Source: Bacteroidota bacterium (GTDB lineage Bacteria > Bacteroidota > Bacteroidia > Flavobacteriales > Flavobacteriaceae). From it: a stretch of 64,000 nucleotides of DNA. A model generated the notes under the pieces. The model did not search any database, was not told the DNA's origin, and saw only the letters and a program-made list of their open reading frames with translations. This document shows positions 1 through 64,000 of the stretch, one piece after another. The position numbers were made by a program, and so were the translations under genes. Location: NCBI GenBank assembly GCA_018829465.1, contig JAHJTN010000019.1:124001-188000 (forward strand). The letters are read 5' to 3'. Each line of letters begins with the position of its first letter. Position 1 is the stretch's first letter.

Positions 1-1
1 A

Positions 2-1018
2 AACAGAATTGCGGAAATCTTCGACGAGAAAAATCCCAAGTTACAAAACCATCAGCAGCACAGAGATATTATTCTGTTTGATTTGAAAGAAGTAGAAATG
101 CAAATGCCTGTTCTAGTTGGCGATTACACCGACTTCTACAGCAGTAAAGAACACGCCAGCAACGTGGGTAAAATATTTAGGGATCCTAAAAATGCACTTT
201 TCCCAAACTGGCTTCGCATGCCGGTAGGCTACCACGGTCGTAGCTCAACAATTATACCTTCCGGAATTTCGATAAACAGGCCACAAGGTCAGATTTTGCC
301 AAACGGCGCCGATTTGCCAGTATTTGGTCGTTCCAGACAAGTAGATTTTGAATTGGAAATGGCCTTTGTCACCACAGATGCCAATGCTTTGGGTGAACCT
401 ATACCTGTTGACGAAGCCGAAGACTACATCTTTGGTTTGGTCATTTTCAACGACTGGAGTGCCCGCGATATACAGCGATGGGAATATCAACCTTTGGGCC
501 CGTTTCTGGGGAAAAATTTTGCTTCGTCTATCTCTCCTTGGATTGTTACTTTAGACGCATTGGCACCGTTTAAAGCGCACAGTGTCAAACAAGATCCGGA
601 GCCACTGCCCTATTTGCGTCAGACTGCCGGCAAACACACTTTTGACATTCATTTGGAAGTTGATTTGCAACCCTCGGGCAAACAACCACAAACTATCAGT
701 AAGACCAATTTCAAAAATCTGTATTGGACTATGGCGCAACAATTGGCGCATCATACCAGCAACGGCTGTAAAATCAACAGCGGTGACATGCTTGCCAGCG
801 GAACCATTTCAGGGAATACGCCCGATTCTTTCGGCAGCTTACTAGAACTGAGTAGGGGCGGTAAAAAACCCATTCAAATGGCAGACGGCACTACGCGAAA
901 ATTCATAGAGGATTACGATACAGTCATCATGCGCGGCTATGCCCAAAACGACAAGATTCGGGTTGGATTTGGCGAACTCACTACACAGTTGCTTCCTATT
1001 TTTAAATCAAAAAAATAG
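2..1018 (+). CDS. fahA: Fumarylacetoacetase, 5' end outside window
   Basis: Hydrolyses 4-fumarylacetoacetate to fumarate and acetoacetate, the last step of tyrosine/homogentisate breakdown in the cytosol. The frame is open from base 2, so the gene begins upstream of the window; an internal TTG at 83 is not the start. Visible family motifs are GYHGRSST, DFELEMAF, FNDWSARDIQRWEY, GKNFASSISPW and TISGNTPDSFGSLLEL, covering the metal- and substrate-binding FAH fold through to its normal C-terminus. About 338 residues are visible, against roughly 420 for the family, so the N-terminal SH3-like domain is mostly missing because of the window edge. The next gene has its own promoter. Confidence 0.95.
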   Translation, partial: NRIAEIFDEKNPKLQNHQQHRDIILFDLKEVEMQMPVLVGDYTDFYSSKEHASNVGKIFRDPKNALFPNWLRMPVGYHGRSSTIIPSGISINRPQGQILPNGADLPVFGRSRQVDFELEMAFVTTDANALGEPIPVDEAEDYIFGLVIFNDWSARDIQRWEYQPLGPFLGKNFASSISPWIVTLDALAPFKAHSVKQDPEPLPYLRQTAGKHTFDIHLEVDLQPSGKQPQTISKTNFKNLYWTMAQQLAHHTSNGCKINSGDMLASGTISGNTPDSFGSLLELSRGGKKPIQMADGTTRKFIEDYDTVIMRGYAQNDKIRVGFGELTTQLLPIFKSKK

Positions 1019-1128
1019 TTTTTCCGCCGCTTTATACACAGATATTACAGGTGTAGTTTGCAGCCCGCCTTGCCAAACTTTCATCGGTAAATTGTGTAGT
1101 TTCAAAGATTTTTTGCAAACCGTTAGTC

Positions 1129-1156
1129 TTGCGTTAATCAAAAAAGAGTATTTTCG
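1129..1156 (+). promoter_or_regulatory. Flavobacterial-type promoter TTG-N17-TATTTTCG
   Basis: TTG at 1129-1131 and TATTTTCG at 1149-1156 (one mismatch to TAnnTTTG), spaced 17 bp, with the box ending 18 nt before the start codon of the next gene. Confidence 0.5.
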
Positions 1157-1174
1157 TGGCATACACATCTATGT

Positions 1175-2308
1175 ATGGTTTTGAGCGTCAAATCTGTTTT
1201 AGTATTCGCCTGTTTGCTATTTTGGCATCAAGGCTTTTCTCAATATACGGATGTTATCAATTCCAACAGGCCTGGTCATTCTTTTAGTGCATATGCGCCC
1301 GGTAAGAATGTTTATCAAGGAGAAATCGGTGCAACCATAGGACATGAAGAACACGAATTGTTTGGCACAGAGGTAGATTACATACGCTATGAATATGCCA
1401 TCAGGGTTGGGATATGGAAAGATCGTTTGGAACTGATGTTTGACGGCGCCTACCAAATTGATGAATTTTCAGACAGGGGAAGATCTTTTAACCGCTCGGG
1501 GCCGTTGCGCAACACCTTCGGTGCCAAGTGGCTGCTCTACGATCCGCAGAAAAAAATAAATGAAAATTTTAAACCGAATATTCGCAGTTGGAAAGCCAAT
1601 CAAAATTTAAAATTCAAATGGCGTAACCTCATCCCGGCAGTTTCTGTTTATGGTGGAGCCAATATACACTTTAGCGACAGCCCTTTTGTTTTCGACAGCA
1701 GCTTCAATTTTTTTAACGATACCGAATCGGACTTGAGCGGCAAATTGATGGCCATCACCCAAAGCCACATCACTTCTCGGTGGGTTTTAGTCACCAATTT
1801 TGGTGTGGATAAAATAGGAACCGACTTTTCTTCGCTACAGTATATCGTCACACTCACGCATGCTTTTAACACAAGGTGGGCAGCTTTTGCAGAAAATCAG
1901 GGATTTGACAGCGATTTTAACGTAGATAATATTTTCAGATTCGGCGGTGCTTATTTGATAAACGGCAACCTGCAATTTGACGCCTCGGTAGGTTTCAACA
2001 CCAAAGACACGCCATCAAAATTTTTCGGTGGCGTGGGTTTCTCATACAGATTAGATTATCACAAAACAGAGTGGGTTTTGGTAGATCAAGACAACGTACC
2101 CCTGCGTGTGATACCGGATAGCATGAAAGAAAACCAGGAAATCACACAGAAACGCCGCGGATTTTTTGGCCGTCTTTTTGGCAAAAAGCAAGATACGCCT
2201 GAGTTGGACGCAGACGGAAACATCATACAAAAGCCTGCTAAAAAAAGAAAAGGTATCTTTGGGCGTTGGTTCAATAAAAAAAATAAAGAAATCGATCCAG
2301 ATAACTAA
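1175..2308 (+). CDS. Putative outer-membrane beta-barrel protein with duplicated basic tail
   Basis: A 377-residue secreted protein. An N-terminal signal peptide ends near FSQ (about residue 23). The mature part opens with NSNRPGHS and alternates aromatic and hydrophobic strands, as in the outer-membrane 'transporter' group related to MetA/phenol-degradation channel proteins; that family assignment is by look, not alignment. Near residue 325 the barrel-like part gives way to a lysine/arginine-rich tail holding two related blocks, KRRGFFGRLFGKK and KRKGIFGRWFNKK, split by an acidic linker. I do not know the substrate. ATG 1175 is chosen because it is followed directly by the signal peptide and lies 18 nt after a promoter box. 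Confidence 0.7.
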   Translation: MVLSVKSVLVFACLLFWHQGFSQYTDVINSNRPGHSFSAYAPGKNVYQGEIGATIGHEEHELFGTEVDYIRYEYAIRVGIWKDRLELMFDGAYQIDEFSDRGRSFNRSGPLRNTFGAKWLLYDPQKKINENFKPNIRSWKANQNLKFKWRNLIPAVSVYGGANIHFSDSPFVFDSSFNFFNDTESDLSGKLMAITQSHITSRWVLVTNFGVDKIGTDFSSLQYIVTLTHAFNTRWAAFAENQGFDSDFNVDNIFRFGGAYLINGNLQFDASVGFNTKDTPSKFFGGVGFSYRLDYHKTEWVLVDQDNVPLRVIPDSMKENQEITQKRRGFFGRLFGKKQDTPELDADGNIIQKPAKKRKGIFGRWFNKKNKEIDPDN

Positions 2309-2313
2309 CTTTG
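2306..2313 (+). promoter_or_regulatory. -7 box TAACTTTG
   Basis: Perfect TAnnTTTG match overlapping the stop codon of the preceding gene and ending 28 nt before the GNAT-like gene. No clear TTG at the -33 position. Confidence 0.45.
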
Positions 2314-2341
2314 CATCCCAAATACAGAACTTAGCTGACGC

Positions 2342-3460
2342 ATGATACAAATCAGAGAAATCCATGCGCCCGACGGGCTTAAAGAATTTATAAAATTCTC
2401 ATTTCATTTATATAAAGACAATCCTTATTGGGTGCCTGCACTCATAGGCGAGGAATGCGACAACCTCAACCGAGAAGTCAACCCGGCTTTTCAGCATGCA
2501 GAGGTGTGGTATTTTATGGCTTACAAAAATGAAATTCCTGTGGGTCGCATGGCGGTAATCATCAACCACAAAGAAGTGAAACTACTTCAAAATAAGAAAT
2601 TGCGTTTTGGTTGGTTTGATGTGGTAAACGATGTGGAAGTCAGTCGTGCGCTCATAGAAAAAGCTGTTGAAATCGGAAAAAAACACCAACTTGAATACCT
2701 GGAAGGTCCCATGGGTTTTTCCAACATGGACAAAGCCGGCATGCTCGTGGAGGGTTTCGATGAAATGAACACGCTCATCAGTTGGTACAACCATCCCTAT
2801 TATGAAAGTCATTTTCAAAAAATGGGTTTTGAGATTGGTTCAGAGTGGGTCGAATTCAAACTCAAAATCCCGGAAAAACCTTTGGAAAAAGTAGTACGGT
2901 TTTCCAAAATCATTCAAGAGCGCAACCATGTCAGTATTTACAAATTCAAATCAAAAAAAGACATACTGGACCACGCCGACGAAATGTTTGGTTTGCTCAA
3001 CAAAACCTACAGCATCCTCAAGACTTTTATCCCCATAGAAGGCGATCAAATAGCCTACTACAAAAAGAAATATTTTCCTTATCTGAACCCCGAATTTGTC
3101 ATTTGCTTGAAAGATCAAAACAACAAAATCATCTCATTTGCCATCATGATGCCCTCGCTGTCTAAAGCGCTCAAAAAAGCAAATGGCTCTTTGTTTCCTT
3201 TTGGTTGGTTCTACCTATGGAGAGAAAACAAATACCCCAAAGAAGCCGAGTTTTACCTGATTGGTGTAGATCCGGAATATCAAAACAAAGGACTTACGGC
3301 CATTATTTTTAAGGAAGTAAACGATTTGTTTGCCCGCAAAGGCATCAGGGTTGCAGAAACCAATCCGGAACTGGTTGAAAACAAGGCCATACAAGCTTTG
3401 TGGAAAGACTACAACGGGCGGCTGCACAAACGCAGACGCACCTATAGAAAAGATATTTAA
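2342..3460 (+). CDS. GNAT-family N-acetyltransferase-like protein
   Basis: A 372-residue soluble protein. The C-terminal part shows a GNAT-like acetyl-CoA loop (VDPEYQNKGLTAIIFKE, about residues 302-318), and the N-terminal part has the pattern of the same fold with a bulky insert (HAEVWYFMAYKNEIPVGRMAV). Length and content match the two-domain GNAT-like proteins common in Bacteroidota; the acceptor is unknown. ATG 2342 is preceded by a good -7 box. It converges on recF with only 6 bp between the stop codons. Confidence 0.75.
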   Translation: MIQIREIHAPDGLKEFIKFSFHLYKDNPYWVPALIGEECDNLNREVNPAFQHAEVWYFMAYKNEIPVGRMAVIINHKEVKLLQNKKLRFGWFDVVNDVEVSRALIEKAVEIGKKHQLEYLEGPMGFSNMDKAGMLVEGFDEMNTLISWYNHPYYESHFQKMGFEIGSEWVEFKLKIPEKPLEKVVRFSKIIQERNHVSIYKFKSKKDILDHADEMFGLLNKTYSILKTFIPIEGDQIAYYKKKYFPYLNPEFVICLKDQNNKIISFAIMMPSLSKALKKANGSLFPFGWFYLWRENKYPKEAEFYLIGVDPEYQNKGLTAIIFKEVNDLFARKGIRVAETNPELVENKAIQALWKDYNGRLHKRRRTYRKDI

Positions 3461-3466
3461 GAAGAT

Positions 3467-4546
3467 TTATAAAAGTATCATTTTATAATCTTGATGGGTG
3501 TTTTTTACAATTTCTTCCGTCCTTCCCGGATGGGTATCTGAGATAAAAATCTGTCCGAAATGTGGTTCTTTGACCAAAGAAACCAAGCAAGAAACCCTTT
3601 CGTCGTCCAACTTGTCAAAAATATCATCGAGCAACAAAATGGGGGGCATGCCCGATTTTTGGGCTATCAAGTGAAACTGGGCCAATTTCAACGCAATGAG
3701 AAAAGTTTTCTGCTGGCCTTGAGAACCAAATTTCTTGATGGGCACTTCCTGAATGGCAAAGTTTAAATCATCTTTGTGGATTCCAACCGTGGTGTACTGT
3801 ACCATTTTGTCCTTTTGCAGGTTTTGCTGCAACAAAACCTGCATGTTGCCTTCAAACAACTGACTCTCGTAGGTAAGCGATACCGCTTCCTCTCGTTGGC
3901 TGACCGCTGCGTATTGTTTGTTGAAAATTGGTACAAACTGCGCAATAAACTGCTTTCTTTTTTCAAAAATTTCGTGTCCAAGTGCCGTTAACTTTGTGTC
4001 GTAAATGTCTAAAGTTTCTTTGTCAAAGGTTCGGTTGGCCGCAAAGTATTTTAACAAGGCGTTACGCTGTTCTAAATATTTGTGATATTGAAGGAGTGCC
4101 GTCAGGTAGTTTTTATCGGATTGGGCGATGACGCCATCCATAAATTTTCGTCTAAACTCACTACCCTCGGTAATCAAATCGCGGTCTGCAGGTGAGATCA
4201 TGACCAAAGGCAACAATCCGATATGATCTGCAAACTTTTCATAGATTTTGCCATTGCGTTTCATCACTTTTTTCTGACCTTTCCTGAGTCCTATTACAAT
4301 TTTCTCAGAAGTGTTTTGACGTTCAAAATCGCCTTCCAACACAAAGTAATCGGTGCCGTGCTTCACGTTTTGTAGGGAGACGGGATTGAAATAGCTTTTT
4401 CCGAAAGCCAAATGATAAACAGCATCGAGCACATTGGTCTTCCCTTTGCCATTGTTGCCCACCAAACAGTTAAATTTTGAAGCAAAATCAAAATTGGCAA
4501 TGTCAAAGTTTTTGTAATTGACGAGTGAGAGTGATTTTAAATACAT
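3467..4546 (-). CDS. recF: DNA replication and repair protein RecF
   Basis: SMC-like ATPase of the RecFOR pathway that helps load RecA at single-strand gaps. It starts [15 protein letters not shown], the typical RecF opening; an in-frame TTG 9 nt upstream is less likely. The Walker A is GNNGKGKTN (about residues 30-38), the ABC-type signature region includes [18 protein letters not shown], and the Walker B is [13 protein letters not shown]. The 359 residues fit the family. recR, which acts in the same pathway, is about 6 kb away at 10081. Confidence 0.96.
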
Positions 4547-4657
4547 ATTTAGCAAACTGAGTTTTAAGAAGTTGGTGCAATTTGCAATTTCTATTCATTT
4601 TCCTGCAAATTATCAAAAAATATCGGAGAAAGTCGGCTGTATAAAGAATAAATATTT

Positions 4658-4665
4658 TAATTTTG
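4658..4665 (+). promoter_or_regulatory. -7 box TAATTTTG
   Basis: TAnnTTTG match ending 24 nt before ATG 4690. This supports 4690 rather than the in-frame TTG at 4663, which would lie inside the box. Confidence 0.5.
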
Positions 4666-4689
4666 CGGGCACTAAATCAAAAGGACGAA

Positions 4690-5454
4690 ATGGCTACTTA
4701 TCAAAAGAAAGCAAACAAATCAAAAAAAGACAACAGCATAGAAGCTCTGGAAAAAGAGAGCACAACCGCCGGCGTATTTAACACCTTAGACGAGCAAGCA
4801 TCTAGAACGGAAGCTTGGGTGGCTAAAAACCAAAAATATATTTTAGGTGTGGTCGGAATTGCGGTCATAGGAATTTTGGGTTATTTGGGTTATACCGAAT
4901 TTATTCAAAAACCTAAGGAAATTGAAGCCGCAAACGAAATTAGTATGGCTGTCAGCTATTTTGAAGAAGCACAAAACAGTACCGTGAGCAGCGATTCGCT
5001 TTACGGGTTGGCGCTGAACGGCGGTGGTGGAAAATACGGCTTTGTGGACATCGCAGACCGATATAATGGTACTAAAACGGCCAATTTAGCGCAGTACTAT
5101 GCGGGCATCTCATATTTGAATTTGAAAGATTATGAAAATGCCATCAAATATTTGGAGCAATTCTCTTCAGATGATTTGTTGCTTACTGCCTTGGCTTTCG
5201 GCAACATAGGCGATGCCTTTTCTGAATTGGAACAGTACAAAGATGCACTCAGCTATTACGAAAAAGCTTTTAATAAAAACCCAAATAATTTGACCACGCC
5301 TTTGTATTTGTTTAAAGCCGGATTGACCGCCAAGGAATTGGGAGATTCGGATACTGCCAACAAGTATTTTAAGCGCATCAAAGACGACTATCCCAATTCG
5401 CTTCAAGCCAACCAAGTGGATATCTTGATCGCCGAATTGGAAGCGAAAAGTTGA
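4690..5454 (+). CDS. Membrane-anchored tetratricopeptide protein (YfgM-like)
   Basis: 254 residues. A lysine-rich N-terminus (MATYQKKANKSKKD) is followed by one membrane helix (about residues 50-72, YILGVVGIAVIGILGYLGY), then TPR-type helices (LAQYYAGISYLNLKDYENAIKYL, AFGNIGDAFSELEQYKDAL, ALSYYEKAFNKNPNN, LFKAGLTAKELGD). Topology and size resemble the YfgM/TPR_21 group of periplasmic scaffold proteins bound to the inner membrane. ribH follows 25 bp downstream, probably on the same transcript, an arrangement I believe is common in Flavobacteriia. Confidence 0.8.
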   Translation: MATYQKKANKSKKDNSIEALEKESTTAGVFNTLDEQASRTEAWVAKNQKYILGVVGIAVIGILGYLGYTEFIQKPKEIEAANEISMAVSYFEEAQNSTVSSDSLYGLALNGGGGKYGFVDIADRYNGTKTANLAQYYAGISYLNLKDYENAIKYLEQFSSDDLLLTALAFGNIGDAFSELEQYKDALSYYEKAFNKNPNNLTTPLYLFKAGLTAKELGDSDTANKYFKRIKDDYPNSLQANQVDILIAELEAKS

Positions 5455-5479
5455 TTTAACAGAGATTAAAAAAAGTTTT

Positions 5480-5962
5480 TTGGCTACCATTCATCAAAAT
5501 CTTTCAGAATTTGACACTGGCAACTTGCCCGATGCTTCTGCACTGTCTTTTGGAATTGTAGTTGCTGAATGGAACACCAACATTACAGAAAACCTCTATA
5601 AGGGTGCTTACCAAACCCTTGTTGACAGCGGCGTTCAAGCAGAAAAAATTATAAAATGGGAAGTGCCCGGTGCTTTTGAATTGACTTTTGGATGTAAAAA
5701 AATAATAGAAACCCACCAACCGGATGCGGTGATTGCAATAGGGAGTGTCATTCGTGGCGAAACCAGTCATTTTGATTTTGTTTGTCAAGGCGTTACCCAA
5801 GGCATCACCCAACTCAACCTTCTGTACGCTACGCCGGTTATATTTTGTGTACTTACAGACGATCACCTTCAACAATCTTTGGACAGGTCCGGAGGGAAGC
5901 ATGGAAACAAAGGCGTGGAGGCTGCAGTAGCCGCCATCAAAATGGCGGTACTCGGAAAATAA
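5480..5962 (+). CDS. ribH: 6,7-dimethyl-8-ribityllumazine synthase
   Basis: Penultimate enzyme of riboflavin synthesis: condenses 5-amino-6-ribitylaminouracil with dihydroxybutanone phosphate. Characteristic motifs are FGIVVAEWNTNIT, VPGAFELTFGCKK, AIGSVIRGETSHFDFVC and FCVLTDDHLQQSLDRSGGKHGNKG, with the catalytic His in the ETSHFD motif. The start is a TTG giving MATIHQNLSEFD, which matches the conserved opening of flavobacterial RibH; no ATG lies nearby in frame. The 160 residues are normal. Confidence 0.96.
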   Translation: MATIHQNLSEFDTGNLPDASALSFGIVVAEWNTNITENLYKGAYQTLVDSGVQAEKIIKWEVPGAFELTFGCKKIIETHQPDAVIAIGSVIRGETSHFDFVCQGVTQGITQLNLLYATPVIFCVLTDDHLQQSLDRSGGKHGNKGVEAAVAAIKMAVLGK

Positions 5963-5973
5963 TAATTGACCCA

Positions 5974-6057
5974 GCGGGAATGGCGGAATTGGTAAACGCA
6001 CACGTTTCAGGGGCGTGCGCCCGAAAGGGCTTGCGAGTTCGAGTCTCGCTTCCCGTA
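5974..6057 (+). tRNA. tRNA-Leu (anticodon CAG)
   Basis: Cloverleaf with acceptor GCGGGAA/TTCCCGT (first pair G-U), anticodon stem CACGT/GCGTG around the loop TTCAGGG, so the anticodon is CAG. The long class II variable arm (GCCCGAAAGGGC region) and the T arm GAGTTCGAGTCTC fit leucine. Discriminator A at 6057; CCA is not encoded. Confidence 0.95.
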
Positions 6058-6094
6058 CTATAAAAACTTCACATTTTTTAATAGCCATTTAAAA

Positions 6095-6574
6095 ATGGAA
6101 AACAATCAACAGTTACTGGCAAACAGGCTTCGCGAAGTTTTATTAAATGGCCGCTGGATTGCCAACACAAATTTTAAAGAACAGATCACTAACACTAGTT
6201 GGAAAGAAGCTGTTTGTAAAATTGAGGGGCTAAACAGCATAGCCATGTTGACCTTTCATATCAACTATTACCTAAAAGGAATTTTGAACGTATGCAAGGG
6301 CGGAAATCTCGACATTCAAGACAAATATAGCTTTGAAATGCCTGAAATACAATCTGAAGCCGATTGGACGCAACTGGTTACTGATTTTATTGAAAACGCA
6401 ACCTTATTTGCAAACGCGGTTGCACAAATGGATGACAAACTGCTCAAAAAAACCTTTGTTGACGAGAAATATGGAAGTTATCAACGCAATATTGAAGGCG
6501 TCATCGAGCACAGTTACTATCATTTGGGGCAAGTTTCTTTACTAAAAAAACTGATAAGCAAAGCTGAAACTTAG
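6095..6574 (+). CDS. DinB/DUF1572-like four-helix protein
   Basis: 159 residues without signal peptide. Helical pattern with histidines at the usual DinB metal positions: one in LTFHINYY and two in IEHSYYHLGQVSLLKK near the C-terminus. DinB-superfamily members include metal-dependent thiol transferases such as bacillithiol transferases. A YpdA-like reductase at the far end of the window makes a bacillithiol link possible, but the sequence alone does not prove it. Lies 37 bp after tRNA-Leu. Confidence 0.7.
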   Translation: MENNQQLLANRLREVLLNGRWIANTNFKEQITNTSWKEAVCKIEGLNSIAMLTFHINYYLKGILNVCKGGNLDIQDKYSFEMPEIQSEADWTQLVTDFIENATLFANAVAQMDDKLLKKTFVDEKYGSYQRNIEGVIEHSYYHLGQVSLLKKLISKAET

Positions 6575-6608
6575 GCTAATCTATCAGCTTGGGAGAGTTG
6601 CCTTTTGA

Positions 6609-8135
<1,527 letters not shown>

Positions 8136-8148
8136 CTAAAAATGCCTA

Positions 8149-9858
8149 TCAGTTTCTCTTGATTACCAATTTTTTGGAGAGAATATCTGTGTCGGTTTTG
8201 ATCGATACCAAGTAAATTCCGGAAGATAGACCCGAAACATTTATAGCCGTCTGGTTGTCTAAAGCATTTTTCTGTATTACTTTTTGACCCGCCAGGTTAT
8301 AAACAGTCACTTCATTTGTTTGAAATTGTGGATTGCTGATAAAAAATTCATGAACCGCCGGATTAGGGTACATTTTAATGTCATTTTTATCAATAAAATT
8401 ATCAGCAACACTAAGTGTTATATTTGCAAAGAAAATGTCCAGAAAAGCAAGCCTATCTGTAATCCAATCTGACATATAGGTGATATCATCAGGATTGTAA
8501 GTGTAATCCCATTCCAAAGCTTCCCTTTCATAAACGGCATTTCTGAACAAAAAATCGTGGTTTTCCATAAACATATCCATAATGGCATCATGCGATATGA
8601 TATTGTATGCTCTAAGTTCATTCCAACGTTGTTGGGCAAGTGCATTAAAACTATTGAGCTGAGTATCTTGCATCATTCGGTTAAATAAACCATTAGAAAG
8701 TATGTCGTTTGTAACATTAACCCTGGTACCGTCATATTTGTTTCCAAAAGTTCCGTCCAAGTCCCAAGGCACATAGAAATAAGGATCGCCACTCGTGTAT
8801 TTGGCTATGTAAATATTTTTTCCAACGTTGTCTGTAGCTCTCAAGAGGTTGAGAAAAATAAAATACTCTGTGGCGTTGGCAATTTCAAATTCTGACTGGT
8901 AATTGGTAAAAAAGTTGCTGTCTGAACCATATACCACAAAACTGACAAAACTGCGAAGCCTAGACCAATCTATGGGAATTTCATCCGGATAATCGTATTG
9001 AAAACCACTCCACATTTCACTGTTGTTATCCGCTATAGGCGTATCCAAAAACCTAACTGCATCTCCCCAATCATCTCCCTTATAAAGCTCTCCGCGGACG
9101 GTACCATTGTATTTTTTGAGTTTGAGTTGCTTTCGATCTACACGTTCGCTCAAAGCATAGACACCTCTGTAATCGCCATTGAGAAAGACCTCTGTATAAA
9201 TCATTTGCACACCCGAAACGGCATCAGGCTCTAAAGCACCATAATACAAAGGACTGATAACCCGCCAAAGTTCGTTATTGGTTTTTCCGCGAAGCCGTAA
9301 GGGCTCGTTGTACATTGCTTGCAAATTCCAGTCATCATCAGACCTCAAGCCACCAGACGTAAAGTCAATAGTAGCAGCACCTGTTTCATCTGCCCAAAAC
9401 TCAATTCTGAAAGATTTTTTGGGGAATGCTTGAGAGGAACCACCTCTAAATTCTATACCTATAGGATGTGTCTTTATGGTACCATCGGGCTCGGCAATGG
9501 TAAATTGGGCCAATACCCGTGGATCATCTACTATGGTGTTCTCTGTGGTAATTTCTATGAGTGGAAGTTCTGTAAAATAAAGCGTAAACGTTTCGTTAGA
9601 AACATTTTCCACAACATACGGAATACCTATATTCACAATTGCTTGTGGTGTTTGAAAGGAATACATTGCATCCAAACTTATCGCCGATTTGCTGCCTGGC
9701 CATTGGGTATTTATTTCTGCAACCGCTTTGTTTACCACGATCAGTTTTTTTGCAAAGTCTATTTGGTAAACCTTTTCCGGAATAACAATGGTTTCTTGGG
9801 CAAACAAAGGAATTGAACCCATCCACAAAAAAAATAATAAATGTAGTTTTGCCTTCAT
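8149..9858 (-). CDS. Secreted CotH-family protein kinase-like protein with T9SS C-terminal domain
   Basis: 569 residues. Signal peptide ending near LFAQ (about residue 20); an N-terminal beta region; then the CotH domain from GIEFRGGSSQAFPKKSFRIEFW through RLRGKTNNELWR, EVFLNGDYRGVYALSERVDRKQL and YVPWDLDGTFGNK (about residues 360-368, where CotH kinases carry their DxD metal motif). The last ~75 residues (YPNPAVHEFFI, NLAGQKVI, LSSGIYLVSI, LVIKRN) are a type A T9SS sorting domain, so the product should be exported and bound to the cell surface or released. Bacillus CotH phosphorylates coat proteins; the substrate here is unknown. No cognate CotH substrate is visible next door. Confidence 0.88.
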   Translation of the reverse strand: MKAKLHLLFFLWMGSIPLFAQETIVIPEKVYQIDFAKKLIVVNKAVAEINTQWPGSKSAISLDAMYSFQTPQAIVNIGIPYVVENVSNETFTLYFTELPLIEITTENTIVDDPRVLAQFTIAEPDGTIKTHPIGIEFRGGSSQAFPKKSFRIEFWADETGAATIDFTSGGLRSDDDWNLQAMYNEPLRLRGKTNNELWRVISPLYYGALEPDAVSGVQMIYTEVFLNGDYRGVYALSERVDRKQLKLKKYNGTVRGELYKGDDWGDAVRFLDTPIADNNSEMWSGFQYDYPDEIPIDWSRLRSFVSFVVYGSDSNFFTNYQSEFEIANATEYFIFLNLLRATDNVGKNIYIAKYTSGDPYFYVPWDLDGTFGNKYDGTRVNVTNDILSNGLFNRMMQDTQLNSFNALAQQRWNELRAYNIISHDAIMDMFMENHDFLFRNAVYEREALEWDYTYNPDDITYMSDWITDRLAFLDIFFANITLSVADNFIDKNDIKMYPNPAVHEFFISNPQFQTNEVTVYNLAGQKVIQKNALDNQTAINVSGLSSGIYLVSIKTDTDILSKKLVIKRN

Positions 9859-10080
9859 AAAAGAAAATTTAAATGTTAAATATTCTATGGAAGAAAGCCA
9901 GTTATCGATTCGGATTCAAATCGCTGTTATACAGTAAAAATATTGGGAATATCTTCTGCAAAATTACACTTTTTTTTTATAAACATTAAGAAAATAAAAA
10001 AAATAAATTAACATAATTCTTTTTGATTTATACCCTCTATAAAAAAGACAACTCTATGGCACTTTCTATATATTTGCATC

Positions 10081-10701
10081 ATGGAATTTTCGTCAAAATT
10101 ACTGGAACAAGCCGTCATAGAAGTGTCACGACTTCCCGGCATTGGCAAAAGAACCGCACTAAGGCTCGTGTTGCACTTACTCAGACAACCGGAAACGCAA
10201 ACCCGTCAACTAAGTGATGCATTGGTTTCGCTTCGAGAAAAAATATTGCTGTGTAAAAATTGCCACAATATTTCTGATACTGCTTTTTGTGAGATTTGCG
10301 CCAATCCTGCCAGAGATTCACGCACAGTTTGCGTGGTAGAAGACATCCGCGATGTACTTGCCATAGAAAACACAGGGCAATACCAGGGGCAATACCACGT
10401 TTTGGGTGGTAAAATTTCACCACTAGATGGCATTGGGCCGGGGCAACTCAACATTCGAACTTTGGTGGAAAAAGTTAGGCTAGGCCAAATTGACGAAATT
10501 ATTTTTGCCTTGAGTGCCAATATTGAAGGCGACACAACCAATTTTTATATCTACCGACAAATTGAAAACTTCCCAGTCAAAATGACCACCATTGCAAGGG
10601 GTATTCCTGTAGGCGACGAATTGGAATTCACAGACGAGGTGACCTTGGGAAGAAGTCTCATGCAGCGAATACCCTTCGAAGGCAGTCAAAAACTAAACTG
10701 A
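10081..10701 (+). CDS. recR: Recombination mediator protein RecR
   Basis: Works with RecO/RecF at single-strand gaps. Helix-hairpin-helix [14 protein letters not shown] (residues 16-29), four-cysteine zinc site CKNC-x8-CEIC, then a Toprim domain with [12 protein letters not shown] and the [16 protein letters not shown] Walker-like segment. 206 residues. A TATATTTG box ends only 4 nt before the ATG, and no later in-frame ATG keeps the conserved N-terminus. The next gene begins 1 nt after its stop. Confidence 0.96.
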
Positions 10702-10702
10702 T

Positions 10703-11857
10703 TTGATACTTTCTGTCGTCATACTCAATTTTAATACACAGTTTTTTTTAGAACTCTGTTTGGAGCGAGTGCAACAGGCAACTGCTAAGCTCGAAGCAGA
10801 AATCATAGTGGTGGACAACGCTTCATCGGATAACAGTTGTAATCTGGTCGAAACGTATTTTCCTCAAGTTAAACTCATCTGCAATAAGGAAAATGTAGGT
10901 TTTTCTAAAGGCAATAATATAGGCGTACATCATGCCAAAGGACATTACATTTGCCTGTTAAATCCTGATACCCTTATACCCGAAAACACCTTCGAAGTTC
11001 TCATCTCTGAAATTGAAAAAATTGACAATCCGGGAATTTTAGGACCGCAACTTCTAGACGGTAGTGGCCATTTTCTACCGGAATCTAAACGTGGCATCCC
11101 TACACCAAGAACGGCTCTTTTTCGCATGCTTAATGCCCAACGTTTTTTTCCGAATTCGAACGTGTTTAATGCCTATTACGCACCACATATTCAAAAAAGC
11201 GACATCAAACCCGTTGAAATATTGGTGGGTGCCTGCATGTTTATGAAACGACAAACCTTTCTGAATTTGGGCGGCTTGGACGAAGATTATTTTATGTATG
11301 GTGAGGACATCGACCTGAGCTACAAAGCACTTAAAAATGGCTTGACCAATTATTACATTGGTGCTCTACAATTGATTCATTTTAAAGGAGAAAGTACTTT
11401 AAAGAACCAATCCTATCGCAAACATTTTTCAGGAGCCATGAAACTTTTCTATCAAAAGCATTTCAAATCCCGCTTTTTGATGCGTCCTTTGGTTTTGTGT
11501 GGTATCCGATGTATGAGTTTTCAAAAAACAATAACAACCTCTGAAAAAAATGTGCAAATTTCTCAACTTTTGATTCCCGACACGGCCAGAGACATGAAAG
11601 ATAATTTTTCTCAATATTTTAAAGATATTCCGGTTTCTACATATCAATTTACAGACGATTTTGAAACAGACACAAACCACGCCTTGGTTGTTTTTGATAT
11701 GACGAAACAAGCCTTCGAAAACTGTTTAGCAATCATGACAATTCTTAACAAAAGAAAAAACACCTTTGCCTTTTTGTCAAAAAGACGTACTTTTATGCTG
11801 GAAAGTCCGAATGCAGAAACGCGCGGAAATATTTATACAAACAAATTTAAAAATTAA
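10703..11857 (+). CDS. Glycosyltransferase family 2 (rhamnosyltransferase-like)
   Basis: 384 residues. The GT2 fold begins at once: MILSVVILNFNT, EIIVVDNASSDNSC, NVGFSKGNNIGVHHAKGHY, LLNPDTLIPE, then GACMFMKRQTFLNLGGLDEDYFMYGEDIDLSYK. These match NDP-sugar-dependent GT2 enzymes that add sugars to surface polysaccharides. The C-terminal ~120 residues carry no recognisable domain. The start is a TTG at 10703, one base after the recR stop, suggesting translational coupling; no ATG precedes the GT2 motif. Acceptor unknown. Confidence 0.85.
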   Translation: MILSVVILNFNTQFFLELCLERVQQATAKLEAEIIVVDNASSDNSCNLVETYFPQVKLICNKENVGFSKGNNIGVHHAKGHYICLLNPDTLIPENTFEVLISEIEKIDNPGILGPQLLDGSGHFLPESKRGIPTPRTALFRMLNAQRFFPNSNVFNAYYAPHIQKSDIKPVEILVGACMFMKRQTFLNLGGLDEDYFMYGEDIDLSYKALKNGLTNYYIGALQLIHFKGESTLKNQSYRKHFSGAMKLFYQKHFKSRFLMRPLVLCGIRCMSFQKTITTSEKNVQISQLLIPDTARDMKDNFSQYFKDIPVSTYQFTDDFETDTNHALVVFDMTKQAFENCLAIMTILNKRKNTFAFLSKRRTFMLESPNAETRGNIYTNKFKN

Positions 11858-11888
11858 GTAAATCTCTGTAAAGCGTTTATATTTTTGC

Positions 11889-11896
11889 TAAATTTG
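11889..11896 (+). promoter_or_regulatory. -7 box TAAATTTG
   Basis: Perfect TAnnTTTG match ending 37 nt before the E2 start codon. Confidence 0.45.
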
Positions 11897-11933
11897 CAAT
11901 CTTAACGATTATAAAGGGTTTTAAATTATCAAT

Positions 11934-13271
11934 ATGTCAAAATACGAACTGAAATTACCGAAAATGGGGGAAAGTGTTGCCGAGGCGACCATCACCGGTT
12001 GGCTAAAAGAAGTGGGAGAACCCATAGAAATGGATGAGGCCATTTTGGAAATTGCTACTGACAAAGTTGATTCGGAAGTACCTTCAGAGGTAAACGGCAT
12101 CTTGATAGAAAAACGCTTCAACGTAGATGACGTTGTACAGGTTGGACAAACCATCGCCATTATTGAAACTGCCGACGAAGAAGTTGGAGAAACAATACGA
12201 GAAACCGATAGAGCCCAGTCCGAATCAGTCGTAGAATCGGTCGCGACAATAGAAGAAGACATCAAAGCTGTAGCAGATCACCTACAAAATCCCGCAACAG
12301 TAAACTCAGATGTTTCAGATACAGAACGTTTCTACTCACCCTTGGTGAGAAGCATTGCAAAGGAGGAAAATGTTACTGTAAGTGAGCTCAATCAAATTGC
12401 GGGTAGCGGCAAAGACGGTCGTGTCACCAAAGACGACTTGTTGGGTTTCATCCAACACCGAGTAGCATCAAAACCATCGGCATCCACCATACTGCCAAAA
12501 AAAGAGATAGCTGCATCAAATCATACCGCAACAGCTCCTGCTGTGAAAATTCCCGAAACCGGCGATACCGAAATTATTGAAATGGACCGTATGCGCAAGC
12601 TCATTGCGCAACACATGACACATTCTAAACAAACCTCTGCACACGTTCAATCTTTTGTAGAAGTAGATGTGACCAATTTGGTGAAATGGCGCGACCGCGA
12701 AAAAGTAAATTTTGAAAAGAAAGAGGGTGAAAAACTAACTTTTACGCCCATTTTTATTGAAGCTGTAGCCAAGGCGTTGCGCGACTATCCTATGATGAAC
12801 ATATCCGTAGATGGCGACAAACTCATAAGGCATAAAAACATCCACATAGGGATGGCCACTGCCTTGCCCAGTGGCAACCTTATTGTTCCGGTTATTAAAA
12901 ACGCCGATCAACGAAATTTGGTAGGTTTGGCTAAAGCCGTGAACGATTTAGCCGATAGGGCCAGAAACAACAAGCTCAAACCCGACGACACCCAAGGTGG
13001 CACCTACACCATCACCAATGTGGGCACTTTTGGCAGCATCATGGGAACGCCCATTATCAACCAACCACAAGTAGGAATTCTTGCTTTTGGAGCCATAAGA
13101 AAAGTGCCGGCTGTGATAGAAACCCCCGAGGGCGATTTTATCGGAATAAGGCAGAAAATGTTTCTTTCGCATAGTTATGACCACCGCGTGGTGGACGGCG
13201 CACTTGGTGGAATGTTCGTTAGAAAAGTAGCCGATTACCTAGAAGCTTGGGATATGCACAGAAATAGCTGA
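11934..13271 (+). CDS. 2-oxoacid dehydrogenase E2 (dihydrolipoyl acyltransferase, probably branched-chain)
   Basis: 445 residues. N-terminal lipoyl domain with the lipoylation site ATDKVDSEV (Lys 44), an acidic/alanine linker, a peripheral subunit-binding domain (YSPLVRSIAKEENV ... GSGKDGRVTKDDLL, about 136-180), and the catalytic acyltransferase domain ending SYDHRVVDGALGG with the catalytic His-Asp pair. The DKVDSEVPS form of the lipoyl site is usual for branched-chain E2 in Flavobacteriia; pyruvate or 2-oxoglutarate specificity cannot be excluded. The fused E1 at 23855 is a likely partner although it is 10 kb away. Confidence 0.88.
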   Translation: MSKYELKLPKMGESVAEATITGWLKEVGEPIEMDEAILEIATDKVDSEVPSEVNGILIEKRFNVDDVVQVGQTIAIIETADEEVGETIRETDRAQSESVVESVATIEEDIKAVADHLQNPATVNSDVSDTERFYSPLVRSIAKEENVTVSELNQIAGSGKDGRVTKDDLLGFIQHRVASKPSASTILPKKEIAASNHTATAPAVKIPETGDTEIIEMDRMRKLIAQHMTHSKQTSAHVQSFVEVDVTNLVKWRDREKVNFEKKEGEKLTFTPIFIEAVAKALRDYPMMNISVDGDKLIRHKNIHIGMATALPSGNLIVPVIKNADQRNLVGLAKAVNDLADRARNNKLKPDDTQGGTYTITNVGTFGSIMGTPIINQPQVGILAFGAIRKVPAVIETPEGDFIGIRQKMFLSHSYDHRVVDGALGGMFVRKVADYLEAWDMHRNS

Positions 13272-13286
13272 TTCGATAAGTTTCAC

Positions 13287-13294
13287 TAACTTTG
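13287..13294 (+). promoter_or_regulatory. -7 box TAACTTTG
   Basis: Perfect TAnnTTTG match ending 32 nt before the esterase start. Confidence 0.45.
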
Positions 13295-13326
13295 TGTAAT
13301 CTTCGTCTCAACAAACATTACACAAA

Positions 13327-14103
13327 ATGAAAACTTTCACCACACTTTTGCTGACATTTTCGTTTGGTATTTTAGTATTTAGCCAAGATTTGGCAACCTA
13401 CGAAAAAAAGGTTTTTAACCACAAAGGGCAAAACATGCCTTATCGCCTGTTGCTTCCCAAAAATTTTGATGCATCCCAATCATACCCGCTAATTTTGGTA
13501 CTTCATGGTGCCGGCGAGCGTGGCAACGACAACGAAGCACAGCTTGTTCACGGTGCTACATTATTTTTAAACGAAACCTATCGCGAAAAGTATCCGGCTT
13601 TTGTGATGTTTCCGCAGTGTCCTGCCGAAGATTTTTGGAGTAATGTGCAGTTTAAAACCAATACTGACGGTCAGCGGGTTTTCGAATTTCAAAACGGGGG
13701 CAAACCCACACAAGCGATGGAGAATTTACAAGCCTTACTCAAAGATTTTATCAAAAACAATCCTGTGAAGGAAAATCAAATTTACGTGGGTGGCCTCTCC
13801 ATGGGCGGTATGGGTACTTTCGAAATTGTGCACCGTAATCCCGATTTATTTGCAGCCGCCTTCCCCATTTGTGGAGGCGCCAACCCCGAAACCGCTGCAA
13901 AGATAAAAAATGTAGATTGGTGGGTTTTTCACGGTGGCGACGATGAGGTTGTGCCGGTTGCCTATTCCCAGAAAATGGTAGCTGCCCTCAATGCGCAAGG
14001 CGCGCGGGTAAAATTTTCCTATTACCACGGCGTGAATCACAACAGTTGGGACAATGCCTTTGCGGAAAAAGACTTGCTGCCCTGGCTGTTTTCGCATAAG
14101 TGA
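13327..14103 (+). CDS. Secreted alpha/beta-hydrolase (feruloyl-esterase/phospholipase-like)
   Basis: 258 residues with a signal peptide (MKTFTTLLLTFSFGILVFSQ). The alpha/beta-hydrolase core is clear: LILVLHGAGERGNDNE oxyanion region, FPQCPAEDFW, nucleophile elbow GGLSMGGMGTFE (Ser near 160), the acid in HGGDDEVVP and the His in YYHGVNHNSWDNAF. This layout is typical of secreted esterases acting on polysaccharide-linked esters in Bacteroidota, but the substrate is not readable. The GH97 enzyme follows 97 bp downstream in the same direction. Confidence 0.82.
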   Translation: MKTFTTLLLTFSFGILVFSQDLATYEKKVFNHKGQNMPYRLLLPKNFDASQSYPLILVLHGAGERGNDNEAQLVHGATLFLNETYREKYPAFVMFPQCPAEDFWSNVQFKTNTDGQRVFEFQNGGKPTQAMENLQALLKDFIKNNPVKENQIYVGGLSMGGMGTFEIVHRNPDLFAAAFPICGGANPETAAKIKNVDWWVFHGGDDEVVPVAYSQKMVAALNAQGARVKFSYYHGVNHNSWDNAFAEKDLLPWLFSHK

Positions 14104-14200
14104 CAGCTATAACATTATCATTTTGAATATCAATCTGAATGATTAAAAGCCTCTTGCTGTGCGAAACCTTCTAAAATCATGACCCTTAAAAATAAAATAT

Positions 14201-16345
14201 ATGAAACCGCTTAAAGCAATCCGATTTACAAAAATGCTTCTCTTGTGGATGATTTTTTCGTTATTGCCTGGATGTCAACCATTTAATTTAAGGCTCGACA
14301 TCTTAGATCTGGAATCACCCAATCAGGTGAATGGAATTGTCTTTTTTATCGATAAAGAAGGGCAACCTACTTATGCGGTGTTTCATAAAGACAGTATGGT
14401 CATTGACACCTCAAAGATGGCTTTCACATTCAAACATGCGGCTCCAATGCAAAAGGGCTTCCAAATAGACAGTATCATTGAAGAAAATCATCGGGAAAGT
14501 TGGGAAATGCCATGGGGTGAACAGCGCATCGTTGAAAACAATTACAACAGTGCTTTGGTGAAGCTTTCCGAGACCCAATCGCCGTATCGTAAATTAAATA
14601 TTTACTTTCGCGCTTATGACGATGGCGTGGCTTACCGCTTTGAATTCCCCAAACAGGAAGGCATCGATACGTTAATCATTACCGATGAGCACTCTCAATT
14701 TAAGCTCACCGAAGATCCAACAGTGTGGTGGATACCCGGCGATTGGGATATCTACGAACACCTTTATACCGAATCCGAGTTTTCTAAAATCAATGCCATT
14801 TCTAAGCGCAACCACCCGGATTTGGGACAGACTTACATTCCCGAAAATGCCGTAAATACTCCGGTAACCATGCGGTTGCAATCGGGCGTACACTTAGCTT
14901 TTCACGAAGCCGCCTTACTGGACTATGCCGGCATGACGCTCAAGGTAGATACGACCAACTTATCTTTGGAAAGTGAGCTGGTGGGTTCGGACAGGTTGGG
15001 CTACAAGGTGAAACGGGCCTTGCCTTTTCAAACGCCTTGGCGCAGCATTCAAATTGCAGACAAGGCCACAGATCTTATTGCTTCTCGCCTGATTGAAAAC
15101 CTCAATGAACCCAACAAAATTGGCAACGTAAGCTGGTTTAAACCCAAAAAATACATGGGAATTTGGTGGGAAATGCATCTTGGAATATCCACTTGGGATA
15201 TGGAAGCCACTCAGGATATGAGCACGCATACCCAAGCTGCCAAAGCCGGTGTAAAGCACGGGGCAACAACAGCAAACGCTAAAAAATACATAGACTTTGC
15301 CTCAAAAAACAACATTACCGGATTGCTCGTTGAAGGATGGAATACCGGTTGGAATCATTGGATTGGTTTTGAAGACAGAGAAGGTGTTTTCGATTTTGTG
15401 ACACCCTATGCAGATTACGACTTGTACGAAGTAGTTCGCTACGGAAAAGAAAAAGGGGTAGAACTAATTATGCATCACGAAACTTCAGCGGCGCCAAGAA
15501 CTTATGCACAACAATTGGACACTGCTTTCGCGTTGATGAAGCAGTTGGACATCCACGCTGTTAAAACCGGATATGTTGGTAAAATAATACCTAAAGGTGA
15601 GTACCACCACGGACAATGGATGGTAAACCACTACCAAAAAGTTTTGGAAACCGCTGCTGCCAATCAGATTGCCATCAACGCACACGAACCCATAAAAGGC
15701 ACCGGACTCCGACGAACCTATCCGAATGAAATTGCAAGAGAAGGTTTGCGCGGACAAGAATTTAATGCCTGGGCTTCAGACGGCGGTAATCCGCCCGAAC
15801 ACTTGCCTATTGTTGCTTTCACACGTATGTTGGCGGGACCTATCGATTTTACGCCCGGCGTGTTTGACATCGGTTTACCGCAAAAACCCGACAATCAAAT
15901 CAACACGACACTCGCCCAACAACTGGCATTATACGTGGTCATTTACAGCCCCATTCAAATGGCCTGCGATTTACCGGAAAATTATGAGCATCAACCTGCT
16001 TTTCAATTTATTCGCGAGGTAGGTGTTGACTGGGAGCAAACAAAAATCCTCAACGGCGAAGTGGGCGATTTTGTCACCATAGCACGTGAGGAACGTGGAA
16101 CCGGCAACTGGTTTTTGGGCAGTATCACAGACGAAAACGAACGAGAAATTGAAATTGCGTTTGATTTTCTGGAAGTTGATAAAAATTATGAAGTTACCGT
16201 TTACAAAGACGCACCCAATGCACATTTCAGTAAAAATCCGAAGGCTATCACAATTGAAAAAATAAAAGTTGATTACAAATCCAAATTAAAATTCCATTTG
16301 GCTCCCGGTGGCGGTTTGGCCATCAGTCTTATAACTTCAAATTAG
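14201..16345 (+). CDS. GH97 alpha-glucosidase-like lipoprotein (SusB family)
   Basis: 714 residues. Lipoprotein signal with lipobox LLPGC (Cys 25), placing it in the periplasm or on the outer membrane. Three GH97 domains: N-terminal beta-sandwich, central TIM barrel (about 300-560) and C-terminal sheet. Glutamates corresponding to the calcium/base and acid residues of inverting SusB-type enzymes are present: HHETS (Glu 427), NAHEP (Glu 496) and GQEFNAW (Glu 520). This favours an inverting alpha-glucosidase rather than the retaining alpha-galactosidase branch. There is no SusC/SusD pair nearby, so it is not in a classical PUL. Its stop abuts the stop of the convergent YaiO-like gene. Confidence 0.88.
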   Translation: MKPLKAIRFTKMLLLWMIFSLLPGCQPFNLRLDILDLESPNQVNGIVFFIDKEGQPTYAVFHKDSMVIDTSKMAFTFKHAAPMQKGFQIDSIIEENHRESWEMPWGEQRIVENNYNSALVKLSETQSPYRKLNIYFRAYDDGVAYRFEFPKQEGIDTLIITDEHSQFKLTEDPTVWWIPGDWDIYEHLYTESEFSKINAISKRNHPDLGQTYIPENAVNTPVTMRLQSGVHLAFHEAALLDYAGMTLKVDTTNLSLESELVGSDRLGYKVKRALPFQTPWRSIQIADKATDLIASRLIENLNEPNKIGNVSWFKPKKYMGIWWEMHLGISTWDMEATQDMSTHTQAAKAGVKHGATTANAKKYIDFASKNNITGLLVEGWNTGWNHWIGFEDREGVFDFVTPYADYDLYEVVRYGKEKGVELIMHHETSAAPRTYAQQLDTAFALMKQLDIHAVKTGYVGKIIPKGEYHHGQWMVNHYQKVLETAAANQIAINAHEPIKGTGLRRTYPNEIAREGLRGQEFNAWASDGGNPPEHLPIVAFTRMLAGPIDFTPGVFDIGLPQKPDNQINTTLAQQLALYVVIYSPIQMACDLPENYEHQPAFQFIREVGVDWEQTKILNGEVGDFVTIAREERGTGNWFLGSITDENEREIEIAFDFLEVDKNYEVTVYKDAPNAHFSKNPKAITIEKIKVDYKSKLKFHLAPGGGLAISLITSN

Positions 16346-17599
16346 CTAAAATTTATACTGCAACGAAAGGGTAATTTCAAACTCGTTTTGTGTACGGTTT
16401 CTAAGAAATTCTTGATTGTTGTAATTAAAATTTACACCGAAAAAGTATTTTTGGGCGAAAATTTTATTGTAGCCTGCGCCAATTCTATATGAATCTAAGG
16501 AAACGCGCTGTCCGAAAAGCCCGAGTGCAATAGGGTCTTCAGGTTGCGTACCAAATCCCATAGCAACAGAATAATAATCAAAACGCGTACCTGTGTACAA
16601 GCGTCCGGTGAGGGTAAAAGTAGGGTAATATTGGCCACTACTTGTGTTCATGATGTGGCGCAAATTGATCCAATAAGGACCAAAATACTTGCCAATGCCA
16701 CCCACATAGCCCTCAAAATCTTCATCGGGAACTTTGGTGTAGCGAATGCCCAACTCGGTTTCCCAACCTTTGTTGAAATTTTGATAGTACGAATAGCCCA
16801 AACGCCATTTTTGGAAAATGATATCGTCACTATATGCCGCGCCTACATAAGAATAGCTTTTTTTACCGGTGAAGAAATAGGATTCCAATTCATACTGAAC
16901 CCCATCAAGTACAGATGAGCCGGAAGAAAACCTGTTCGCATAACTAAAGCGACCGATGAGCGATCCCCAACTGCGTTCCCTAACGTATTGAATACTGCCC
17001 AAATGCCAAGGACCTACGTTGTCTCTGTCAATGGCAGTAAGTGAATAAAAAACACCCAACCGATCGTTTTTGTTTTTCAGCTCCAAATAATATAAGCGTT
17101 GTTGTACCTCTGAGTCCGCTTTGATATCCGGTGAAAGACTTTGTAGGTAGGCATATTCTCCTACATCATCGGATTGTAATTGATAGACCGAGCGTTTTTT
17201 GAGATAAAAATCTCTTTCCTGCGGATATTGGGTGATTGCCTGATCTATGGTTTTGTGTGCCTCATCATATTGTTTATCTGCCACTTGCATGTTAAACAGA
17301 TAGATAAAAGCATCTTTGTAAACGGGATTTCTCTCTATGACATATTTATAATAATAGGCGGCACTGTCTTTTTGTTGGGTCATTTCAAAACCTCGACCCA
17401 AAAAGAGATGAAAATCCAAATAATCAGGAGCAATCTTTATGCCCAACCGAGCTTTTTGTATGGCGGATTGGTATGACTCTTGTTTAATGTCATCTATCAC
17501 TTTCAGCAGCAAACTGTCGCTGTTTATCTTTTGGGCTGTTAAGGTTTGTATGGCGAATAAAGCCATAAAAGAAACTCTTAAAAAAAAATTATGGAACAT
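16346..17599 (-). CDS. TPR-containing YaiO-family outer-membrane beta-barrel protein
   Basis: 417 residues. Signal peptide to about residue 22 (LTAQ), TPR helices from about 30 to 150 (LDFHLFLGRGFEMTQQKDSAAYYYKYVIERNP, YKDAFIYLFNMQVADKQYDEAHKTI), then aromatic-rich strands to the C-terminal LSLQYKF, which ends in Phe as outer-membrane barrels do. Periplasmic TPR plus barrel is the architecture of polysaccharide export porins such as PgaA. It is last in a three-gene operon, 3 bp after the GT2 synthase, so a role in exporting that polymer is likely but inferred. Confidence 0.82.
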   Translation of the reverse strand: MFHNFFLRVSFMALFAIQTLTAQKINSDSLLLKVIDDIKQESYQSAIQKARLGIKIAPDYLDFHLFLGRGFEMTQQKDSAAYYYKYVIERNPVYKDAFIYLFNMQVADKQYDEAHKTIDQAITQYPQERDFYLKKRSVYQLQSDDVGEYAYLQSLSPDIKADSEVQQRLYYLELKNKNDRLGVFYSLTAIDRDNVGPWHLGSIQYVRERSWGSLIGRFSYANRFSSGSSVLDGVQYELESYFFTGKKSYSYVGAAYSDDIIFQKWRLGYSYYQNFNKGWETELGIRYTKVPDEDFEGYVGGIGKYFGPYWINLRHIMNTSSGQYYPTFTLTGRLYTGTRFDYYSVAMGFGTQPEDPIALGLFGQRVSLDSYRIGAGYNKIFAQKYFFGVNFNYNNQEFLRNRTQNEFEITLSLQYKF

Positions 17600-17602
17600 G
17601 GC

Positions 17603-19042
17603 TTAAGCTTCTACTTTTTCTAGTTCAACAGTGTGTCCTTGTCGTTTAAGGGTTCCCCACTTTTGTTTGTTGTTTACGATAAAATTAAAATACCCTTTCA
17701 GATATGAATACGTATTGATGGGATGAAAGAAAATGGGCTCCACCATAGAAATCAATATAAGCGAGCCTATTTCTTTTAGGTTGGCATAATTCTTATAGAG
17801 CAATTCGTCAAAGAATATGGCAATCATAGTAACAGTCAAGTAGAACAAATAGACGAACAAAGTGATGTTGAGTAGGAAAACAAAATCTACATTCAAAAAG
17901 AATATCCCCAGTAATAACACAATTAACCCCAACAATTCTACTATAGGCACCAAAAATTCGAATAACAAGAAGTATGGTAGAATCATAAAACCGGTTCTGC
18001 CGTATTTCGGATTAAACAACATTCCTTTATGCATAGCCAGCGTCTGTATGAGACCTCTGCCCCATCTAGACCGCTGTTTGATTAAATCTTTGGCATTTCC
18101 GGGGACTTCTGTCCAGCACAAAGATTCGGGAATATATTTAATCTCAAACTTTTGTTTCTTGTTGTACATCAGCTTGCGCATACGCGTTATAAGCTCCATG
18201 TCTTCTCCTAGTGATTTATGCCAATAACCGCCGGCTTCTATCACGGTTTTCTTGTCAAACATCCCCAATCCGCCGGAAACAAGCAACAGTCCGTTGAGCT
18301 GGGTCCAAGCCATACGGCCAAACATAAAAGACCTGATGTATTCCAACTCTTGAAACCGGGGAAACATTTTGGTAGGAAAATGCACCTTAGCCAAAAAACC
18401 TTCATCTACCTCGCAGGAGTTTGCAATTCTGATGCCGGCTCCTGACGCAATTACTTTGCCTTCACTCTCTATGAAGGGCTTGGCCAGTTTTATAATGGTA
18501 TCTTTTTTCAAAATACAATCTACATCTGTGCACAAAAAAAGTGAAAACCTAGATGAATTAATCCCCGCATTAGAAGCATCGGCCTTACTGCCTCCATTTT
18601 CTTTGTCAACTACCAAAAGATGGCTGTATAGCGGATTGGTAGATTTATAGTGTCCGCGAACGGGTTTTGTTTTGATATGTTCTCTGTAATAGAAATCAAT
18701 TTTTGTGAGTTCAAATTCGTTGATGAGTTTTTCTAACGTTCTGTCGGTACTTCCGTCGTTGATTATGACTACTTCAAAATTGGGATAATTAAGCGACAAA
18801 AGCGACTTCACATTAAAAATAATGTTAGCCTCTTCATTAAAAGCCGGTGCTACTACAGAAACACCGGGCAGGTAAGTAGAATTTACCAAAACCTCTTCTC
18901 TGATAAAATTCTTGGCGTTTACGTGTTTTTTTATGGCATAAAAAGACAATAAGGTCAGCATGACATAAATCACAATGTATGAGCCAGAAAATATGGCGAT
19001 GAAAAATTCAAAGCCTCTGACAAAATCCTCCAAAAAGTCCAT
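17603..19042 (-). CDS. Processive family 2 glycosyltransferase (exopolysaccharide synthase-like)
   Basis: 479 residues. One N-terminal membrane helix (about 13-37), a cytoplasmic GT2 domain with VSVVAPAFNEEANI, VVIINDGSTDRT, FLCTDVDCIL, GEDMELITRM and the QRSRWGRGL motif (Q-x-x-R-W, hallmark of processive synthases), then several C-terminal membrane helices (about 345-440). This is the plan of PNAG, hyaluronan and cellulose synthases: polymer is made and pushed through the inner membrane. No PilZ domain is seen. It lies between the HEAT-repeat protein (10 bp) and the YaiO-type porin (3 bp). The sugar cannot be deduced. Confidence 0.88.
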   Translation of the reverse strand: MDFLEDFVRGFEFFIAIFSGSYIVIYVMLTLLSFYAIKKHVNAKNFIREEVLVNSTYLPGVSVVAPAFNEEANIIFNVKSLLSLNYPNFEVVIINDGSTDRTLEKLINEFELTKIDFYYREHIKTKPVRGHYKSTNPLYSHLLVVDKENGGSKADASNAGINSSRFSLFLCTDVDCILKKDTIIKLAKPFIESEGKVIASGAGIRIANSCEVDEGFLAKVHFPTKMFPRFQELEYIRSFMFGRMAWTQLNGLLLVSGGLGMFDKKTVIEAGGYWHKSLGEDMELITRMRKLMYNKKQKFEIKYIPESLCWTEVPGNAKDLIKQRSRWGRGLIQTLAMHKGMLFNPKYGRTGFMILPYFLLFEFLVPIVELLGLIVLLLGIFFLNVDFVFLLNITLFVYLFYLTVTMIAIFFDELLYKNYANLKEIGSLILISMVEPIFFHPINTYSYLKGYFNFIVNNKQKWGTLKRQGHTVELEKVEA

Positions 19043-19052
19043 GATTTGTATG

Positions 19053-20117
19053 TTAGGAAGTAAGATTAGCTACATGCTTTCTGATAAGGTCTATGTCCTT
19101 ATCTTCAGCAAAGTTAGCTATAAAATAGTCACTATCTATGGTATTTAATGAAGAAACTATTTTTATTTTCTCATCAGAATCTATAAAATGATTTTGATGT
19201 AGCAACATATCTAAAAAGTTTACAGTTGCTGCAGATCCAATTTCAGACAAGGCATCCAAAATGGCTAATTTGTTAAGTTTGTCTTCGCGGTCATACAAAT
19301 CAATCAAAGAATCTTCTGCATTGGAAATAGAAAGCTTCTTTATCGCCAAAATGGCCTCGTATCTTATAGTTCGTGAAGGGCTGTTCAACAACTTGATGAT
19401 TTCACCGGCATTTTGGTTGTGGTTATAAAAACCCATCAATTTGAGTCCGATACGAACGATTGATTCGTTTGAAGACAAAATCCACTTGTCGATATTTGAA
19501 GGTAGTGAGAATTTTTTAGATTGTATCAAATCGACAATTTTGAGCTCATCAACCAACCCTATCTTTTTGTTGTAATCTGCTAAAAATTCTATGTTTTCAC
19601 TTGTCAAAGACAAGAAAGAAACAAAGGCGTCTGAACGAAGCTTTTCGTTTGAATGATACAAATAAGGCCTGATTAATTCGATACCTTTAGTGTAATTAAA
19701 TACTTGAAAATGATATATCCCAAGTGATTTTTGATGCCAACGCGAATCTTTGATATAGCTTTCACTGAGCTTGTTTAGGTGTAAATCTTCATAAATCTTG
19801 TTCAACATTTCCTTTTTGCCTCCTTTGAGGTTAAGTTGATAGTGAACCAAAGTATCCAATAAAATTTCTTTAACAAATTTCTTTTTAAAAGGCAGCTCCC
19901 TTTTTAATTCGTCTAAAATTTGTCCATATCCTTCGTCAGACTTAACAAAAAGCAAGTTTGTGATAAATTCAGACGCGCGCATTTTGATTTCTTCTACGCG
20001 CAACTTGTTTTCTTCATACACATACCGATTGATGAGCACAACGGCCACAAAAATCATGAAGGCTACAGCAGTAATTGGAATAAGGTATTGTACGAGCATA
20101 TCTTTTATGAATTCCAT
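19053..20117 (-). CDS. Membrane-anchored HEAT-repeat protein
   Basis: 354 residues. One N-terminal membrane helix (LIPITAVAFMIFVAVVLI, about 12-29) followed by a basic segment (NRYVYEENKLRVEEIKMR), so by the positive-inside rule the rest is cytoplasmic. The body is paired helices of HEAT/PBS-lyase type, for example GIELIRPYLYHSNEKLRSDAFVSF, EIIKLLNSPSRTIRYEAILAI and LAILDALSEIGSAATVNFL. It has no catalytic motif. First gene of the GT2/YaiO operon, so it probably scaffolds or controls the synthase on the cytoplasmic face; that role is inferred from position. Confidence 0.75.
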   Translation of the reverse strand: MEFIKDMLVQYLIPITAVAFMIFVAVVLINRYVYEENKLRVEEIKMRASEFITNLLFVKSDEGYGQILDELKRELPFKKKFVKEILLDTLVHYQLNLKGGKKEMLNKIYEDLHLNKLSESYIKDSRWHQKSLGIYHFQVFNYTKGIELIRPYLYHSNEKLRSDAFVSFLSLTSENIEFLADYNKKIGLVDELKIVDLIQSKKFSLPSNIDKWILSSNESIVRIGLKLMGFYNHNQNAGEIIKLLNSPSRTIRYEAILAIKKLSISNAEDSLIDLYDREDKLNKLAILDALSEIGSAATVNFLDMLLHQNHFIDSDEKIKIVSSLNTIDSDYFIANFAEDKDIDLIRKHVANLTS

Positions 20118-20186
20118 TTGAGTTAGAGTTTAGAATTAAAGGCAATAGGTGTCAGCAAAAAGGTAAAAAAAGGGGAATTCAATACA

Positions 20187-20194
20187 CAAATTTA
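20187..20194 (-). promoter_or_regulatory. -7 box TAAATTTG for the HEAT/GT2/YaiO operon
   Basis: On the minus strand TAAATTTG, about 70 nt upstream of the HEAT start codon. A TTG lies 16 bp further upstream (20211-20213), inside the adjacent palindrome. Confidence 0.5.
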
Positions 20195-20198
20195 TACA

Positions 20199-20214
20199 CT
20201 TGTTCACGAACAAG
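20199..20214. promoter_or_regulatory. Palindromic operator candidate CTTGTTC-AC-GAACAAG
   Basis: Perfect 7-bp arms with a 2-bp centre. It sits 4 bp upstream of the -7 box of the exopolysaccharide-type operon and contains the only TTG at -33 spacing, so a bound protein would block the core promoter. A repressor site is inferred; the regulator is unknown. The rest of the 252-bp gap (20118-20369) shows no gene. Confidence 0.4.
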
Positions 20215-20369
20215 ATATACAAACACGCCTTTATTCGATTAAATGTTAAAAAAACACGATGTATGGCACAAGGCCATCTTCTAGTGGTGCTTAAAAACAT
20301 CCATCTAAACGGCTAAAAACTTACAGAAAAGTTAAATACCTTGACGTAAAAATGCTGTAAATAAAATAT

Positions 20370-21353
20370 TTACCACTTTTCGAGTCCTAAAAGTTTTCGG
20401 CCAAGATCGGATAATTCTGCTGCTTTGTATTTGGTTTGCTCCCAATTTCTCGGATCTCCGGGGAAAGCATAACCGGAAGGAGCTATTCTGTCTTTCCAAG
20501 ATTGAATTCGCCAATTTCTGAGTGTTTCGTTGTCCTCCTCAGCCGGCATCATGGAAACGTACTGAGCAATGCGCACCTTGTCTTTTGAAATATTCGGACG
20601 AATTCCATGAGGCAGCAGGCTGTTAAAAATTAACAAATCGCCAGCTTCCAATTTCACTTTTACCAAGTGTTTTTCCAGACCAGTTATATCGGGCTGAAAA
20701 TGGTTTCTGTCCTCAGGTTGCGTAAGTTTCCAAGTTTCGTAATTTCTGTACAACCAAGGAATACATTGAAAACCTCCCATATCCTCATCCGTTTGGTCAG
20801 CCAAGGCCAAAACCCCTTGTACATTTTGCGGTTTGGTTTCCGGGTCGTAGTCCCAATGAATAAATCCTTTGTATTCAAAACCCGGCCTCATCGGAAAATT
20901 CAAATTGGCTCGGTCTATAGTAACCCACAATTTTTCGGTTCCCCAAACATCACAAAACGCCTCATAAACACGTTGCGCCTGTCGGTTTTCCCACAAGTAT
21001 TGATGGTTATACACTTCAACCATACCTGTGCCAATCAACTCCTTCATCTGCATCTCTGCACGCATAGGTGTGTACCATGTGTCGGGTTTGTCCGGGTCTT
21101 TTTCTTCAAATTCCCAAAGAAAACGAGCAGTCTTTTCCGCTTGTTCCTTACCAATAGCCTTCTTCACAATTACATAGCCATTCTCTATCCAAAATTTCCA
21201 GTCTGATTCTGACAGCACCCGAATCGGTTCGGAGTGGGTCCGTTTGTTGAGACAGATTTTACTGCTTGTTGCCGTGGAAGGATTTCCGGGTTTGTCTTCG
21301 TGGTTTTTGTTCGGACTTTTTGAGCCGTAGGCATTTGATTCATGTGTTTGCAT
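20370..21353 (-). CDS. Phytanoyl-CoA dioxygenase-family protein
   Basis: 327 residues, soluble. Fe(II)/2-oxoglutarate oxygenase fold of the PhyH family: FWIENGYVIVKKAIGKEQAE near residue 50, the iron-binding HWDYDPETKP (HxD), and distal His plus arginine in DLLIFNSLLPHGIRPNISKDKVRIAQYVS. The N-terminal ~35 residues are polar and probably disordered. PhyH-like enzymes hydroxylate many small molecules, so the substrate is open. It is divergent from an AraC-type regulator 161 bp away, a likely local controller. Confidence 0.85.
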   Translation of the reverse strand: MQTHESNAYGSKSPNKNHEDKPGNPSTATSSKICLNKRTHSEPIRVLSESDWKFWIENGYVIVKKAIGKEQAEKTARFLWEFEEKDPDKPDTWYTPMRAEMQMKELIGTGMVEVYNHQYLWENRQAQRVYEAFCDVWGTEKLWVTIDRANLNFPMRPGFEYKGFIHWDYDPETKPQNVQGVLALADQTDEDMGGFQCIPWLYRNYETWKLTQPEDRNHFQPDITGLEKHLVKVKLEAGDLLIFNSLLPHGIRPNISKDKVRIAQYVSMMPAEEDNETLRNWRIQSWKDRIAPSGYAFPGDPRNWEQTKYKAAELSDLGRKLLGLEKW

Positions 21354-21398
21354 ATCGATTACTTTTTAGGTTCTACATTAAAATAATGGTTAACTATT

Positions 21399-21406
21399 CA
21401 AAATTA
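21399..21406 (-). promoter_or_regulatory. -7 box TAATTTTG for the PhyH-like gene
   Basis: TAnnTTTG match on the minus strand, 45 nt upstream of the dioxygenase start, inside the region shared with the AraC-type gene. Confidence 0.4.
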
Positions 21407-21514
21407 ATGACTTAGTACATCATTGTTTTGCATGATTATATCAAAAATTTTCATTATTTTATCCTTTTTTAATATTTTTAGAATTTAAAAAGACAATATT
21501 GTTATATTTCACCT

Positions 21515-22354
21515 ATGAAACCACAACTCGAACAGATTAGCCCACCAAAGGGACGTTCATTCAGGATTATGATCAATCCGAACCTGAGTGATCTGTTTTA
21601 TTGGCATTTTCATCCGGAAATTGAACTCGTTTATATCTATGGTGTAGATGGAAAACGACACGTAGGCAAACACTTGTCCGGTTTTAAAAACAGCGATTTG
21701 GTCCTTATAGGTTCCTATATGCCGCACTTAAACTTTGATTACGGCATCAAAAAGCCCTATCAAAAAAGGGTTATTCATTTTCGCCCCGATTTTATGGAAC
21801 TCGCTCCGGGTCAGTTGCCGGAGTTTAAAACAATCGCCAAACTGTTCGAAAATGCAAAATTCGGTTTGGCTTTTGGCGAAAAAACCAAACAGATGGTTCA
21901 CAACATGATTGTCGATCTGCACCAGCAAAATGGATTTAAGCAATTTACCAACTTATTAAAAATACTAAACAAACTCGCTTCGGCTACAGATATTCAATAC
22001 CTACACACATCGCCATACATCAATCCTTACCGAAAAAAAGACCAAGACAGGCTGTCAAAAGTTTACGCATTTATAGAAAATGAATTTCACCGAAAAATAG
22101 AAATTAGCGAAGTTGCCGCTTTGAGTTATTTTACGGAAGCTTCATTCTGTCGATATTTTAAAAAAATGACCAAACTCACCTTTGTTGCCTTTCTCAATCA
22201 ATTTCGTATAGAGAAAGCCAAAAAAATGTTGATGCAAAAGAAAAGTATTTCCGAAACGGCTTGCAGTTGTGGTTTTGAAAGTGTGTCATATTTTAACCGC
22301 ACTTTTAAGCACATCACCGGGCAAAATCCATCCAATTTTAAGGCCCAATTTTAA
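21515..22354 (+). CDS. AraC-family transcriptional regulator
   Basis: 279 residues. N-terminal cupin sensor (FYWHFHPEIELVYI, GSYMPHLNFDYG) with the usual His pair, and a C-terminal pair of helix-turn-helix motifs: KIEISEVAALSYFTEASFCRYFKKM and SISETACSCGFESVSYFNRTFKHITGQNPSNF. Cupin-AraC proteins usually sense small metabolites. Likely targets are itself and the divergent dioxygenase. A TATATTTC box (21503-21510) ends just 4 nt before the ATG and abuts the 10-bp palindrome ACAATATTGT (21493-21502), which may be an autoregulatory site. Confidence 0.9.
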   Translation: MKPQLEQISPPKGRSFRIMINPNLSDLFYWHFHPEIELVYIYGVDGKRHVGKHLSGFKNSDLVLIGSYMPHLNFDYGIKKPYQKRVIHFRPDFMELAPGQLPEFKTIAKLFENAKFGLAFGEKTKQMVHNMIVDLHQQNGFKQFTNLLKILNKLASATDIQYLHTSPYINPYRKKDQDRLSKVYAFIENEFHRKIEISEVAALSYFTEASFCRYFKKMTKLTFVAFLNQFRIEKAKKMLMQKKSISETACSCGFESVSYFNRTFKHITGQNPSNFKAQF

Positions 22355-22466
22355 AAAATCCATTTTCAAACGCAGGTTTATAGAAATAATACCCAAAAAT
22401 AATGCGTGAATACAATCCATTTTTAGAGTTTTTTTAAATTTACTTTTCATCGGGCGAGATAGTTTG

Positions 22467-22474
22467 TAACTTTG
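22467..22474 (+). promoter_or_regulatory. -7 box TAACTTTG for mtaB
   Basis: Perfect TAnnTTTG match ending 25 nt before the GTG start of mtaB. Confidence 0.5.
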
Positions 22475-22499
22475 CCCGCCGGATAAAACATCTAATGCA

Positions 22500-23861
22500 G
22501 TGCATATCAAATCAAAAAAAGTTGCTTTCTACACCCTGGGTTGCAAGCTAAATTTCTCCGAGACCTCAACAATCTCCAGAGATTTTGAAGCCGAAGGTTA
22601 CCAAAAAGTTGGTTTTGATGATGTGGCAGACATTTATGTGATTAATACTTGCTCTGTTACCGAAAATGCAGACAAGCAATTCAAAACAATCGTAAGAAAG
22701 GCACAACAGCTAAACCCTAAGGCTTTTGTGGCCGCAGTGGGCTGTTATGCACAACTCAAACCCGAAGAACTCGCTGCCGTGGACGGTGTTGATTTGGTTT
22801 TGGGTGCTACAGAAAAATTTAAACTCACACACTACCTCAACGATCTATCCAAAAACGAGCAAGCTCAAATTCACGCTTGTGAGATAGACGATGCAGATTT
22901 TTACGTAGGTTCCTACGCTATAGGCGATAGAACAAGGGCATTTTTAAAAGTTCAGGACGGTTGCGACTACAAGTGTACCTACTGCACCATTCCTTTGGCC
23001 AGAGGCATTTCGCGCAGCGATACTTTGCAAAACGTTTTGAAAAATGCTGCTGAAATATCAGCACAAAATATTCAAGAAATCGTTCTTACAGGGGTCAATA
23101 TTGGCGACTATGGCAAGGGAGAATTTGGCAACAAAAAGCACGAGCACACTTTCTTAGACTTGGTAAAAGCGTTGGATAATGTGCCCGGCATCAGTCGGCT
23201 GCGCATTTCTTCTATAGAACCCAATTTGCTCAAAAACGAAACCATAGAATTTGTAAGTCAATCGAATTGTTTTGTCCCACATTTCCACCTTCCGCTGCAA
23301 AGCGGATCTAACGAAATACTCAAGCAAATGCGCAGACGCTATATGAAAGAACTCTATGCAGAACGCGTAGAAAAAATCAAACAGTTTATGCCCGACGCGT
23401 GTATAGGAGTCGATGTAATTGTAGGGTTCCCGGGCGAAACAGACACACATTTTCTTGAAACATACCATTTTTTAAACGAGCTAGACATCTCCTATCTGCA
23501 TGTTTTTACCTACTCCGAACGCGACAACACACCGGCTGCGCTAATGGAAAACCCTGTTGACAAAGGTATAAGGCACAAACGCAGCAAAATGCTTCGAGGA
23601 CTTTCGGTTAAAAAGCGACGCGCGTTTTACGAAAATCAGCTGGGCAAAGTCAAAACGGTACTTTTTGAAAGTGAAAACAAAGCAGGATACATTCACGGAT
23701 TTACAGAAAACTACGTAAAGGTAAAAACACCTTGGCATCCGGAATTGGTCAATACCGCTCATCAAATCAGGCTTTCACACATAGATGCAGACGGTTTGGT
23801 CAGGTTTGAATGGATGAACCAACCCGATTTTCTGAAAGTTTTCACGGTCGAATTTCAATAA
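22500..23861 (+). CDS. mtaB: tRNA (N6-threonylcarbamoyladenosine-37-C2)-methylthiotransferase
   Basis: Radical-SAM enzyme that converts t6A to ms2t6A at position 37 of ANN-decoding tRNAs. N-terminal UPF0004 domain with three cluster cysteines (TLGCKLNFSET, NTCSVTENAD, VGCYAQLKPEE), radical-SAM motif CDYKCTYC (about residues 155-162), then a TRAM-like C-terminal region. 453 residues. The GTG at 22500 fits a -7 box 25 nt upstream; an overlapping ATG at 22495 is out of frame. The YrdC-type enzyme at 39708 makes the t6A precursor. The stop overlaps the stop of the convergent E1 gene by 7 bp. Confidence 0.94.
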   Translation: MHIKSKKVAFYTLGCKLNFSETSTISRDFEAEGYQKVGFDDVADIYVINTCSVTENADKQFKTIVRKAQQLNPKAFVAAVGCYAQLKPEELAAVDGVDLVLGATEKFKLTHYLNDLSKNEQAQIHACEIDDADFYVGSYAIGDRTRAFLKVQDGCDYKCTYCTIPLARGISRSDTLQNVLKNAAEISAQNIQEIVLTGVNIGDYGKGEFGNKKHEHTFLDLVKALDNVPGISRLRISSIEPNLLKNETIEFVSQSNCFVPHFHLPLQSGSNEILKQMRRRYMKELYAERVEKIKQFMPDACIGVDVIVGFPGETDTHFLETYHFLNELDISYLHVFTYSERDNTPAALMENPVDKGIRHKRSKMLRGLSVKKRRAFYENQLGKVKTVLFESENKAGYIHGFTENYVKVKTPWHPELVNTAHQIRLSHIDADGLVRFEWMNQPDFLKVFTVEFQ

Positions 23862-26266
23862 ATGGCCGGATATTTGTTTGGATATGCCTCGTGCATAATG
23901 CCGTAAACTGCCTCAAAAATATCTTCCTCAGACGGCTTTGAAAAATAATCGCCATCTGTACCATAGGCTGGTCTATGTGCTTGTGCGGTGAGGGTTTTGG
24001 GTGCGCTGTCCAAAAATTGATAACCACCTTGGTTTTCCAAAATCTCCTGCATAATATATGCCGAGGCACCACCCGGAACATCTTCATCTACGATGAGAAG
24101 TCGGTTGGTTTTCTGAAGGCTTTTAACCAAATCATGCCGAATGTCGAGTGGCAAAAGGGTTTGGATATCTATTACCTCAACGTCAATACCCACTTGTTGC
24201 AATTTTTTAGCAGCTTCCACAACAATCCTAAGTGTAGAACCGTAAGAAACCACAGTCACATCGGCGCCTTCTTTCATGATTTCAACCACCCCAATTGGGG
24301 TTTTAAATTCGCCAATATTGTTTGGTAAAGGCTCTTTCAAACGGTATCCGTTTAAACTCTCTATCAGCAATGCCGGCTCATCGCTTTCTAGTAAGGTGTT
24401 GTAAAAGCCGGCTGCTTGTGTCATATTTCTGGGCACCAAAATATACATGCCACGCAAGAGATGTGCAATACCGCCCATGGGTGAACCGGCATGCCAAATT
24501 CCTTCTAGCCTATGGCCCCGGGTACGAACAATAACCGGTGCTTTTTGCTTGCCTAAAGTACGATAGTTGTAGGTTGCCAAATCGTCACTCATAATTTGCA
24601 AAGCGTACAACAGATAATCCAAATACTGAATTTCAGCAATGGGCCTAAAACCCCTTAGCGACAGACCAATGCCTTGCCCCAAAATCGTGGCTTCCCGAAT
24701 TCCGGTATCCGAAACGCGCAAAGTGCCATACTTCTGTTGCATACCTTCGAGGCCTTGGTTTACATCGCCTATATTGCCGCTGTCTTCTCCAAAAATGACT
24801 ACGTGGGCGTGTTTGTTTAGTAATGCGTCAAAATTGTCTCTAATAATAATTCTACCGTCAACTGGTGCTGCATCAGCATCGTACGCAGGTGCTACAGCTG
24901 AAATTTGTGTGGCTTTGTTGGGCAGTTCACTGTAGAGATGTGAACTGTATTTAGGTTGATTTTCAGCTATGTAGTTTGTTATAAAATCCTGTAGATTCTT
25001 TTTGGCAGGTACGTTTTCTCTGACAATCAATTGCATCGTCTGTCGTGCGGCGGCCAACACATCTCTGCGGTTTGGCTCGCGTTGCTCGTCAAGTTCTCTG
25101 ATGATTTTTTCTACAAAACTGCTTTGATCGCTTTCGTCAACGATGCGTTTTAGTATTTTTCTTACCTCGATTTGTGCGCTTTTGATAGGATTTAAAAAGT
25201 CGTTCCAAACTTTTGCCTTGGTTTCCCGCACTTCTTTTTTGAGATATTTTTCAAGAGTTTGGAGGTTTTCTTCCGTTTCAATACCTGCTTCCAAAATCCA
25301 ATTGCGCATTTTGAGGTTGCAATCTCTTTCGCGCTCCCATTGTAATCTTTCTTTGCTTTTATAACGTTCGTGTGAACCTGAGGTGGAATGGCCTTGTGGC
25401 TGGGTGACTTCGCGCACGTGAATCAGCACCGGAACGTGCTCGTTTCTCGCTATTTTTCCCGCCTTTTGGTAGGTGTCTATCAAGGCCGGATAATCCCAGC
25501 CGTTCACCTGAAGAATTTCATACCCCGATGTGTTTTCATCGCGCTGAAATCCGGAAAGAATTTCTGAAATGCTTTCTTTGGTAGTCTGGTAGCGGTTGTG
25601 TACAGAAATGCCATAATCGTCATCCCAAACACTCACCACCATAGGCACCTGAAGCACGCCGGCAGCATTGATGGTTTCAAAAAAGACACCCTCACTGGTA
25701 CTTGCATTGCCGATAGTTCCCCAAGCTACTTCTTTGCCGCCGTTAGAAAACTTTTCGGAACCCGGTATGTTCAGGTTTTTATACAACTTAGAAGCCTGAG
25801 CCAATCCTAATAACCTGGGCATTTGTGCAGCCGTTGGCGATATGTCACCACTCGAGTTTTTCTGCTTGGTCAGGTCTCGCCATGTGCCGTCTTCATTGAG
25901 GCTGTGTGTCACAAAGTGGCCTCCCATTTGGCGTCCGGCTGACATGGGATCCGCATTGATATCCGGAAAAGCGTATAAACCCGCAAAAAAATGGTAAACC
26001 GACATTTGACCAATCGCCATCATAAAAGTTTGATCGCGGTAGTATCCGGAGCGAAAATCACCGTTTTGAAAAGCCCTCGCCCAAGCCAATTGCGCTACTT
26101 CTTTGCCGTCGCCAAAAATACCGAATTTGGCTTTTCCGGTAAGTACTTCGCGCCTTCCCAACAAGCTACACTCTCTGCTGAGTACCGCAATGCGATAATC
26201 ATTCAGCACTTGTTGCTTAAATTCCTCAAAAGTCATTTCCATAGTACTGGCTTCTTTGGTTTGCAT
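23855..26266 (-). CDS. 2-oxoacid dehydrogenase E1, alpha-beta fusion (branched-chain type)
   Basis: 803 residues. ThDP-dependent E1 with the alpha half (about 1-400: YYRDQTFMMAIGQM, AGRQMGGHF) fused to the beta half (about 470-803: ALLNKHAHVVIFGEDSG, DTGIREATILGQGIGLSLRGFRPIAEIQYLDYL, SYGSTLRIVVEAAKKL). The cofactor motif of the alpha half reads IGNASTSEG where the family consensus begins GDG, an unusual form. The product feeds lipoyl-E2, for which the enzyme at 11934 is the best candidate here; branched-chain 2-oxoacids are the likely substrates and would supply iso-fatty-acid primers. Confidence 0.87.
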   Translation of the reverse strand: MQTKEASTMEMTFEEFKQQVLNDYRIAVLSRECSLLGRREVLTGKAKFGIFGDGKEVAQLAWARAFQNGDFRSGYYRDQTFMMAIGQMSVYHFFAGLYAFPDINADPMSAGRQMGGHFVTHSLNEDGTWRDLTKQKNSSGDISPTAAQMPRLLGLAQASKLYKNLNIPGSEKFSNGGKEVAWGTIGNASTSEGVFFETINAAGVLQVPMVVSVWDDDYGISVHNRYQTTKESISEILSGFQRDENTSGYEILQVNGWDYPALIDTYQKAGKIARNEHVPVLIHVREVTQPQGHSTSGSHERYKSKERLQWERERDCNLKMRNWILEAGIETEENLQTLEKYLKKEVRETKAKVWNDFLNPIKSAQIEVRKILKRIVDESDQSSFVEKIIRELDEQREPNRRDVLAAARQTMQLIVRENVPAKKNLQDFITNYIAENQPKYSSHLYSELPNKATQISAVAPAYDADAAPVDGRIIIRDNFDALLNKHAHVVIFGEDSGNIGDVNQGLEGMQQKYGTLRVSDTGIREATILGQGIGLSLRGFRPIAEIQYLDYLLYALQIMSDDLATYNYRTLGKQKAPVIVRTRGHRLEGIWHAGSPMGGIAHLLRGMYILVPRNMTQAAGFYNTLLESDEPALLIESLNGYRLKEPLPNNIGEFKTPIGVVEIMKEGADVTVVSYGSTLRIVVEAAKKLQQVGIDVEVIDIQTLLPLDIRHDLVKSLQKTNRLLIVDEDVPGGASAYIMQEILENQGGYQFLDSAPKTLTAQAHRPAYGTDGDYFSKPSEEDIFEAVYGIMHEAYPNKYPAIY

Positions 26267-26289
26267 GGAGCGTTTCTTTTTATTGATAA

Positions 26290-26320
26290 CAAAAGTACTA
26301 AAAAGTTTTCGTCAAAACAA
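26290..26320 (-). promoter_or_regulatory. Promoter TTG-N20-TACTTTTG for the E1 gene
   Basis: On the minus strand TTG (26318-26320) and TACTTTTG (26290-26297) are 20 bp apart and the box ends about 23 nt before the E1 ATG. The remaining divergent spacer up to prfA is A/T-rich with no gene. Confidence 0.55.
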
Positions 26321-26513
26321 TTGAATTAGTCGAGGCGAATTGACGAAAAATCAATAATTATGCTTTTTTTGTGATAAAAATAAATATTACACATTTTTAA
26401 GCCTATTTTTTTGAATAATACTTAACTTCTAGATGATACTGAACTTTTATAAATTCATTTTTCAATAAAACTTTGACTGGAAGCTCATCACTTTTTAACT
26501 CCCAAAAATATTG

Positions 26514-26521
26514 TACTTTTG
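26514..26521 (+). promoter_or_regulatory. -7 box TACTTTTG for prfA
   Basis: TAnnTTTG match ending 20 nt before ATG 26542; it lies inside any longer reading from 26473, arguing against that start. Confidence 0.5.
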
Positions 26522-26541
26522 ATGCCTGTAAATTACAAAAA

Positions 26542-27618
26542 ATGCTCAATAAGTTAGACATAGTTAAACAAAGATTTGACGAAGTTTCTGATTTGATTAT
26601 TCAACCGCAAATCATAGCAGATCAGAAGCGATATATTGAACTCAACAGAGACTACAAAGAGCTCAAAAAGTTGGTTGACAAGCGTGCCGAATATGTAAAA
26701 ATCATCAACGGCATCAAGGAAGCAGAGGAAATCATCGCCGATGGTTCTGACGCAGAAATGACAGAAATGGCAAAAATGGAGTTGGACAATCTGCGCGAAA
26801 AGCTACCAACACTTGAAGACGAAATAAAGTTTTTGTTGATCCCTAAAGATCCGGAAGATGTCAAAAACGCTATTGTAGAAATACGGGCCGGTACCGGTGG
26901 AGACGAAGCCAGTATTTTTGCCGGAGATTTATTTAAAATGTACAGCCGCTATTGCGAAAGTAGAGGTTGGCGAACTCAAGTGATGGACCTCAATGAAGGC
27001 ACCGCAGGCGGATTTAAAGAAATTATTTTTGAAGTATCCGGAGAAGATGTGTACGGCACTTTAAAATACGAAGCGGGTGTGCATCGGGTACAACGTGTAC
27101 CGCAAACCGAAACCCAAGGCCGCGTGCACACCTCTGCCGCGACCGTGATGGTATTACCGGAGGCCGAAGAATTTGACGTGCAAGTGGACATGAACGATGT
27201 GCGCATTGACTATTTTTGTTCATCAGGCCCGGGCGGACAATCTGTAAACACCACCAAATCTGCGGTGCGGCTTACGCACATTCCTACTGGAATTGTAGCA
27301 CAGTGCCAAGACGAAAAATCGCAACACAAAAACAAAGACAAGGCTTTGCAGGTGCTGCGCTCCAGATTATACGAAATGGAACTGGCGAAGAAAAACGAAG
27401 CCGATTCGGCAAGGAGAAGCTCCATGGTTTCCAGCGGCGACCGATCGGCAAAAATCAGGACATACAACTACCCGCAAGGCCGCGTGACAGATCACCGTAT
27501 CGGCCTCACACTCTATGATTTGGACAACATCATCAACGGCGATATACAGCGAATTATTGACGAATTGCAACTGGCTGTAAACACAGAAAAACTTAAAGAG
27601 GCCGGAGAGGTTTTTTAA
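26542..27618 (+). CDS. prfA: Peptide chain release factor 1
   Basis: Class I release factor for UAA/UAG stops. 358 residues from [15 protein letters not shown], the normal RF1 beginning. Motifs: [37 protein letters not shown], and the catalytic loop [17 protein letters not shown] with GGQ near residues 231-233, whose Gln is normally methylated. pyrF starts 7 bp after its stop, so the two are probably co-transcribed. Confidence 0.97.
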
Positions 27619-27625
27619 AAATAAA

Positions 27626-28426
27626 ATGGTGATTCTAGACAAGCTAATCGAACAAATTCGGCAAAAAAAATCGTTCCTCTGTGTGGGTTTGGATCCCGAT
27701 GTACAGAAAATGCCAGTGCATCTTTTCGAAAGTGATGATGCCGTTTTTGCCTTTAACAAAGCCATTATCGATGCCACGCATCCTTTTGCAGTAGCCTACA
27801 AACCCAACCTCGCTTTTTATGAAGTTTTGGGTGTTTCCGGATGGAATAGTTTAAAAAAAACCATTGATTACCTCAACAAAAACCATCCCGACATCTTTAC
27901 CATTGCCGATGCCAAACGCGGTGATATAGGCAATACTGCGCGCATGTATGCCCATACTTTTTTTGAGACCTTTGGCTTCGACGCCGTGACTGTTGCACCC
28001 TATATGGGTCGCGATTCGGTGGAACCGTTTTTGCAGTTTGATAACAAACATACCATTCTTTTGGGGCTGACTTCCAATTCCGGTGCCGACGATTTTCAAA
28101 AGCCCAATTTGTACAAAAAAGTGATGCGCGAATCCCAGCAGTGGCAACACGCCGAAAGACTGATGTATGTAGTGGGTGCCACACAAGCCGAAGCACTCAC
28201 CGAAATACGAAAAATACTTCCCAAAGCCTTTTTGCTCATCCCCGGCATAGGCACACAAGGCGGCAGCTTACAGGAAGTTTGCCGTTTTGGCCTCAATAGT
28301 GATATAGGCTTGCTTATCAACGCATCTCGCAGTATTTTGTACGCATCAAACCGGTTGGACTTTGCGGAAAAAGCTGCCGAAGAAGCATCAAAGCTTCAAG
28401 CTGAGATGGGCGTTTTTTTGAGTTAA
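27626..28426 (+). CDS. pyrF: Orotidine-5'-phosphate decarboxylase (long, type 2)
   Basis: Last step of de novo UMP synthesis. 266 residues; catalytic motif TIADAKRGDIGNTARMYA carries the Asp-Lys pair, with CVGLDPD near the N-terminus, a substrate loop in LGLTSNSGADDF and LIPGIGTQGG near the C-terminus. The length and the NTARMYA form indicate the PyrF subfamily 2. Follows prfA closely; converges on the M28 peptidase. Confidence 0.96.
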   Translation: MVILDKLIEQIRQKKSFLCVGLDPDVQKMPVHLFESDDAVFAFNKAIIDATHPFAVAYKPNLAFYEVLGVSGWNSLKKTIDYLNKNHPDIFTIADAKRGDIGNTARMYAHTFFETFGFDAVTVAPYMGRDSVEPFLQFDNKHTILLGLTSNSGADDFQKPNLYKKVMRESQQWQHAERLMYVVGATQAEALTEIRKILPKAFLLIPGIGTQGGSLQEVCRFGLNSDIGLLINASRSILYASNRLDFAEKAAEEASKLQAEMGVFLS

Positions 28427-28434
28427 TTGCCTCT

Positions 28435-29835
28435 TTACTTTTCCACCCCGTATTGGTCGACCAAATAAATAAGGCCTGCCATAGCGGCGGCACCCAATTC
28501 GAGTTCTCTTTTGTTGACGGCACTAAACACATCTGCTGCAGTGTGATGTATATCAAAATAGCGCTGTGAATCGGGCCGCAATCCGGCCATCACGTTTTCT
28601 GCATTCTTTAGGGGGCCAATATCAGCACCACCGCCACCTTTGGTAAAGTGGTTGGTTAAATACGGTTCAAAATGCACCCGCCAACTCAAAAAGGTTTGCA
28701 TTTGGGCGTCGTTGGCATCAAAAGAAAAACCTCTAGGCGTAAATCCGCCGGCATCACTCTCCAAACCAAAAATGTGTTTTTCACCTTTTTGTTTGGCTAC
28801 TTCTGCGTACTTATTACCACCGCGCAAGCCGTTTTCTTCATTCATAAACAACACTACCCGGATGGTGCGCTTGGGCCTATATCCCATGGTTTTGAAAAGC
28901 CGCAACACCTCCATAGACTGTACAATACCGGCACCGTCATCATGCGCACCATCGCCAACATCCCAGGAATCGAGGTGTCCGCCGACCACGATAATTTCAT
29001 CGGGAAATTGGCTTCCTTTTATTTCTCCTATCACATTGTGAGACAGGACTTCGCCGTCGTTACGAGACGTTTGTTTGAAAAAAAATGTTGTTTTTGGGTC
29101 TAACTTTAACATGGCACTCAACATCTCAGCACCGTTGGTGCTAATGGCTGCAGCCGGAATCCATTGGTTTCTGGGCAAATCGCCGTAGCGCATGGTTCCG
29201 GTATGCGGATAATCATCAAGTTTGTGTGACATGGATCGGACGATCACGCCCAAAGCGCCGTATTTGGCTGCTTCTGCTGCACCTTGCACGCGTTGGTCAA
29301 CGGCACCACCATAGGCTTTGAACGTTTCGATGACATTCGGATCCATCGGACGGTTGTAGAATACTATTTTTCCTTGGATGCTGTCTTTGCCAATTTTGGC
29401 TAAATCGTCAAAAGATTTGACTTCAACCACCCGAGATTTCAAACCATTTGGTGGCGTAGCTACCGAACCTCCCAGTGCCAGAATTGGAACACTGTTGGTT
29501 TGGCTGTCGCCTGAAGAAATGTAAGCAATTTCCGGAGTGCCACGTATCCACTTGGGCACCATGACATCTTGTAACCAAACGCGGTCAAGAGTGAGGTTCT
29601 TTAGGGTTGCTTCCCCCCACTCCACTGCTTTGGCAGCGCCGTAAGATCCTGAGATTCTATGGCCTATTTTTAGGGTTAAATGGGATAGCCAATCATAACT
29701 TTTACCTGCTGTCAATGAGGTAGAGAAAAGTTTTTTGATAAACAAGGAGTCTGAAGTATGGTTAGGTGTTTGTGCAGAGACGACATCTGCCGACAATAAA
29801 AATAAAGGAATCAAAAATAGGGACTTAGTTTTCAT
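28435..29835 (-). CDS. Secreted M28-family zinc peptidase (carboxypeptidase Q-like)
   Basis: 466 residues from MKTKSLFLIPLFLLSADVVSAQ, a clear signal peptide; the longer reading frame to 29970 lies inside the PPK2 gene. A PA-type insert precedes the catalytic domain. Zinc ligands are visible as GGHLDSWDVGDGAHDDGAG (HxD and D), FMNEENGLRGG (Glu pair), GLESDAGG and FDIHHTAADV. This matches M28 aminopeptidases/carboxypeptidase Q of the periplasm or exterior. It starts inside the last 11 bp of the PPK2 gene, so the two are probably translationally coupled. Confidence 0.9.
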   Translation of the reverse strand: MKTKSLFLIPLFLLSADVVSAQTPNHTSDSLFIKKLFSTSLTAGKSYDWLSHLTLKIGHRISGSYGAAKAVEWGEATLKNLTLDRVWLQDVMVPKWIRGTPEIAYISSGDSQTNSVPILALGGSVATPPNGLKSRVVEVKSFDDLAKIGKDSIQGKIVFYNRPMDPNVIETFKAYGGAVDQRVQGAAEAAKYGALGVIVRSMSHKLDDYPHTGTMRYGDLPRNQWIPAAAISTNGAEMLSAMLKLDPKTTFFFKQTSRNDGEVLSHNVIGEIKGSQFPDEIIVVGGHLDSWDVGDGAHDDGAGIVQSMEVLRLFKTMGYRPKRTIRVVLFMNEENGLRGGNKYAEVAKQKGEKHIFGLESDAGGFTPRGFSFDANDAQMQTFLSWRVHFEPYLTNHFTKGGGGADIGPLKNAENVMAGLRPDSQRYFDIHHTAADVFSAVNKRELELGAAAMAGLIYLVDQYGVEK

Positions 29836-30706
29836 TACTGAGTTTTGTTTTATAAAATTGGATATTGGCTTCTGTTTCAGCATCGAGTTGGGGTTCTTGT
29901 ATGTCGTGATAGTTTGATAAAACCTCGTAAATAACGGAAGCAACGATGAGCCTTGACAGCACCTTGTCATCCGACGGAATCACATACCAAGGCGCATGTG
30001 GCTTGGAGGTTTGGTTTAATATGTCTTTGTAGCAATCCTGATAAAGATTCCACAATTCTCTTTCCTTTAAATCTGCGGGAGAAAACTTCCATTGATGCGA
30101 TTTGTTTTCCAACCTTCGCAGCAACCGTTGTCGTTGTTCTTCTTTGGAAATATGCAGGAAAAATTTAAAAATAACGGTTCCATTTTCAGAAATGTGTCTT
30201 TCAAAATCATTGATTTGACGGAAACGGTTGTCCCAAAATCCGGGCGTGATGTCGTCTGTACTCTCAACTTTAGGAATATTTTCGCCCAATATGTAGTTAG
30301 GGTGCACACGAGTAACCAACACATTTTCGTAATGTGTGCGGTTAAAAACGCTGAATTTACCCCTTTCGGGCAATGCCACATAATGCCGCCAAAGATAATC
30401 GTGCCTTTTTTCAAGTGCAGTGGGCGTCTTAAAACTGTGTACTACTACGCCACGCGCATTCAAATCTTTGAAAACCTCTCTAATCAGGCTGTCTTTTCCG
30501 GCTGTGTCCATACCTTGCAAGCAGACTAAAACCCCGTATTTGCCATGTGCATACATTTTGTCTTGCAGTTTTGCCAATTTTCTACGCAGTTTTTTGAGTT
30601 GCTTTTCTGCTTCAACCTCAGACAAATCAAAATTGGCCTTGGATGAAATTTCTTCTAAGGTTTCCAATGGTTTTGGTATGTAATCGGAAGGTAAAATATA
30701 ATGCAT
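29825..30706 (-). CDS. Polyphosphate kinase 2 family protein (probably class III)
   Basis: 293 residues. Transfers phosphate between polyphosphate and nucleotides. Walker A GMDTAGKD (residues 65-72), Walker B-like region VFNRTHYENVLVTRVH, and basic lid residues in RQRLLRRLENKSHQWKFS. The NRTHYENVLV form resembles class III enzymes, which phosphorylate both AMP and ADP; class is inferred from motif likeness only. Cytoplasmic. Upstream partner of the M28 peptidase gene with an 11-bp overlap, and divergent from a DUF2062 gene. Confidence 0.9.
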   Translation of the reverse strand: MHYILPSDYIPKPLETLEEISSKANFDLSEVEAEKQLKKLRRKLAKLQDKMYAHGKYGVLVCLQGMDTAGKDSLIREVFKDLNARGVVVHSFKTPTALEKRHDYLWRHYVALPERGKFSVFNRTHYENVLVTRVHPNYILGENIPKVESTDDITPGFWDNRFRQINDFERHISENGTVIFKFFLHISKEEQRQRLLRRLENKSHQWKFSPADLKERELWNLYQDCYKDILNQTSKPHAPWYVIPSDDKVLSRLIVASVIYEVLSNYHDIQEPQLDAETEANIQFYKTKLSNEN

Positions 30707-30755
30707 CTCTAAAAATTTAGGCTAAATATAAAAAAGATTTACCACTATGCTTTGC

Positions 30756-30763
30756 TATCTTTG
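30756..30763 (+). promoter_or_regulatory. -7 box TATCTTTG
   Basis: TAnnTTTG match ending 21 nt before ATG 30785 of the DUF2062 gene. Confidence 0.5.
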
Positions 30764-30784
30764 AAAAAGACTTTACAAATAAGC

Positions 30785-31255
30785 ATGTTCAAAAAGTTTA
30801 TTCAGAAAATTAAAAAGCTGCTCAAGCAAGGCATGAGCAGCAAAACATTGGCAGTAAGCTTGAGCTTTGGCTTGGTTTTCTCGCTGATCCCTCTACCTTG
30901 GGCGTCCACCTTACTCATCAGTTTTATAGGTTTGCGGCTTCGTTGGAACATCCCGCTACTGTTGCTTTTGAGCTATGTAGTGTTTCCTTTGCAGCTTTTT
31001 CTACTTATTCCTTTTATAAATTTTGGCAGGTGGATGACCGGATTGGGTACTTTTGACCTAACGGTTGAACATCTGTCAATGATACTCGAATCGGGTTGGC
31101 TGTTTTTTATCAGAGCCTTAGGCTTACAACTCGTCTTTGCCCTGTTTGGCTGGTTGGTAGTTAGTGTGCCTACTTTTTTGGCGAGTTGGTTGTTGTTGCG
31201 ACGGTTGTTGAAAAAATGGCCCGATAATATGAAAATGGATTCAGGCGAAAATTAA
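30785..31255 (+). CDS. DUF2062 membrane protein
   Basis: 156 residues from MFKKFIQKIKKLLKQGMSS. A basic amphipathic N-terminus precedes the conserved segment TLAVSLSFGLVFSLIPLPWAS, then three or four hydrophobic helices (about 35-145) and a short charged tail. This is the small DUF2062 inner-membrane family, often found near glycosyltransferases and lipid enzymes; no function is established. The -7 box 21 nt upstream supports this start over 30752. Confidence 0.78.
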   Translation: MFKKFIQKIKKLLKQGMSSKTLAVSLSFGLVFSLIPLPWASTLLISFIGLRLRWNIPLLLLLSYVVFPLQLFLLIPFINFGRWMTGLGTFDLTVEHLSMILESGWLFFIRALGLQLVFALFGWLVVSVPTFLASWLLLRRLLKKWPDNMKMDSGEN

Positions 31256-31289
31256 GTTTTGATTACCTTTACTTTTTTAAAAAAAGCAT

Positions 31290-32618
31290 ATGGAAATTAT
31301 CGGAATTATTTTAGCGTCTCTGGTTTTTGGCATCGTTGGATTTTGGTTGGGCAATAAGTTTTCTAAAGTTAAAAGTGAAGTAGAAAACGGAAAAACGGAA
31401 ACGGACAACCAACACCTTCGCGCATTGCTCTCATCACAAGAACAAAACATAGACAAAGCCGAGAATGAAGTAAAGACCTTACGTGCGGAAAAAGAAGGTT
31501 TGCAAATCAAGTTGGCCCAAAGCACTTCTGCCTTAGAGAATTTACAAGAAAAACAAAAAGACCAACAAGCCGATTTGGAAAAATTACAACAGAAGTTCCA
31601 GAAGGAATTTGAAAACCTTGCGCAAAAAATATTGGACGAAAAATCGGCCAAATTCACCCAACAGAACAAAGAAAATATCCAGAATCTTCTGAATCCGTTG
31701 CAGGACAAGATCAAAACTTTTCAAGAAAAAGTGGAAGTTACCCACAAAGAAAGTATTGTCAATCACGCCTCGCTGAAGCAACAAATTTTAGACCTGCGAA
31801 CCCTCAACGAAAATATTACCAAGGAGACCACCAACCTCACCAAAGCACTCAAAGGCGAATCTAAAACTCAAGGCAATTGGGGCGAGCTCATTTTGGAACG
31901 CGTCTTAGAAAAATCGGGTTTGGAAAAAGGTTTGGCTTACGAAGTACAACAAAGCATGACCAATGAAGAAGGCAGGCGGCTACAACCCGATGTGGTGATT
32001 CACTTGCCAGACAACAAAAGATTGGTTATCGATGCCAAGGTGTCGCTTACGGCTTACGAAAAATACATGAACGAAGAAGATGAAACCCAACGCGAACTCC
32101 ACATCAAAAGCCATCTCATTTCCATTCGAAAACACGTGGAAGAACTGAGTAGTAAAAATTACGATGCATTATTTCAAGACGCAAGCCCGGATTTTGTGTT
32201 GATGTTTGTACCCATAGAACCGGCTTTTGCGGTAGCCGTAAATACTGACCCTCAACTGTACAACAACGCTTTTGACAAGAACATTATTATTGTGACTCCC
32301 ACCACCCTGTTGGCCACGCTTCGCACGGTGCAAAGCATGTGGACCACCCGGAAACAACAAGAAAACGCATCTGAAATTGCCAGACAAGCCGGTGCTTTGT
32401 ACGACAAGTTTGAAGGCTTTGTGACAGATTTGATAAAAATGGGTAAGAAAATGGATGAAGCCAAAACCGAATACAAAAACGCGATGAACAAGCTTACAGA
32501 AGGAAGGGGAAACCTGGTAAGTTCTGTGGAGAAATTAAAGGCGATGGGCGCTAAAGCCAAAAAAACACTGCCCGAAAAATTGTTGGAGCGCGCAGGCGAT
32601 GATGGTTTATCAAACTAG
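31290..32618 (+). CDS. rmuC: DNA recombination protein RmuC homologue
   Basis: 442 residues. Membrane helix at residues 2-20, a long coiled coil (about 30-170), then the RmuC nuclease-like domain: KTQGNWGELILERVLEKSGL, RLQPDVVIHLPDNKRLVIDAKVSLTAYEKY (PD-(D/E)xK-type residues Asp-Ala-Lys) and DFVLMFVPIEPAF. RmuC limits inversions and is linked to replication-fork repair. A weak box TACCTTTA lies 19 nt upstream. Confidence 0.95.
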   Translation: MEIIGIILASLVFGIVGFWLGNKFSKVKSEVENGKTETDNQHLRALLSSQEQNIDKAENEVKTLRAEKEGLQIKLAQSTSALENLQEKQKDQQADLEKLQQKFQKEFENLAQKILDEKSAKFTQQNKENIQNLLNPLQDKIKTFQEKVEVTHKESIVNHASLKQQILDLRTLNENITKETTNLTKALKGESKTQGNWGELILERVLEKSGLEKGLAYEVQQSMTNEEGRRLQPDVVIHLPDNKRLVIDAKVSLTAYEKYMNEEDETQRELHIKSHLISIRKHVEELSSKNYDALFQDASPDFVLMFVPIEPAFAVAVNTDPQLYNNAFDKNIIIVTPTTLLATLRTVQSMWTTRKQQENASEIARQAGALYDKFEGFVTDLIKMGKKMDEAKTEYKNAMNKLTEGRGNLVSSVEKLKAMGAKAKKTLPEKLLERAGDDGLSN

Positions 32619-32726
32619 ACATCTGCTGGTTTATAGATTCCAGAAAAACACTTCGGAATTAACAGAAATTTAGAATTGTTTTCTCTTTATATATGCTATT
32701 TTTATGCAAAAAGCCAGATTATTTTC

Positions 32727-33536
32727 ATGAAACATATCATCGCTTACTCTTTTCTTTTTTTGGCATCTGGCTTGTATAGCCAAACTTCCATTCGTGCCGA
32801 GCTCAACGAAAAGATAAACAATCGGGAATACTATCAACTTGCGAACGGACACGCATCTAAAATCGTGGCTACATATACCGTAGATCCATACTTTTTCGAG
32901 TCTCCCAAATATACTTTGGAACGTTGGGAGTACAATTTTATAGGCAAAGACAGCGTCAGCGGATTTGCAAAAAAAGACGGCGATTTGGTTTACAATTTTG
33001 CATTTAAGTTGGATGCTCTGCAACGTAAAATAGATCTAAAGGAACGAACCAAAAGCTACCTCTCGGGCTGGATTTTAAGCCATGTAAAATACACCTACAA
33101 AGATGCGTTTAAAGATTTGCATATTTACAAAGCTGACGGCACGCTAAACTATCGCGTCCGCGTGGCTTTTGACAGCCTCGGAAACCCAAATTACTTAGCA
33201 AGCTTAGACGCTAAAAACAATTTTCAAGCCATCGCGCTGGCCGAATACCAATATGACCAAAAATATTACAACTACAGCATAATGAACGCCACAGGGAGGG
33301 TGCTTTTAGAAGAGGTACAATATTACAACCACGACTACATCATCCAAAAAAACGAAAAAGGAGATGTTGTCAAAATGTACGAGCCTTTTGAACCAGTCTT
33401 TTTGGGCATCATCTATCTGATTGATTACAAATACGACAAAAGAGGAAATTGGACACAAAAGAAGGTAACCACACAAACCCCCGAAGGCACTTGGGTTTCT
33501 CTTCAAATCAGAAGGAAAATAAGCTATGTTGATTGA
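32727..33536 (+). CDS. Secreted hypothetical protein with YD-type segments
   Basis: 269 residues from MKHIIAYSFLFLASGLYSQ, a signal peptide; the longer frame from 32676 lacks one. The body has repeated tyrosine/aspartate strands such as YKADGTLNYRVRVAFDSLGN, KNEKGDVVKMYEP and YKYDKRGNWTQKKV, like isolated RHS/YD units. I do not recognise a defined family. Probably periplasmic or surface-exposed. Monocistronic by spacing. Confidence 0.6.
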   Translation: MKHIIAYSFLFLASGLYSQTSIRAELNEKINNREYYQLANGHASKIVATYTVDPYFFESPKYTLERWEYNFIGKDSVSGFAKKDGDLVYNFAFKLDALQRKIDLKERTKSYLSGWILSHVKYTYKDAFKDLHIYKADGTLNYRVRVAFDSLGNPNYLASLDAKNNFQAIALAEYQYDQKYYNYSIMNATGRVLLEEVQYYNHDYIIQKNEKGDVVKMYEPFEPVFLGIIYLIDYKYDKRGNWTQKKVTTQTPEGTWVSLQIRRKISYVD

Positions 33537-33589
33537 ATCGATACGGTGTGAAACAGAAAACTATAAACCTCTTTTTAAGTTTATATAAC

Positions 33590-33597
33590 TATCTTTG
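33590..33597 (+). promoter_or_regulatory. -7 box TATCTTTG
   Basis: TAnnTTTG match ending 31 nt before the M19 dipeptidase start. Confidence 0.45.
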
Positions 33598-33628
33598 TCG
33601 AGTCTAATCTCTGTCAAAAAACTTAAAC

Positions 33629-34954
33629 ATGAAGATTTTAACCCATCTCCTTACCATATTTATTGCTTTTATGATACTAGGTTGTAAAAACAAATCTGAA
33701 AATGAAACAGTGCCTAACGACATCCAAAAACCTTTAGCTGAAGTGCCTCTGGCCGAACGCGCACCGGCATTCCACCGCAGCCTGATTACTATTGACACAC
33801 ACAACGATATTAACGTCAATAACTTTACAGCCGAAAAAAATTACACCCAAGATTTAGACACACAAGTAAACTTGCCCAAAATGGAAGCCGGCGGTCTCGA
33901 TGTGAGTTGGTTGATTGTGTACACAGGACAAGGACCGCTCACAGAAGCCGGATACAAAGCTGCCTATGCCAATGCCATATCTAAATTTGAAGCCATCCAC
34001 AGGCTGACAGCAGAAATAGCCCCTGACAAAATTGGCTTGGCAACCTCTTCAGATGAAGTGCGCAAAATTATAGACAGTGGAAGAAAAGTGGCGATGATTG
34101 GTGTAGAAAATGCCTACCCGATTGGCACAGATTTGACCCGCATAGAAGAATTCTACAAACTGGGGGCGCGCTATATGTCCTTGGCCCATAATGGCCACAG
34201 CCAACTGAGCGATTCGAACACAGGCGAAGCTGATGGCGTTTGGCTGCACAACGGACTCAGCGAACTTGGCAAAAAAGCCGTTTTAGAGATGAATCGGTTG
34301 GGCATCATGATAGACATTTCTCACCCGTCAAAAGAAGCCATCAAACAAATGATTGCCCTGAGCAAAGCACCGGTTTTAGCTTCTCATTCTTCTGCAAGAG
34401 CACTGTGCAACCACAGCCGAAATTTGGACGATGAATTGTTGGCATTGGTTAAAGAAAATGGAGGTCTGGTGCAGACTGTTGCTTTTGGCGCGTATTTAAA
34501 CAAAGAAAAAAACGATCGATTTGTAACAGCGCGTCAAAACATCTATGAAGTTTATGCAGACAGCTTGGATTTTCAACTCCTCGACAGGACTGATATTGCC
34601 GAACTTTCTGAGGCTGCTCGTGCCGCCTATTTTGAAAAATACAGCCAGGTAAGAAGTCTAGCTGCCACCGAAGTGGCAAACCTCACCAAATCTATGGACG
34701 TGGTGAATGTATCCGATTTTGTAGATCACATAGATTATTTGGTCAAGAAAATTGGTATTGAACACGTAGGCATCAGTTCCGATTTTGATGGTGGCGGTGG
34801 TATTTCTGGTTGGGAAGATGCATCAGAAAGTTTTAATGTAACTATGGAGCTCATAAACCGTGGATATAACGAAAAAGAAATTGCCATGCTTTGGGGCGAA
34901 AACCTGCTCAGGCTGATGAATGAAGTGGAAGCCGTTGCAAAATCTTTGAAATAA
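33629..34954 (+). CDS. M19-family membrane dipeptidase, lipoprotein
   Basis: 441 residues. Lipobox ILGC with Cys 21 after a hydrophobic leader. Renal-dipeptidase motifs: ITIDTHNDI (HxD zinc ligands), MIGVENAYPIG (bridging Glu), MSLAHNGHSQLSDS, MIDISHPSKEA, VLASHSSARALCNHSRNL and the C-terminal SDFDGGGG. Hydrolyses dipeptides, including some with a C-terminal D-residue, in the periplasm. No partner gene is apparent. Confidence 0.93.
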   Translation: MKILTHLLTIFIAFMILGCKNKSENETVPNDIQKPLAEVPLAERAPAFHRSLITIDTHNDINVNNFTAEKNYTQDLDTQVNLPKMEAGGLDVSWLIVYTGQGPLTEAGYKAAYANAISKFEAIHRLTAEIAPDKIGLATSSDEVRKIIDSGRKVAMIGVENAYPIGTDLTRIEEFYKLGARYMSLAHNGHSQLSDSNTGEADGVWLHNGLSELGKKAVLEMNRLGIMIDISHPSKEAIKQMIALSKAPVLASHSSARALCNHSRNLDDELLALVKENGGLVQTVAFGAYLNKEKNDRFVTARQNIYEVYADSLDFQLLDRTDIAELSEAARAAYFEKYSQVRSLAATEVANLTKSMDVVNVSDFVDHIDYLVKKIGIEHVGISSDFDGGGGISGWEDASESFNVTMELINRGYNEKEIAMLWGENLLRLMNEVEAVAKSLK

Positions 34955-35027
34955 AAAACATATTGAGTTTCATCGCACATTTATTATTAAAATATTTTAA
35001 GAATTAGAAACTTACGCTAATTTATCC

Positions 35028-35405
35028 ATGAAAAAAATTTTGATTATAGACGACGACAGAATGATTGTCACCATTCTTCAATTTCGACTTGAAAAGGAGA
35101 AATTCAACATCATTGTGTGTGAAGATGGTAAAAAAGCGAAAAAGTTGATGGAAGTCGAAAAGCCCGATTTGGTCATTGCAGACATTATGATGCCCATGGT
35201 GTCGGGTTTGGAAATTATAAATTTCATCAGAAATAAAAAGAAATGGGACATTCCTATAGTGGTTTTATCTTCAATAAATGATGATAAGACATTGCTGGAA
35301 GCCTACACTTTGGGTGCAGACGAATTTGTAACCAAACCCTTTAGTCCCGAAGAATTGGTCATTCGTATCAAAAAAATGCTACTTTCAACAAGATCGAATG
35401 CCTAA
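35028..35405 (+). CDS. Single-domain response regulator
   Basis: 125 residues: a CheY-like receiver with no output domain. Acid pocket IIDDD (residues 7-10 region), phospho-acceptor Asp 52 in VIADIMMP, Ser 81, and Lys 103 in VTKPF. No histidine kinase lies nearby, so it probably works by protein contact. The GreA-C-like gene follows 33 bp downstream in the same direction. Confidence 0.9.
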   Translation: MKKILIIDDDRMIVTILQFRLEKEKFNIIVCEDGKKAKKLMEVEKPDLVIADIMMPMVSGLEIINFIRNKKKWDIPIVVLSSINDDKTLLEAYTLGADEFVTKPFSPEELVIRIKKMLLSTRSNA

Positions 35406-35438
35406 ATTTTTAAGCAAACAAACACACCTCACTTTTTT

Positions 35439-35888
35439 ATGTCAACCATCAAAAATTTACTTTTTGACTGCTGTCTCAAGGCATGCAACGCGCGCGAACA
35501 AGATTATGTCAATGAAATTACTCTTATCAAAGAATCCCTAGAAATGATGTCGGGTAATGATGAAGAGGGCAGCGATTCGCAGCGCGAAAATTTACTGGAA
35601 AACCTCACTAAAAACAACCAAAGACTGATAGATGTCAGAAGCCAAATAGCGACACTCGGCAATATCAATCCAAATATTTCGCACACTGTTGCCAAACTGG
35701 GAAGTCTGGTAGAAACCAGCGCAGGAAGTTACTTTTTGAGTGTAAGTGTCGGGAAAATTGTATTAGAAGGGAAAATTTACTATGCCGTATCGGAGCATTC
35801 TCCCATCGGGCTTGTTTTGATGCATTGCAGCGCTAGTGAGCAAATCGTTTTTAACAACACCCGTTTGGAGATTGTTTCTGTTGCTTGA
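35439..35888 (+). CDS. GreA/GreB C-terminal-domain-like protein
   Basis: 149 residues. An N-terminal helical hairpin (about 15-70, with ENLLENLTKNNQRLIDVRSQIATL) leads to an FKBP-like sheet resembling the GreA/GreB C-terminal domain (SLVETSAGSYFLSVSVGKI, YYAVSEHSPIGLVLM). Similar flavobacterial proteins are often labelled '3-oxoacyl-ACP synthase', which nothing here supports. Such proteins may bind the RNA-polymerase secondary channel; no acidic GreA tip (DxE) is evident, so cleavage stimulation is doubtful. Confidence 0.65.
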   Translation: MSTIKNLLFDCCLKACNAREQDYVNEITLIKESLEMMSGNDEEGSDSQRENLLENLTKNNQRLIDVRSQIATLGNINPNISHTVAKLGSLVETSAGSYFLSVSVGKIVLEGKIYYAVSEHSPIGLVLMHCSASEQIVFNNTRLEIVSVA

Positions 35889-35915
35889 AAAGCATTTCAG
35901 CAGGATTATATTTGT

Positions 35916-36584
35916 CTAAAACACATCGTCCTTGTTCTCGGGGAAGTAGAATATGAGGAAGAAAATCATGGCAAAAGTCATTTCAAACAATTCCCACTTT
36001 CTATCCGCATTTATGGTGAGCATCAAAAGCGTAAACAAGACGAAGACAATGACCTGATTCCACCTAGGAATTGGAAAGCCAAACCGCACAAAAGTATTTT
36101 TTATCAAACTTGATTTTTTGTACAACCACGGAATAAGCGTTAGATAGAGAATGACCACCAATCCGAACAATTGTGTAAAAATAATTTTGTTCACTTTTTT
36201 TCCGGAAACAACCAAGTTGTGCAAATTCGTTTCTTGCTGCGCGTTGTTTTGAAGGAAAAATTCGCCCGATTGTATATCAAAAATACGTTGTCCCCACGAT
36301 ATTTCTTCTCCGGCACCAAAGAAAAACACAATGGCCGTTAGCAACACACCAACCTTCCATAGCAAGGGTTTTGCAGCACCCAATTTAAAAAGACGGATAA
36401 GTTGCAAAACAGCAACCATTAGTAAACCAAGAGCCGTCATGTTTTCTATAAAACCGTCTTCTTGGGCAAAATGGGTGTTAAAAAAATCGGGGTTCACCAA
36501 GGCAATCCATATACCTATAATGTGAATGACCAACAGAAAAGCATACATCAATACTTCTGTGCGCTTAAGTTCATTGAGAATCAT
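35916..36584 (-). CDS. Uncharacterised integral membrane protein with EEISWGQR motif
   Basis: 222 residues, about six hydrophobic helices. Polar residues cluster in FFGAGEEISWGQR (Glu 93, Glu 94, Trp 97, Gln 99, Arg 100) at the end of a helix, followed by NAQQETNLHN (residues 114-123). Such a dense set of charged and amide residues beside a helix looks like an active or binding site, but I do not know the family's role. It overlaps the ArnT-like gene by 14 bp and is last in the envelope-glycosylation operon, so it may act on the same lipid-linked sugars. Confidence 0.65.
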   Translation of the reverse strand: MILNELKRTEVLMYAFLLVIHIIGIWIALVNPDFFNTHFAQEDGFIENMTALGLLMVAVLQLIRLFKLGAAKPLLWKVGVLLTAIVFFFGAGEEISWGQRIFDIQSGEFFLQNNAQQETNLHNLVVSGKKVNKIIFTQLFGLVVILYLTLIPWLYKKSSLIKNTFVRFGFPIPRWNQVIVFVLFTLLMLTINADRKWELFEMTFAMIFFLIFYFPENKDDVF

Positions 36585-38220
36585 ATTTAGTCAGTAAATA
36601 TAAATTGGCCGTTAACCTCGATTTGTGATTTTTTCTAGATTTATCAGCATAGTTGATGTCAATGTGTTCCAATGATTCTATCCGATAATCCTTTTCAAAA
36701 GTAGCCAAAAATTTTGATTCCATTTTCTCATTGACTAAAAAAGTTGCTTTCTCAAAAAGAGGTGGATTTACGAACCTGTCATACTGTGGCAGTTTGAAGC
36801 CATAATTCCAAATGATTTCGGGGCTGATTTCACCGTAAGAATAACTTTTTGTTTGGTACTTGGCTTCGTATGATGCGATAACTTTCGGCGAAACAATCTC
36901 TTTGTTGTCATAAAACACACCGGCCATAGGGATGCCAAAACTAACTATGGTTGCGATGACCAATACGTTGGTATAGAAAAGTTTGTCGAATAATTTTTTT
37001 TGAAGCAAATAAATTTTTAAAACACCTATTCCAATTAAGAATAAGGAAGTTAATATATACGAAACTATATACTCCTGCCATGCGTCTTGCAACAAAAAAA
37101 AAGCGGCGATGGGAAACGCAAAACAAACCACAATTAATAGCCAATAGTGTACCCTAAAAGGCCATTTTTCGGTCTTAGAAAACTTGTTCCACATAAGTGT
37201 TGCGACTTGTATATAAAAGGAAGTGGTAATGGCTAAGGGAATCATCACGGGAAATAAATAGCGTTTCTTTTTTTCGGGAATCAGCGAAAGTAAGACCACG
37301 CCTATTATAGTCCACAACAAAGAAAATTGATACAGTTTCAAATTTGAAACCCGCTTTTTCATATAAGGATACCAAAGACTCATAAATGCGGGAATAGTCC
37401 AAATACCGAGTTCCGTAAAAAAATCGAAGTAGTAATAAAGCGGCCTGACATTGTTGCTTAACCATGCATTAGACTCCACTTCGGCAATCTGTTCGGCCGA
37501 ATTTTCATCAAAGAGATAAATATAAAAAGGCCACCAACTGCTAATGAGTAAAGCAATTAAGACAAGAAAAATGATGGCAACCGGACTGATATTTGATTTT
37601 TTGAAGCGATAGACTATTCCGTAAGCTATTAGAAAAGGAAGCAGCAGCGCAAAATGAGAAACCGGTCCTTTGCTCAAAAAAGAAAAACCAATACAAATAC
37701 CGGCTACAAAAGCGGCATTCAAATTTTGGTCAGTTTTTTCGAAAAGCTGAAACAAACAAGCCAAACCCATCAGCATAAAAGCATGTGCATAAATATCCCA
37801 GGTAGCTTCTCTGCCCGTGAAAATGGTGGAGAAAGCAGTGGCTAAAATCAGTACAGAAAGCAGTGTTTGAGACTTATCAAACCCGGCGTGACGCATCAAT
37901 TTTCGGAGGGCAAAAAACAACAAAAGCGACATGAGTGCTGCAGCGAAACGAAGCATAAAGATGTTTTGCAAACCAAAAATTTTGGCAAATCCTGCGGTAA
38001 TCCAAGTGGGCAAAGGTGGTTTTTCGTATCTGGGAAGGCCGTTCATGCGCGTCAAAATCCAATTGCCATCGTGCAGCATTTCACGAGCTGTAATAAAATT
38101 GCGGGCTTCCATGATGTTTACTTCCAACACATTCAAATTGGGCACAAAAACTGCCGCCCAAATAATGAGAATCACCAAACCATCTCTTTTTAAAATCGAA
38201 TCAAAAAAAGTGGTTTTCAT
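36571..38220 (-). CDS. ArnT/PMT-like lipid-linked sugar glycosyltransferase
   Basis: 549 residues, about 11-12 membrane helices. The first periplasmic loop has the GT39/GT83 signature: NVLEVNIMEARNFITAREMLHDG with the catalytic acid, then RYEKPPLPTW (KPP motif) and FTGREATWDIYAHAFML. ArnT-type enzymes move a sugar from a polyprenyl carrier to lipid A or another envelope acceptor on the periplasmic side. The adjacent LAB_N protein and DPM-like GT2, which probably makes the polyprenyl-sugar donor, form a coherent pathway. Confidence 0.9.
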   Translation of the reverse strand: MKTTFFDSILKRDGLVILIIWAAVFVPNLNVLEVNIMEARNFITAREMLHDGNWILTRMNGLPRYEKPPLPTWITAGFAKIFGLQNIFMLRFAAALMSLLLFFALRKLMRHAGFDKSQTLLSVLILATAFSTIFTGREATWDIYAHAFMLMGLACLFQLFEKTDQNLNAAFVAGICIGFSFLSKGPVSHFALLLPFLIAYGIVYRFKKSNISPVAIIFLVLIALLISSWWPFYIYLFDENSAEQIAEVESNAWLSNNVRPLYYYFDFFTELGIWTIPAFMSLWYPYMKKRVSNLKLYQFSLLWTIIGVVLLSLIPEKKKRYLFPVMIPLAITTSFYIQVATLMWNKFSKTEKWPFRVHYWLLIVVCFAFPIAAFFLLQDAWQEYIVSYILTSLFLIGIGVLKIYLLQKKLFDKLFYTNVLVIATIVSFGIPMAGVFYDNKEIVSPKVIASYEAKYQTKSYSYGEISPEIIWNYGFKLPQYDRFVNPPLFEKATFLVNEKMESKFLATFEKDYRIESLEHIDINYADKSRKNHKSRLTANLYLLTKYDSQ

Positions 38221-38852
38221 ATCTTAACTGGCTTTTTTTCAACATAATACAAATATATATTTCTAGAATAGACAATCAAGCCAAAGGTGTGACCCAATAT
38301 CAAAACATAATCTATTCTAATGATGGCATAGCAAAATATAAGGAAAGAACCTATGAGGCTTAAAATCCAAAATCCGAGGGGAAGTATAGAATGTTTTGCT
38401 TTTTCTGAGTAGAGCCATTGATACACAAACCTAAGGATAAAAACAATTTGCGCAATGACACCAAAGAGCAACAAACCATGTGGGAGTGCTTCGTTTTGAA
38501 AGAGCAATTCTCGGTCTTGCGCTCCGTTGTTATAGGAAAACCCGATAATCAGAAAAGGAAAAAGGTAGAGAAAATACCGAAAGGGACGGACAAGTTTTTT
38601 CCACTCGCCTTGCATTTGCATATTTCGGATATAAATAAAATATGTGAGTGATTGCCCCAACATAATTGAGAAATCGTGTCGCAACCAACCGTACACAAAC
38701 ATCAAAAAAGAGGCTAAAAAACTCAACTGCCAAAACAAAGTTGGCGTGGTAATTTTTCGAGCTTTTTCAGACAATATCCACTGAGAGAGCATTCTCGACA
38801 TAAAGAGCGCTTGAGCGCTGAATCCTAAAATAAGAATGAGCCAGTGTTGCAT
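38217..38852 (-). CDS. LAB_N domain membrane protein (lipid A biosynthesis N-terminal-like)
   Basis: 211 residues from MQHWLILILGFSAQALFMSR; a GTG at 38870 would start inside the -7 box. Two homologous halves of three helices each contain the LAB_N pattern: FSAQALFMSRMLSQWILSEKAR with FWQLSFLASFLMFVYGWLRHD, and VFILRFVYQWLYSEKAK with FWILSLIGSFLIFCYAIIRID. It is fused to LpxB in some bacteria; alone its function is unknown but it is typically near DPM-like and ArnT-like genes, as here. It overlaps the downstream ArnT-like gene by 4 bp. Confidence 0.85.
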   Translation of the reverse strand: MQHWLILILGFSAQALFMSRMLSQWILSEKARKITTPTLFWQLSFLASFLMFVYGWLRHDFSIMLGQSLTYFIYIRNMQMQGEWKKLVRPFRYFLYLFPFLIIGFSYNNGAQDRELLFQNEALPHGLLLFGVIAQIVFILRFVYQWLYSEKAKHSILPLGFWILSLIGSFLIFCYAIIRIDYVLILGHTFGLIVYSRNIYLYYVEKKPVKI

Positions 38853-38869
38853 AAATCTACTTGTAGGCA

Positions 38870-38877
38870 CAAAGTTA
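38870..38877 (-). promoter_or_regulatory. -7 box TAACTTTG within the envelope operon
   Basis: TAnnTTTG match on the minus strand ending 17 nt before ATG 38852. It suggests that the LAB_N, ArnT-like and EEISWGQR genes can be transcribed apart from the upstream GT2. Confidence 0.45.
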
Positions 38878-38924
38878 GCAAATACTTACGGCAACAAATA
38901 ATTTGAAAAAATGTTAAGGAGAAT

Positions 38925-39647
38925 TTAATTCTGTACATCTTGTTGTTGCACATGGTAGCGTATGTATCTTTTTTTCATCCACAAGTAGGCAAAACAATCC
39001 ATCAGCGGTTTAAGCAATCTATTCCATAAGCCGAATTTGGCCTGACCTGCCATGCGCGGAAAGTGCCTGACGGGAATTTGAATAATGCGCCCTTCTTGAA
39101 GCAAAACCATTGCCGGTAAAAATCTGTGCAAACCTTTGAACATCGGAATTTGTTTGGCCACATCCGTTTTAATAACTTTCAAGGGGCAGCCCGTATCATC
39201 CATACCATCGTGGGTAAATGACCTGCGTATGCCGTTGGCAATTTTTGAAGACATATTTTTCACAAACGAATCTTTTCTGTCTGCCCTAACGCCCGTGACC
39301 AATTCATAATCAAACCGATAAGGCAACAACAAATTGAAATCTTCGGGTGCGGTCTGTAGGTCGGCATCTATATAGCCGACCCAAGGCGTTTGCGCAAAGT
39401 CAAACCCGGCTTTTATGGCCGCACTCAATCCGCAGTTTTGTTCGAAGCTGATGTAGTTAAAATGGGGTTGTCGGTCGCAAATTTTCTCTATAATTGCCTG
39501 GCTTCCATCTGTAGAGCCATCGTTGACAAAAAGTATTTTGGCAGAAACCAAACTCATCTTTAAGAAATCTGTCATTTCCTTCTCAACCCTTACAAGATTT
39601 TCTTCTTCGTTGTAAACCGGGATAATAATAGTGAGTTCGGGTTTCAA
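38925..39647 (-). CDS. DPM1-like family 2 glycosyltransferase
   Basis: 240 residues. Starts directly with the GT2 fold: LTIIIPVYNEEENL, ILFVNDGSTDGSQAII, NCGLSAAIKAGFDFAQTPWVGYIDADLQTAPEDF (DxD) and VTGVRADRKDSF. There are no C-terminal membrane helices, so it is the soluble/peripheral type of dolichyl- or undecaprenyl-phosphate sugar synthase. It probably supplies the lipid-linked sugar used by the ArnT-like enzyme two genes downstream. The sugar is unknown. Confidence 0.88.
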   Translation of the reverse strand: MKPELTIIIPVYNEEENLVRVEKEMTDFLKMSLVSAKILFVNDGSTDGSQAIIEKICDRQPHFNYISFEQNCGLSAAIKAGFDFAQTPWVGYIDADLQTAPEDFNLLLPYRFDYELVTGVRADRKDSFVKNMSSKIANGIRRSFTHDGMDDTGCPLKVIKTDVAKQIPMFKGLHRFLPAMVLLQEGRIIQIPVRHFPRMAGQAKFGLWNRLLKPLMDCFAYLWMKKRYIRYHVQQQDVQN

Positions 39648-39707
39648 TTGTACAGATTAAGAATAGGACAAAAGTATTGAAACTTTTAAAATATCATACA
39701 AACGCAT

Positions 39708-40331
39708 TTAATATATCAAAGAAACATCGCCTTTGCCTTCTCTGATGACTTCGGGCTCTGCCCCACTCAAATCCACAACCGTTGAAGCGACATTGTCTCC
39801 GTAGCCGCCATCTATGACCACGTCAACAAAATCTTTCCACTTTTCAAAAATCAGTTCAGGATCTGTGGTGTATTCAATCACCTCATCTTCGTCGTGGATA
39901 GAAGTTGAAGCTATAGGATTACCTAGTTTTCGTACCAATTCTATGGCAATGGCATTGTCCGGAATTCGAATGCCTACTGTTTTCTTTTTCCTAAAAACTT
40001 TGGGTAAGTTATTATTGCCGGGCAAGATAAAGGTGTAGGGTCCGGGCAGGGATTTTTTTAATATTTTGAAGGTTTTGGTGTCTATTTGTGCCACAAAATC
40101 TGATAGGTTGCTAAGATCTGAACAAATAAAAGAAAAATTGGCTTTATCGGGTTTTACGTCTTTGAGGCGTGCCAATCTTTCCATAGCGCGAACGTTTGTA
40201 ATATCACATCCCAAGCCGTACACTGTGTCTGTCGGATAAATCACCAATCCTCCATTCATCAATACATCAACTACTTTTTGTATGGCAACCGGATTTGGAT
40301 TTTGAGGGTATATTTTTATAAGTACAGCCAT
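39708..40331 (-). CDS. L-threonylcarbamoyladenylate synthase (Sua5/YciO/YrdC)
   Basis: 207 residues. YrdC fold with GGLVIYPTDTVYGLGCDI, a KPDKANFSFICSD lid segment, PGPYTFILPGNN, TVGIRIPDN and NPIASTSIHDEDE. Makes threonylcarbamoyl-AMP from Thr, bicarbonate and ATP for t6A37 in tRNA. The C-terminal Sua5 domain is absent, so it is the short YrdC/YciO type; YciO-like paralogues with unclear activity are an alternative. It lies 60 bp upstream of the GT2 and may be read with it. Confidence 0.87.
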   Translation of the reverse strand: MAVLIKIYPQNPNPVAIQKVVDVLMNGGLVIYPTDTVYGLGCDITNVRAMERLARLKDVKPDKANFSFICSDLSNLSDFVAQIDTKTFKILKKSLPGPYTFILPGNNNLPKVFRKKKTVGIRIPDNAIAIELVRKLGNPIASTSIHDEDEVIEYTTDPELIFEKWKDFVDVVIDGGYGDNVASTVVDLSGAEPEVIREGKGDVSLIY

Positions 40332-40408
40332 GAAGCAACTAATTTTGCACTAAAGTAAGTAGAATTTTAAAACCACCGAAATAACTTGATACAACAGGCT
40401 TTGGATTT

Positions 40409-41932
40409 CTAAAATTTCATTCCTAAAGTCAGTACAACATTGGTGTTGGTTATGTTCATGTTTGCTGTATCGGTCAAACCTGTGGTAAAAAGAGGGCGTT
40501 TGGCATCTCTTTCGGCTCGTTCGAAAGCGGCATCTATATTAAAAATACCAAAGTTGTAACCCACACCTAAAGAAAACGCATCGAGTTCGCCCAGCGTTTC
40601 GCCGTCTTTGTAAGGACTGTCTTCATATCGATATCCACCGCGCAAGCTCAAGCCTCCCATTCTGTATTCACCGCCAATTTTGTATGCGCTAGCGTCGGTG
40701 AGCAATTGGTCGATGGCTTGGTTTTGTTGACGGAAAAAGGGATCGTTTTCAGGGCTAAACTCCATATCAGAATAGTCTTTATAGCTGTAATCAAAACTCA
40801 ACAAACCCCGTTGACCGAACAGCAACGCCAAACTTCCTGTGAGTTTACCGGGTGTCCTGAGGCTGTATTCAGGAAAGAAATTTACAATGTTTGGACTGAT
40901 GTTTTCCAGTATTTGGTTTTCTCCTTCAGTCCTGAGCGTTCGAACAGATTGTACAAGCCTGTCTCTAATATCATACCAAGTGGGCGATTCGTAAGAAGCA
41001 CCAACACGAACATATTCGTTGACCTTGGCTATGGCACCTAACTGAAATGAAAAACCGTCTCCATCTGAACGCAAGTGATTTTCAAAACCGATTTGATTGA
41101 TAAAAGAGTCAGGATTGGTTGCCTCCTCAAAGAGAAATGTAGTCTGGGAATAATCTATGGAATGGAAGTTGAGGTTCAATCCCAGATAGAGCATATCTTT
41201 ATAAGCTGCTGCAAAATTGGCAGTAAATTTTCCGTTGTAGCCTGAAGATATGAACGAATACTCTTGAAAAACCGGTCCGGAACCCACGTTGCTCACATAC
41301 AAACTATTGTCCGGATTGTCCGGATTCAAAGGATCGATGACAAAAGATTGGAAACCCAGAAAAGCTTGTTGCGCACCAAAACCTTCCGTTTCTCCTAAAA
41401 ATTGAAATAAATCGTCTATAGATTCGCCTTCGCGAAGCGATAACAAATCCAGTGGCACACCATCGGCAAAGCTTAAAAAATAATTGTCGATTGAATTGTT
41501 GGTGTTGGTACCCGCTATAAAAATTTGGTTGTCAAAATTTGCTGTTGTTTCATAGTTAAAAGCAAGTGCTAATCTGGTCCAATCACTGCTGCCACCGGTT
41601 TCATTAAACACAAAAACGGTTCCCAACTGATTTAAATCAAAGCTGTTTTCTGAATCATTGGTAGCCGTCCCGAAAAAAACAGCATCGTTGTCCACGTCTA
41701 GGTTGGAAAGCGTAATGGCACCTTGACTTGCGTTAAAAATTGCTGATCCGGCCGGATTTACATTGATGGCAGACAAGTCGCCACCCACGGCACCGAAAGC
41801 ACCGCTCATGGCTCTGAAGCGAGCCGTCCCTGTAATTTCATCCATCGAAAACCGAAGCCCGTCTTGAATTTCCTGAGCTTTGAGTGCGGAAAAGAAAGTG
41901 ACACTCACCAAAAAAGTGTAAAGTAGTTTCAT
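40409..41932 (-). CDS. OmpP1/FadL/TodX-family outer-membrane transporter
   Basis: 507 residues from MKLLYTFLVSVTFFSALKAQ, a signal peptide; an in-frame TTG at 41956 is upstream inside the repeat. The N-terminal plug-type sequence GLRFSMDEITGTARFRAMSGAFGAVGGDLSAINVNPAGSAIF fits FadL-like hydrophobic-compound channels, followed by about 14 predicted strands and the C-terminal NVVLTLGMKF ending in Phe. Imports fatty acids or other hydrophobic compounds across the outer membrane. Its leader consists of a tandem ~90-bp structured repeat that includes the start codon region. Confidence 0.88.
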   Translation of the reverse strand: MKLLYTFLVSVTFFSALKAQEIQDGLRFSMDEITGTARFRAMSGAFGAVGGDLSAINVNPAGSAIFNASQGAITLSNLDVDNDAVFFGTATNDSENSFDLNQLGTVFVFNETGGSSDWTRLALAFNYETTANFDNQIFIAGTNTNNSIDNYFLSFADGVPLDLLSLREGESIDDLFQFLGETEGFGAQQAFLGFQSFVIDPLNPDNPDNSLYVSNVGSGPVFQEYSFISSGYNGKFTANFAAAYKDMLYLGLNLNFHSIDYSQTTFLFEEATNPDSFINQIGFENHLRSDGDGFSFQLGAIAKVNEYVRVGASYESPTWYDIRDRLVQSVRTLRTEGENQILENISPNIVNFFPEYSLRTPGKLTGSLALLFGQRGLLSFDYSYKDYSDMEFSPENDPFFRQQNQAIDQLLTDASAYKIGGEYRMGGLSLRGGYRYEDSPYKDGETLGELDAFSLGVGYNFGIFNIDAAFERAERDAKRPLFTTGLTDTANMNITNTNVVLTLGMKF

Positions 41933-42020
41933 CTGTTTATATTTATTGTTTTTCAAAGGTCAGATGGAACACCCTAGGATAATCATACTCCTGTGTGTCA
42001 ATCTTTTTATATGGGTGTTT
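41930..42020 (-). repeat. Structured leader repeat, unit 1 (91 bp)
   Basis: First unit of a tandem direct repeat directly upstream of the FadL-like gene; its end holds that gene's start codon within CAGATGAAA. Plus-strand arms CAGATGGAACACCC (41961-41974) and GGGTGTTTCATCTG (42013-42026) form a 14-bp stem with one G-T pair around 38 nt. On the gene's strand the loop contains AGGAG followed by ATG, and AGGA/TCCT can pair to close it. A 26-codon frame (41943-42023, minus strand) spans the unit; I do not call it a gene. Confidence 0.75.
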
Positions 42021-42110
42021 CATCTGTTTATATTTATTGTTTTTTAAAGGTCAGACGGAACGTCCTAGGATAATCATACTCCTGTGTGCAAAATTTTTGC
42101 ATGGGCGTTT
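42021..42110 (-). repeat. Structured leader repeat, unit 2 (90 bp)
   Basis: Second unit, highly similar to unit 1. Arms CAGACGGAACGTCC (42052-42065) and GGGCGTTTCATCTG (42103-42116). Relative to unit 1 one stem pair changes from A-T to G-C on both sides, a compensatory change, while other changes give one G-T wobble and one mismatch. One base is lost in the loop. Confidence 0.75.
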
Positions 42111-42129
42111 CATCTGTAAATATGTATTG
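42111..42129 (-). repeat. Structured leader repeat, partial third start
   Basis: CATCTG and the following A/T-rich segment recur (CATCTGTAAATATGTATTG), then similarity stops. The rest of the gap to 42313 is A/T-rich with no gene I can support; it contains two related stretches around CGATTTGAAGTTGTG and TCACGATTGGCAAACCAG but no clear terminator. Confidence 0.5.
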
Positions 42130-42313
42130 ATTTCTATTGATTTTGCCTCCACTGAGCTCAGCACAGAAATGGAATTCGCCAATCACGATTTGAAGTTGTG
42201 ATCCTGAAAACAAGATTTCTCAAACTCAAAAATGGAATAATTTAAATGATTCACGATTGGCAAACCAGCTGATATTTTTATCATATGGCTTTAGATAGCC
42301 AAATAAATCTGAT

Positions 42314-43669
42314 TTAGTTAGATCCACCTCTACCTCCACCTGAGGAACGTATGGCACCGCCACTTCGACCACCACCTCCGCCACCAGAACGGATGGCACC
42401 TCCACTACTTCTGCCGCCGCCACTTGATCGGATGGCACCTCCGCTACTTCTGCTTCCACCTGAGGAGCGAATTGCACCACCGCTACTTCTGCTTCCGCCT
42501 GTGGAGCGAACAGCACCGTTGCTTCCCCTGCTCCTGATTCCGGATGAAGAACGGGTAAGTACGCCGGTTCTACCACCTGTATATTCCGAACGACCTCGCG
42601 AGCCGTTACCGGAGCGGATATCTCCCGTTCCTCTAGATCTTAGTCTTCCGTTTACATCTCCTCGCGTACTGGTATTGACACGGCGGCTATAATAACCCGT
42701 GCTTCTGATATTACTAGTTGTTGAAACGGTTCCTCTACCGTTGGTTCCTCGCGTTCCCACTTGTGAACGTATTCTAGAATTTGAATTCCCATCGGCACTG
42801 ACTCTGTTTCTGTAGTACGAAGTATTTCTAACATCTGTAACACGTCTGCCGTTAGAATTTGTCACCGAACTTCCTCTTCGGGTCGTTGTTGTCCTTCCGT
42901 TGTTTTCTGACACCACACCGCGTGAACTGTTTACACGAGACACGCTACCTCTGCGACTGCTGTTGTAGGCAACATGACTGCGGCTGTGGCCAAAACCACC
43001 ACCATAGTAATATGGATTATAAGAATTATAAAAACCAAAGCCAAATCCTCCATATGCAAAACCAAATCCATATCTAGGATAACCATACCCATAACCGTAG
43101 TATGGGCGGGCATATCCATAATAAGGTCGGTATCCAAAACCATAGTCATAATATGGGTAGCCAAAGCCATAGCCGTAATAAGGATAGCCAAAACCTCCCC
43201 AATATCCTGCTCCATAACCGTAGAAAGGACTGTAATTGTTGTAATAGTTAATCACGACGGATTCTGTCTCATCACCCCATCCGCCATAGCCTTCACTGTA
43301 AGTATAAGATTCGCTACCAAAATTGAGGTTATCGCCATCAAAATTGGCAGAAGAATAGCCGTCTATATCTGTAAACACTTCAGGATTGGCCGTGGTATCT
43401 ACAGCGTTCATATTAATTCTGTATTGGTTTGACTTTTCAGCAAAGTAGTTTTTGTAAAAAGAACCGGAATCTTCACCCCCTTCACTGCGCTCTACAACCT
43501 TGGAAGGATAGGTATTAGTGGGTGTGTTGTACACAACAGGTTCTCCGTAAACGCCGTCTGAAACCCCTGCGTATTCATAAGTACCGCAAGCCGAAGCAAA
43601 CAAAAGACCCAAGGAAAGTACCCCATAGGTTTTGATAGATTTGAATGATACTTTAAGGAAATTTTTCAT
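42314..43669 (-). CDS. Low-complexity Gly/Tyr- and Arg/Ser/Gly-rich lipoprotein
   Basis: 451 residues. Lipoprotein signal with lipobox FASAC (Cys 28). The middle (about 150-240) is rich in Gly, Tyr, Phe and Pro (YPYYGYGFGYPYY-type), followed by a Ser/Arg/Asn region and a C-terminal stretch of four 12-15-residue units based on RSSGGAIRSSGGS. No catalytic domain. Similar proteins in flavobacterial genomes precede proS and are sometimes wrongly named after it. Likely surface-exposed and disordered; function unknown. Divergent from proS, 98 bp apart. Confidence 0.75.
   Translation of the reverse strand: MKNFLKVSFKSIKTYGVLSLGLLFASACGTYEYAGVSDGVYGEPVVYNTPTNTYPSKVVERSEGGEDSGSFYKNYFAEKSNQYRINMNAVDTTANPEVFTDIDGYSSANFDGDNLNFGSESYTYSEGYGGWGDETESVVINYYNNYSPFYGYGAGYWGGFGYPYYGYGFGYPYYDYGFGYRPYYGYARPYYGYGYGYPRYGFGFAYGGFGFGFYNSYNPYYYGGGFGHSRSHVAYNSSRRGSVSRVNSSRGVVSENNGRTTTTRRGSSVTNSNGRRVTDVRNTSYYRNRVSADGNSNSRIRSQVGTRGTNGRGTVSTTSNIRSTGYYSRRVNTSTRGDVNGRLRSRGTGDIRSGNGSRGRSEYTGGRTGVLTRSSSGIRSRGSNGAVRSTGGSRSSGGAIRSSGGSRSSGGAIRSSGGGRSSGGAIRSGGGGGGRSGGAIRSSGGGRGGSN
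42332..42490 (-). repeat. In-gene tandem repeat encoding RSSGGAIRSSGG units
   Basis: Four units of about 36-45 bp (13, 13, 15 and 12 codons) at the 3' end of the low-complexity lipoprotein gene. Such repeats can vary in copy number by slippage; all units are multiples of three so the frame is kept. Confidence 0.8.
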
Positions 43670-43687
43670 GACGGTGTATTTTAATTG

Positions 43688-43715
43688 TTGTACAATACAA
43701 AAATAGCTAATTTTG
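43688..43715 (+). promoter_or_regulatory. Promoter TTG-N17-TAATTTTG for proS
   Basis: TTG at 43688-43690 and TAATTTTG at 43708-43715, 17 bp apart, ending 52 nt before the proS ATG. One of the best promoter matches in the window. Confidence 0.6.
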
Positions 43716-43767
43716 GCGAACTATTTTTTTTATGTAATAACACAAGATTTGTGCCAAACGAATTTTT

Positions 43768-45243
43768 ATGAGTAAAAACTTGACCACAAGAGCAGAAGAT
43801 TATTCAAAATGGTATAACGAATTGGTCGTAAAAGCCGATCTTGCCGAAAACTCCGGCGTGCGCGGCTGCATGGTTATCAAACCCTACGGATATGCTATCT
43901 GGGAAAAAATGCAAGCACAGCTTGATAAAATGTTTAAGGAAACGGGACATCAAAACGCCTATTTTCCGCTTTTTATACCCAAATCATATTTTTCAAAAGA
44001 AGCCAGCCATGTAGATGGTTTTGCCAAAGAATGCGCCGTGGTCACCCACTACAGGTTAAAAGCATCCGAAGACGGCAAAAGCGTGGTTGTCGATGAAAGC
44101 GCAAAACTGGAAGAAGAACTTATCGTTAGGCCTACTTCCGAAACCATCATTTGGGATACCTACAGAAAATGGATTCAGTCCTATCGCGACTTGCCTTTGC
44201 TCATAAACCAATGGGCAAACGTAGTGAGGTGGGAAATGCGAACGCGACTGTTTCTTCGCACGGCCGAATTTCTGTGGCAAGAAGGCCATACGGCACATGC
44301 TACTAAACAAGAAGCAATAGAAGAAGCCGAAAAAATGATGCAAGTGTATGCCGATTTTGTTCAAAATTTTATGGCTATTCCTGTCATCAAAGGAACAAAA
44401 ACAGCTTCAGAGCGCTTTGCGGGTGCACTGGAAACCTATTGCATAGAGGCCTTGATGCAAGACGGAAAAGCACTGCAAGCAGGCACTTCTCATTATTTGG
44501 GGCAAAATTTTGCCAAAGCCTTTGACGTAAAGTTTGCCAACAAAGAAGGCAAACAAGATTACGTTTGGGCAACTTCTTGGGGTGTTTCCACCCGGCTTAT
44601 TGGCGCACTTATCATGACACATAGCGATGACAATGGCCTAGTCTTGCCACCAAACCTCGCCCCCATCCAAGTAGTCATTGTTCCTATTTTTAAAAATGAA
44701 GAACAGTTAGAAGCCATAAACCAAAAAGTAGCCGAGATCCAAAAAGCCTTGCAACAGAGAAACATTTCTGTTAAATACGACAACCGAGACACCCAAAAAC
44801 CGGGATGGAAATTTAACGAATATGAACTCAAAGGCGTACCGCTTCGCATCGCTATAGGACCTAAAGATTTGGAAAATGGCACTGTGGAACTCGCCAGACG
44901 CGACACGCTCACCAAAGAAGTTATTGCTGTAGATGCCATTGTTGATAGAATAGGTCACCTGCTTGACGAAATACAGACAACGCTTTTTCAAAAAGCGAAA
45001 AACTTTAGAGACAGCCACATCACGCTTGTGGACGACTACACTAACTTTAAAGAATTGCTGGAGACCAAAGGTGGTTTTTTAGCTGCGCATTGGGACGGAA
45101 CGCCCGAAACAGAAGAAGCCATCAAGCAAGAAACCAAAGCAACGATAAGGTGCATTCCTATTGGGAATACCCCAGAAAATGGCCTGTGTATATACAGCGG
45201 AAAACCATCTGCGCAAAGAGTACTTTTTGCAAAAGCATATTAA
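43768..45243 (+). CDS. proS: Proline-tRNA ligase (short, archaeal/eukaryotic type)
   Basis: 491 residues, without the ~180-residue editing insert of the long bacterial form. Class II synthetase motifs: motif 2 [59 protein letters not shown], and motif 3 [18 protein letters not shown]. The anticodon-binding domain follows, and the protein ends in Tyr (KAY) as ProS type 3 proteins do. Charges tRNA-Pro. Downstream are tRNA-Glu and rpsT. Confidence 0.96.
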
Positions 45244-45276
45244 ACAAAAAAGCCGTTATAAATTTTATTTGAGGGC

Positions 45277-45306
45277 TTGCGCCTTTAAAAAATAATTGTA
45301 TTTTTG
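45277..45306 (+). promoter_or_regulatory. Promoter TTG-N19-TATTTTTG for tRNA-Glu (and rpsT)
   Basis: TTG at 45277-45279, TATTTTTG at 45299-45306, 19 bp apart, with the box ending 20 nt before the mature tRNA 5' end. Confidence 0.6.
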
Positions 45307-45326
45307 CAACCGCAATTTTGCGAAAA

Positions 45327-45398
45327 GGTCCGTTCGTCTAGGGGTTAGGACGCCAGGTTTTCATCCTGGTAACAGGGGTTCGATTCCCCTACGGACTA
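45327..45398 (+). tRNA. tRNA-Glu (anticodon TTC)
   Basis: Acceptor GGTCCGT/ACGGACT with a first G-U pair, anticodon stem CCAGG/CCTGG around loop TTTTCAT giving anticodon TTC, T arm AGGGGTTCGATTCCCCT, discriminator A at 45398, no encoded CCA. Confidence 0.95.
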
Positions 45399-45432
45399 CA
45401 AGAATTATATAAAAAAATTTAGATCTACAAAG

Positions 45433-45690
45433 ATGGCAAATCACAAATCAGCGCTCAAGAGAATTAGAAATTCCGAAGTAAAAAGACTTAGAAATAAGTA
45501 TCAACACAAAACCGTTCGTAATTTGATAAAAAAATTGCGAGGTACCGAAGATGCAAAAGAGGCGCAAACCCTTTTGCCTACTGTTGCTTCAATGATAGAT
45601 AAATTGGCTAAGAAAAACATTATTCACCAAAATAAAGCCGCCAATTTAAAATCAAAACTTGCCCGAAAAGTAACAGCTGTTTCTGCATAA
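45433..45690 (+). CDS. rpsT: 30S ribosomal protein S20
   Basis: 85 residues, highly basic: [22 protein letters not shown], then [20 protein letters not shown] near the C-terminus, the usual S20 ends. Binds 16S rRNA in the small subunit. It lies 34 bp after tRNA-Glu and shares its promoter by position; a strong intrinsic terminator follows. Confidence 0.97.
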
Positions 45691-45715
45691 GGCTAACTCA
45701 AATCTGCATATATCA

Positions 45716-45746
45716 AAAGTTCTGGTTGTAGAGCCAGAACTTTTTT
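45716..45746 (+). terminator. Rho-independent terminator after rpsT
   Basis: AAGTTCTGG / CCAGAACTT stem with loop TTGTAGAG, followed by a run of six T. It separates rpsT from the CNB/CBS gene. Confidence 0.85.
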
Positions 45747-45791
45747 GTTTATTTAAAGCTACTGTTTCGTAAATTAGCCAAAAAGTTTGCT

Positions 45792-47693
45792 TTGGCTTCT
45801 CATTCCCTTGCCATCAGGATATTTGATTTTTTAAAAAAATATCCGCCTTTCAACATGCTTACACAAAGTGAGCTGCTCACAGTCTGTGAAAACATTCAAG
45901 TTTCCTACTTCGACACCAAAGACGTAATTTTCAACGAAGGTGAAAACCCCGAGAATTTATTTTATGTTGTAGCAGAGGGTGCCGTGGCTTTATACAGGCA
46001 TATAGACCAAGTCGAGACTTTGATAGACATTTGTGACGAAGGAGACGCGTTTGGCTTGAGACCCCTCATCAATCATGAAAAATATCTACTGACAGCCAAG
46101 GCCATAGAAGAGTGCATTCTCTATGGCGTATCTATAGACTTGTTCAAAGATATTTATGACAAAAACCCCAAAGTGAGTAATTATCTGATTTCTTGTTTTG
46201 CTTCTTATCATCACAATCTGGAGATGGGTAATTCGGAAGATTTGAGAAAAAGTCCGCCGGAAAACTATGATTATTTAGACTTGAAAGAAGTCAATATCAT
46301 GAAAAAACCGGCCCAATGTCCACCGGACAAAAACATTATGGAAGCCGCTGCGCTGATGACTCGAAAAAAAACAGGATGTCTGGTTGTGGTTAAATCCGGC
46401 TTACCGTTGGGCATCATCACAGACCGCGATATTCGGTCAAAAGTTGCCACCGGAAAATTTGAAGCAACCTGTAAAGTTTCCGACATCATGTCGTCACCCG
46501 TCAAAACATTTTCCGAAAAGATTTCCATTGTTGAAGCGCAAATGGCGATGCTCAATTACAGCATTGGGCACCTTTGTATCACCAAAGACGGAACTACTGA
46601 TTCTAAGGTAATTGGCGTGATTTCGGACAGAGACATCTTGGTTTTACAAGGCAATAGTCCAACCGTGTTGATGCGTGAAATTAAAAGAACAGATAGCATC
46701 AAATCGCTTCGTTTGATCAGACAAGCTGCCAACAAATTGCTCGAAAGTTACCTCAACCAAAATATCCCCATTCTTTTAGTCTCCAAAATTATTTCCGACA
46801 TCAACGACGGCATCATCAAGCGGGTCGTTGAATTGGCTTTGGAAGATTTTGAAAAGCCGCCTTGCAAATTTACATGGATGAGTATTGGCAGCCAAGGCCG
46901 ACAAGAACAATTGCTGATGACAGACCAAGACCACGCCTTGGTATTTGAAAATGTGGCGACTGAAAAACATCAAACCGTAAAAGACTATTTTCTGAAATTG
47001 GCAAAAACCGTTTCCAAGTCGCTCAATATTATTGGGTTTGAATACTGCGGAGCCGGCATGATGGCCTCAGACCCGCGTTGGTGTCTTTCACTAGAAGAAT
47101 GGCAAAATCGATTTTACAGATGGATTAACGAACCCGGAGACGAAGAAATCATGATGTCGTCCATTTTTTTTGATTACAGACCTGTTTTTGGCGATTTCAA
47201 ATTGACAGATGCACTGACGGATTACATTCTAAACCGCTTAGACAAAAACGAAGTGTTTCTGACCTCTCTCGGCAACAACACCTTGCGAAAACCAACACCT
47301 TTAGGCTTTTTCAGACAGTTTCTTTTAGAAAAAGACGGCGAACACAAAGACAGTTTTGACATCAAAGTAAGGGCGTTGATGCCACTCATCGATGCCGCAC
47401 GAATGCTCATTTTAGAACACGGTGTCCGCTCGTTTAACAATACCATTCAACGTTTTGAAAAGCTTTGTGAACTCGAACCGCAAAACCGCGAACTGTATCA
47501 AGAATGCATAGAAGCCTTTCGGGTTTTTCTCCATTATAGAACCAAACAAGGTTTGGCGAATAAAGATTCAGGAAGATTTATCAAATTGGAAAACTTGACA
47601 AAAATGGACAGGGTAATTCTTAAAAATTCTTTTTCTGCCATTTCAGATATACAAGAAGTACTTAAAATTCGTTTTAAACTCTATTATTTCTAA
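45792..47693 (+). CDS. CNB-CBS-CBS-DUF294 nucleotidyltransferase-like protein
   Basis: 633 residues. Domains in order: cyclic-nucleotide-binding fold (about 15-130, with EGENPENLFYVVAEGAVAL), two CBS motifs (about 170-300, GIITDRDIRSKV and GVISDRDILVLQ), a GlnD-like DUF294 nucleotidyltransferase domain with GSQGRQEQLLMTDQDHAL (Gly-Ser and DxD, about 365-382), and DUF294_C. The layout implies a ligand-sensing nucleotidyl transferase; its target is unknown. The start is TTG 45792, because the first ATG is at residue 19 within the conserved N-terminus. The Wzi-like gene follows 9 bp later. Confidence 0.85.
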   Translation: MASHSLAIRIFDFLKKYPPFNMLTQSELLTVCENIQVSYFDTKDVIFNEGENPENLFYVVAEGAVALYRHIDQVETLIDICDEGDAFGLRPLINHEKYLLTAKAIEECILYGVSIDLFKDIYDKNPKVSNYLISCFASYHHNLEMGNSEDLRKSPPENYDYLDLKEVNIMKKPAQCPPDKNIMEAAALMTRKKTGCLVVVKSGLPLGIITDRDIRSKVATGKFEATCKVSDIMSSPVKTFSEKISIVEAQMAMLNYSIGHLCITKDGTTDSKVIGVISDRDILVLQGNSPTVLMREIKRTDSIKSLRLIRQAANKLLESYLNQNIPILLVSKIISDINDGIIKRVVELALEDFEKPPCKFTWMSIGSQGRQEQLLMTDQDHALVFENVATEKHQTVKDYFLKLAKTVSKSLNIIGFEYCGAGMMASDPRWCLSLEEWQNRFYRWINEPGDEEIMMSSIFFDYRPVFGDFKLTDALTDYILNRLDKNEVFLTSLGNNTLRKPTPLGFFRQFLLEKDGEHKDSFDIKVRALMPLIDAARMLILEHGVRSFNNTIQRFEKLCELEPQNRELYQECIEAFRVFLHYRTKQGLANKDSGRFIKLENLTKMDRVILKNSFSAISDIQEVLKIRFKLYYF

Positions 47694-47702
47694 AAACACC
47701 CA

Positions 47703-49079
47703 ATGGTCTTTCGAAGCCACGTATTGTTTTTTCTGCTATTTTTCACTACTATTTTGCAAGCACAAGAGCAACTTTCCTACCAAATAGAAGCCGCTACTTA
47801 CTTAAGTTCGGAAGATAATTTGCCTTTCTGGATGCAAGCCAACCGGCAAGGAATGGTTCGCAAAGAAGACCAAGCCCAATTGTATTTGAGCCTGCTTTAC
47901 GATTTTAAAAAAAAACCGACCAACCAACTCAATTTTTCTGCAGCTGCTGATTTGTTGGCATTCACAGAAAGTAAACAAAACAAAGTTGAGATAAACGCGC
48001 TTTATGCAGCAGTCTCCTATCAAAAAACGCTTCTGACGGTCGGCAGTAAACAAATCACGGAACATTACGGCGGCCTATCTTCCAGCAACGGAAATATTAT
48101 TTTTTCGGGCAATGCACGCCCTATTCCGGGGGTATGGCTGGAAACGGATGGATATTGGAAAGTGCCTTTTGCAGGTGAAAAGCTAAGTTTTAAAGCTGCC
48201 TTCGGAAATGGTTATTTGTTCGATGATCGGTTTGTTGAAGATGCGCAAATTCACCACAAGAGTCTCGAGTTTAAATGGCAATTATCAGAAAAATCATCAC
48301 TCCTATTTGGCGTGGAAGACTACGCCATTTGGGGAGGCACATCGAAAGAACTGGGGCCGCTCCCCAAAGATTTTAGCGATTTTTTACGAGTGGTTGGTGG
48401 ACTTTCCGGAAGTGGTGATTCTCCGGAAGGCGATGCTATAAACGCGCTTGGAAATCACATTGGTGCTTACCGGCTCGAATATCAAAAACACACCAAAAAC
48501 TTCAACCTGAACTTGTATTGGTCTCATCCGTTCGAAGACACTTCCGGGCGTGAGCTAAACAACATAGAAGACGGACTGTACGGCGTTTTTATCGATTTTA
48601 AAAAACCTGAAAGTGCCCTGGCAAAATTGGCATTTGAATTTACGTACACGAAAGACCAAAGCGGCAAAGGACAGATTGACGGTTTTGATGATTTTTTCAA
48701 CAACACCATTTATCGTTCAGGTTATACTTTTTTTGGCCGCACCCTTGGTTCCCCTTTTTTTATCCCCAAAGAAATTGACGAAAACGGCCTTACGTTGGGT
48801 GTACAAAACAACAGTTTTATTGCCTACCATCTCGGATTTTCGGGCAAGTTTCGAAAGAATTTGTATTACAAAAACCGCATGAGTTTGTCGTTTAACGAAG
48901 GAACAAAAAGCCTTCGTTTTGATGAAAGCCGTACCCAATTTTCCATGCTTTTAGAAATAGACTACAAGCCCAATGCCTGGCCTGTCTTTGTTTCTGCGGG
49001 CTTCGGCTGGGATGAAGGCAGCCTGTTTGACGATGCTGTAGGTGTTTATTTTAAAATCGTAAAAACAGGATTCTTTTAA
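47703..49079 (+). CDS. Wzi-like capsule assembly outer-membrane protein
   Basis: 458 residues with a signal peptide (ILQAQ). The opening SYQIEAATYLSSEDNLPFWMQANRQGMV is the mark of the Wzi-like capsule-assembly family in Bacteroidota, where a barrel helps attach polysaccharide to the surface. Strand-rich throughout and ending VKTGFF with a terminal Phe. It lies 9 bp after the DUF294 gene, so likely in one operon with it. Confidence 0.85.
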   Translation: MVFRSHVLFFLLFFTTILQAQEQLSYQIEAATYLSSEDNLPFWMQANRQGMVRKEDQAQLYLSLLYDFKKKPTNQLNFSAAADLLAFTESKQNKVEINALYAAVSYQKTLLTVGSKQITEHYGGLSSSNGNIIFSGNARPIPGVWLETDGYWKVPFAGEKLSFKAAFGNGYLFDDRFVEDAQIHHKSLEFKWQLSEKSSLLFGVEDYAIWGGTSKELGPLPKDFSDFLRVVGGLSGSGDSPEGDAINALGNHIGAYRLEYQKHTKNFNLNLYWSHPFEDTSGRELNNIEDGLYGVFIDFKKPESALAKLAFEFTYTKDQSGKGQIDGFDDFFNNTIYRSGYTFFGRTLGSPFFIPKEIDENGLTLGVQNNSFIAYHLGFSGKFRKNLYYKNRMSLSFNEGTKSLRFDESRTQFSMLLEIDYKPNAWPVFVSAGFGWDEGSLFDDAVGVYFKIVKTGFF

Positions 49080-49130
49080 TTTGTTCGAAATACCAAAACA
49101 AAATTGTTTATTTGCAAAAAAAAAATCATT

Positions 49131-49718
49131 ATGCGTATCTTCATCACAGGCTTACTTTTTATGGGTATCTTTTTTCAGTCTCAAGCACAAGATACCATTC
49201 CGCCTTGCGATTACAAGGCCAACATCGATTCCGATATACTAAAATTGAAACTCACTAAGGAATATTTGGTTTGGTTTAAAAATTTGGGAGCCATGACGGA
49301 ATACATCGAATTATCGCTTACGCGAAACGATTCTTTGGAATTTGTAAACCTCACCAAAACTAAGATAGACAACCGTGTTGAAAACGATTCTGTCTGCCTT
49401 ACTGCCAATTCAAGACTCTACCTTCAGGTTCAAAACAGCAAAATTGCCGTTTTGCCATATGTAGATCAAAATCAATGTTCTAAAATCTACGCTTTAGAAG
49501 AAACCGGAGAAGAATTGATGAGCGTGGGTGGTGCTTTTTTGATAACAGCCGATGCCAAAAAAATCATCGGCAGTTCCCCTGTCAATTTTATGCGCATTGC
49601 CGTAAATGACAGTCTCAACTTGGATTACGTATTAAAAGAACGCCTGGCAGATCAAAAATTCGGGATTGAATCTTTCCCTGAAAGGTATTTTCTGGAAAAT
49701 TTAAAATGTATAGATTGA
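49131..49718 (+). CDS. Secreted hypothetical protein
   Basis: 195 residues from MRIFITGLLFMGIFFQSQAQ, a signal peptide; the frame upstream to 49104 is not needed. The mature chain is strand-rich with two cysteines near the N-terminus and middle (PPCDYKANI, QNQCSKIYAL) and one at the end (LKCID). I do not recognise a family. It may be transcribed after the Wzi-like gene, 51 bp upstream. Confidence 0.55.
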   Translation: MRIFITGLLFMGIFFQSQAQDTIPPCDYKANIDSDILKLKLTKEYLVWFKNLGAMTEYIELSLTRNDSLEFVNLTKTKIDNRVENDSVCLTANSRLYLQVQNSKIAVLPYVDQNQCSKIYALEETGEELMSVGGAFLITADAKKIIGSSPVNFMRIAVNDSLNLDYVLKERLADQKFGIESFPERYFLENLKCID

Positions 49719-49770
49719 TTTAAAAAAAATCAGATTTCAGAAAATTTAATGGTTACAAATGTGTTACAGA

Positions 49771-49806
49771 AAAACAAAAAGCACCTACAATAAAAACTGT
49801 AAGTGC
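49771..49806 (-). terminator. Rho-independent terminator after tRNA-Arg
   Basis: On the minus strand GCACTTACA pairs with TGTAGGTGC (9 bp, one T-G) around an 8-nt loop, followed by a T-rich tract. It lies 12 nt after the 3' end of tRNA-Arg. Confidence 0.8.
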
Positions 49807-49818
49807 CTGTAATTTAAG

Positions 49819-49892
49819 TGATCGCGACAGGATTCGAACCTGTGACCGTCTGCTTAGAAGGCAGATGCTCTATCCAGCTGAGCTACGCGACC
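49819..49892 (-). tRNA. tRNA-Arg (anticodon TCT)
   Basis: Minus strand: acceptor GGTCGCG/CGCGATC, D arm GCTCAGCTGGATAGAGC, anticodon stem TCTGC/GCAGA around CTTCTAA giving TCT, T arm ACAGGTTCGAATCCTGT, discriminator A, no encoded CCA. It fills most of the 358-bp gap between the hypothetical secreted gene and the nickel permease. Confidence 0.95.
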
Positions 49893-49932
49893 AAATGATT
49901 GCTTTTTTTAAAATACATTTTCAAAACGCGTG

Positions 49933-49963
49933 CAAATATAAGCCTGTCTTTTTAACCTCACAA
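49933..49963 (-). promoter_or_regulatory. Promoter TTG-N20-TATATTTG for tRNA-Arg
   Basis: On the minus strand TTG (49961-49963) and TATATTTG (49933-49940), 20 bp apart, about 40 nt upstream of the mature tRNA 5' end. Confidence 0.55.
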
Positions 49964-50046
49964 ATATAATTATTCCTATAAATAACTTATTTGATGAGAT
50001 TTCAAAAAATTCATCAAAACTCGATATAAAAAAACAGTTTTAATCG

Positions 50047-50054
50047 TAAATTTG
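50047..50054 (+). promoter_or_regulatory. -7 box TAAATTTG for the nickel permease gene
   Basis: TAnnTTTG match ending 22 nt before ATG 50077. Confidence 0.45.
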
Positions 50055-50076
50055 AAAAAGAACAAACTGCTTATTT

Positions 50077-50778
50077 ATGCAGGAAAACTTTCCCTTCATT
50101 GCTGCTTTATTGTCATCAATGCTCCATGTCATCACCGGTCCGGATCATTTGGCAGCCGTGATGCCATTTGCCGTAGAAAGCAAACGAAGTGCTTGGAAAA
50201 TTGGCGTGTTTTGGGGATTTGGCCACTTGGCAGGAATGCTCAGTATCGGCTTATTGTTTATGATATTTAAAGAATTTATTCCCATAGAAGCCATCTCAAA
50301 TCAAAGTGAAAAATTAGTAGGATTTGTGTTGCTTTTTATCGGATTTTGGTCTTTTTACAAAATTTTCAAAAAATCGGACAAACACAAACATGTACACATC
50401 CATGCGAATGAATCGAAAGCCATACACAGCCACGACCATCTGCACACGTCCGACGCTTCGCACCACCACCATCCTAAACCGGTAAGACAAAGTCATACCG
50501 TCTCTTTCTCTGTAGGTTTTTTACATGGCTTGGCCGGCGTGGCACATTTTATACTCTTTTTACCTATGTTGGGTTTTGTCAACCCATTTGACGGCCTTTT
50601 CTATATAACCGGCTTTGTACTGGGTGTTCTGCTTGCCATGTCGGGTTTTACGTTTGTGGTTGGCCGCATCGCTGTTTTTTCAAAAAGCGAACACAATGAT
50701 GTATTTTTTAATGGCATCCGACTTACAGCAGGCTTATTCGCTATTGCTGTGGGTGCATATTGGCTGTTCTTAAATTAG
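50077..50778 (+). CDS. UreH/HupE-type nickel permease-like membrane protein
   Basis: 233 residues, about six helices. The first helix carries the metal motif HVITGPDHLAAV (His 17, Asp 23, His 24), close to the H-x4-DH motif of nickel/cobalt transporters, and a second conserved FLHGLAGVAHFILFLPML appears after the loop. A cytoplasmic loop (about 100-145) holds about 18 histidines (HKHVHIHANE, HSHDHLHTSDASHHHH), suiting metal buffering. It converges on hypE with a 4-bp overlap of coding ends, placing it in the hydrogenase locus; supplying nickel to the hydrogenase is the likely job. Confidence 0.82.
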   Translation: MQENFPFIAALLSSMLHVITGPDHLAAVMPFAVESKRSAWKIGVFWGFGHLAGMLSIGLLFMIFKEFIPIEAISNQSEKLVGFVLLFIGFWSFYKIFKKSDKHKHVHIHANESKAIHSHDHLHTSDASHHHHPKPVRQSHTVSFSVGFLHGLAGVAHFILFLPMLGFVNPFDGLFYITGFVLGVLLAMSGFTFVVGRIAVFSKSEHNDVFFNGIRLTAGLFAIAVGAYWLFLN

Positions 50779-51788
50779 CAGATACGCGGCAGCTGTTCGC
50801 CCACCAAGGGACTGACAATCCTTTTCCCGCCTATCATACTTTCCATGACTACTTTTTGGGGATGTTCTGTAGTAAATTCCCCAATGATAGCGGCCGCTTT
50901 TCCTTTCTCGTCGCATTGCATCATTTCCAAAACAGCCCCGGCTGCTGATGCGTCAACAACGCAAATAAAAACACCCTCATTGGCCACATACAAAGGATCC
51001 AACCCTAGCATCTCGCAGGCGGCAGCCACTTGTTTTTGGATGGGAAAAAATCTTTCACCTATGGCAACTCCCAAATGGGTGTCAGCAGCAATTTCGTTGA
51101 GTACCGTTGCCAAGCCACCGCGCGTTGGGTCGCGAAAGAGTTTGATGTCGCTTCCAAAAGTATCCAGTAGCTTATTGACTATAAAATTGAGGTTTGTCGT
51201 ATCACTTTTAATCTCCGTTTCAAATTCGAGTCCTTCCCGCTCGCTCATAATCGCCATGCCATGTTGTGCCAAATAACCGTTGATGATTATTTTATCACCC
51301 GATTGAATCCGGTTTACATCAATGGCAGCTTTGGGATGTTTACGACCAAAACCCGTGGTATTGATAAAAATTTTGTCGCCTTTGCCTTTTTCTACTACTT
51401 TGGTGTCACCGGTGATGATTTGTACCCGGCTTCTCTTTGCGGCTTCGCTTACAGATTTTACGATAGCTTCAAAATCTGTAAGACGCAGCCCTTCTTCTAT
51501 GATAAAAGCCAACGAAAGATACTGCGGTATGGCACCACACATAGCGACATCGTTTACCGTTCCGTTTACAGCCAATTCGCCAATGTTTCCGCCCTTAAAA
51601 AAGATAGGTGTAATCACAAAACTGTCTGTTGAAATGGCAATTTCTCCTTCTAAATCCACTATGGCACCATCGTGTTTCTTATCGAGATAAGGATTGCTAA
51701 ACGTTTTAAAAATATAGGTATCTAACAATTCTCTGGTCAGTTCGCCACCACTTCCGTGTCCTATGTGAATGTTTTCTAACTTGCTCAT
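50775..51788 (-). CDS. hypE: Hydrogenase maturation protein HypE
   Basis: 337 residues. PurM/ThiL-like ATPase that dehydrates the C-terminal thiocarboxamide to thiocyanate, the source of the CN ligands. Starts NIHIGHGSGGELTRELL, has DSFVITPIFF, VNGTVNDVAMCGA, DPTRGGLATVLNEI and ends in PRIC; the terminal Cys is the residue carbamoylated by HypF. It overlaps hypD by 4 bp. Last gene of the minus-strand hydrogenase operon. Confidence 0.97.
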   Translation of the reverse strand: MSKLENIHIGHGSGGELTRELLDTYIFKTFSNPYLDKKHDGAIVDLEGEIAISTDSFVITPIFFKGGNIGELAVNGTVNDVAMCGAIPQYLSLAFIIEEGLRLTDFEAIVKSVSEAAKRSRVQIITGDTKVVEKGKGDKIFINTTGFGRKHPKAAIDVNRIQSGDKIIINGYLAQHGMAIMSEREGLEFETEIKSDTTNLNFIVNKLLDTFGSDIKLFRDPTRGGLATVLNEIAADTHLGVAIGERFFPIQKQVAAACEMLGLDPLYVANEGVFICVVDASAAGAVLEMMQCDEKGKAAAIIGEFTTEHPQKVVMESMIGGKRIVSPLVGEQLPRIC

Positions 51789-52882
51789 ATTTTGATATTT
51801 GGTTGTTGGGCAAAATGATAATAGGCTGCGCAGGCACCTTCCGAGGAAACCATGGGTGCGCCCAAAGGATTTGCCGGTTTACAAACATTTCCAAACTGAC
51901 TGCACTGGTGTGGTTTTTTGATACCTTTTAAAATTTCACCTGCTATACACAGTTGGTTTTCAGGCGATTGTATGTATTCAACATCAAACTTAGAGGCTGC
52001 ATCATACTTTTTATATGCAGGCGTAACCACATAGCCACTATTTGGTATTTTACCAATGCCTCGCCATTCACGGTCACCCACTTCAAAAACTTTTTTGATA
52101 ACATCTTTTGCCGCTTTGTTTCCATCAGGCTTCACAACCCGCGCATACTGATTTTCCAATTTTGCTTCTCCTTTTTCCAACTGTTTTACGGCCATATAGA
52201 TACCTTGTACCAAATCAAGCGGTTCAAAACCGGTGACTACGATGGGGATTTTGTACCGAGCCACCAACGGATAATACTCCTGAATGCCCATAATGGCACA
52301 CACATGGCCTGCTGCCAAAAAAGCGTCAATCTTACAAAATTCGTCTGTGAGGATGGCCTCCATAGCCGGAGGCACCAAAACATGAGAAGTTAAAATGGAG
52401 AAGTTATTCAGCCCTTCTTTTTCAGCATGCAACACCGATAGCGCGTTTGCGGGTGCTGTTGTTTCGAAGCCTACGGCAAAAAAGACGACTTCTTTTTGCG
52501 GGTTTTTACGGGCGATGGAAACCGCTTCAATCGGAGAATACAAGATGCGGAGATCTCCTCCGTTTGATTTGGCTTCCAGTAAACTCTTTTTGCTTCCCGG
52601 CACGCGAATCATATCTCCAAACGAACAAACAATCACCCCTTTTTCCAACAGAGCGACGGCTTTGTCTATTAAGTTTACCGGAGTCACACATACCGGACAG
52701 CCCGGTCCGTGAATCATCCTAACGTGTTCGGGCAACATTTCCAAAATACCGTTTCTGACCAAACTATGCGTCTGTCCACCGCAAATTTCCATAATATTCC
52801 AAGGGCGTGTGGTTATTTTTCGCAACTGTTTTAAAAGACTTTGCGTAGCTTCTAAATTTCTGTATTCTTCTAAATATTTCAT
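51785..52882 (-). CDS. hypD: Hydrogenase maturation protein HypD
   Basis: 365 residues. Fe-S scaffold that with HypC assembles Fe(CN)2CO. Conserved cysteine motifs: EICGGQTHSL, HGPGCPVCVTP, GFETTAPANA, and the C-terminal cluster set (CIAGEILKG, PHQCSQFGNVCKPANPLG, EGACAAYY). It overlaps hypE downstream and hypF upstream by 4 bp each, a tight translational chain. Confidence 0.97.
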   Translation of the reverse strand: MKYLEEYRNLEATQSLLKQLRKITTRPWNIMEICGGQTHSLVRNGILEMLPEHVRMIHGPGCPVCVTPVNLIDKAVALLEKGVIVCSFGDMIRVPGSKKSLLEAKSNGGDLRILYSPIEAVSIARKNPQKEVVFFAVGFETTAPANALSVLHAEKEGLNNFSILTSHVLVPPAMEAILTDEFCKIDAFLAAGHVCAIMGIQEYYPLVARYKIPIVVTGFEPLDLVQGIYMAVKQLEKGEAKLENQYARVVKPDGNKAAKDVIKKVFEVGDREWRGIGKIPNSGYVVTPAYKKYDAASKFDVEYIQSPENQLCIAGEILKGIKKPHQCSQFGNVCKPANPLGAPMVSSEGACAAYYHFAQQPNIKI

Positions 52883-55140
52883 AGTTTTCGGTTGATATGA
52901 AGATGATACATCAGTTGGCCTAAGGCGATATTTTCATCATTGGGAGGTACTGCTTCATGAAAAAACAAGGCTACATGATTTGGCGCCAACGTCCTTAGAA
53001 AATCGACCAAAATGGTATTTTGAAAAACGCCTCCGGAAAAAGCTATTTTTTGATAGCCCGATGCCCCGGCAAAATCTAAGATGTAGTTGGCCAATGTAAA
53101 GATGAAATTCGCAGCAATTTGTGGTTTAGGCACTCCTCTGTTGAGTTCATTGCAGGCAAATTGAAGTATATAAGATCCGGAAAATGCATCTTGAGCATGG
53201 TCGAGATAATTGACATAATTTTTGAGATTGGCTTCAACAATCAAATTTTCCAACATCATAGCTGCCTGTCCTTCAAAAGTGTTGTAATCGGTCAAATCTA
53301 AAAGAGCGGCAACGGCATCAAAAAGCCTTCCCACCGAAGACGTTTTGAGGTTGTTTGGCCGTTTCATGCTTTTGTAGAAATTGTATTCAGCAGGTGTGAA
53401 TTTAGAACCGGTTTTACAATCGACATTGTCTTTGGAGAGCGACAACAAAGACAAGCGAGGTTCTTTAGCCATTTTATCGCCGGCCAACCAATCAAAATAT
53501 TCCAAGTGATGGATTCTTTCTATGTTCTGATTTTCGTAGGAAAAAAATTCGCCACCCCATATCTGTCTGTCATCACCAAAACCTGTACCATCAAAGACAA
53601 CACCTAGCACGCGTTCATCAAAAAGCTGATGTTCGCCTAAGATCGCTGCAAAATGTGCTTTGTGATGCTGAATTTCAACTTTTGGGATGCTCCACATTTT
53701 TGCAAGTGTTTTTGCATGCCTGTTGCTATTGTATGACGGATGTTTGTCCGTGAGTAAAACTGTCGGTTTTGTGTTGAAAACAGCTGCGTAATTGTCTATG
53801 GTTTGCGAAAATCTTTTATAAACTTCGTAATTTTCCAAATTACCCAAATAAGCACTCACATAAGCATAGGTGTTTGGTATAAAAGCAATGCTGTTTTTGA
53901 GGTCTGCACCCAAAGCCATAGGTTTATCGACTGTGTTTTTAAAGGGTTTTAAATAGTTGGGTGCATAGCCTCTGGCACGTCTTAATAGTAAAGGTTTTTG
54001 ACTGGTTTTTGTAAATTTAACCACCGAGTCATCTTGCGGATGGATGATTTCCAAATTGTGACACAGAAAAAAATCGGCTACATCGCTCAGTTGAGACAAT
54101 GCTTCTTGATTTTGGCTCAAAATCGGAGAACCGTGTATATTTCCGCTGGTAGCGATTAGCGGGAAATCTACTGCGGCTGCAAGCAATTCTAAAATGCCCG
54201 TTGTGGGCAACATCACACCAATCTGACGGAGTCCGGGGGCTATGGTATGTAGGGGTAAATTTCCTTTGTAATCCTTAGCAGATAGCAACACTATAGGACG
54301 CGCAGGCGATTCTAAGATTTTTATTTCGTCGGCTGACAGCTGAAAAGACTGTTTCAAAGTCTCCAAGTCTTTAAAAAGCACGGCTAGGGGTTTTTCCGGA
54401 CGTTGCTTTCTTGTTCTAAGCTTGACAATGGTGTTTGCATCATCGGCACGGCAACAAAGCAAAAATCCGCTGTTGTTTTTCACGGCACATACGTTATGAG
54501 CTGACAGCTTTTTGGCAATCTCAGTGAAAATGTTTTTTTGTGCTATGGGCAAAGTATTCCCTTGGTTGTCAAATAATTGCCATGAAATACCACAATCCGG
54601 ACAGCTGTTTGTTTGAGAGTGAAACCTGCTGTTGGCCGGATCTTCGTATTCATTTCTGCACAACGGGCACATGGAAAAATCATCTGCGGTGGTGTGCTCC
54701 CGATCGAATGGAAATTGCTGAGTAATAGACCAACGCGGTCCGCAATGCACACAAGTTGTAAAAGCATACCCAAAGCGCCTGTTGTTCTGGTCGTGAATTT
54801 CTGATTTACAATTTTCACAAATGGCAAAGTCCGGTGTCAAAAGTGCGTTTAGTTGCGTGCCTTTCGTTGAAGGCTTTATCAAAAAATCTGACATTTCTGT
54901 CAAGGGAATCTCTCTGACTTCGCAGTTTGTAATATCGGCCAGTGGTGGTGGATGTTGCAAGAGCGCATCTGTGAATTTTTGAAGGGCAGTTGTTTCACCT
55001 GTAGCCAAAATAGAGACCCCTTGCCAATCATTCTGAACCTGGCCAACGATGTGCATACTTTGCGCCAAACCATACACAAACGGTCTAAACCCGATACCCT
55101 GTACGAGTCCGTTGACGGTTATATGGATAGATTTTCGCAT
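52879..55140 (-). CDS. hypF: Carbamoyltransferase HypF
   Basis: 753 residues. Makes carbamoyl-adenylate from carbamoyl phosphate and ATP and transfers it to HypE. Domains in order: acylphosphatase (SIHITVNGLVQGIGFRPFVYGLA, 1-90), two zinc-finger pairs (CENCKSEI...CVHCG and CPLCRNEY...CPDCG, about 105-190), a YrdC-like domain (about 200-385) and a Kae1-like domain with VEIQHHKAHFAAILGEH and FDGTGFGDD. All parts appear intact; length is normal. Confidence 0.97.
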   Translation of the reverse strand: MRKSIHITVNGLVQGIGFRPFVYGLAQSMHIVGQVQNDWQGVSILATGETTALQKFTDALLQHPPPLADITNCEVREIPLTEMSDFLIKPSTKGTQLNALLTPDFAICENCKSEIHDQNNRRFGYAFTTCVHCGPRWSITQQFPFDREHTTADDFSMCPLCRNEYEDPANSRFHSQTNSCPDCGISWQLFDNQGNTLPIAQKNIFTEIAKKLSAHNVCAVKNNSGFLLCCRADDANTIVKLRTRKQRPEKPLAVLFKDLETLKQSFQLSADEIKILESPARPIVLLSAKDYKGNLPLHTIAPGLRQIGVMLPTTGILELLAAAVDFPLIATSGNIHGSPILSQNQEALSQLSDVADFFLCHNLEIIHPQDDSVVKFTKTSQKPLLLRRARGYAPNYLKPFKNTVDKPMALGADLKNSIAFIPNTYAYVSAYLGNLENYEVYKRFSQTIDNYAAVFNTKPTVLLTDKHPSYNSNRHAKTLAKMWSIPKVEIQHHKAHFAAILGEHQLFDERVLGVVFDGTGFGDDRQIWGGEFFSYENQNIERIHHLEYFDWLAGDKMAKEPRLSLLSLSKDNVDCKTGSKFTPAEYNFYKSMKRPNNLKTSSVGRLFDAVAALLDLTDYNTFEGQAAMMLENLIVEANLKNYVNYLDHAQDAFSGSYILQFACNELNRGVPKPQIAANFIFTLANYILDFAGASGYQKIAFSGGVFQNTILVDFLRTLAPNHVALFFHEAVPPNDENIALGQLMYHLHINRKL

Positions 55141-55177
55141 GTGTTAGGTTCTAAAACGTGGGTTGTTGAAGGCAGGC

Positions 55178-55705
55178 TTACTGCGCGTTTTGTTGTGCTA
55201 TGAGATTAAAAATTTTTTGAGGCAAATATTTGAGTGCTTCACACACCGAAGCTGACAAGCTTACCGACATGGGGTCTATTTTAGAAATTGAAACTGTAAA
55301 CAGAAACATATTGGGTGCTTTTTCTAGGATATATAAGGCTTCAATCATGTCTTTCAAACCTACGTCGTGCACGCTGAGCGCACTGGGGAAGTCTGATGCA
55401 AATTTGGGCTTTATCAAACAGATAGTTCCGTCCGGTTTTCCGTCCATAGTGGCATCAACAAAAATGACGTTTTTGTAGGATTCTATACAATTGAGCAATA
55501 GAAATCCGCCCGTACCTCCATCGAGAATATCTACATTTTCAGGTAGTTTCTTATCAGACAAATGGCGTATGAGGTGCACGCCCACGCCTTCGTCTCCCAT
55601 CAGGTAATTGCCCACACCCAAAATGAGTGTACACTCCGATTTGTCTTTTTCGAAAAAATAGGCATCGCTGCTAATGGCCAAGGGTGAAGTGTCTGTTGGT
55701 TGCAT
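55178..55705 (-). CDS. Hydrogenase maturation protease (HyaD/HoxM type)
   Basis: 175 residues from MQPTDTSPLAIS; the frame upstream to 55858 lies in the cytochrome b gene. Core motifs: LILGVGNYLMGDEGVGVHLI (nickel-binding Glu-Gly region), VDILDGGTGGFLLL with Asp and VFVDATMDG, and SVHDVGLKDMIEAL with the metal-binding His. Removes the C-terminal tail of the large subunit after nickel insertion, probably the 20 residues beyond His 557 of the gene at 56459. Starts 10 bp after cytochrome b. Confidence 0.92.
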   Translation of the reverse strand: MQPTDTSPLAISSDAYFFEKDKSECTLILGVGNYLMGDEGVGVHLIRHLSDKKLPENVDILDGGTGGFLLLNCIESYKNVIFVDATMDGKPDGTICLIKPKFASDFPSALSVHDVGLKDMIEALYILEKAPNMFLFTVSISKIDPMSVSLSASVCEALKYLPQKIFNLIAQQNAQ

Positions 55706-55715
55706 ATTTTTTAAT

Positions 55716-56447
55716 TTACATCTCGGGTTCTTTATCAGTTTTTGCTTTTGGCACTTTCTTTTTAAACCTTTCTTTTGCGACAAACTTATAGCCCCCAAAC
55801 ATAGAAGAAACCTCTCCTCTACCCTCAAGCCAATCGTGGTAGAATACCAAATAGACATGAATCAGAGCAAAAAAGATAAAAATCCACATAGTAATATGAT
55901 GAATTGCACGTGTCATAAACTCACCGCCCAACATGGGTGAAACCCAAGCAAATAATTTGGGAAGCCACCAAGTAGTCAAGTCTGCATAGAGCGAAAATCC
56001 GGTAAAAACCATGATGAGTGCCATAAAAAACATCACTACATACGACAAAACGGCTACACTGTTGTGTCCAATACTGATGTCTTTTAAGTGGTGAATTTTT
56101 TTGTTTTGAAGCAAAATATCTACCATGAGTACGTGCCAAACATTCTGCCAAAACTCTTTTCTGAAAGGCCAAAAGGCGCGCCAATGCGCATATTTGTTTC
56201 CTACAAATGACCAATAAATCCGCAACAGCATATTGAAGAAAAACACATAGGCAGATGCAAAATGAATAAACCTGACAATGCCGAAATTCTGTACAAAAGT
56301 AGGTTCTACCCTAGACATTAAAGCGGGTGGATTGGCTATGAGAAATCCGGTGAGTATCAGCAGTGTGACAGTCAAGACATTGATCCAGTGAAAAATTCTC
56401 ACGGGCAATTGCCAAACCAATACGCGTTTAAAATTTCGTGTTTCCAT
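55716..56447 (-). CDS. hyaC: Ni/Fe-hydrogenase b-type cytochrome subunit
   Basis: 243 residues with four hydrophobic helices. Histidines at positions suited to two b hemes: PVRIFHWINVLT (helix 1), VRFIHFASAYVFFFNML (helix 2) and TRAIHHITMWIFIFFALIHVYLVFYHDW (helix 4). It anchors the hydrogenase dimer on the periplasmic side and passes electrons to the quinone pool. The ~30-residue C-terminal tail is lysine-rich and cytoplasmic. It sits between the large subunit (11 bp) and the protease (10 bp). Confidence 0.93.
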   Translation of the reverse strand: METRNFKRVLVWQLPVRIFHWINVLTVTLLILTGFLIANPPALMSRVEPTFVQNFGIVRFIHFASAYVFFFNMLLRIYWSFVGNKYAHWRAFWPFRKEFWQNVWHVLMVDILLQNKKIHHLKDISIGHNSVAVLSYVVMFFMALIMVFTGFSLYADLTTWWLPKLFAWVSPMLGGEFMTRAIHHITMWIFIFFALIHVYLVFYHDWLEGRGEVSSMFGGYKFVAKERFKKKVPKAKTDKEPEM

Positions 56448-56458
56448 CTTGAGGGGTT

Positions 56459-58192
56459 TTATACATCACAACTTGATAGGTTATTTACCTGAGAAAGGTG
56501 CTTGCCGTGCTCGTCGTACAAATGAACTGCACAAGCGATGCAAGGATCGAACGAGTGTATGGTTCGGATAATTTCCAATGGCAATTCAGGGTCAGCGACA
56601 GGTGTTCCTATCAGGGTTGATTCGTATGCTGATCTTTGTCCTTTGGGATCGCGCGGTGAAGCATTCCACGTACTGGGAACTACCAACTGATAGTTTTCCG
56701 TCTTTTGGTCTTTAATATGAATCCAGTGCGCCAGGGCACCTCTTGGTGCTTCCATATAGCCAACTCCTTTCGTTTCTACCGGCCAACTCTTAGGCTCCCA
56801 CTTTTCTGTATTGGCCATGCGTTCATCACCATTTCTGATGTTGTTCATCAGGTTGTTGTAAAATTCCATCGTCCAATTGGCAACCAGTTGGGTTTCAATG
56901 CCACGTGCGGCGGTGCGTCCTAAAGTGGAAAACAAGGCATCAACCGGCACGTTTAAATGCGCCAACGCAGCGTTTACTGCTTCTTGTATTTCTTGGTTGC
57001 CCCTGCCATAACCAACCAATAAACGGGCGAGTGGTCCTACTTCCATAGGCAAGCCTTTCCATCTTGGGGTTTTGATAAAACTGTATTTTTGGGAAACATC
57101 CAAATGTTCGTATGGCGGTTTTGGCCCTGAATAATTGATATTGGTCTCACCTGACCAAGGATGTTTACCTTTGTCATCACCGTCGGAATAATTGAACCAT
57201 GAATTGTTGACAAACTCTTCAATTTCGCCGTTGTTTCTGTGATCTACATCGTGTACTTTAGACAAGTCTCTGTTAAGAATCACACCTTGCGGAAATTTAA
57301 AACTTGAAACGTCTGCAAAACCGTTTGTAGGGAAATCGCCGTAAGACATATAGTTTCCAAATCCTTTACCGATGCTTCCCCAATCTTTGTAGAAAGAAGC
57401 AATGGCCAACAAATCCGGAATATACACCTGTTCGATAAAATCTTTTCCCTGTTGCAAGAGTTTGCCTACATAGGCAAGCCTTTCTGCATTCAAGCCACCC
57501 GGACTTTCTGTATTGATGGCACAAGCCATACCGCCAACCAGGTAGTTTGGATGCGGGTTTTTACCGCCAAAAATGGTATGGACTTTAACGATTTCTTTTT
57601 GCCATTCGAGCGCTTCCAGATAGTGAGCCACCGCAAGCAGATTTACTTCTGCCGGCAACTTCATTTGCGGATGTCCCCAGTATCCGTTGGCAAATATGCC
57701 CAACTGACCGCTTTCTACAAACTTCGTCACGCGTTTTTTAATATCGGAAAAATAGCCAGGAGAACTTTTAGGCCATGAAGAAATACTTTGCGCCAATTCA
57801 GAAGTTTTGGCCGGGTCTGCTTGTAATGCGTTGACTACATCTACCCAATCCAAAGCGTGCAGGTGATAAAAGTGTACGGCGTGATCGTGCATATACAAAG
57901 CACCTTCCATAATGTTTCGAACCAATTCTGCATTGGGCGGTACGCTGATGCCGATGGCATCTTCAACAGCTCTTACAGAGGCCAAGGCATGTACCGTAGT
58001 ACAAACGCCACAAGTGCGCTGCACAAAAGCCCATACATCGCGGGGATCGCGGCCTTTTACAATGGTTTCGATGCCTCTAACCATCGTACTCGAACTAAAG
58101 GCATCTACAATCACACCGTCTTTGATTTCCGCCTCTATACGCAGGTGACCTTCAATACGGGTGATTGGGTCTACAACTATTCTATTTGCCAT
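56459..58192 (-). CDS. hyaB: [NiFe] hydrogenase large subunit (group 1)
   Basis: 577 residues. Holds the NiFe site: N-terminal RTCGVCTTVHALASV (Cys 61, Cys 64) and C-terminal DPCIACAVH (Cys 551, Cys 554). Cleavage after His 557 would remove a 20-residue tail, as the protease two genes downstream would do. Also visible: DPITRIEGHLRIE, GGKNPHPNYLVGGMAC and ARLLVGYGRG. It has no signal of its own and should travel with the Tat-signalled small subunit. Closest in pattern to respiratory uptake enzymes of the Hya/Hox MBH type. Confidence 0.96.
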   Translation of the reverse strand: MANRIVVDPITRIEGHLRIEAEIKDGVIVDAFSSSTMVRGIETIVKGRDPRDVWAFVQRTCGVCTTVHALASVRAVEDAIGISVPPNAELVRNIMEGALYMHDHAVHFYHLHALDWVDVVNALQADPAKTSELAQSISSWPKSSPGYFSDIKKRVTKFVESGQLGIFANGYWGHPQMKLPAEVNLLAVAHYLEALEWQKEIVKVHTIFGGKNPHPNYLVGGMACAINTESPGGLNAERLAYVGKLLQQGKDFIEQVYIPDLLAIASFYKDWGSIGKGFGNYMSYGDFPTNGFADVSSFKFPQGVILNRDLSKVHDVDHRNNGEIEEFVNNSWFNYSDGDDKGKHPWSGETNINYSGPKPPYEHLDVSQKYSFIKTPRWKGLPMEVGPLARLLVGYGRGNQEIQEAVNAALAHLNVPVDALFSTLGRTAARGIETQLVANWTMEFYNNLMNNIRNGDERMANTEKWEPKSWPVETKGVGYMEAPRGALAHWIHIKDQKTENYQLVVPSTWNASPRDPKGQRSAYESTLIGTPVADPELPLEIIRTIHSFDPCIACAVHLYDEHGKHLSQVNNLSSCDV

Positions 58193-58203
58193 GATAATGG
58201 AGT

Positions 58204-59328
58204 TTAAAAGTCAATATTTTTATCATTTTCAATACCGCGGTCTATACGGCTTTTCACCTCTTTACGCTTGGCGATGGTGGCGCCTATTGCATGTGCCGCA
58301 ATACCTCCCACAAGTGCTGCGCCGGCTATGGCACCTACTGTGTCTGCCGAAGCTTCTTTGGCAAAACCGGGTATATTGGTCAATCTTTCATAAAACGGCC
58401 CGTTATCCCAAAAATCGTCTTCGCTGCAACCGATACATCCATGTCCGGATTGAATGGGGTAACTGACCCCGTTGTTCCATTTGATGGTGCCACAGGAATT
58501 ATATGTCATAGGGCCTCTACATCCAACTTTGTACAAACAATAACCTTCTTTGGCATTTTGATCGTCGAAGGTTTCAGCAAACAAGCCGGCATCGTAATAG
58601 GGTCTTCGGTAGCAACTGTCGTGTACGCGTTTGGCATAAAACGCTTTTGGGCGACCCATTCTATCGAGTTCGGGTAATTTTCCAAAAGCCACGACGTGTA
58701 CGATAATCCCGGCCATAACTTCCCCTATGGGCGGACAGCCCGGCACACGAATAATCGGTTTGTTTTTAACAATCTTATGAATGGGAGTCGCTTCGGTAGG
58801 ATTTGGTGCAGCGGCCTGCACACAACCGTTGGAAGCACAACTACCCCAAGCGATGATGGCCTTGGCACCTGCCGCAGCTTCCAAAAAGGCTTCCTTAGCT
58901 GTGCGTCCGGCTATGCAACAGTAGTTCCCGTCATCGCCCAATGGGACAGAACCTTCCACGCAAAGGATATATTCGCCTTTGTATTTTTCCATGGTGGCGT
59001 GCTTGGCTGCCTCGGCTTGGTGTCCGGATGCTGCCATAAGCGTGAGTGTGTAGTCGAGGGATATTTTATCTAAAATAATATCCGCAACTATGGGATGGTC
59101 TGAGCGAATAAATGATTCGCTACAACAGGTACATTCCTGATAGTGCTCCCAAATCACAGGTAAACGATAACTCGTCTCCAAAGATTTGGCAATTTGTCCC
59201 ACCATGGTTGTCTCCAAACCCATATAGGCCGCTATATAGGTGGCAAACTTCATAAAATCGCGTCGGTTGTAACCTTGCTTTATGATGCTGTCATAGTAGG
59301 TTTCTTGAACAGCTGTTTTTGTGTCCAT
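58204..59328 (-). CDS. hyaA: [NiFe] hydrogenase small subunit with six-Cys proximal cluster site
   Basis: 374 residues. Tat signal NRRDFMKFA (Arg 22-23). Proximal cluster cysteines are 66, 68, 69, 164, 169 and 198 (ECTCCSES, GSCASNGCVQ, VPGCPP). Their spacing equals Cys 17/19/20/115/120/149 of E. coli Hyd-1 and Ralstonia MBH, which bind the [4Fe-3S] cluster that lets the enzyme work in oxygen. Distal cluster: His 236, Cys 239, 264, 270; medial [3Fe-4S]: Cys 279, 298, 301. A C-terminal hydrophobic helix (about 330-350) anchors it in the membrane. First gene of the minus-strand operon. Confidence 0.96.
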   Translation of the reverse strand: MDTKTAVQETYYDSIIKQGYNRRDFMKFATYIAAYMGLETTMVGQIAKSLETSYRLPVIWEHYQECTCCSESFIRSDHPIVADIILDKISLDYTLTLMAASGHQAEAAKHATMEKYKGEYILCVEGSVPLGDDGNYCCIAGRTAKEAFLEAAAGAKAIIAWGSCASNGCVQAAAPNPTEATPIHKIVKNKPIIRVPGCPPIGEVMAGIIVHVVAFGKLPELDRMGRPKAFYAKRVHDSCYRRPYYDAGLFAETFDDQNAKEGYCLYKVGCRGPMTYNSCGTIKWNNGVSYPIQSGHGCIGCSEDDFWDNGPFYERLTNIPGFAKEASADTVGAIAGAALVGGIAAHAIGATIAKRKEVKSRIDRGIENDKNIDF

Positions 59329-59368
59329 AACTGATGTTATAATAATTATTAAGTTAAAATAGAATACG

Positions 59369-59402
59369 TTAGGGTTAATTTAGTATGGATTTGAAACCCT
59401 AA
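59369..59402. promoter_or_regulatory. Inverted repeat TTAGGGTT-N18-AACCCTAA
   Basis: Perfect 8-bp arms (59369-59376 and 59395-59402) in the divergent hydrogenase control region, 41-74 bp upstream of the small-subunit gene. May be a two-site operator or a hairpin in the leader. No good TAnnTTTG box is seen for the structural operon. Confidence 0.35.
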
Positions 59403-59426
59403 ATGTAAAAACTCAAAAAATTCTTT

Positions 59427-59446
59427 AACATGACATTTATCATGTT
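59427..59446. promoter_or_regulatory. CRP/FNR-spaced palindrome AACATGA-N6-TCATGTT
   Basis: Perfect 7-bp arms with TGA-N6-TCA spacing as in sites of the CRP/FNR superfamily. Its centre is about 42 bp before the likely start point implied by the weak box TACTTTTA (59466-59473) upstream of hypA, the usual place for an activator. The regulator is not in the window. Confidence 0.45.
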
Positions 59447-59511
59447 TTTAAAAATATTTCTCTGCTACTTTTATAAGCTGATTAATTGATCTTCAATAAT
59501 TCAAGTAAACT

Positions 59512-59853
59512 ATGCACGAATTGTCGGTTGCTATGGGAATCGTAAAAATAGCTGAAGATGAAACAGCCAAGGCCGGTGCGAAGCAGGTTGAATTGATTGA
59601 ATTGGAGATTGGTGCTTTGGCCGGGATCGATTTTGAATCGCTCGAATTTGTTTGGCCCGCTGCCGTGAAGGGCACCGTTTTGGAATTTGCGCTCAAAAAA
59701 ATCAGCATCATCAAAGGAAAGGCCAAGTGTGTAGATTGTGATGCTGTTTTTGAAATTGCGCAGTTGTATGATTCTTGCCCGGAGTGCAGTAGCAATTTTA
59801 AAGGCATCATTCAAGGAAAAGAATTACGCGTGAAAGCGCTTGAAGTAAACTAA
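59512..59853 (+). CDS. hypA: Hydrogenase nickel incorporation protein HypA
   Basis: 113 residues. Starts MHELSVAMG; the N-terminal Met-His-Glu binds nickel. Zinc site is CVDC (73, 76) and CPEC (89, 92). Delivers nickel, with HypB, to the large-subunit precursor. First gene of the plus-strand hypA-hypB-hypC run, divergent from the small subunit with a 183-bp spacer that holds the palindromes. Confidence 0.96.
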   Translation: MHELSVAMGIVKIAEDETAKAGAKQVELIELEIGALAGIDFESLEFVWPAAVKGTVLEFALKKISIIKGKAKCVDCDAVFEIAQLYDSCPECSSNFKGIIQGKELRVKALEVN

Positions 59854-59872
59854 CCCATTAAAAAATAAAATT

Positions 59873-60703
59873 ATGTGCGGAACTTGTGGTTGCAGCGGCG
59901 GAGAGCATGGTGTAAGCATGCATAACCCGAAAGAAGTGAAACAACATGAACAGGTGCACCATCATCACGGTGAACACGGTCATCCGCATGAACACACGCA
60001 CGATGGACACTCCCATTCGCACGACCACGACCATGATCATTCGCACCATCACAAAAAAGTGATTGACGTGGAGCAAGATATTTTGCACCACAACGATGTG
60101 ATGGCTGCCCGAAACCGCGGTTATTTTGAAGCAAAAAACATCTTCGCGCTCAATTTGGTCAGTTCGCCCGGTTCCGGAAAAACATCCTTATTGGAACGTA
60201 CCCTGAAAGATTTGAAAGCGGAAATCCCGTTTTTTGTCATCGAGGGAGATCAACAAACCCTTAACGATGCCAACCGTATCGCAGCCATTGACATCCCTGT
60301 GATACAAATCAACACCGGAAAAGGTTGCCACTTGGAAAGTGATGCCATTTATGAGGCCGTCAAAAAATTGAACATTACCGATAACGCCATATTGATGATT
60401 GAAAATGTAGGAAACCTGGTCTGTCCTTCCATGTTTGATTTGGGCGAATCGAAACGCGTGGTCATCATTAGCACGACAGAAGGCGAGGACAAACCCATCA
60501 AATATCCGGACATGTTCCACACCTCCGATTTGTGTATCATCAACAAAATAGATTTGCTGCCCTATGTGCATATTGATATTGAAAAACTGAAACAATACGC
60601 ACTGAAAGTCAATCCTAAATTACAATTCATAGAACTCTCCGCCACCACCGGAGAAGGCATGAATGCTTGGTATTACTGGCTCAGAGAACATAAACTAAAA
60701 TAA
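59873..60703 (+). CDS. hypB: Hydrogenase nickel incorporation GTPase HypB, His-rich
   Basis: 276 residues. N-terminal MCGTCGC metal motif, then a region (about 25-60) with some 20 histidines that can store nickel or zinc. The GTPase domain has P-loop SSPGSGKT (97-104), EGDQQT, metal-binding GCHLES, and NKID for guanine. It hydrolyses GTP during nickel transfer. 19 bp after hypA and 6 bp before hypC. Confidence 0.97.
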   Translation: MCGTCGCSGGEHGVSMHNPKEVKQHEQVHHHHGEHGHPHEHTHDGHSHSHDHDHDHSHHHKKVIDVEQDILHHNDVMAARNRGYFEAKNIFALNLVSSPGSGKTSLLERTLKDLKAEIPFFVIEGDQQTLNDANRIAAIDIPVIQINTGKGCHLESDAIYEAVKKLNITDNAILMIENVGNLVCPSMFDLGESKRVVIISTTEGEDKPIKYPDMFHTSDLCIINKIDLLPYVHIDIEKLKQYALKVNPKLQFIELSATTGEGMNAWYYWLREHKLK

Positions 60704-60709
60704 AAAACC

Positions 60710-60961
60710 ATGTGTTTATCTATTCCCGGAAAACTGATAGAAATCACTGATCAACTCGACGATACCTTTAGGGTAGGTAAAGTTTCCTTCGATGGCATTG
60801 TCAAAAAAGTGAGCCTCACCCTTGTACCAGAGGCAAAAATCGGTGATTATGTGATGGTACATGTTGGCGCTGCCATCAGCATCGTAGATGAGGAAGAAGC
60901 CAAAAAAACTTTCGAACTACTCAAACAACTCGATGAGTTGCATGAATTGGAAAATCAATAA
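60710..60961 (+). CDS. hypC: Hydrogenase assembly chaperone HypC
   Basis: 83 residues. Starts MCLSIPGKLIEI, where the Cys after the removed Met binds iron and contacts HypD and the large-subunit precursor. Middle GDYVMVHVGAAISIVDEEEA matches HypC/HupF. Completes the hypA-F set. Its 3' end overlaps the likely start of aat. Confidence 0.95.
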   Translation: MCLSIPGKLIEITDQLDDTFRVGKVSFDGIVKKVSLTLVPEAKIGDYVMVHVGAAISIVDEEEAKKTFELLKQLDELHELENQ

Positions 60962-61646
60962 AAATTTTCGCAAATTAATAAAGCTCCCCTTGCCCTATTT
61001 TGAAATTTCTGATCAAAACCCCAATTTTCCTCCGGCCTATTTTGCAGATTCGGACGGATTGGTGGCTGTAGGCGGCGATTTGACAGCCGAAAAACTGCTA
61101 GAGGCTTACACCTGCGGCATCTACTTTTGGCACCATCCCATGAAACGCATACAATGGTGGTCGCCCGATCCGAGGCTGGTTATTCGCCTTAAAGATTTTG
61201 AACCCTCAGAAGACTTTTGTGAACTTCAAAAGGCGTATTCCTTTTATTGGGACACCAAACTCCAAACTGTTTTAGATTTTTGCAAACAAACGCACAACCA
61301 GGATGGTCGGTGGACGCATGCCTCTGTTACCGGCAGAATGGCGCGGAGTTTTGAAGCATTGCATCAAAGGGGTGTTCTAAAAACAGCAGCCGTTTACCTA
61401 GAAGATTGTTTGGTAGCCGGTATCATCGGTGTGGCACTCGGACGAATGTTTTTTGGCGAATACTTGGTTTCATCAGATAGTGAAGCAAACCGATTTTGCA
61501 TGCAGAGTGTACTGCAAACCCTTAAGCGAGAAAAATTTGAAATCATCGATTTGCAAAAGGAAACGATGGCAATGGAAAGCATGATTCCGGATGAGATGTC
61601 GCGGCTGGAGTTTGTCAATCTTTGCAAAGAAAAAACAAAAAATTGA
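60942..61646 (+). CDS. aat: Leucyl/phenylalanyl-tRNA-protein transferase
   Basis: Adds Leu or Phe to proteins with basic N-termini, marking them for ClpAP. Motifs: FPPAYFADSDGLVAVGGDLTAEKLLEAY, GIYFWHHPMKRIQWWSPDPRLVI, GRWTHASVTGRMARSFEALH and GRMFFGEYLVS. The frame is open well into hypC; ATG 60942 (about 234 residues) gives a normal length and a 20-bp overlap with hypC, and ATG 60933 is equally possible. The overlap suggests coupling to the hyp run by position only; the enzyme has no known tie to hydrogenase. Confidence 0.93.
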   Translation: MNWKINKNFRKLIKLPLPYFEISDQNPNFPPAYFADSDGLVAVGGDLTAEKLLEAYTCGIYFWHHPMKRIQWWSPDPRLVIRLKDFEPSEDFCELQKAYSFYWDTKLQTVLDFCKQTHNQDGRWTHASVTGRMARSFEALHQRGVLKTAAVYLEDCLVAGIIGVALGRMFFGEYLVSSDSEANRFCMQSVLQTLKREKFEIIDLQKETMAMESMIPDEMSRLEFVNLCKEKTKN

Positions 61647-61665
61647 TATAAAATAGTTACGAAAT

Positions 61666-62916
61666 ATGGCTCCTTCTTACGAACAAATCGTCATCCGTGC
61701 AGCATCTGAAAAAGCGGCTCAAAACACTTCCAAAGCTATTGAGCTTTACGAAAGTGCGCTTAAAAAAACGCACACTGTGGCCAATCAGATTGAATTGTGC
61801 ACCACATTGGGGAAATTGTATCTAAAAACCAATGACACACAGCAAGCGGCAAATCATTTTCTGAAAGCCCTGCATTTATTTGAAGTCTTTTCTATTGAAA
61901 ATCCCGTTGAAAAAGCCATTATACACAACAATTTGGCGCATGCTCTATTGCATCAAAACACGGAAGATGCGCTACAAAATTACGCGGCTGCACTCGCCAT
62001 TTTTATGGATTTGAAGGACAGAAGTGAAAAATATATTGTCCATACAGCCAATACGGCATTTGCCATGGGAGAAGCTTGTATGAAGCTTAAAAAATTGTCG
62101 CAAGCAAAACAAGCTTACAAACAAGCCATTGCATTATACGAAAGCCTGAAGTTGGGTGACTATGAAGAGTTTTCTGCGCGCGCACAGTATCAATTGGGTG
62201 CCATTTACCAGGAAGAAAACTTGTTTTTAGATGCAAAGAACCATTTTAAAAAAGCCTACGATTACTTCTCGAAGCTCACATATAACGATTTGCGTTTTGA
62301 ACCTTATCAGGCGGCCGCCTGCAACAACCTCAGTGTGTGTTTTAAAGATTTGGCGATGTATGACGAAGCCTTGAATTACTATCTAAAAACACTAACCCTC
62401 TACACCAATTTATCTGAGGATAATGCCGAATTTGTGCCTTATGTTGCTTCTACTTACACTGCCATCGCTATCTTATATGCCCAACTAAAAGATTATAAAA
62501 CCGCTTTAAAAAACGAAAAACACGGCCGGCGGATTTATGAATTCCTTACCGAAGAGGCACCTGAAAAATACAAACACTATTGGGCTACTTCCTATCACAA
62601 TTGCGGTGTATTTGCTTTGGAAGACCAAAATCTGTGCAAAGCTGAAAAATATTTTAAAATTGCATTGAAAATGAGAAAAGAACTGGCCAAACAAGAAAAA
62701 ATATTCGAAGCCGACGTCTGCGTCACGGCACTGAATTTATTAGAAACCTATCAAACAAATGAAAACATAAAACTTGAGGATAAAACAGATAAGTGTCTGA
62801 AAATACTATCAGATCTTGAAAAGATACTGCCGCAACTCAACGGTGAAAAGCCTGTGGTCAAAAGCATGAAAAGTGATTTTGCTTATTACAATAATGTATT
62901 AAAAACCAGAAACTAA
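61666..62916 (+). CDS. Tetratricopeptide repeat protein
   Basis: 416 residues, no signal peptide, so cytoplasmic. About eight TPR units, for example ELCTTLGKLYLKTNDTQQAANHFLKAL, KAIIHNNLAHALLHQNTEDAL, AFAMGEACMKLKKLSQAKQAYKQAI, ARAQYQLGAIYQEENLFLDAKNHF and AACNNLSVCFKDLAMYDEALNYYLKTL. No enzymatic domain; a protein-interaction role is all that can be said. It begins 19 bp after aat and may be co-transcribed. Confidence 0.8.
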   Translation: MAPSYEQIVIRAASEKAAQNTSKAIELYESALKKTHTVANQIELCTTLGKLYLKTNDTQQAANHFLKALHLFEVFSIENPVEKAIIHNNLAHALLHQNTEDALQNYAAALAIFMDLKDRSEKYIVHTANTAFAMGEACMKLKKLSQAKQAYKQAIALYESLKLGDYEEFSARAQYQLGAIYQEENLFLDAKNHFKKAYDYFSKLTYNDLRFEPYQAAACNNLSVCFKDLAMYDEALNYYLKTLTLYTNLSEDNAEFVPYVASTYTAIAILYAQLKDYKTALKNEKHGRRIYEFLTEEAPEKYKHYWATSYHNCGVFALEDQNLCKAEKYFKIALKMRKELAKQEKIFEADVCVTALNLLETYQTNENIKLEDKTDKCLKILSDLEKILPQLNGEKPVVKSMKSDFAYYNNVLKTRN

Positions 62917-62972
62917 GCGTCCAAATTATCGACATGAATAACTTTTTGCCAAAAACAGTGCTTTGATGCGAT

Positions 62973-63941
62973 TTATGATGGCTTGCTTTTGATGTGATTT
63001 ACAATTTGTTTGGCGTGAATCCTCGAATTTTCAATAAACCATTTGTGCGTTTCCATTCCGCCGCAAATCACGCCAGCTAGGTAAAGTCCGGGTAGGTTGG
63101 TTTCCATGGTTTCCTCATTGTAAAAAGGTTTTCGGCTATCGTCTTCTGAAAGTTGAATACCGATCGATTCTAGAAATTCAAAATTGGGTTCATATCCGGT
63201 GAGTGCTAAAACATAATCGTTATCGAGCGTGACGCTACCATCCGGTGTTTGTATGCGAATAAAATTTTCTGTGATTTCTGCCACTTCACTGTTGAAATAC
63301 GCCTTGATGCTTCCTTCGGATATCCTGTTTTCTATATCGGGCTTTACCCAGTATTTTACACGCCTGCCGATACTGTCTCCTCTAACAATCATGGTGACAC
63401 GGGCGCCTTTGCGGTAACATTCCAAAGCCGCATCTACAGCGGAGTTGCTCGCTCCAATCACGGCTACATTTTGATGCGCATAAAAATGAGGATCCTTATA
63501 ATAATGTGCAACTTTTGGCAGGGATTCGCCCTTGACACCAATTTTGTTGGGAATGTCGTAAAAACCCGTGGCTATAATCACTTTACGGGCAAAATACACG
63601 TCCTTGGTGGTGATCACCTCAAAGACATCTGCTGTTTTTTCCACCTGTGTTACACCTTCAAAAAGATTGACGTGTAAGTTGTTGGATGAAACTATCCGAC
63701 GGTAATATTCCAAGGCTTCGTCTCGGTTGGGTTTCACTTCTTTGCTGATAAAAGGAATTTGGTCTATTTCCAGCAAATCTGACGAGGAGAAAAATCGCAT
63801 TTGCACAGGATAATTATAAATGGAATTGACCAAGCAGCCTTTTTCGATAATCAAATAATCGAGACCGTTTTTTTGGGCTTCCAAGCCACAGGCAATACCG
63901 ATTGGCCCGCAACCCACTATCAATACATCTAAAGGTTTCAT
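62973..63941 (-). CDS. ypdA: YpdA-like bacillithiol disulfide reductase / thioredoxin-reductase-like flavoprotein
   Basis: 322 residues. FAD-binding VLIVGCGPIGIACGLEA at the N-terminus, IEKGCLVNSIYNYP, an NADPH motif VAVIGASNSAVDAAL (about 160-174) and a C-terminal GLYLAGVICGGMETHKWFIE. The redox CxxC of thioredoxin reductases is missing, as in YpdA, which reduces oxidised bacillithiol. The DinB-like protein at 6095 could belong to the same thiol system. Its upstream region starts with the ~90-bp leader repeat also found before the FadL-like gene. Confidence 0.85.
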   Translation of the reverse strand: MKPLDVLIVGCGPIGIACGLEAQKNGLDYLIIEKGCLVNSIYNYPVQMRFFSSSDLLEIDQIPFISKEVKPNRDEALEYYRRIVSSNNLHVNLFEGVTQVEKTADVFEVITTKDVYFARKVIIATGFYDIPNKIGVKGESLPKVAHYYKDPHFYAHQNVAVIGASNSAVDAALECYRKGARVTMIVRGDSIGRRVKYWVKPDIENRISEGSIKAYFNSEVAEITENFIRIQTPDGSVTLDNDYVLALTGYEPNFEFLESIGIQLSEDDSRKPFYNEETMETNLPGLYLAGVICGGMETHKWFIENSRIHAKQIVNHIKSKPS

Positions 63942-64000
63942 CTGTATATATTATTTATTTTTATCGGTCAGATGGAACACCCTAGGATAATTATGTCCCT
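63939..64000 (-). repeat. Structured leader repeat, third copy (cut by window edge)
   Basis: CATCTG at the YpdA start codon, an A/T-rich spacer, then CAGATGGAACACCC (63969-63982) and TAGGATAAT as in the units at 41930-42110. The arm is identical to unit 1; the other arm must lie beyond base 64000. Confidence 0.7.

Follow-up and report, generated by a model that had tools for sequence, protein, structure and literature searches.

The array upstream of the FadL-like gene

The window, by which we mean the whole 64,000-nucleotide stretch of DNA analysed, contains on its minus strand a gene (40409..41932) encoding a FadL/OmpP1-like outer membrane protein of 507 aa (PF03349, 40.6 bits), whose start is supplied by the repeat that precedes it. 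TRF placed a tandem array at 41926-42133 (period 91, 2.3 copies, 88% matches), and a repeat search of the window gave unit starts 91 and 90 nt apart, with a pair of 82 nt showing 90% identity. This confirms the tandem repetition described in an earlier note on this DNA, which gave slightly more than two units of some 90 bp each. The array lies entirely on the minus strand and points toward the FadL-like gene (ATG at 41932), every unit opens with ATGAAA, and the final ATGAAA is the start of that gene.

Measured from ATGAAA to ATGAAA, the gene-proximal unit (unit 2) occupies 41927..42023 on the minus strand (covariance model R1, 107.7 bits, E 1e-17), and the gene-distal one (unit 1), delimited by the repeat search and by comparison with other copies, occupies 42018..42113 on the same strand. 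The ATGAAA that begins unit 1 (42108..42113, minus strand) was placed by direct reading and by orthologous empty sites. On its 5' side the DNA has the look of a decayed, older unit and not of native DNA: the segment 42114..42174 (minus strand), read directly against intact relatives, is probably the 3' half of such a unit, running from 42174 to 42114 as TTCCATTTCTGTGCTGAGCTCAGTGGAGGC...TTTACAG and representing a variant with a nested GTGCTGAGC..CAGT palindrome. Counting this remnant, the array probably consists of three units.

Unit 2 folds into a stem (CAGATGAAACACCC/GGGTGTTCCATCTG) in which 13 of the 14 positions are paired. The stem covariation analysis delimits its left arm CACCC at 42013..42017 and its right arm GGGTG at 41970..41974 (both minus strand). 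Next to the right arm is a guide-like arm, TTCCATCTG (41961..41969, minus strand), invariant or covarying in 41 aligned units, which can pair on the left with ATGAAA and on the right with the 3' end of the element, CAGATGAAA (41927..41935, minus strand). This 3' end, which pairs with the CATCTG of the arm, contains the ATGAAA that serves as start codon and second codon of the fadL-like gene. The 14-bp stem reported for each unit thus holds almost completely for unit 2, whereas unit 1 has a broken pair (GGACG vs CGCCC); the reported change from A-T to G-C on both arms is present in unit 1 beside it. With one compensated and one broken pair, the two copies alone are insufficient to prove covariation.

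Further upstream in the window a gene for a Ser/Gly/Arg-rich protein was found (42314-43669, minus strand); tandem repeats of 39 bp lie close to its 3' end, and a gene end like this one is located upstream of fadL orthologues in several relatives.

Structure of the unit

The array is one member of a dispersed repeat family. Its units comprise 82-86 nt plus a shared ATGAAA and follow the layout ATGAAA-CGCCC...GGGCG-TTCCATSTGACC, a hairpin, followed by an A-rich tail that ends in CASATGAAA. Alignment of 41 units drawn from the whole phylum showed little or no variation in the left ATGAAA, in most of the arm (consensus TTCCATSTGACC) or in the right end ACASATGAAA. The parts in between are a stem of 5-6 bp, a loop in which ACACA..GG.ATGATTAT is conserved, and the A-rich tail. 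The ends of the element are direct copies of ATGAAA, and terminal inverted repeats are absent.

The earlier note had taken the repeat to be a structured one whose fold matters, and covariation in both the stem and the CATSTG/CASATG pairing bears this out. Changes on both sides were observed at all five stem pairs. Pairing was found in 91.2% of stem cells; shuffles gave 81.3%, and sliding of the arms no more than 49%. The covariation score was 0.256 against 0.092 in shuffles, none of the 500 shuffles reaching the observed value. Stem positions 2-4 form standard pairs in 57 of 96 units and a tandem G.A/A.G step in 29 of 96. As regards the arm, its CATSTG corresponds to the CASATG at the downstream end of the same element in 39 of 40 units outside the genome of the window (20 are of one type and 19 of the other), while the three bases preceding the left ATGAAA do not track it. 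The constrained partner is therefore the element's own right end and not the upstream CAG that had been taken as partner before.

Copies in the genome and their position at gene starts

The genome to which the window belongs contains at least 73 arrays and at least 126 units; these counts are lower bounds, as they were parsed from stretches around copies (73 arrays, 126 right ends). A BLAST search with the array gave at least 55 matches in this genome (the best 40 of 156 candidates were scored). Exact occurrences of the 15-mer TATAAACAGATGAAA there number 80; with two mismatches or fewer allowed the count is 214, compared with 28 for a reversed control. A second family copy lies in the window itself at 63936..64000 on the minus strand, cut by the window edge (R1, 54.5 bits, E 1.1e-7), and sits at the start of a 322-aa ORF. 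The original observation is thus real and larger than was stated. Several contigs of this assembly (at L055, L069 and L075) end inside arrays, which indicates that the repeats break short-read assemblies.

The fusion of the repeat to a gene start is true here and general: in 62 of the 73 arrays an ORF of 100 aa or longer begins at the terminal ATGAAA. The other 11 include two arrays truncated by contig ends, one that is followed by a further degenerate unit ending at a 345-aa ORF, one that opens a 98-aa ORF and one located 5 nt ahead of the true start of a SufC-like gene (ATGAAATGCTACAA); the remainder are intergenic or doubtful. The genes downstream of the copies examined (fadL, trpF, leuB and the SufC-like gene) have no common function.

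In 418 kb of the same genome, with elements masked, ATGAAA was found 383 times within genes, 48 times at starts and 48 times in intergenic DNA. Against the 48:48 of starts and intergenic sites, a working count of complete arrays, partly dependent on judgement calls, gave about 65 at starts and about 6 elsewhere (odds ratio 10.8, P = 5e-9), so that start codons are over-represented about 11-fold relative to intergenic ATGAAA. Insertions inside genes would be lost, and the missing within-gene insertions are expected on that account. Such loss alone does not obviously account for the surplus of starts relative to intergenic sites, which may reflect selection, a context preference or true targeting. 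The SufC-like start was struck 5 nt off (ATGAAATGCTAC), which indicates that the target is the hexamer rather than the start.

As ATGAAA is common to gene and element, the protein keeps its first codons when an insertion falls on a start codon, and such insertions would be tolerated since the element reconstitutes the start codon. The start codon carried by the element, together with its A-rich upstream region, would let insertions at starts persist. In Flavobacterium johnsoniae, A at positions -6 and -12 is favourable for initiation, and the C that the element has at -3 is not (PMC6847099).

Mobility of the element

Copies of the repeat are dispersed and have moved recently. In genome G008, 11 copies identical over 97 nt occupy unrelated loci; in those whose flanks were read, ATGAAA marks the precise limit of identity at either end, and nothing else obvious is common to the flanks. 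At one locus of the family (L027) a unit interrupts an open frame, and when the unit is taken out and its flanks are fused across the repeated ATGAAA, an intact M20 peptidase, identified by PF01546 and PF07687, is restored. At another (L036) the unit lies four codons before the end of a different gene. Empty sites exist for the fadL locus itself, since all 10 fadL orthologues read in relatives have no element. Most of them start with ATGAAA, and two belong to congeners at 73-74% identity that also have a similar Ser/Gly-rich gene end upstream. Identical copies at unrelated sites, precise junctions and empty sites, by which a mobile element is recognised, were thus all found, and we consider it very probable that in Bacteroidota the repeat acts as a mobile DNA element, about 90 nt long and non-autonomous, with ATGAAA as its specific insertion site and ATGAAA also at its own end.

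The earlier note had proposed that the unit duplicated together with the translation start. This holds in part, as 13 of 41 array units have their neighbour as best or tied-best match in the genome, and fails for the 28 that have a better match elsewhere and reflect dispersed copies inserted at ATGAAA. Arrays therefore form both by local duplication and by new insertion into the regenerated ATGAAA. The neighbour-matched units would also suit tandem duplication of the gene leader by replication slippage without any mobility; as a full explanation this is refuted by the identical copies at unrelated loci of G008, the dispersed copies, the interrupted gene and the empty sites, and we give it practically no credence.

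As to mechanism, pairing within the unit and analogy with known systems suggest that the moving form would be a single-stranded hairpin whose arm TTCCATSTG would act as a guide, pairing with the left ATGAAA and with the CASATGAAA end of the element, and that transposition would occur in trans in the manner of IS200/IS605 or REP elements. The ends CASATG and ATGAAA would then be the cleavage sites. A more far-reaching proposal is that the element, spread phylum-wide, is specialised for gene starts: guide pairing within a folded single strand would lead it to ATGAAA, it would restore the start at no cost to the host, its mover would be some enzyme outside the known Y1 transposases, and it would truly prefer starts over other ATGAAA; taken as a whole we regard this as tentative and rather doubtful.

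Regulatory and coding readings

The earlier note had named a cis-acting RNA as one of two readings. Such an RNA could be a regulatory leader in which the CATSTG arm would mask the start codon and the left ATG would open a short upstream ORF. The element is indeed nearly always sense-oriented and directly ahead of a gene, the arm is able to pair with CASATGAAA, and the left ATGAAA opens short frames of 15-30 aa. However, predicted pairing of the start region behind the element (0.49) is practically that of control starts (0.47, P = 0.61), and the predicted probability of in-register arm pairing averages only 0.24. Effects on expression are possible, but by this measure start-codon masking is not what keeps the pairing conserved. 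The downstream genes examined share no function, copies also occur inside genes and at intergenic sites, 128 of the 199 genera sampled gave no match, and the element matches no Rfam family: Rfam covariance models, that of the Flavo-1 motif included, gave no gathering match near the array and nothing relevant at relaxed E-values. A riboregulator that masks the start codon is not supported, and a regulatory leader of any such kind seems to us quite improbable.

The length of the short frame is not conserved between copies, which indicates that it is not coding, and the short peptide (MKHPYKKIDTQEYDYPR..) was rejected as a product on this ground. The AGGAG-ATG in the loop, which according to the earlier note a small inner hairpin could hide, belongs to no conserved reading frame, and Bacteroidota do not use Shine-Dalgarno sequences (PMC6847099).

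Distribution in Bacteroidota

With the covariance model the family was found in 71 of 199 genera sampled from the Flavobacteriaceae, the taxonomic family of the window, and the other 128 gave no match. Further copies in the genome and its relatives, which the earlier note had proposed to look for, were thus found. The matches listed in a pattern scan of named genomes include Algoriphagus, Cyclobacterium, Lunatibacter, Chryseobacterium, Winogradskyella, Kordia and Labilibacter, as well as Saprospiraceae, Bacteroidales and a Prevotellaceae MAG, and judged by these matches the distribution of the family is phylum-wide in Bacteroidota. Copy number varies sharply among relatives, from 0 to more than 20. 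Phages, plasmids and viral contigs gave no match to the element at the settings used.

Candidate mobilising enzymes

A search for the families PF01797, PF00078 and PF01867 found no mobilising enzyme for the element. Reverse transcriptase (PF00078) and Cas1 (PF01867) are both absent from G008, the genome with the identical copies, and a retroelement or a Cas1-driven element was rejected on this ground.

The element could be an ordinary REP/BIME- or PATE-type repeat that depends for its movement on a Y1 (HUH) transposase resident in the genome, either from the IS200/IS605 class or from the RAYT class. In agreement with this, a short guide in its hairpin pairs with each of the two cleavage-like sites, its target is short and fixed, terminal inverted repeats are absent, Y1 proteins exist in many genomes (PF01797 is present in 12 of 22 element-rich genomes, and the genome of the window and G008 both have a Y1 transposase), and Bacteroidota RAYTs with atypical flanking structures have been described (PMC6006769). 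Against it, PF01797 has no match in the other 10 element-rich genomes, complete ones included. The only Y1 protein found in the genome of the window is a RAYT flanked by different palindromes (AGACCTCACAGG), and it was rejected as the mover for this reason. The IS200 of G008 was rejected likewise, as the groups compared have ends other than those of the element. Among 47 Y1 loci none is flanked by the element; it occurs nearby at a single one, where it stands at the start of the neighbouring gene, trpF. We consider a resident Y1 mover a serious possibility, though on balance not a probable one. At the locus just mentioned (L103:1474-2025, contig C36 of the genome of the window) a RAYT-like Y1 gene lies between trpF and trpB, flanked by AGACCTCACAGGTTTTCAAAACCTGTGAGGTCT palindromes, and the ATGAAA element itself stands at the start of trpF within this operon.

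No autonomous copy was seen among the copies and Y1 loci examined. One candidate, L110 in genome G001, proved to be an IS200-like gene beside a decayed element, and the half-copies in G008, considered as possible remnants of an autonomous element, contain no gene and are decayed copies located at gene starts.

Circular integration by a tyrosine or serine recombinase, with ATGAAA as crossover core as in cassette arrays, would account for the direct repeats of the core on both sides, for the precise junctions and for the tandem arrays. A duplex circle of 91 bp is however very small, the conserved pairing inside the element would go unexplained unless the substrate were a folded single strand, and no candidate integrase is linked to the element; we find this mechanism improbable.

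Comparison with known elements

The palindrome-associated elements derived from IS200/IS605 (PATEs) and the REP/BIME elements that accompany TnpA_REP (RAYT) resemble the element in being short, non-autonomous, hairpin-forming and present in high copy number, without terminal inverted repeats and with a fixed short target and guide-like pairing to cleavage-like sites. Unlike these, the ATGAAA element has a target that regenerates a start codon, shows a strong excess at starts and has a 90-nt body conserved phylum-wide, while its ends differ from those of the IS200 elements tested and Y1 proteins are often absent. REP/RAYT systems are defined by a cognate TnpA_REP gene with copies of the repeat on its flanks; none was found among the 47 Y1 loci, nor is there the GTAG- or CGTC-tagged palindrome of 20-40 nt: the unit is of 90 nt and has no conserved tag at the foot of the hairpin (alignment A1). 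With PATEs the element shares a subterminal hairpin with guide pairing, in which arm and end (39 of 40) and stem covary; it does not share its ends with a TnpA-bearing IS of the same genome, as far as the IS200 groups of G008 that were compared are concerned.

MITEs and other small mobile repeats are likewise non-autonomous, about 100 nt long, dispersed and near genes. MITEs of the DDE type have terminal inverted repeats, whereas the element ends in direct ATGAAA copies, is specific for a hexamer and has a direct repeat that is always ATGAAA. HEARO and IscB elements have been reported adjoining ATGA/GTGA sites; the element differs from them in having no coding part, in being much shorter and in giving no match to the HEARO model. 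The Flavo-1 RNA motif (RF01705), a repeated structured motif widespread in Flavobacteriaceae and found in some 5' regions (PMC9723704), is similar in these general features, but its covariance model matches no element copy tested, and it occurs in sense and antisense whereas the ATGAAA element is in sense at starts.

In the open papers to which the literature search was confined, no description of a start-codon-targeting repeat in Bacteroidota was found, and as far as this literature and Rfam show the element is a previously undescribed variant among small non-autonomous mobile elements. Targeting a start codon and then restoring it is an uncommon means by which a genetic parasite avoids harm to its host. 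The translation initiation regions of dozens of genes, trpF and the fadL-like gene included, have been swapped at once, and lineage-specific 5' leaders in Bacteroidota could be explained by the element. Moreover, it breaks genome assemblies, several contig ends lying within arrays, and it points to a mobilising enzyme so far linked to no repeat of this sort.

Variant units

In many copies a second small palindrome is nested in the arm, always at the same point (CAT|TCCTGTGCTGAGCGCAGTCGAAG|CATGACC), giving units of 106-108 nt; we observed it at L042:2113, L047:9223, L083:2098, L329 and L023, and it recurs in other genera. A third motif, CACTTGTATTGAGCGAAGTCGAAATAAATAA, substitutes for part of the A-rich tail at L040:1942, L058:10244 and L091:1955. 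The copy at L330 has lost its right stem arm through an internal deletion, yet it sits exactly at an ATGAAA gene start.
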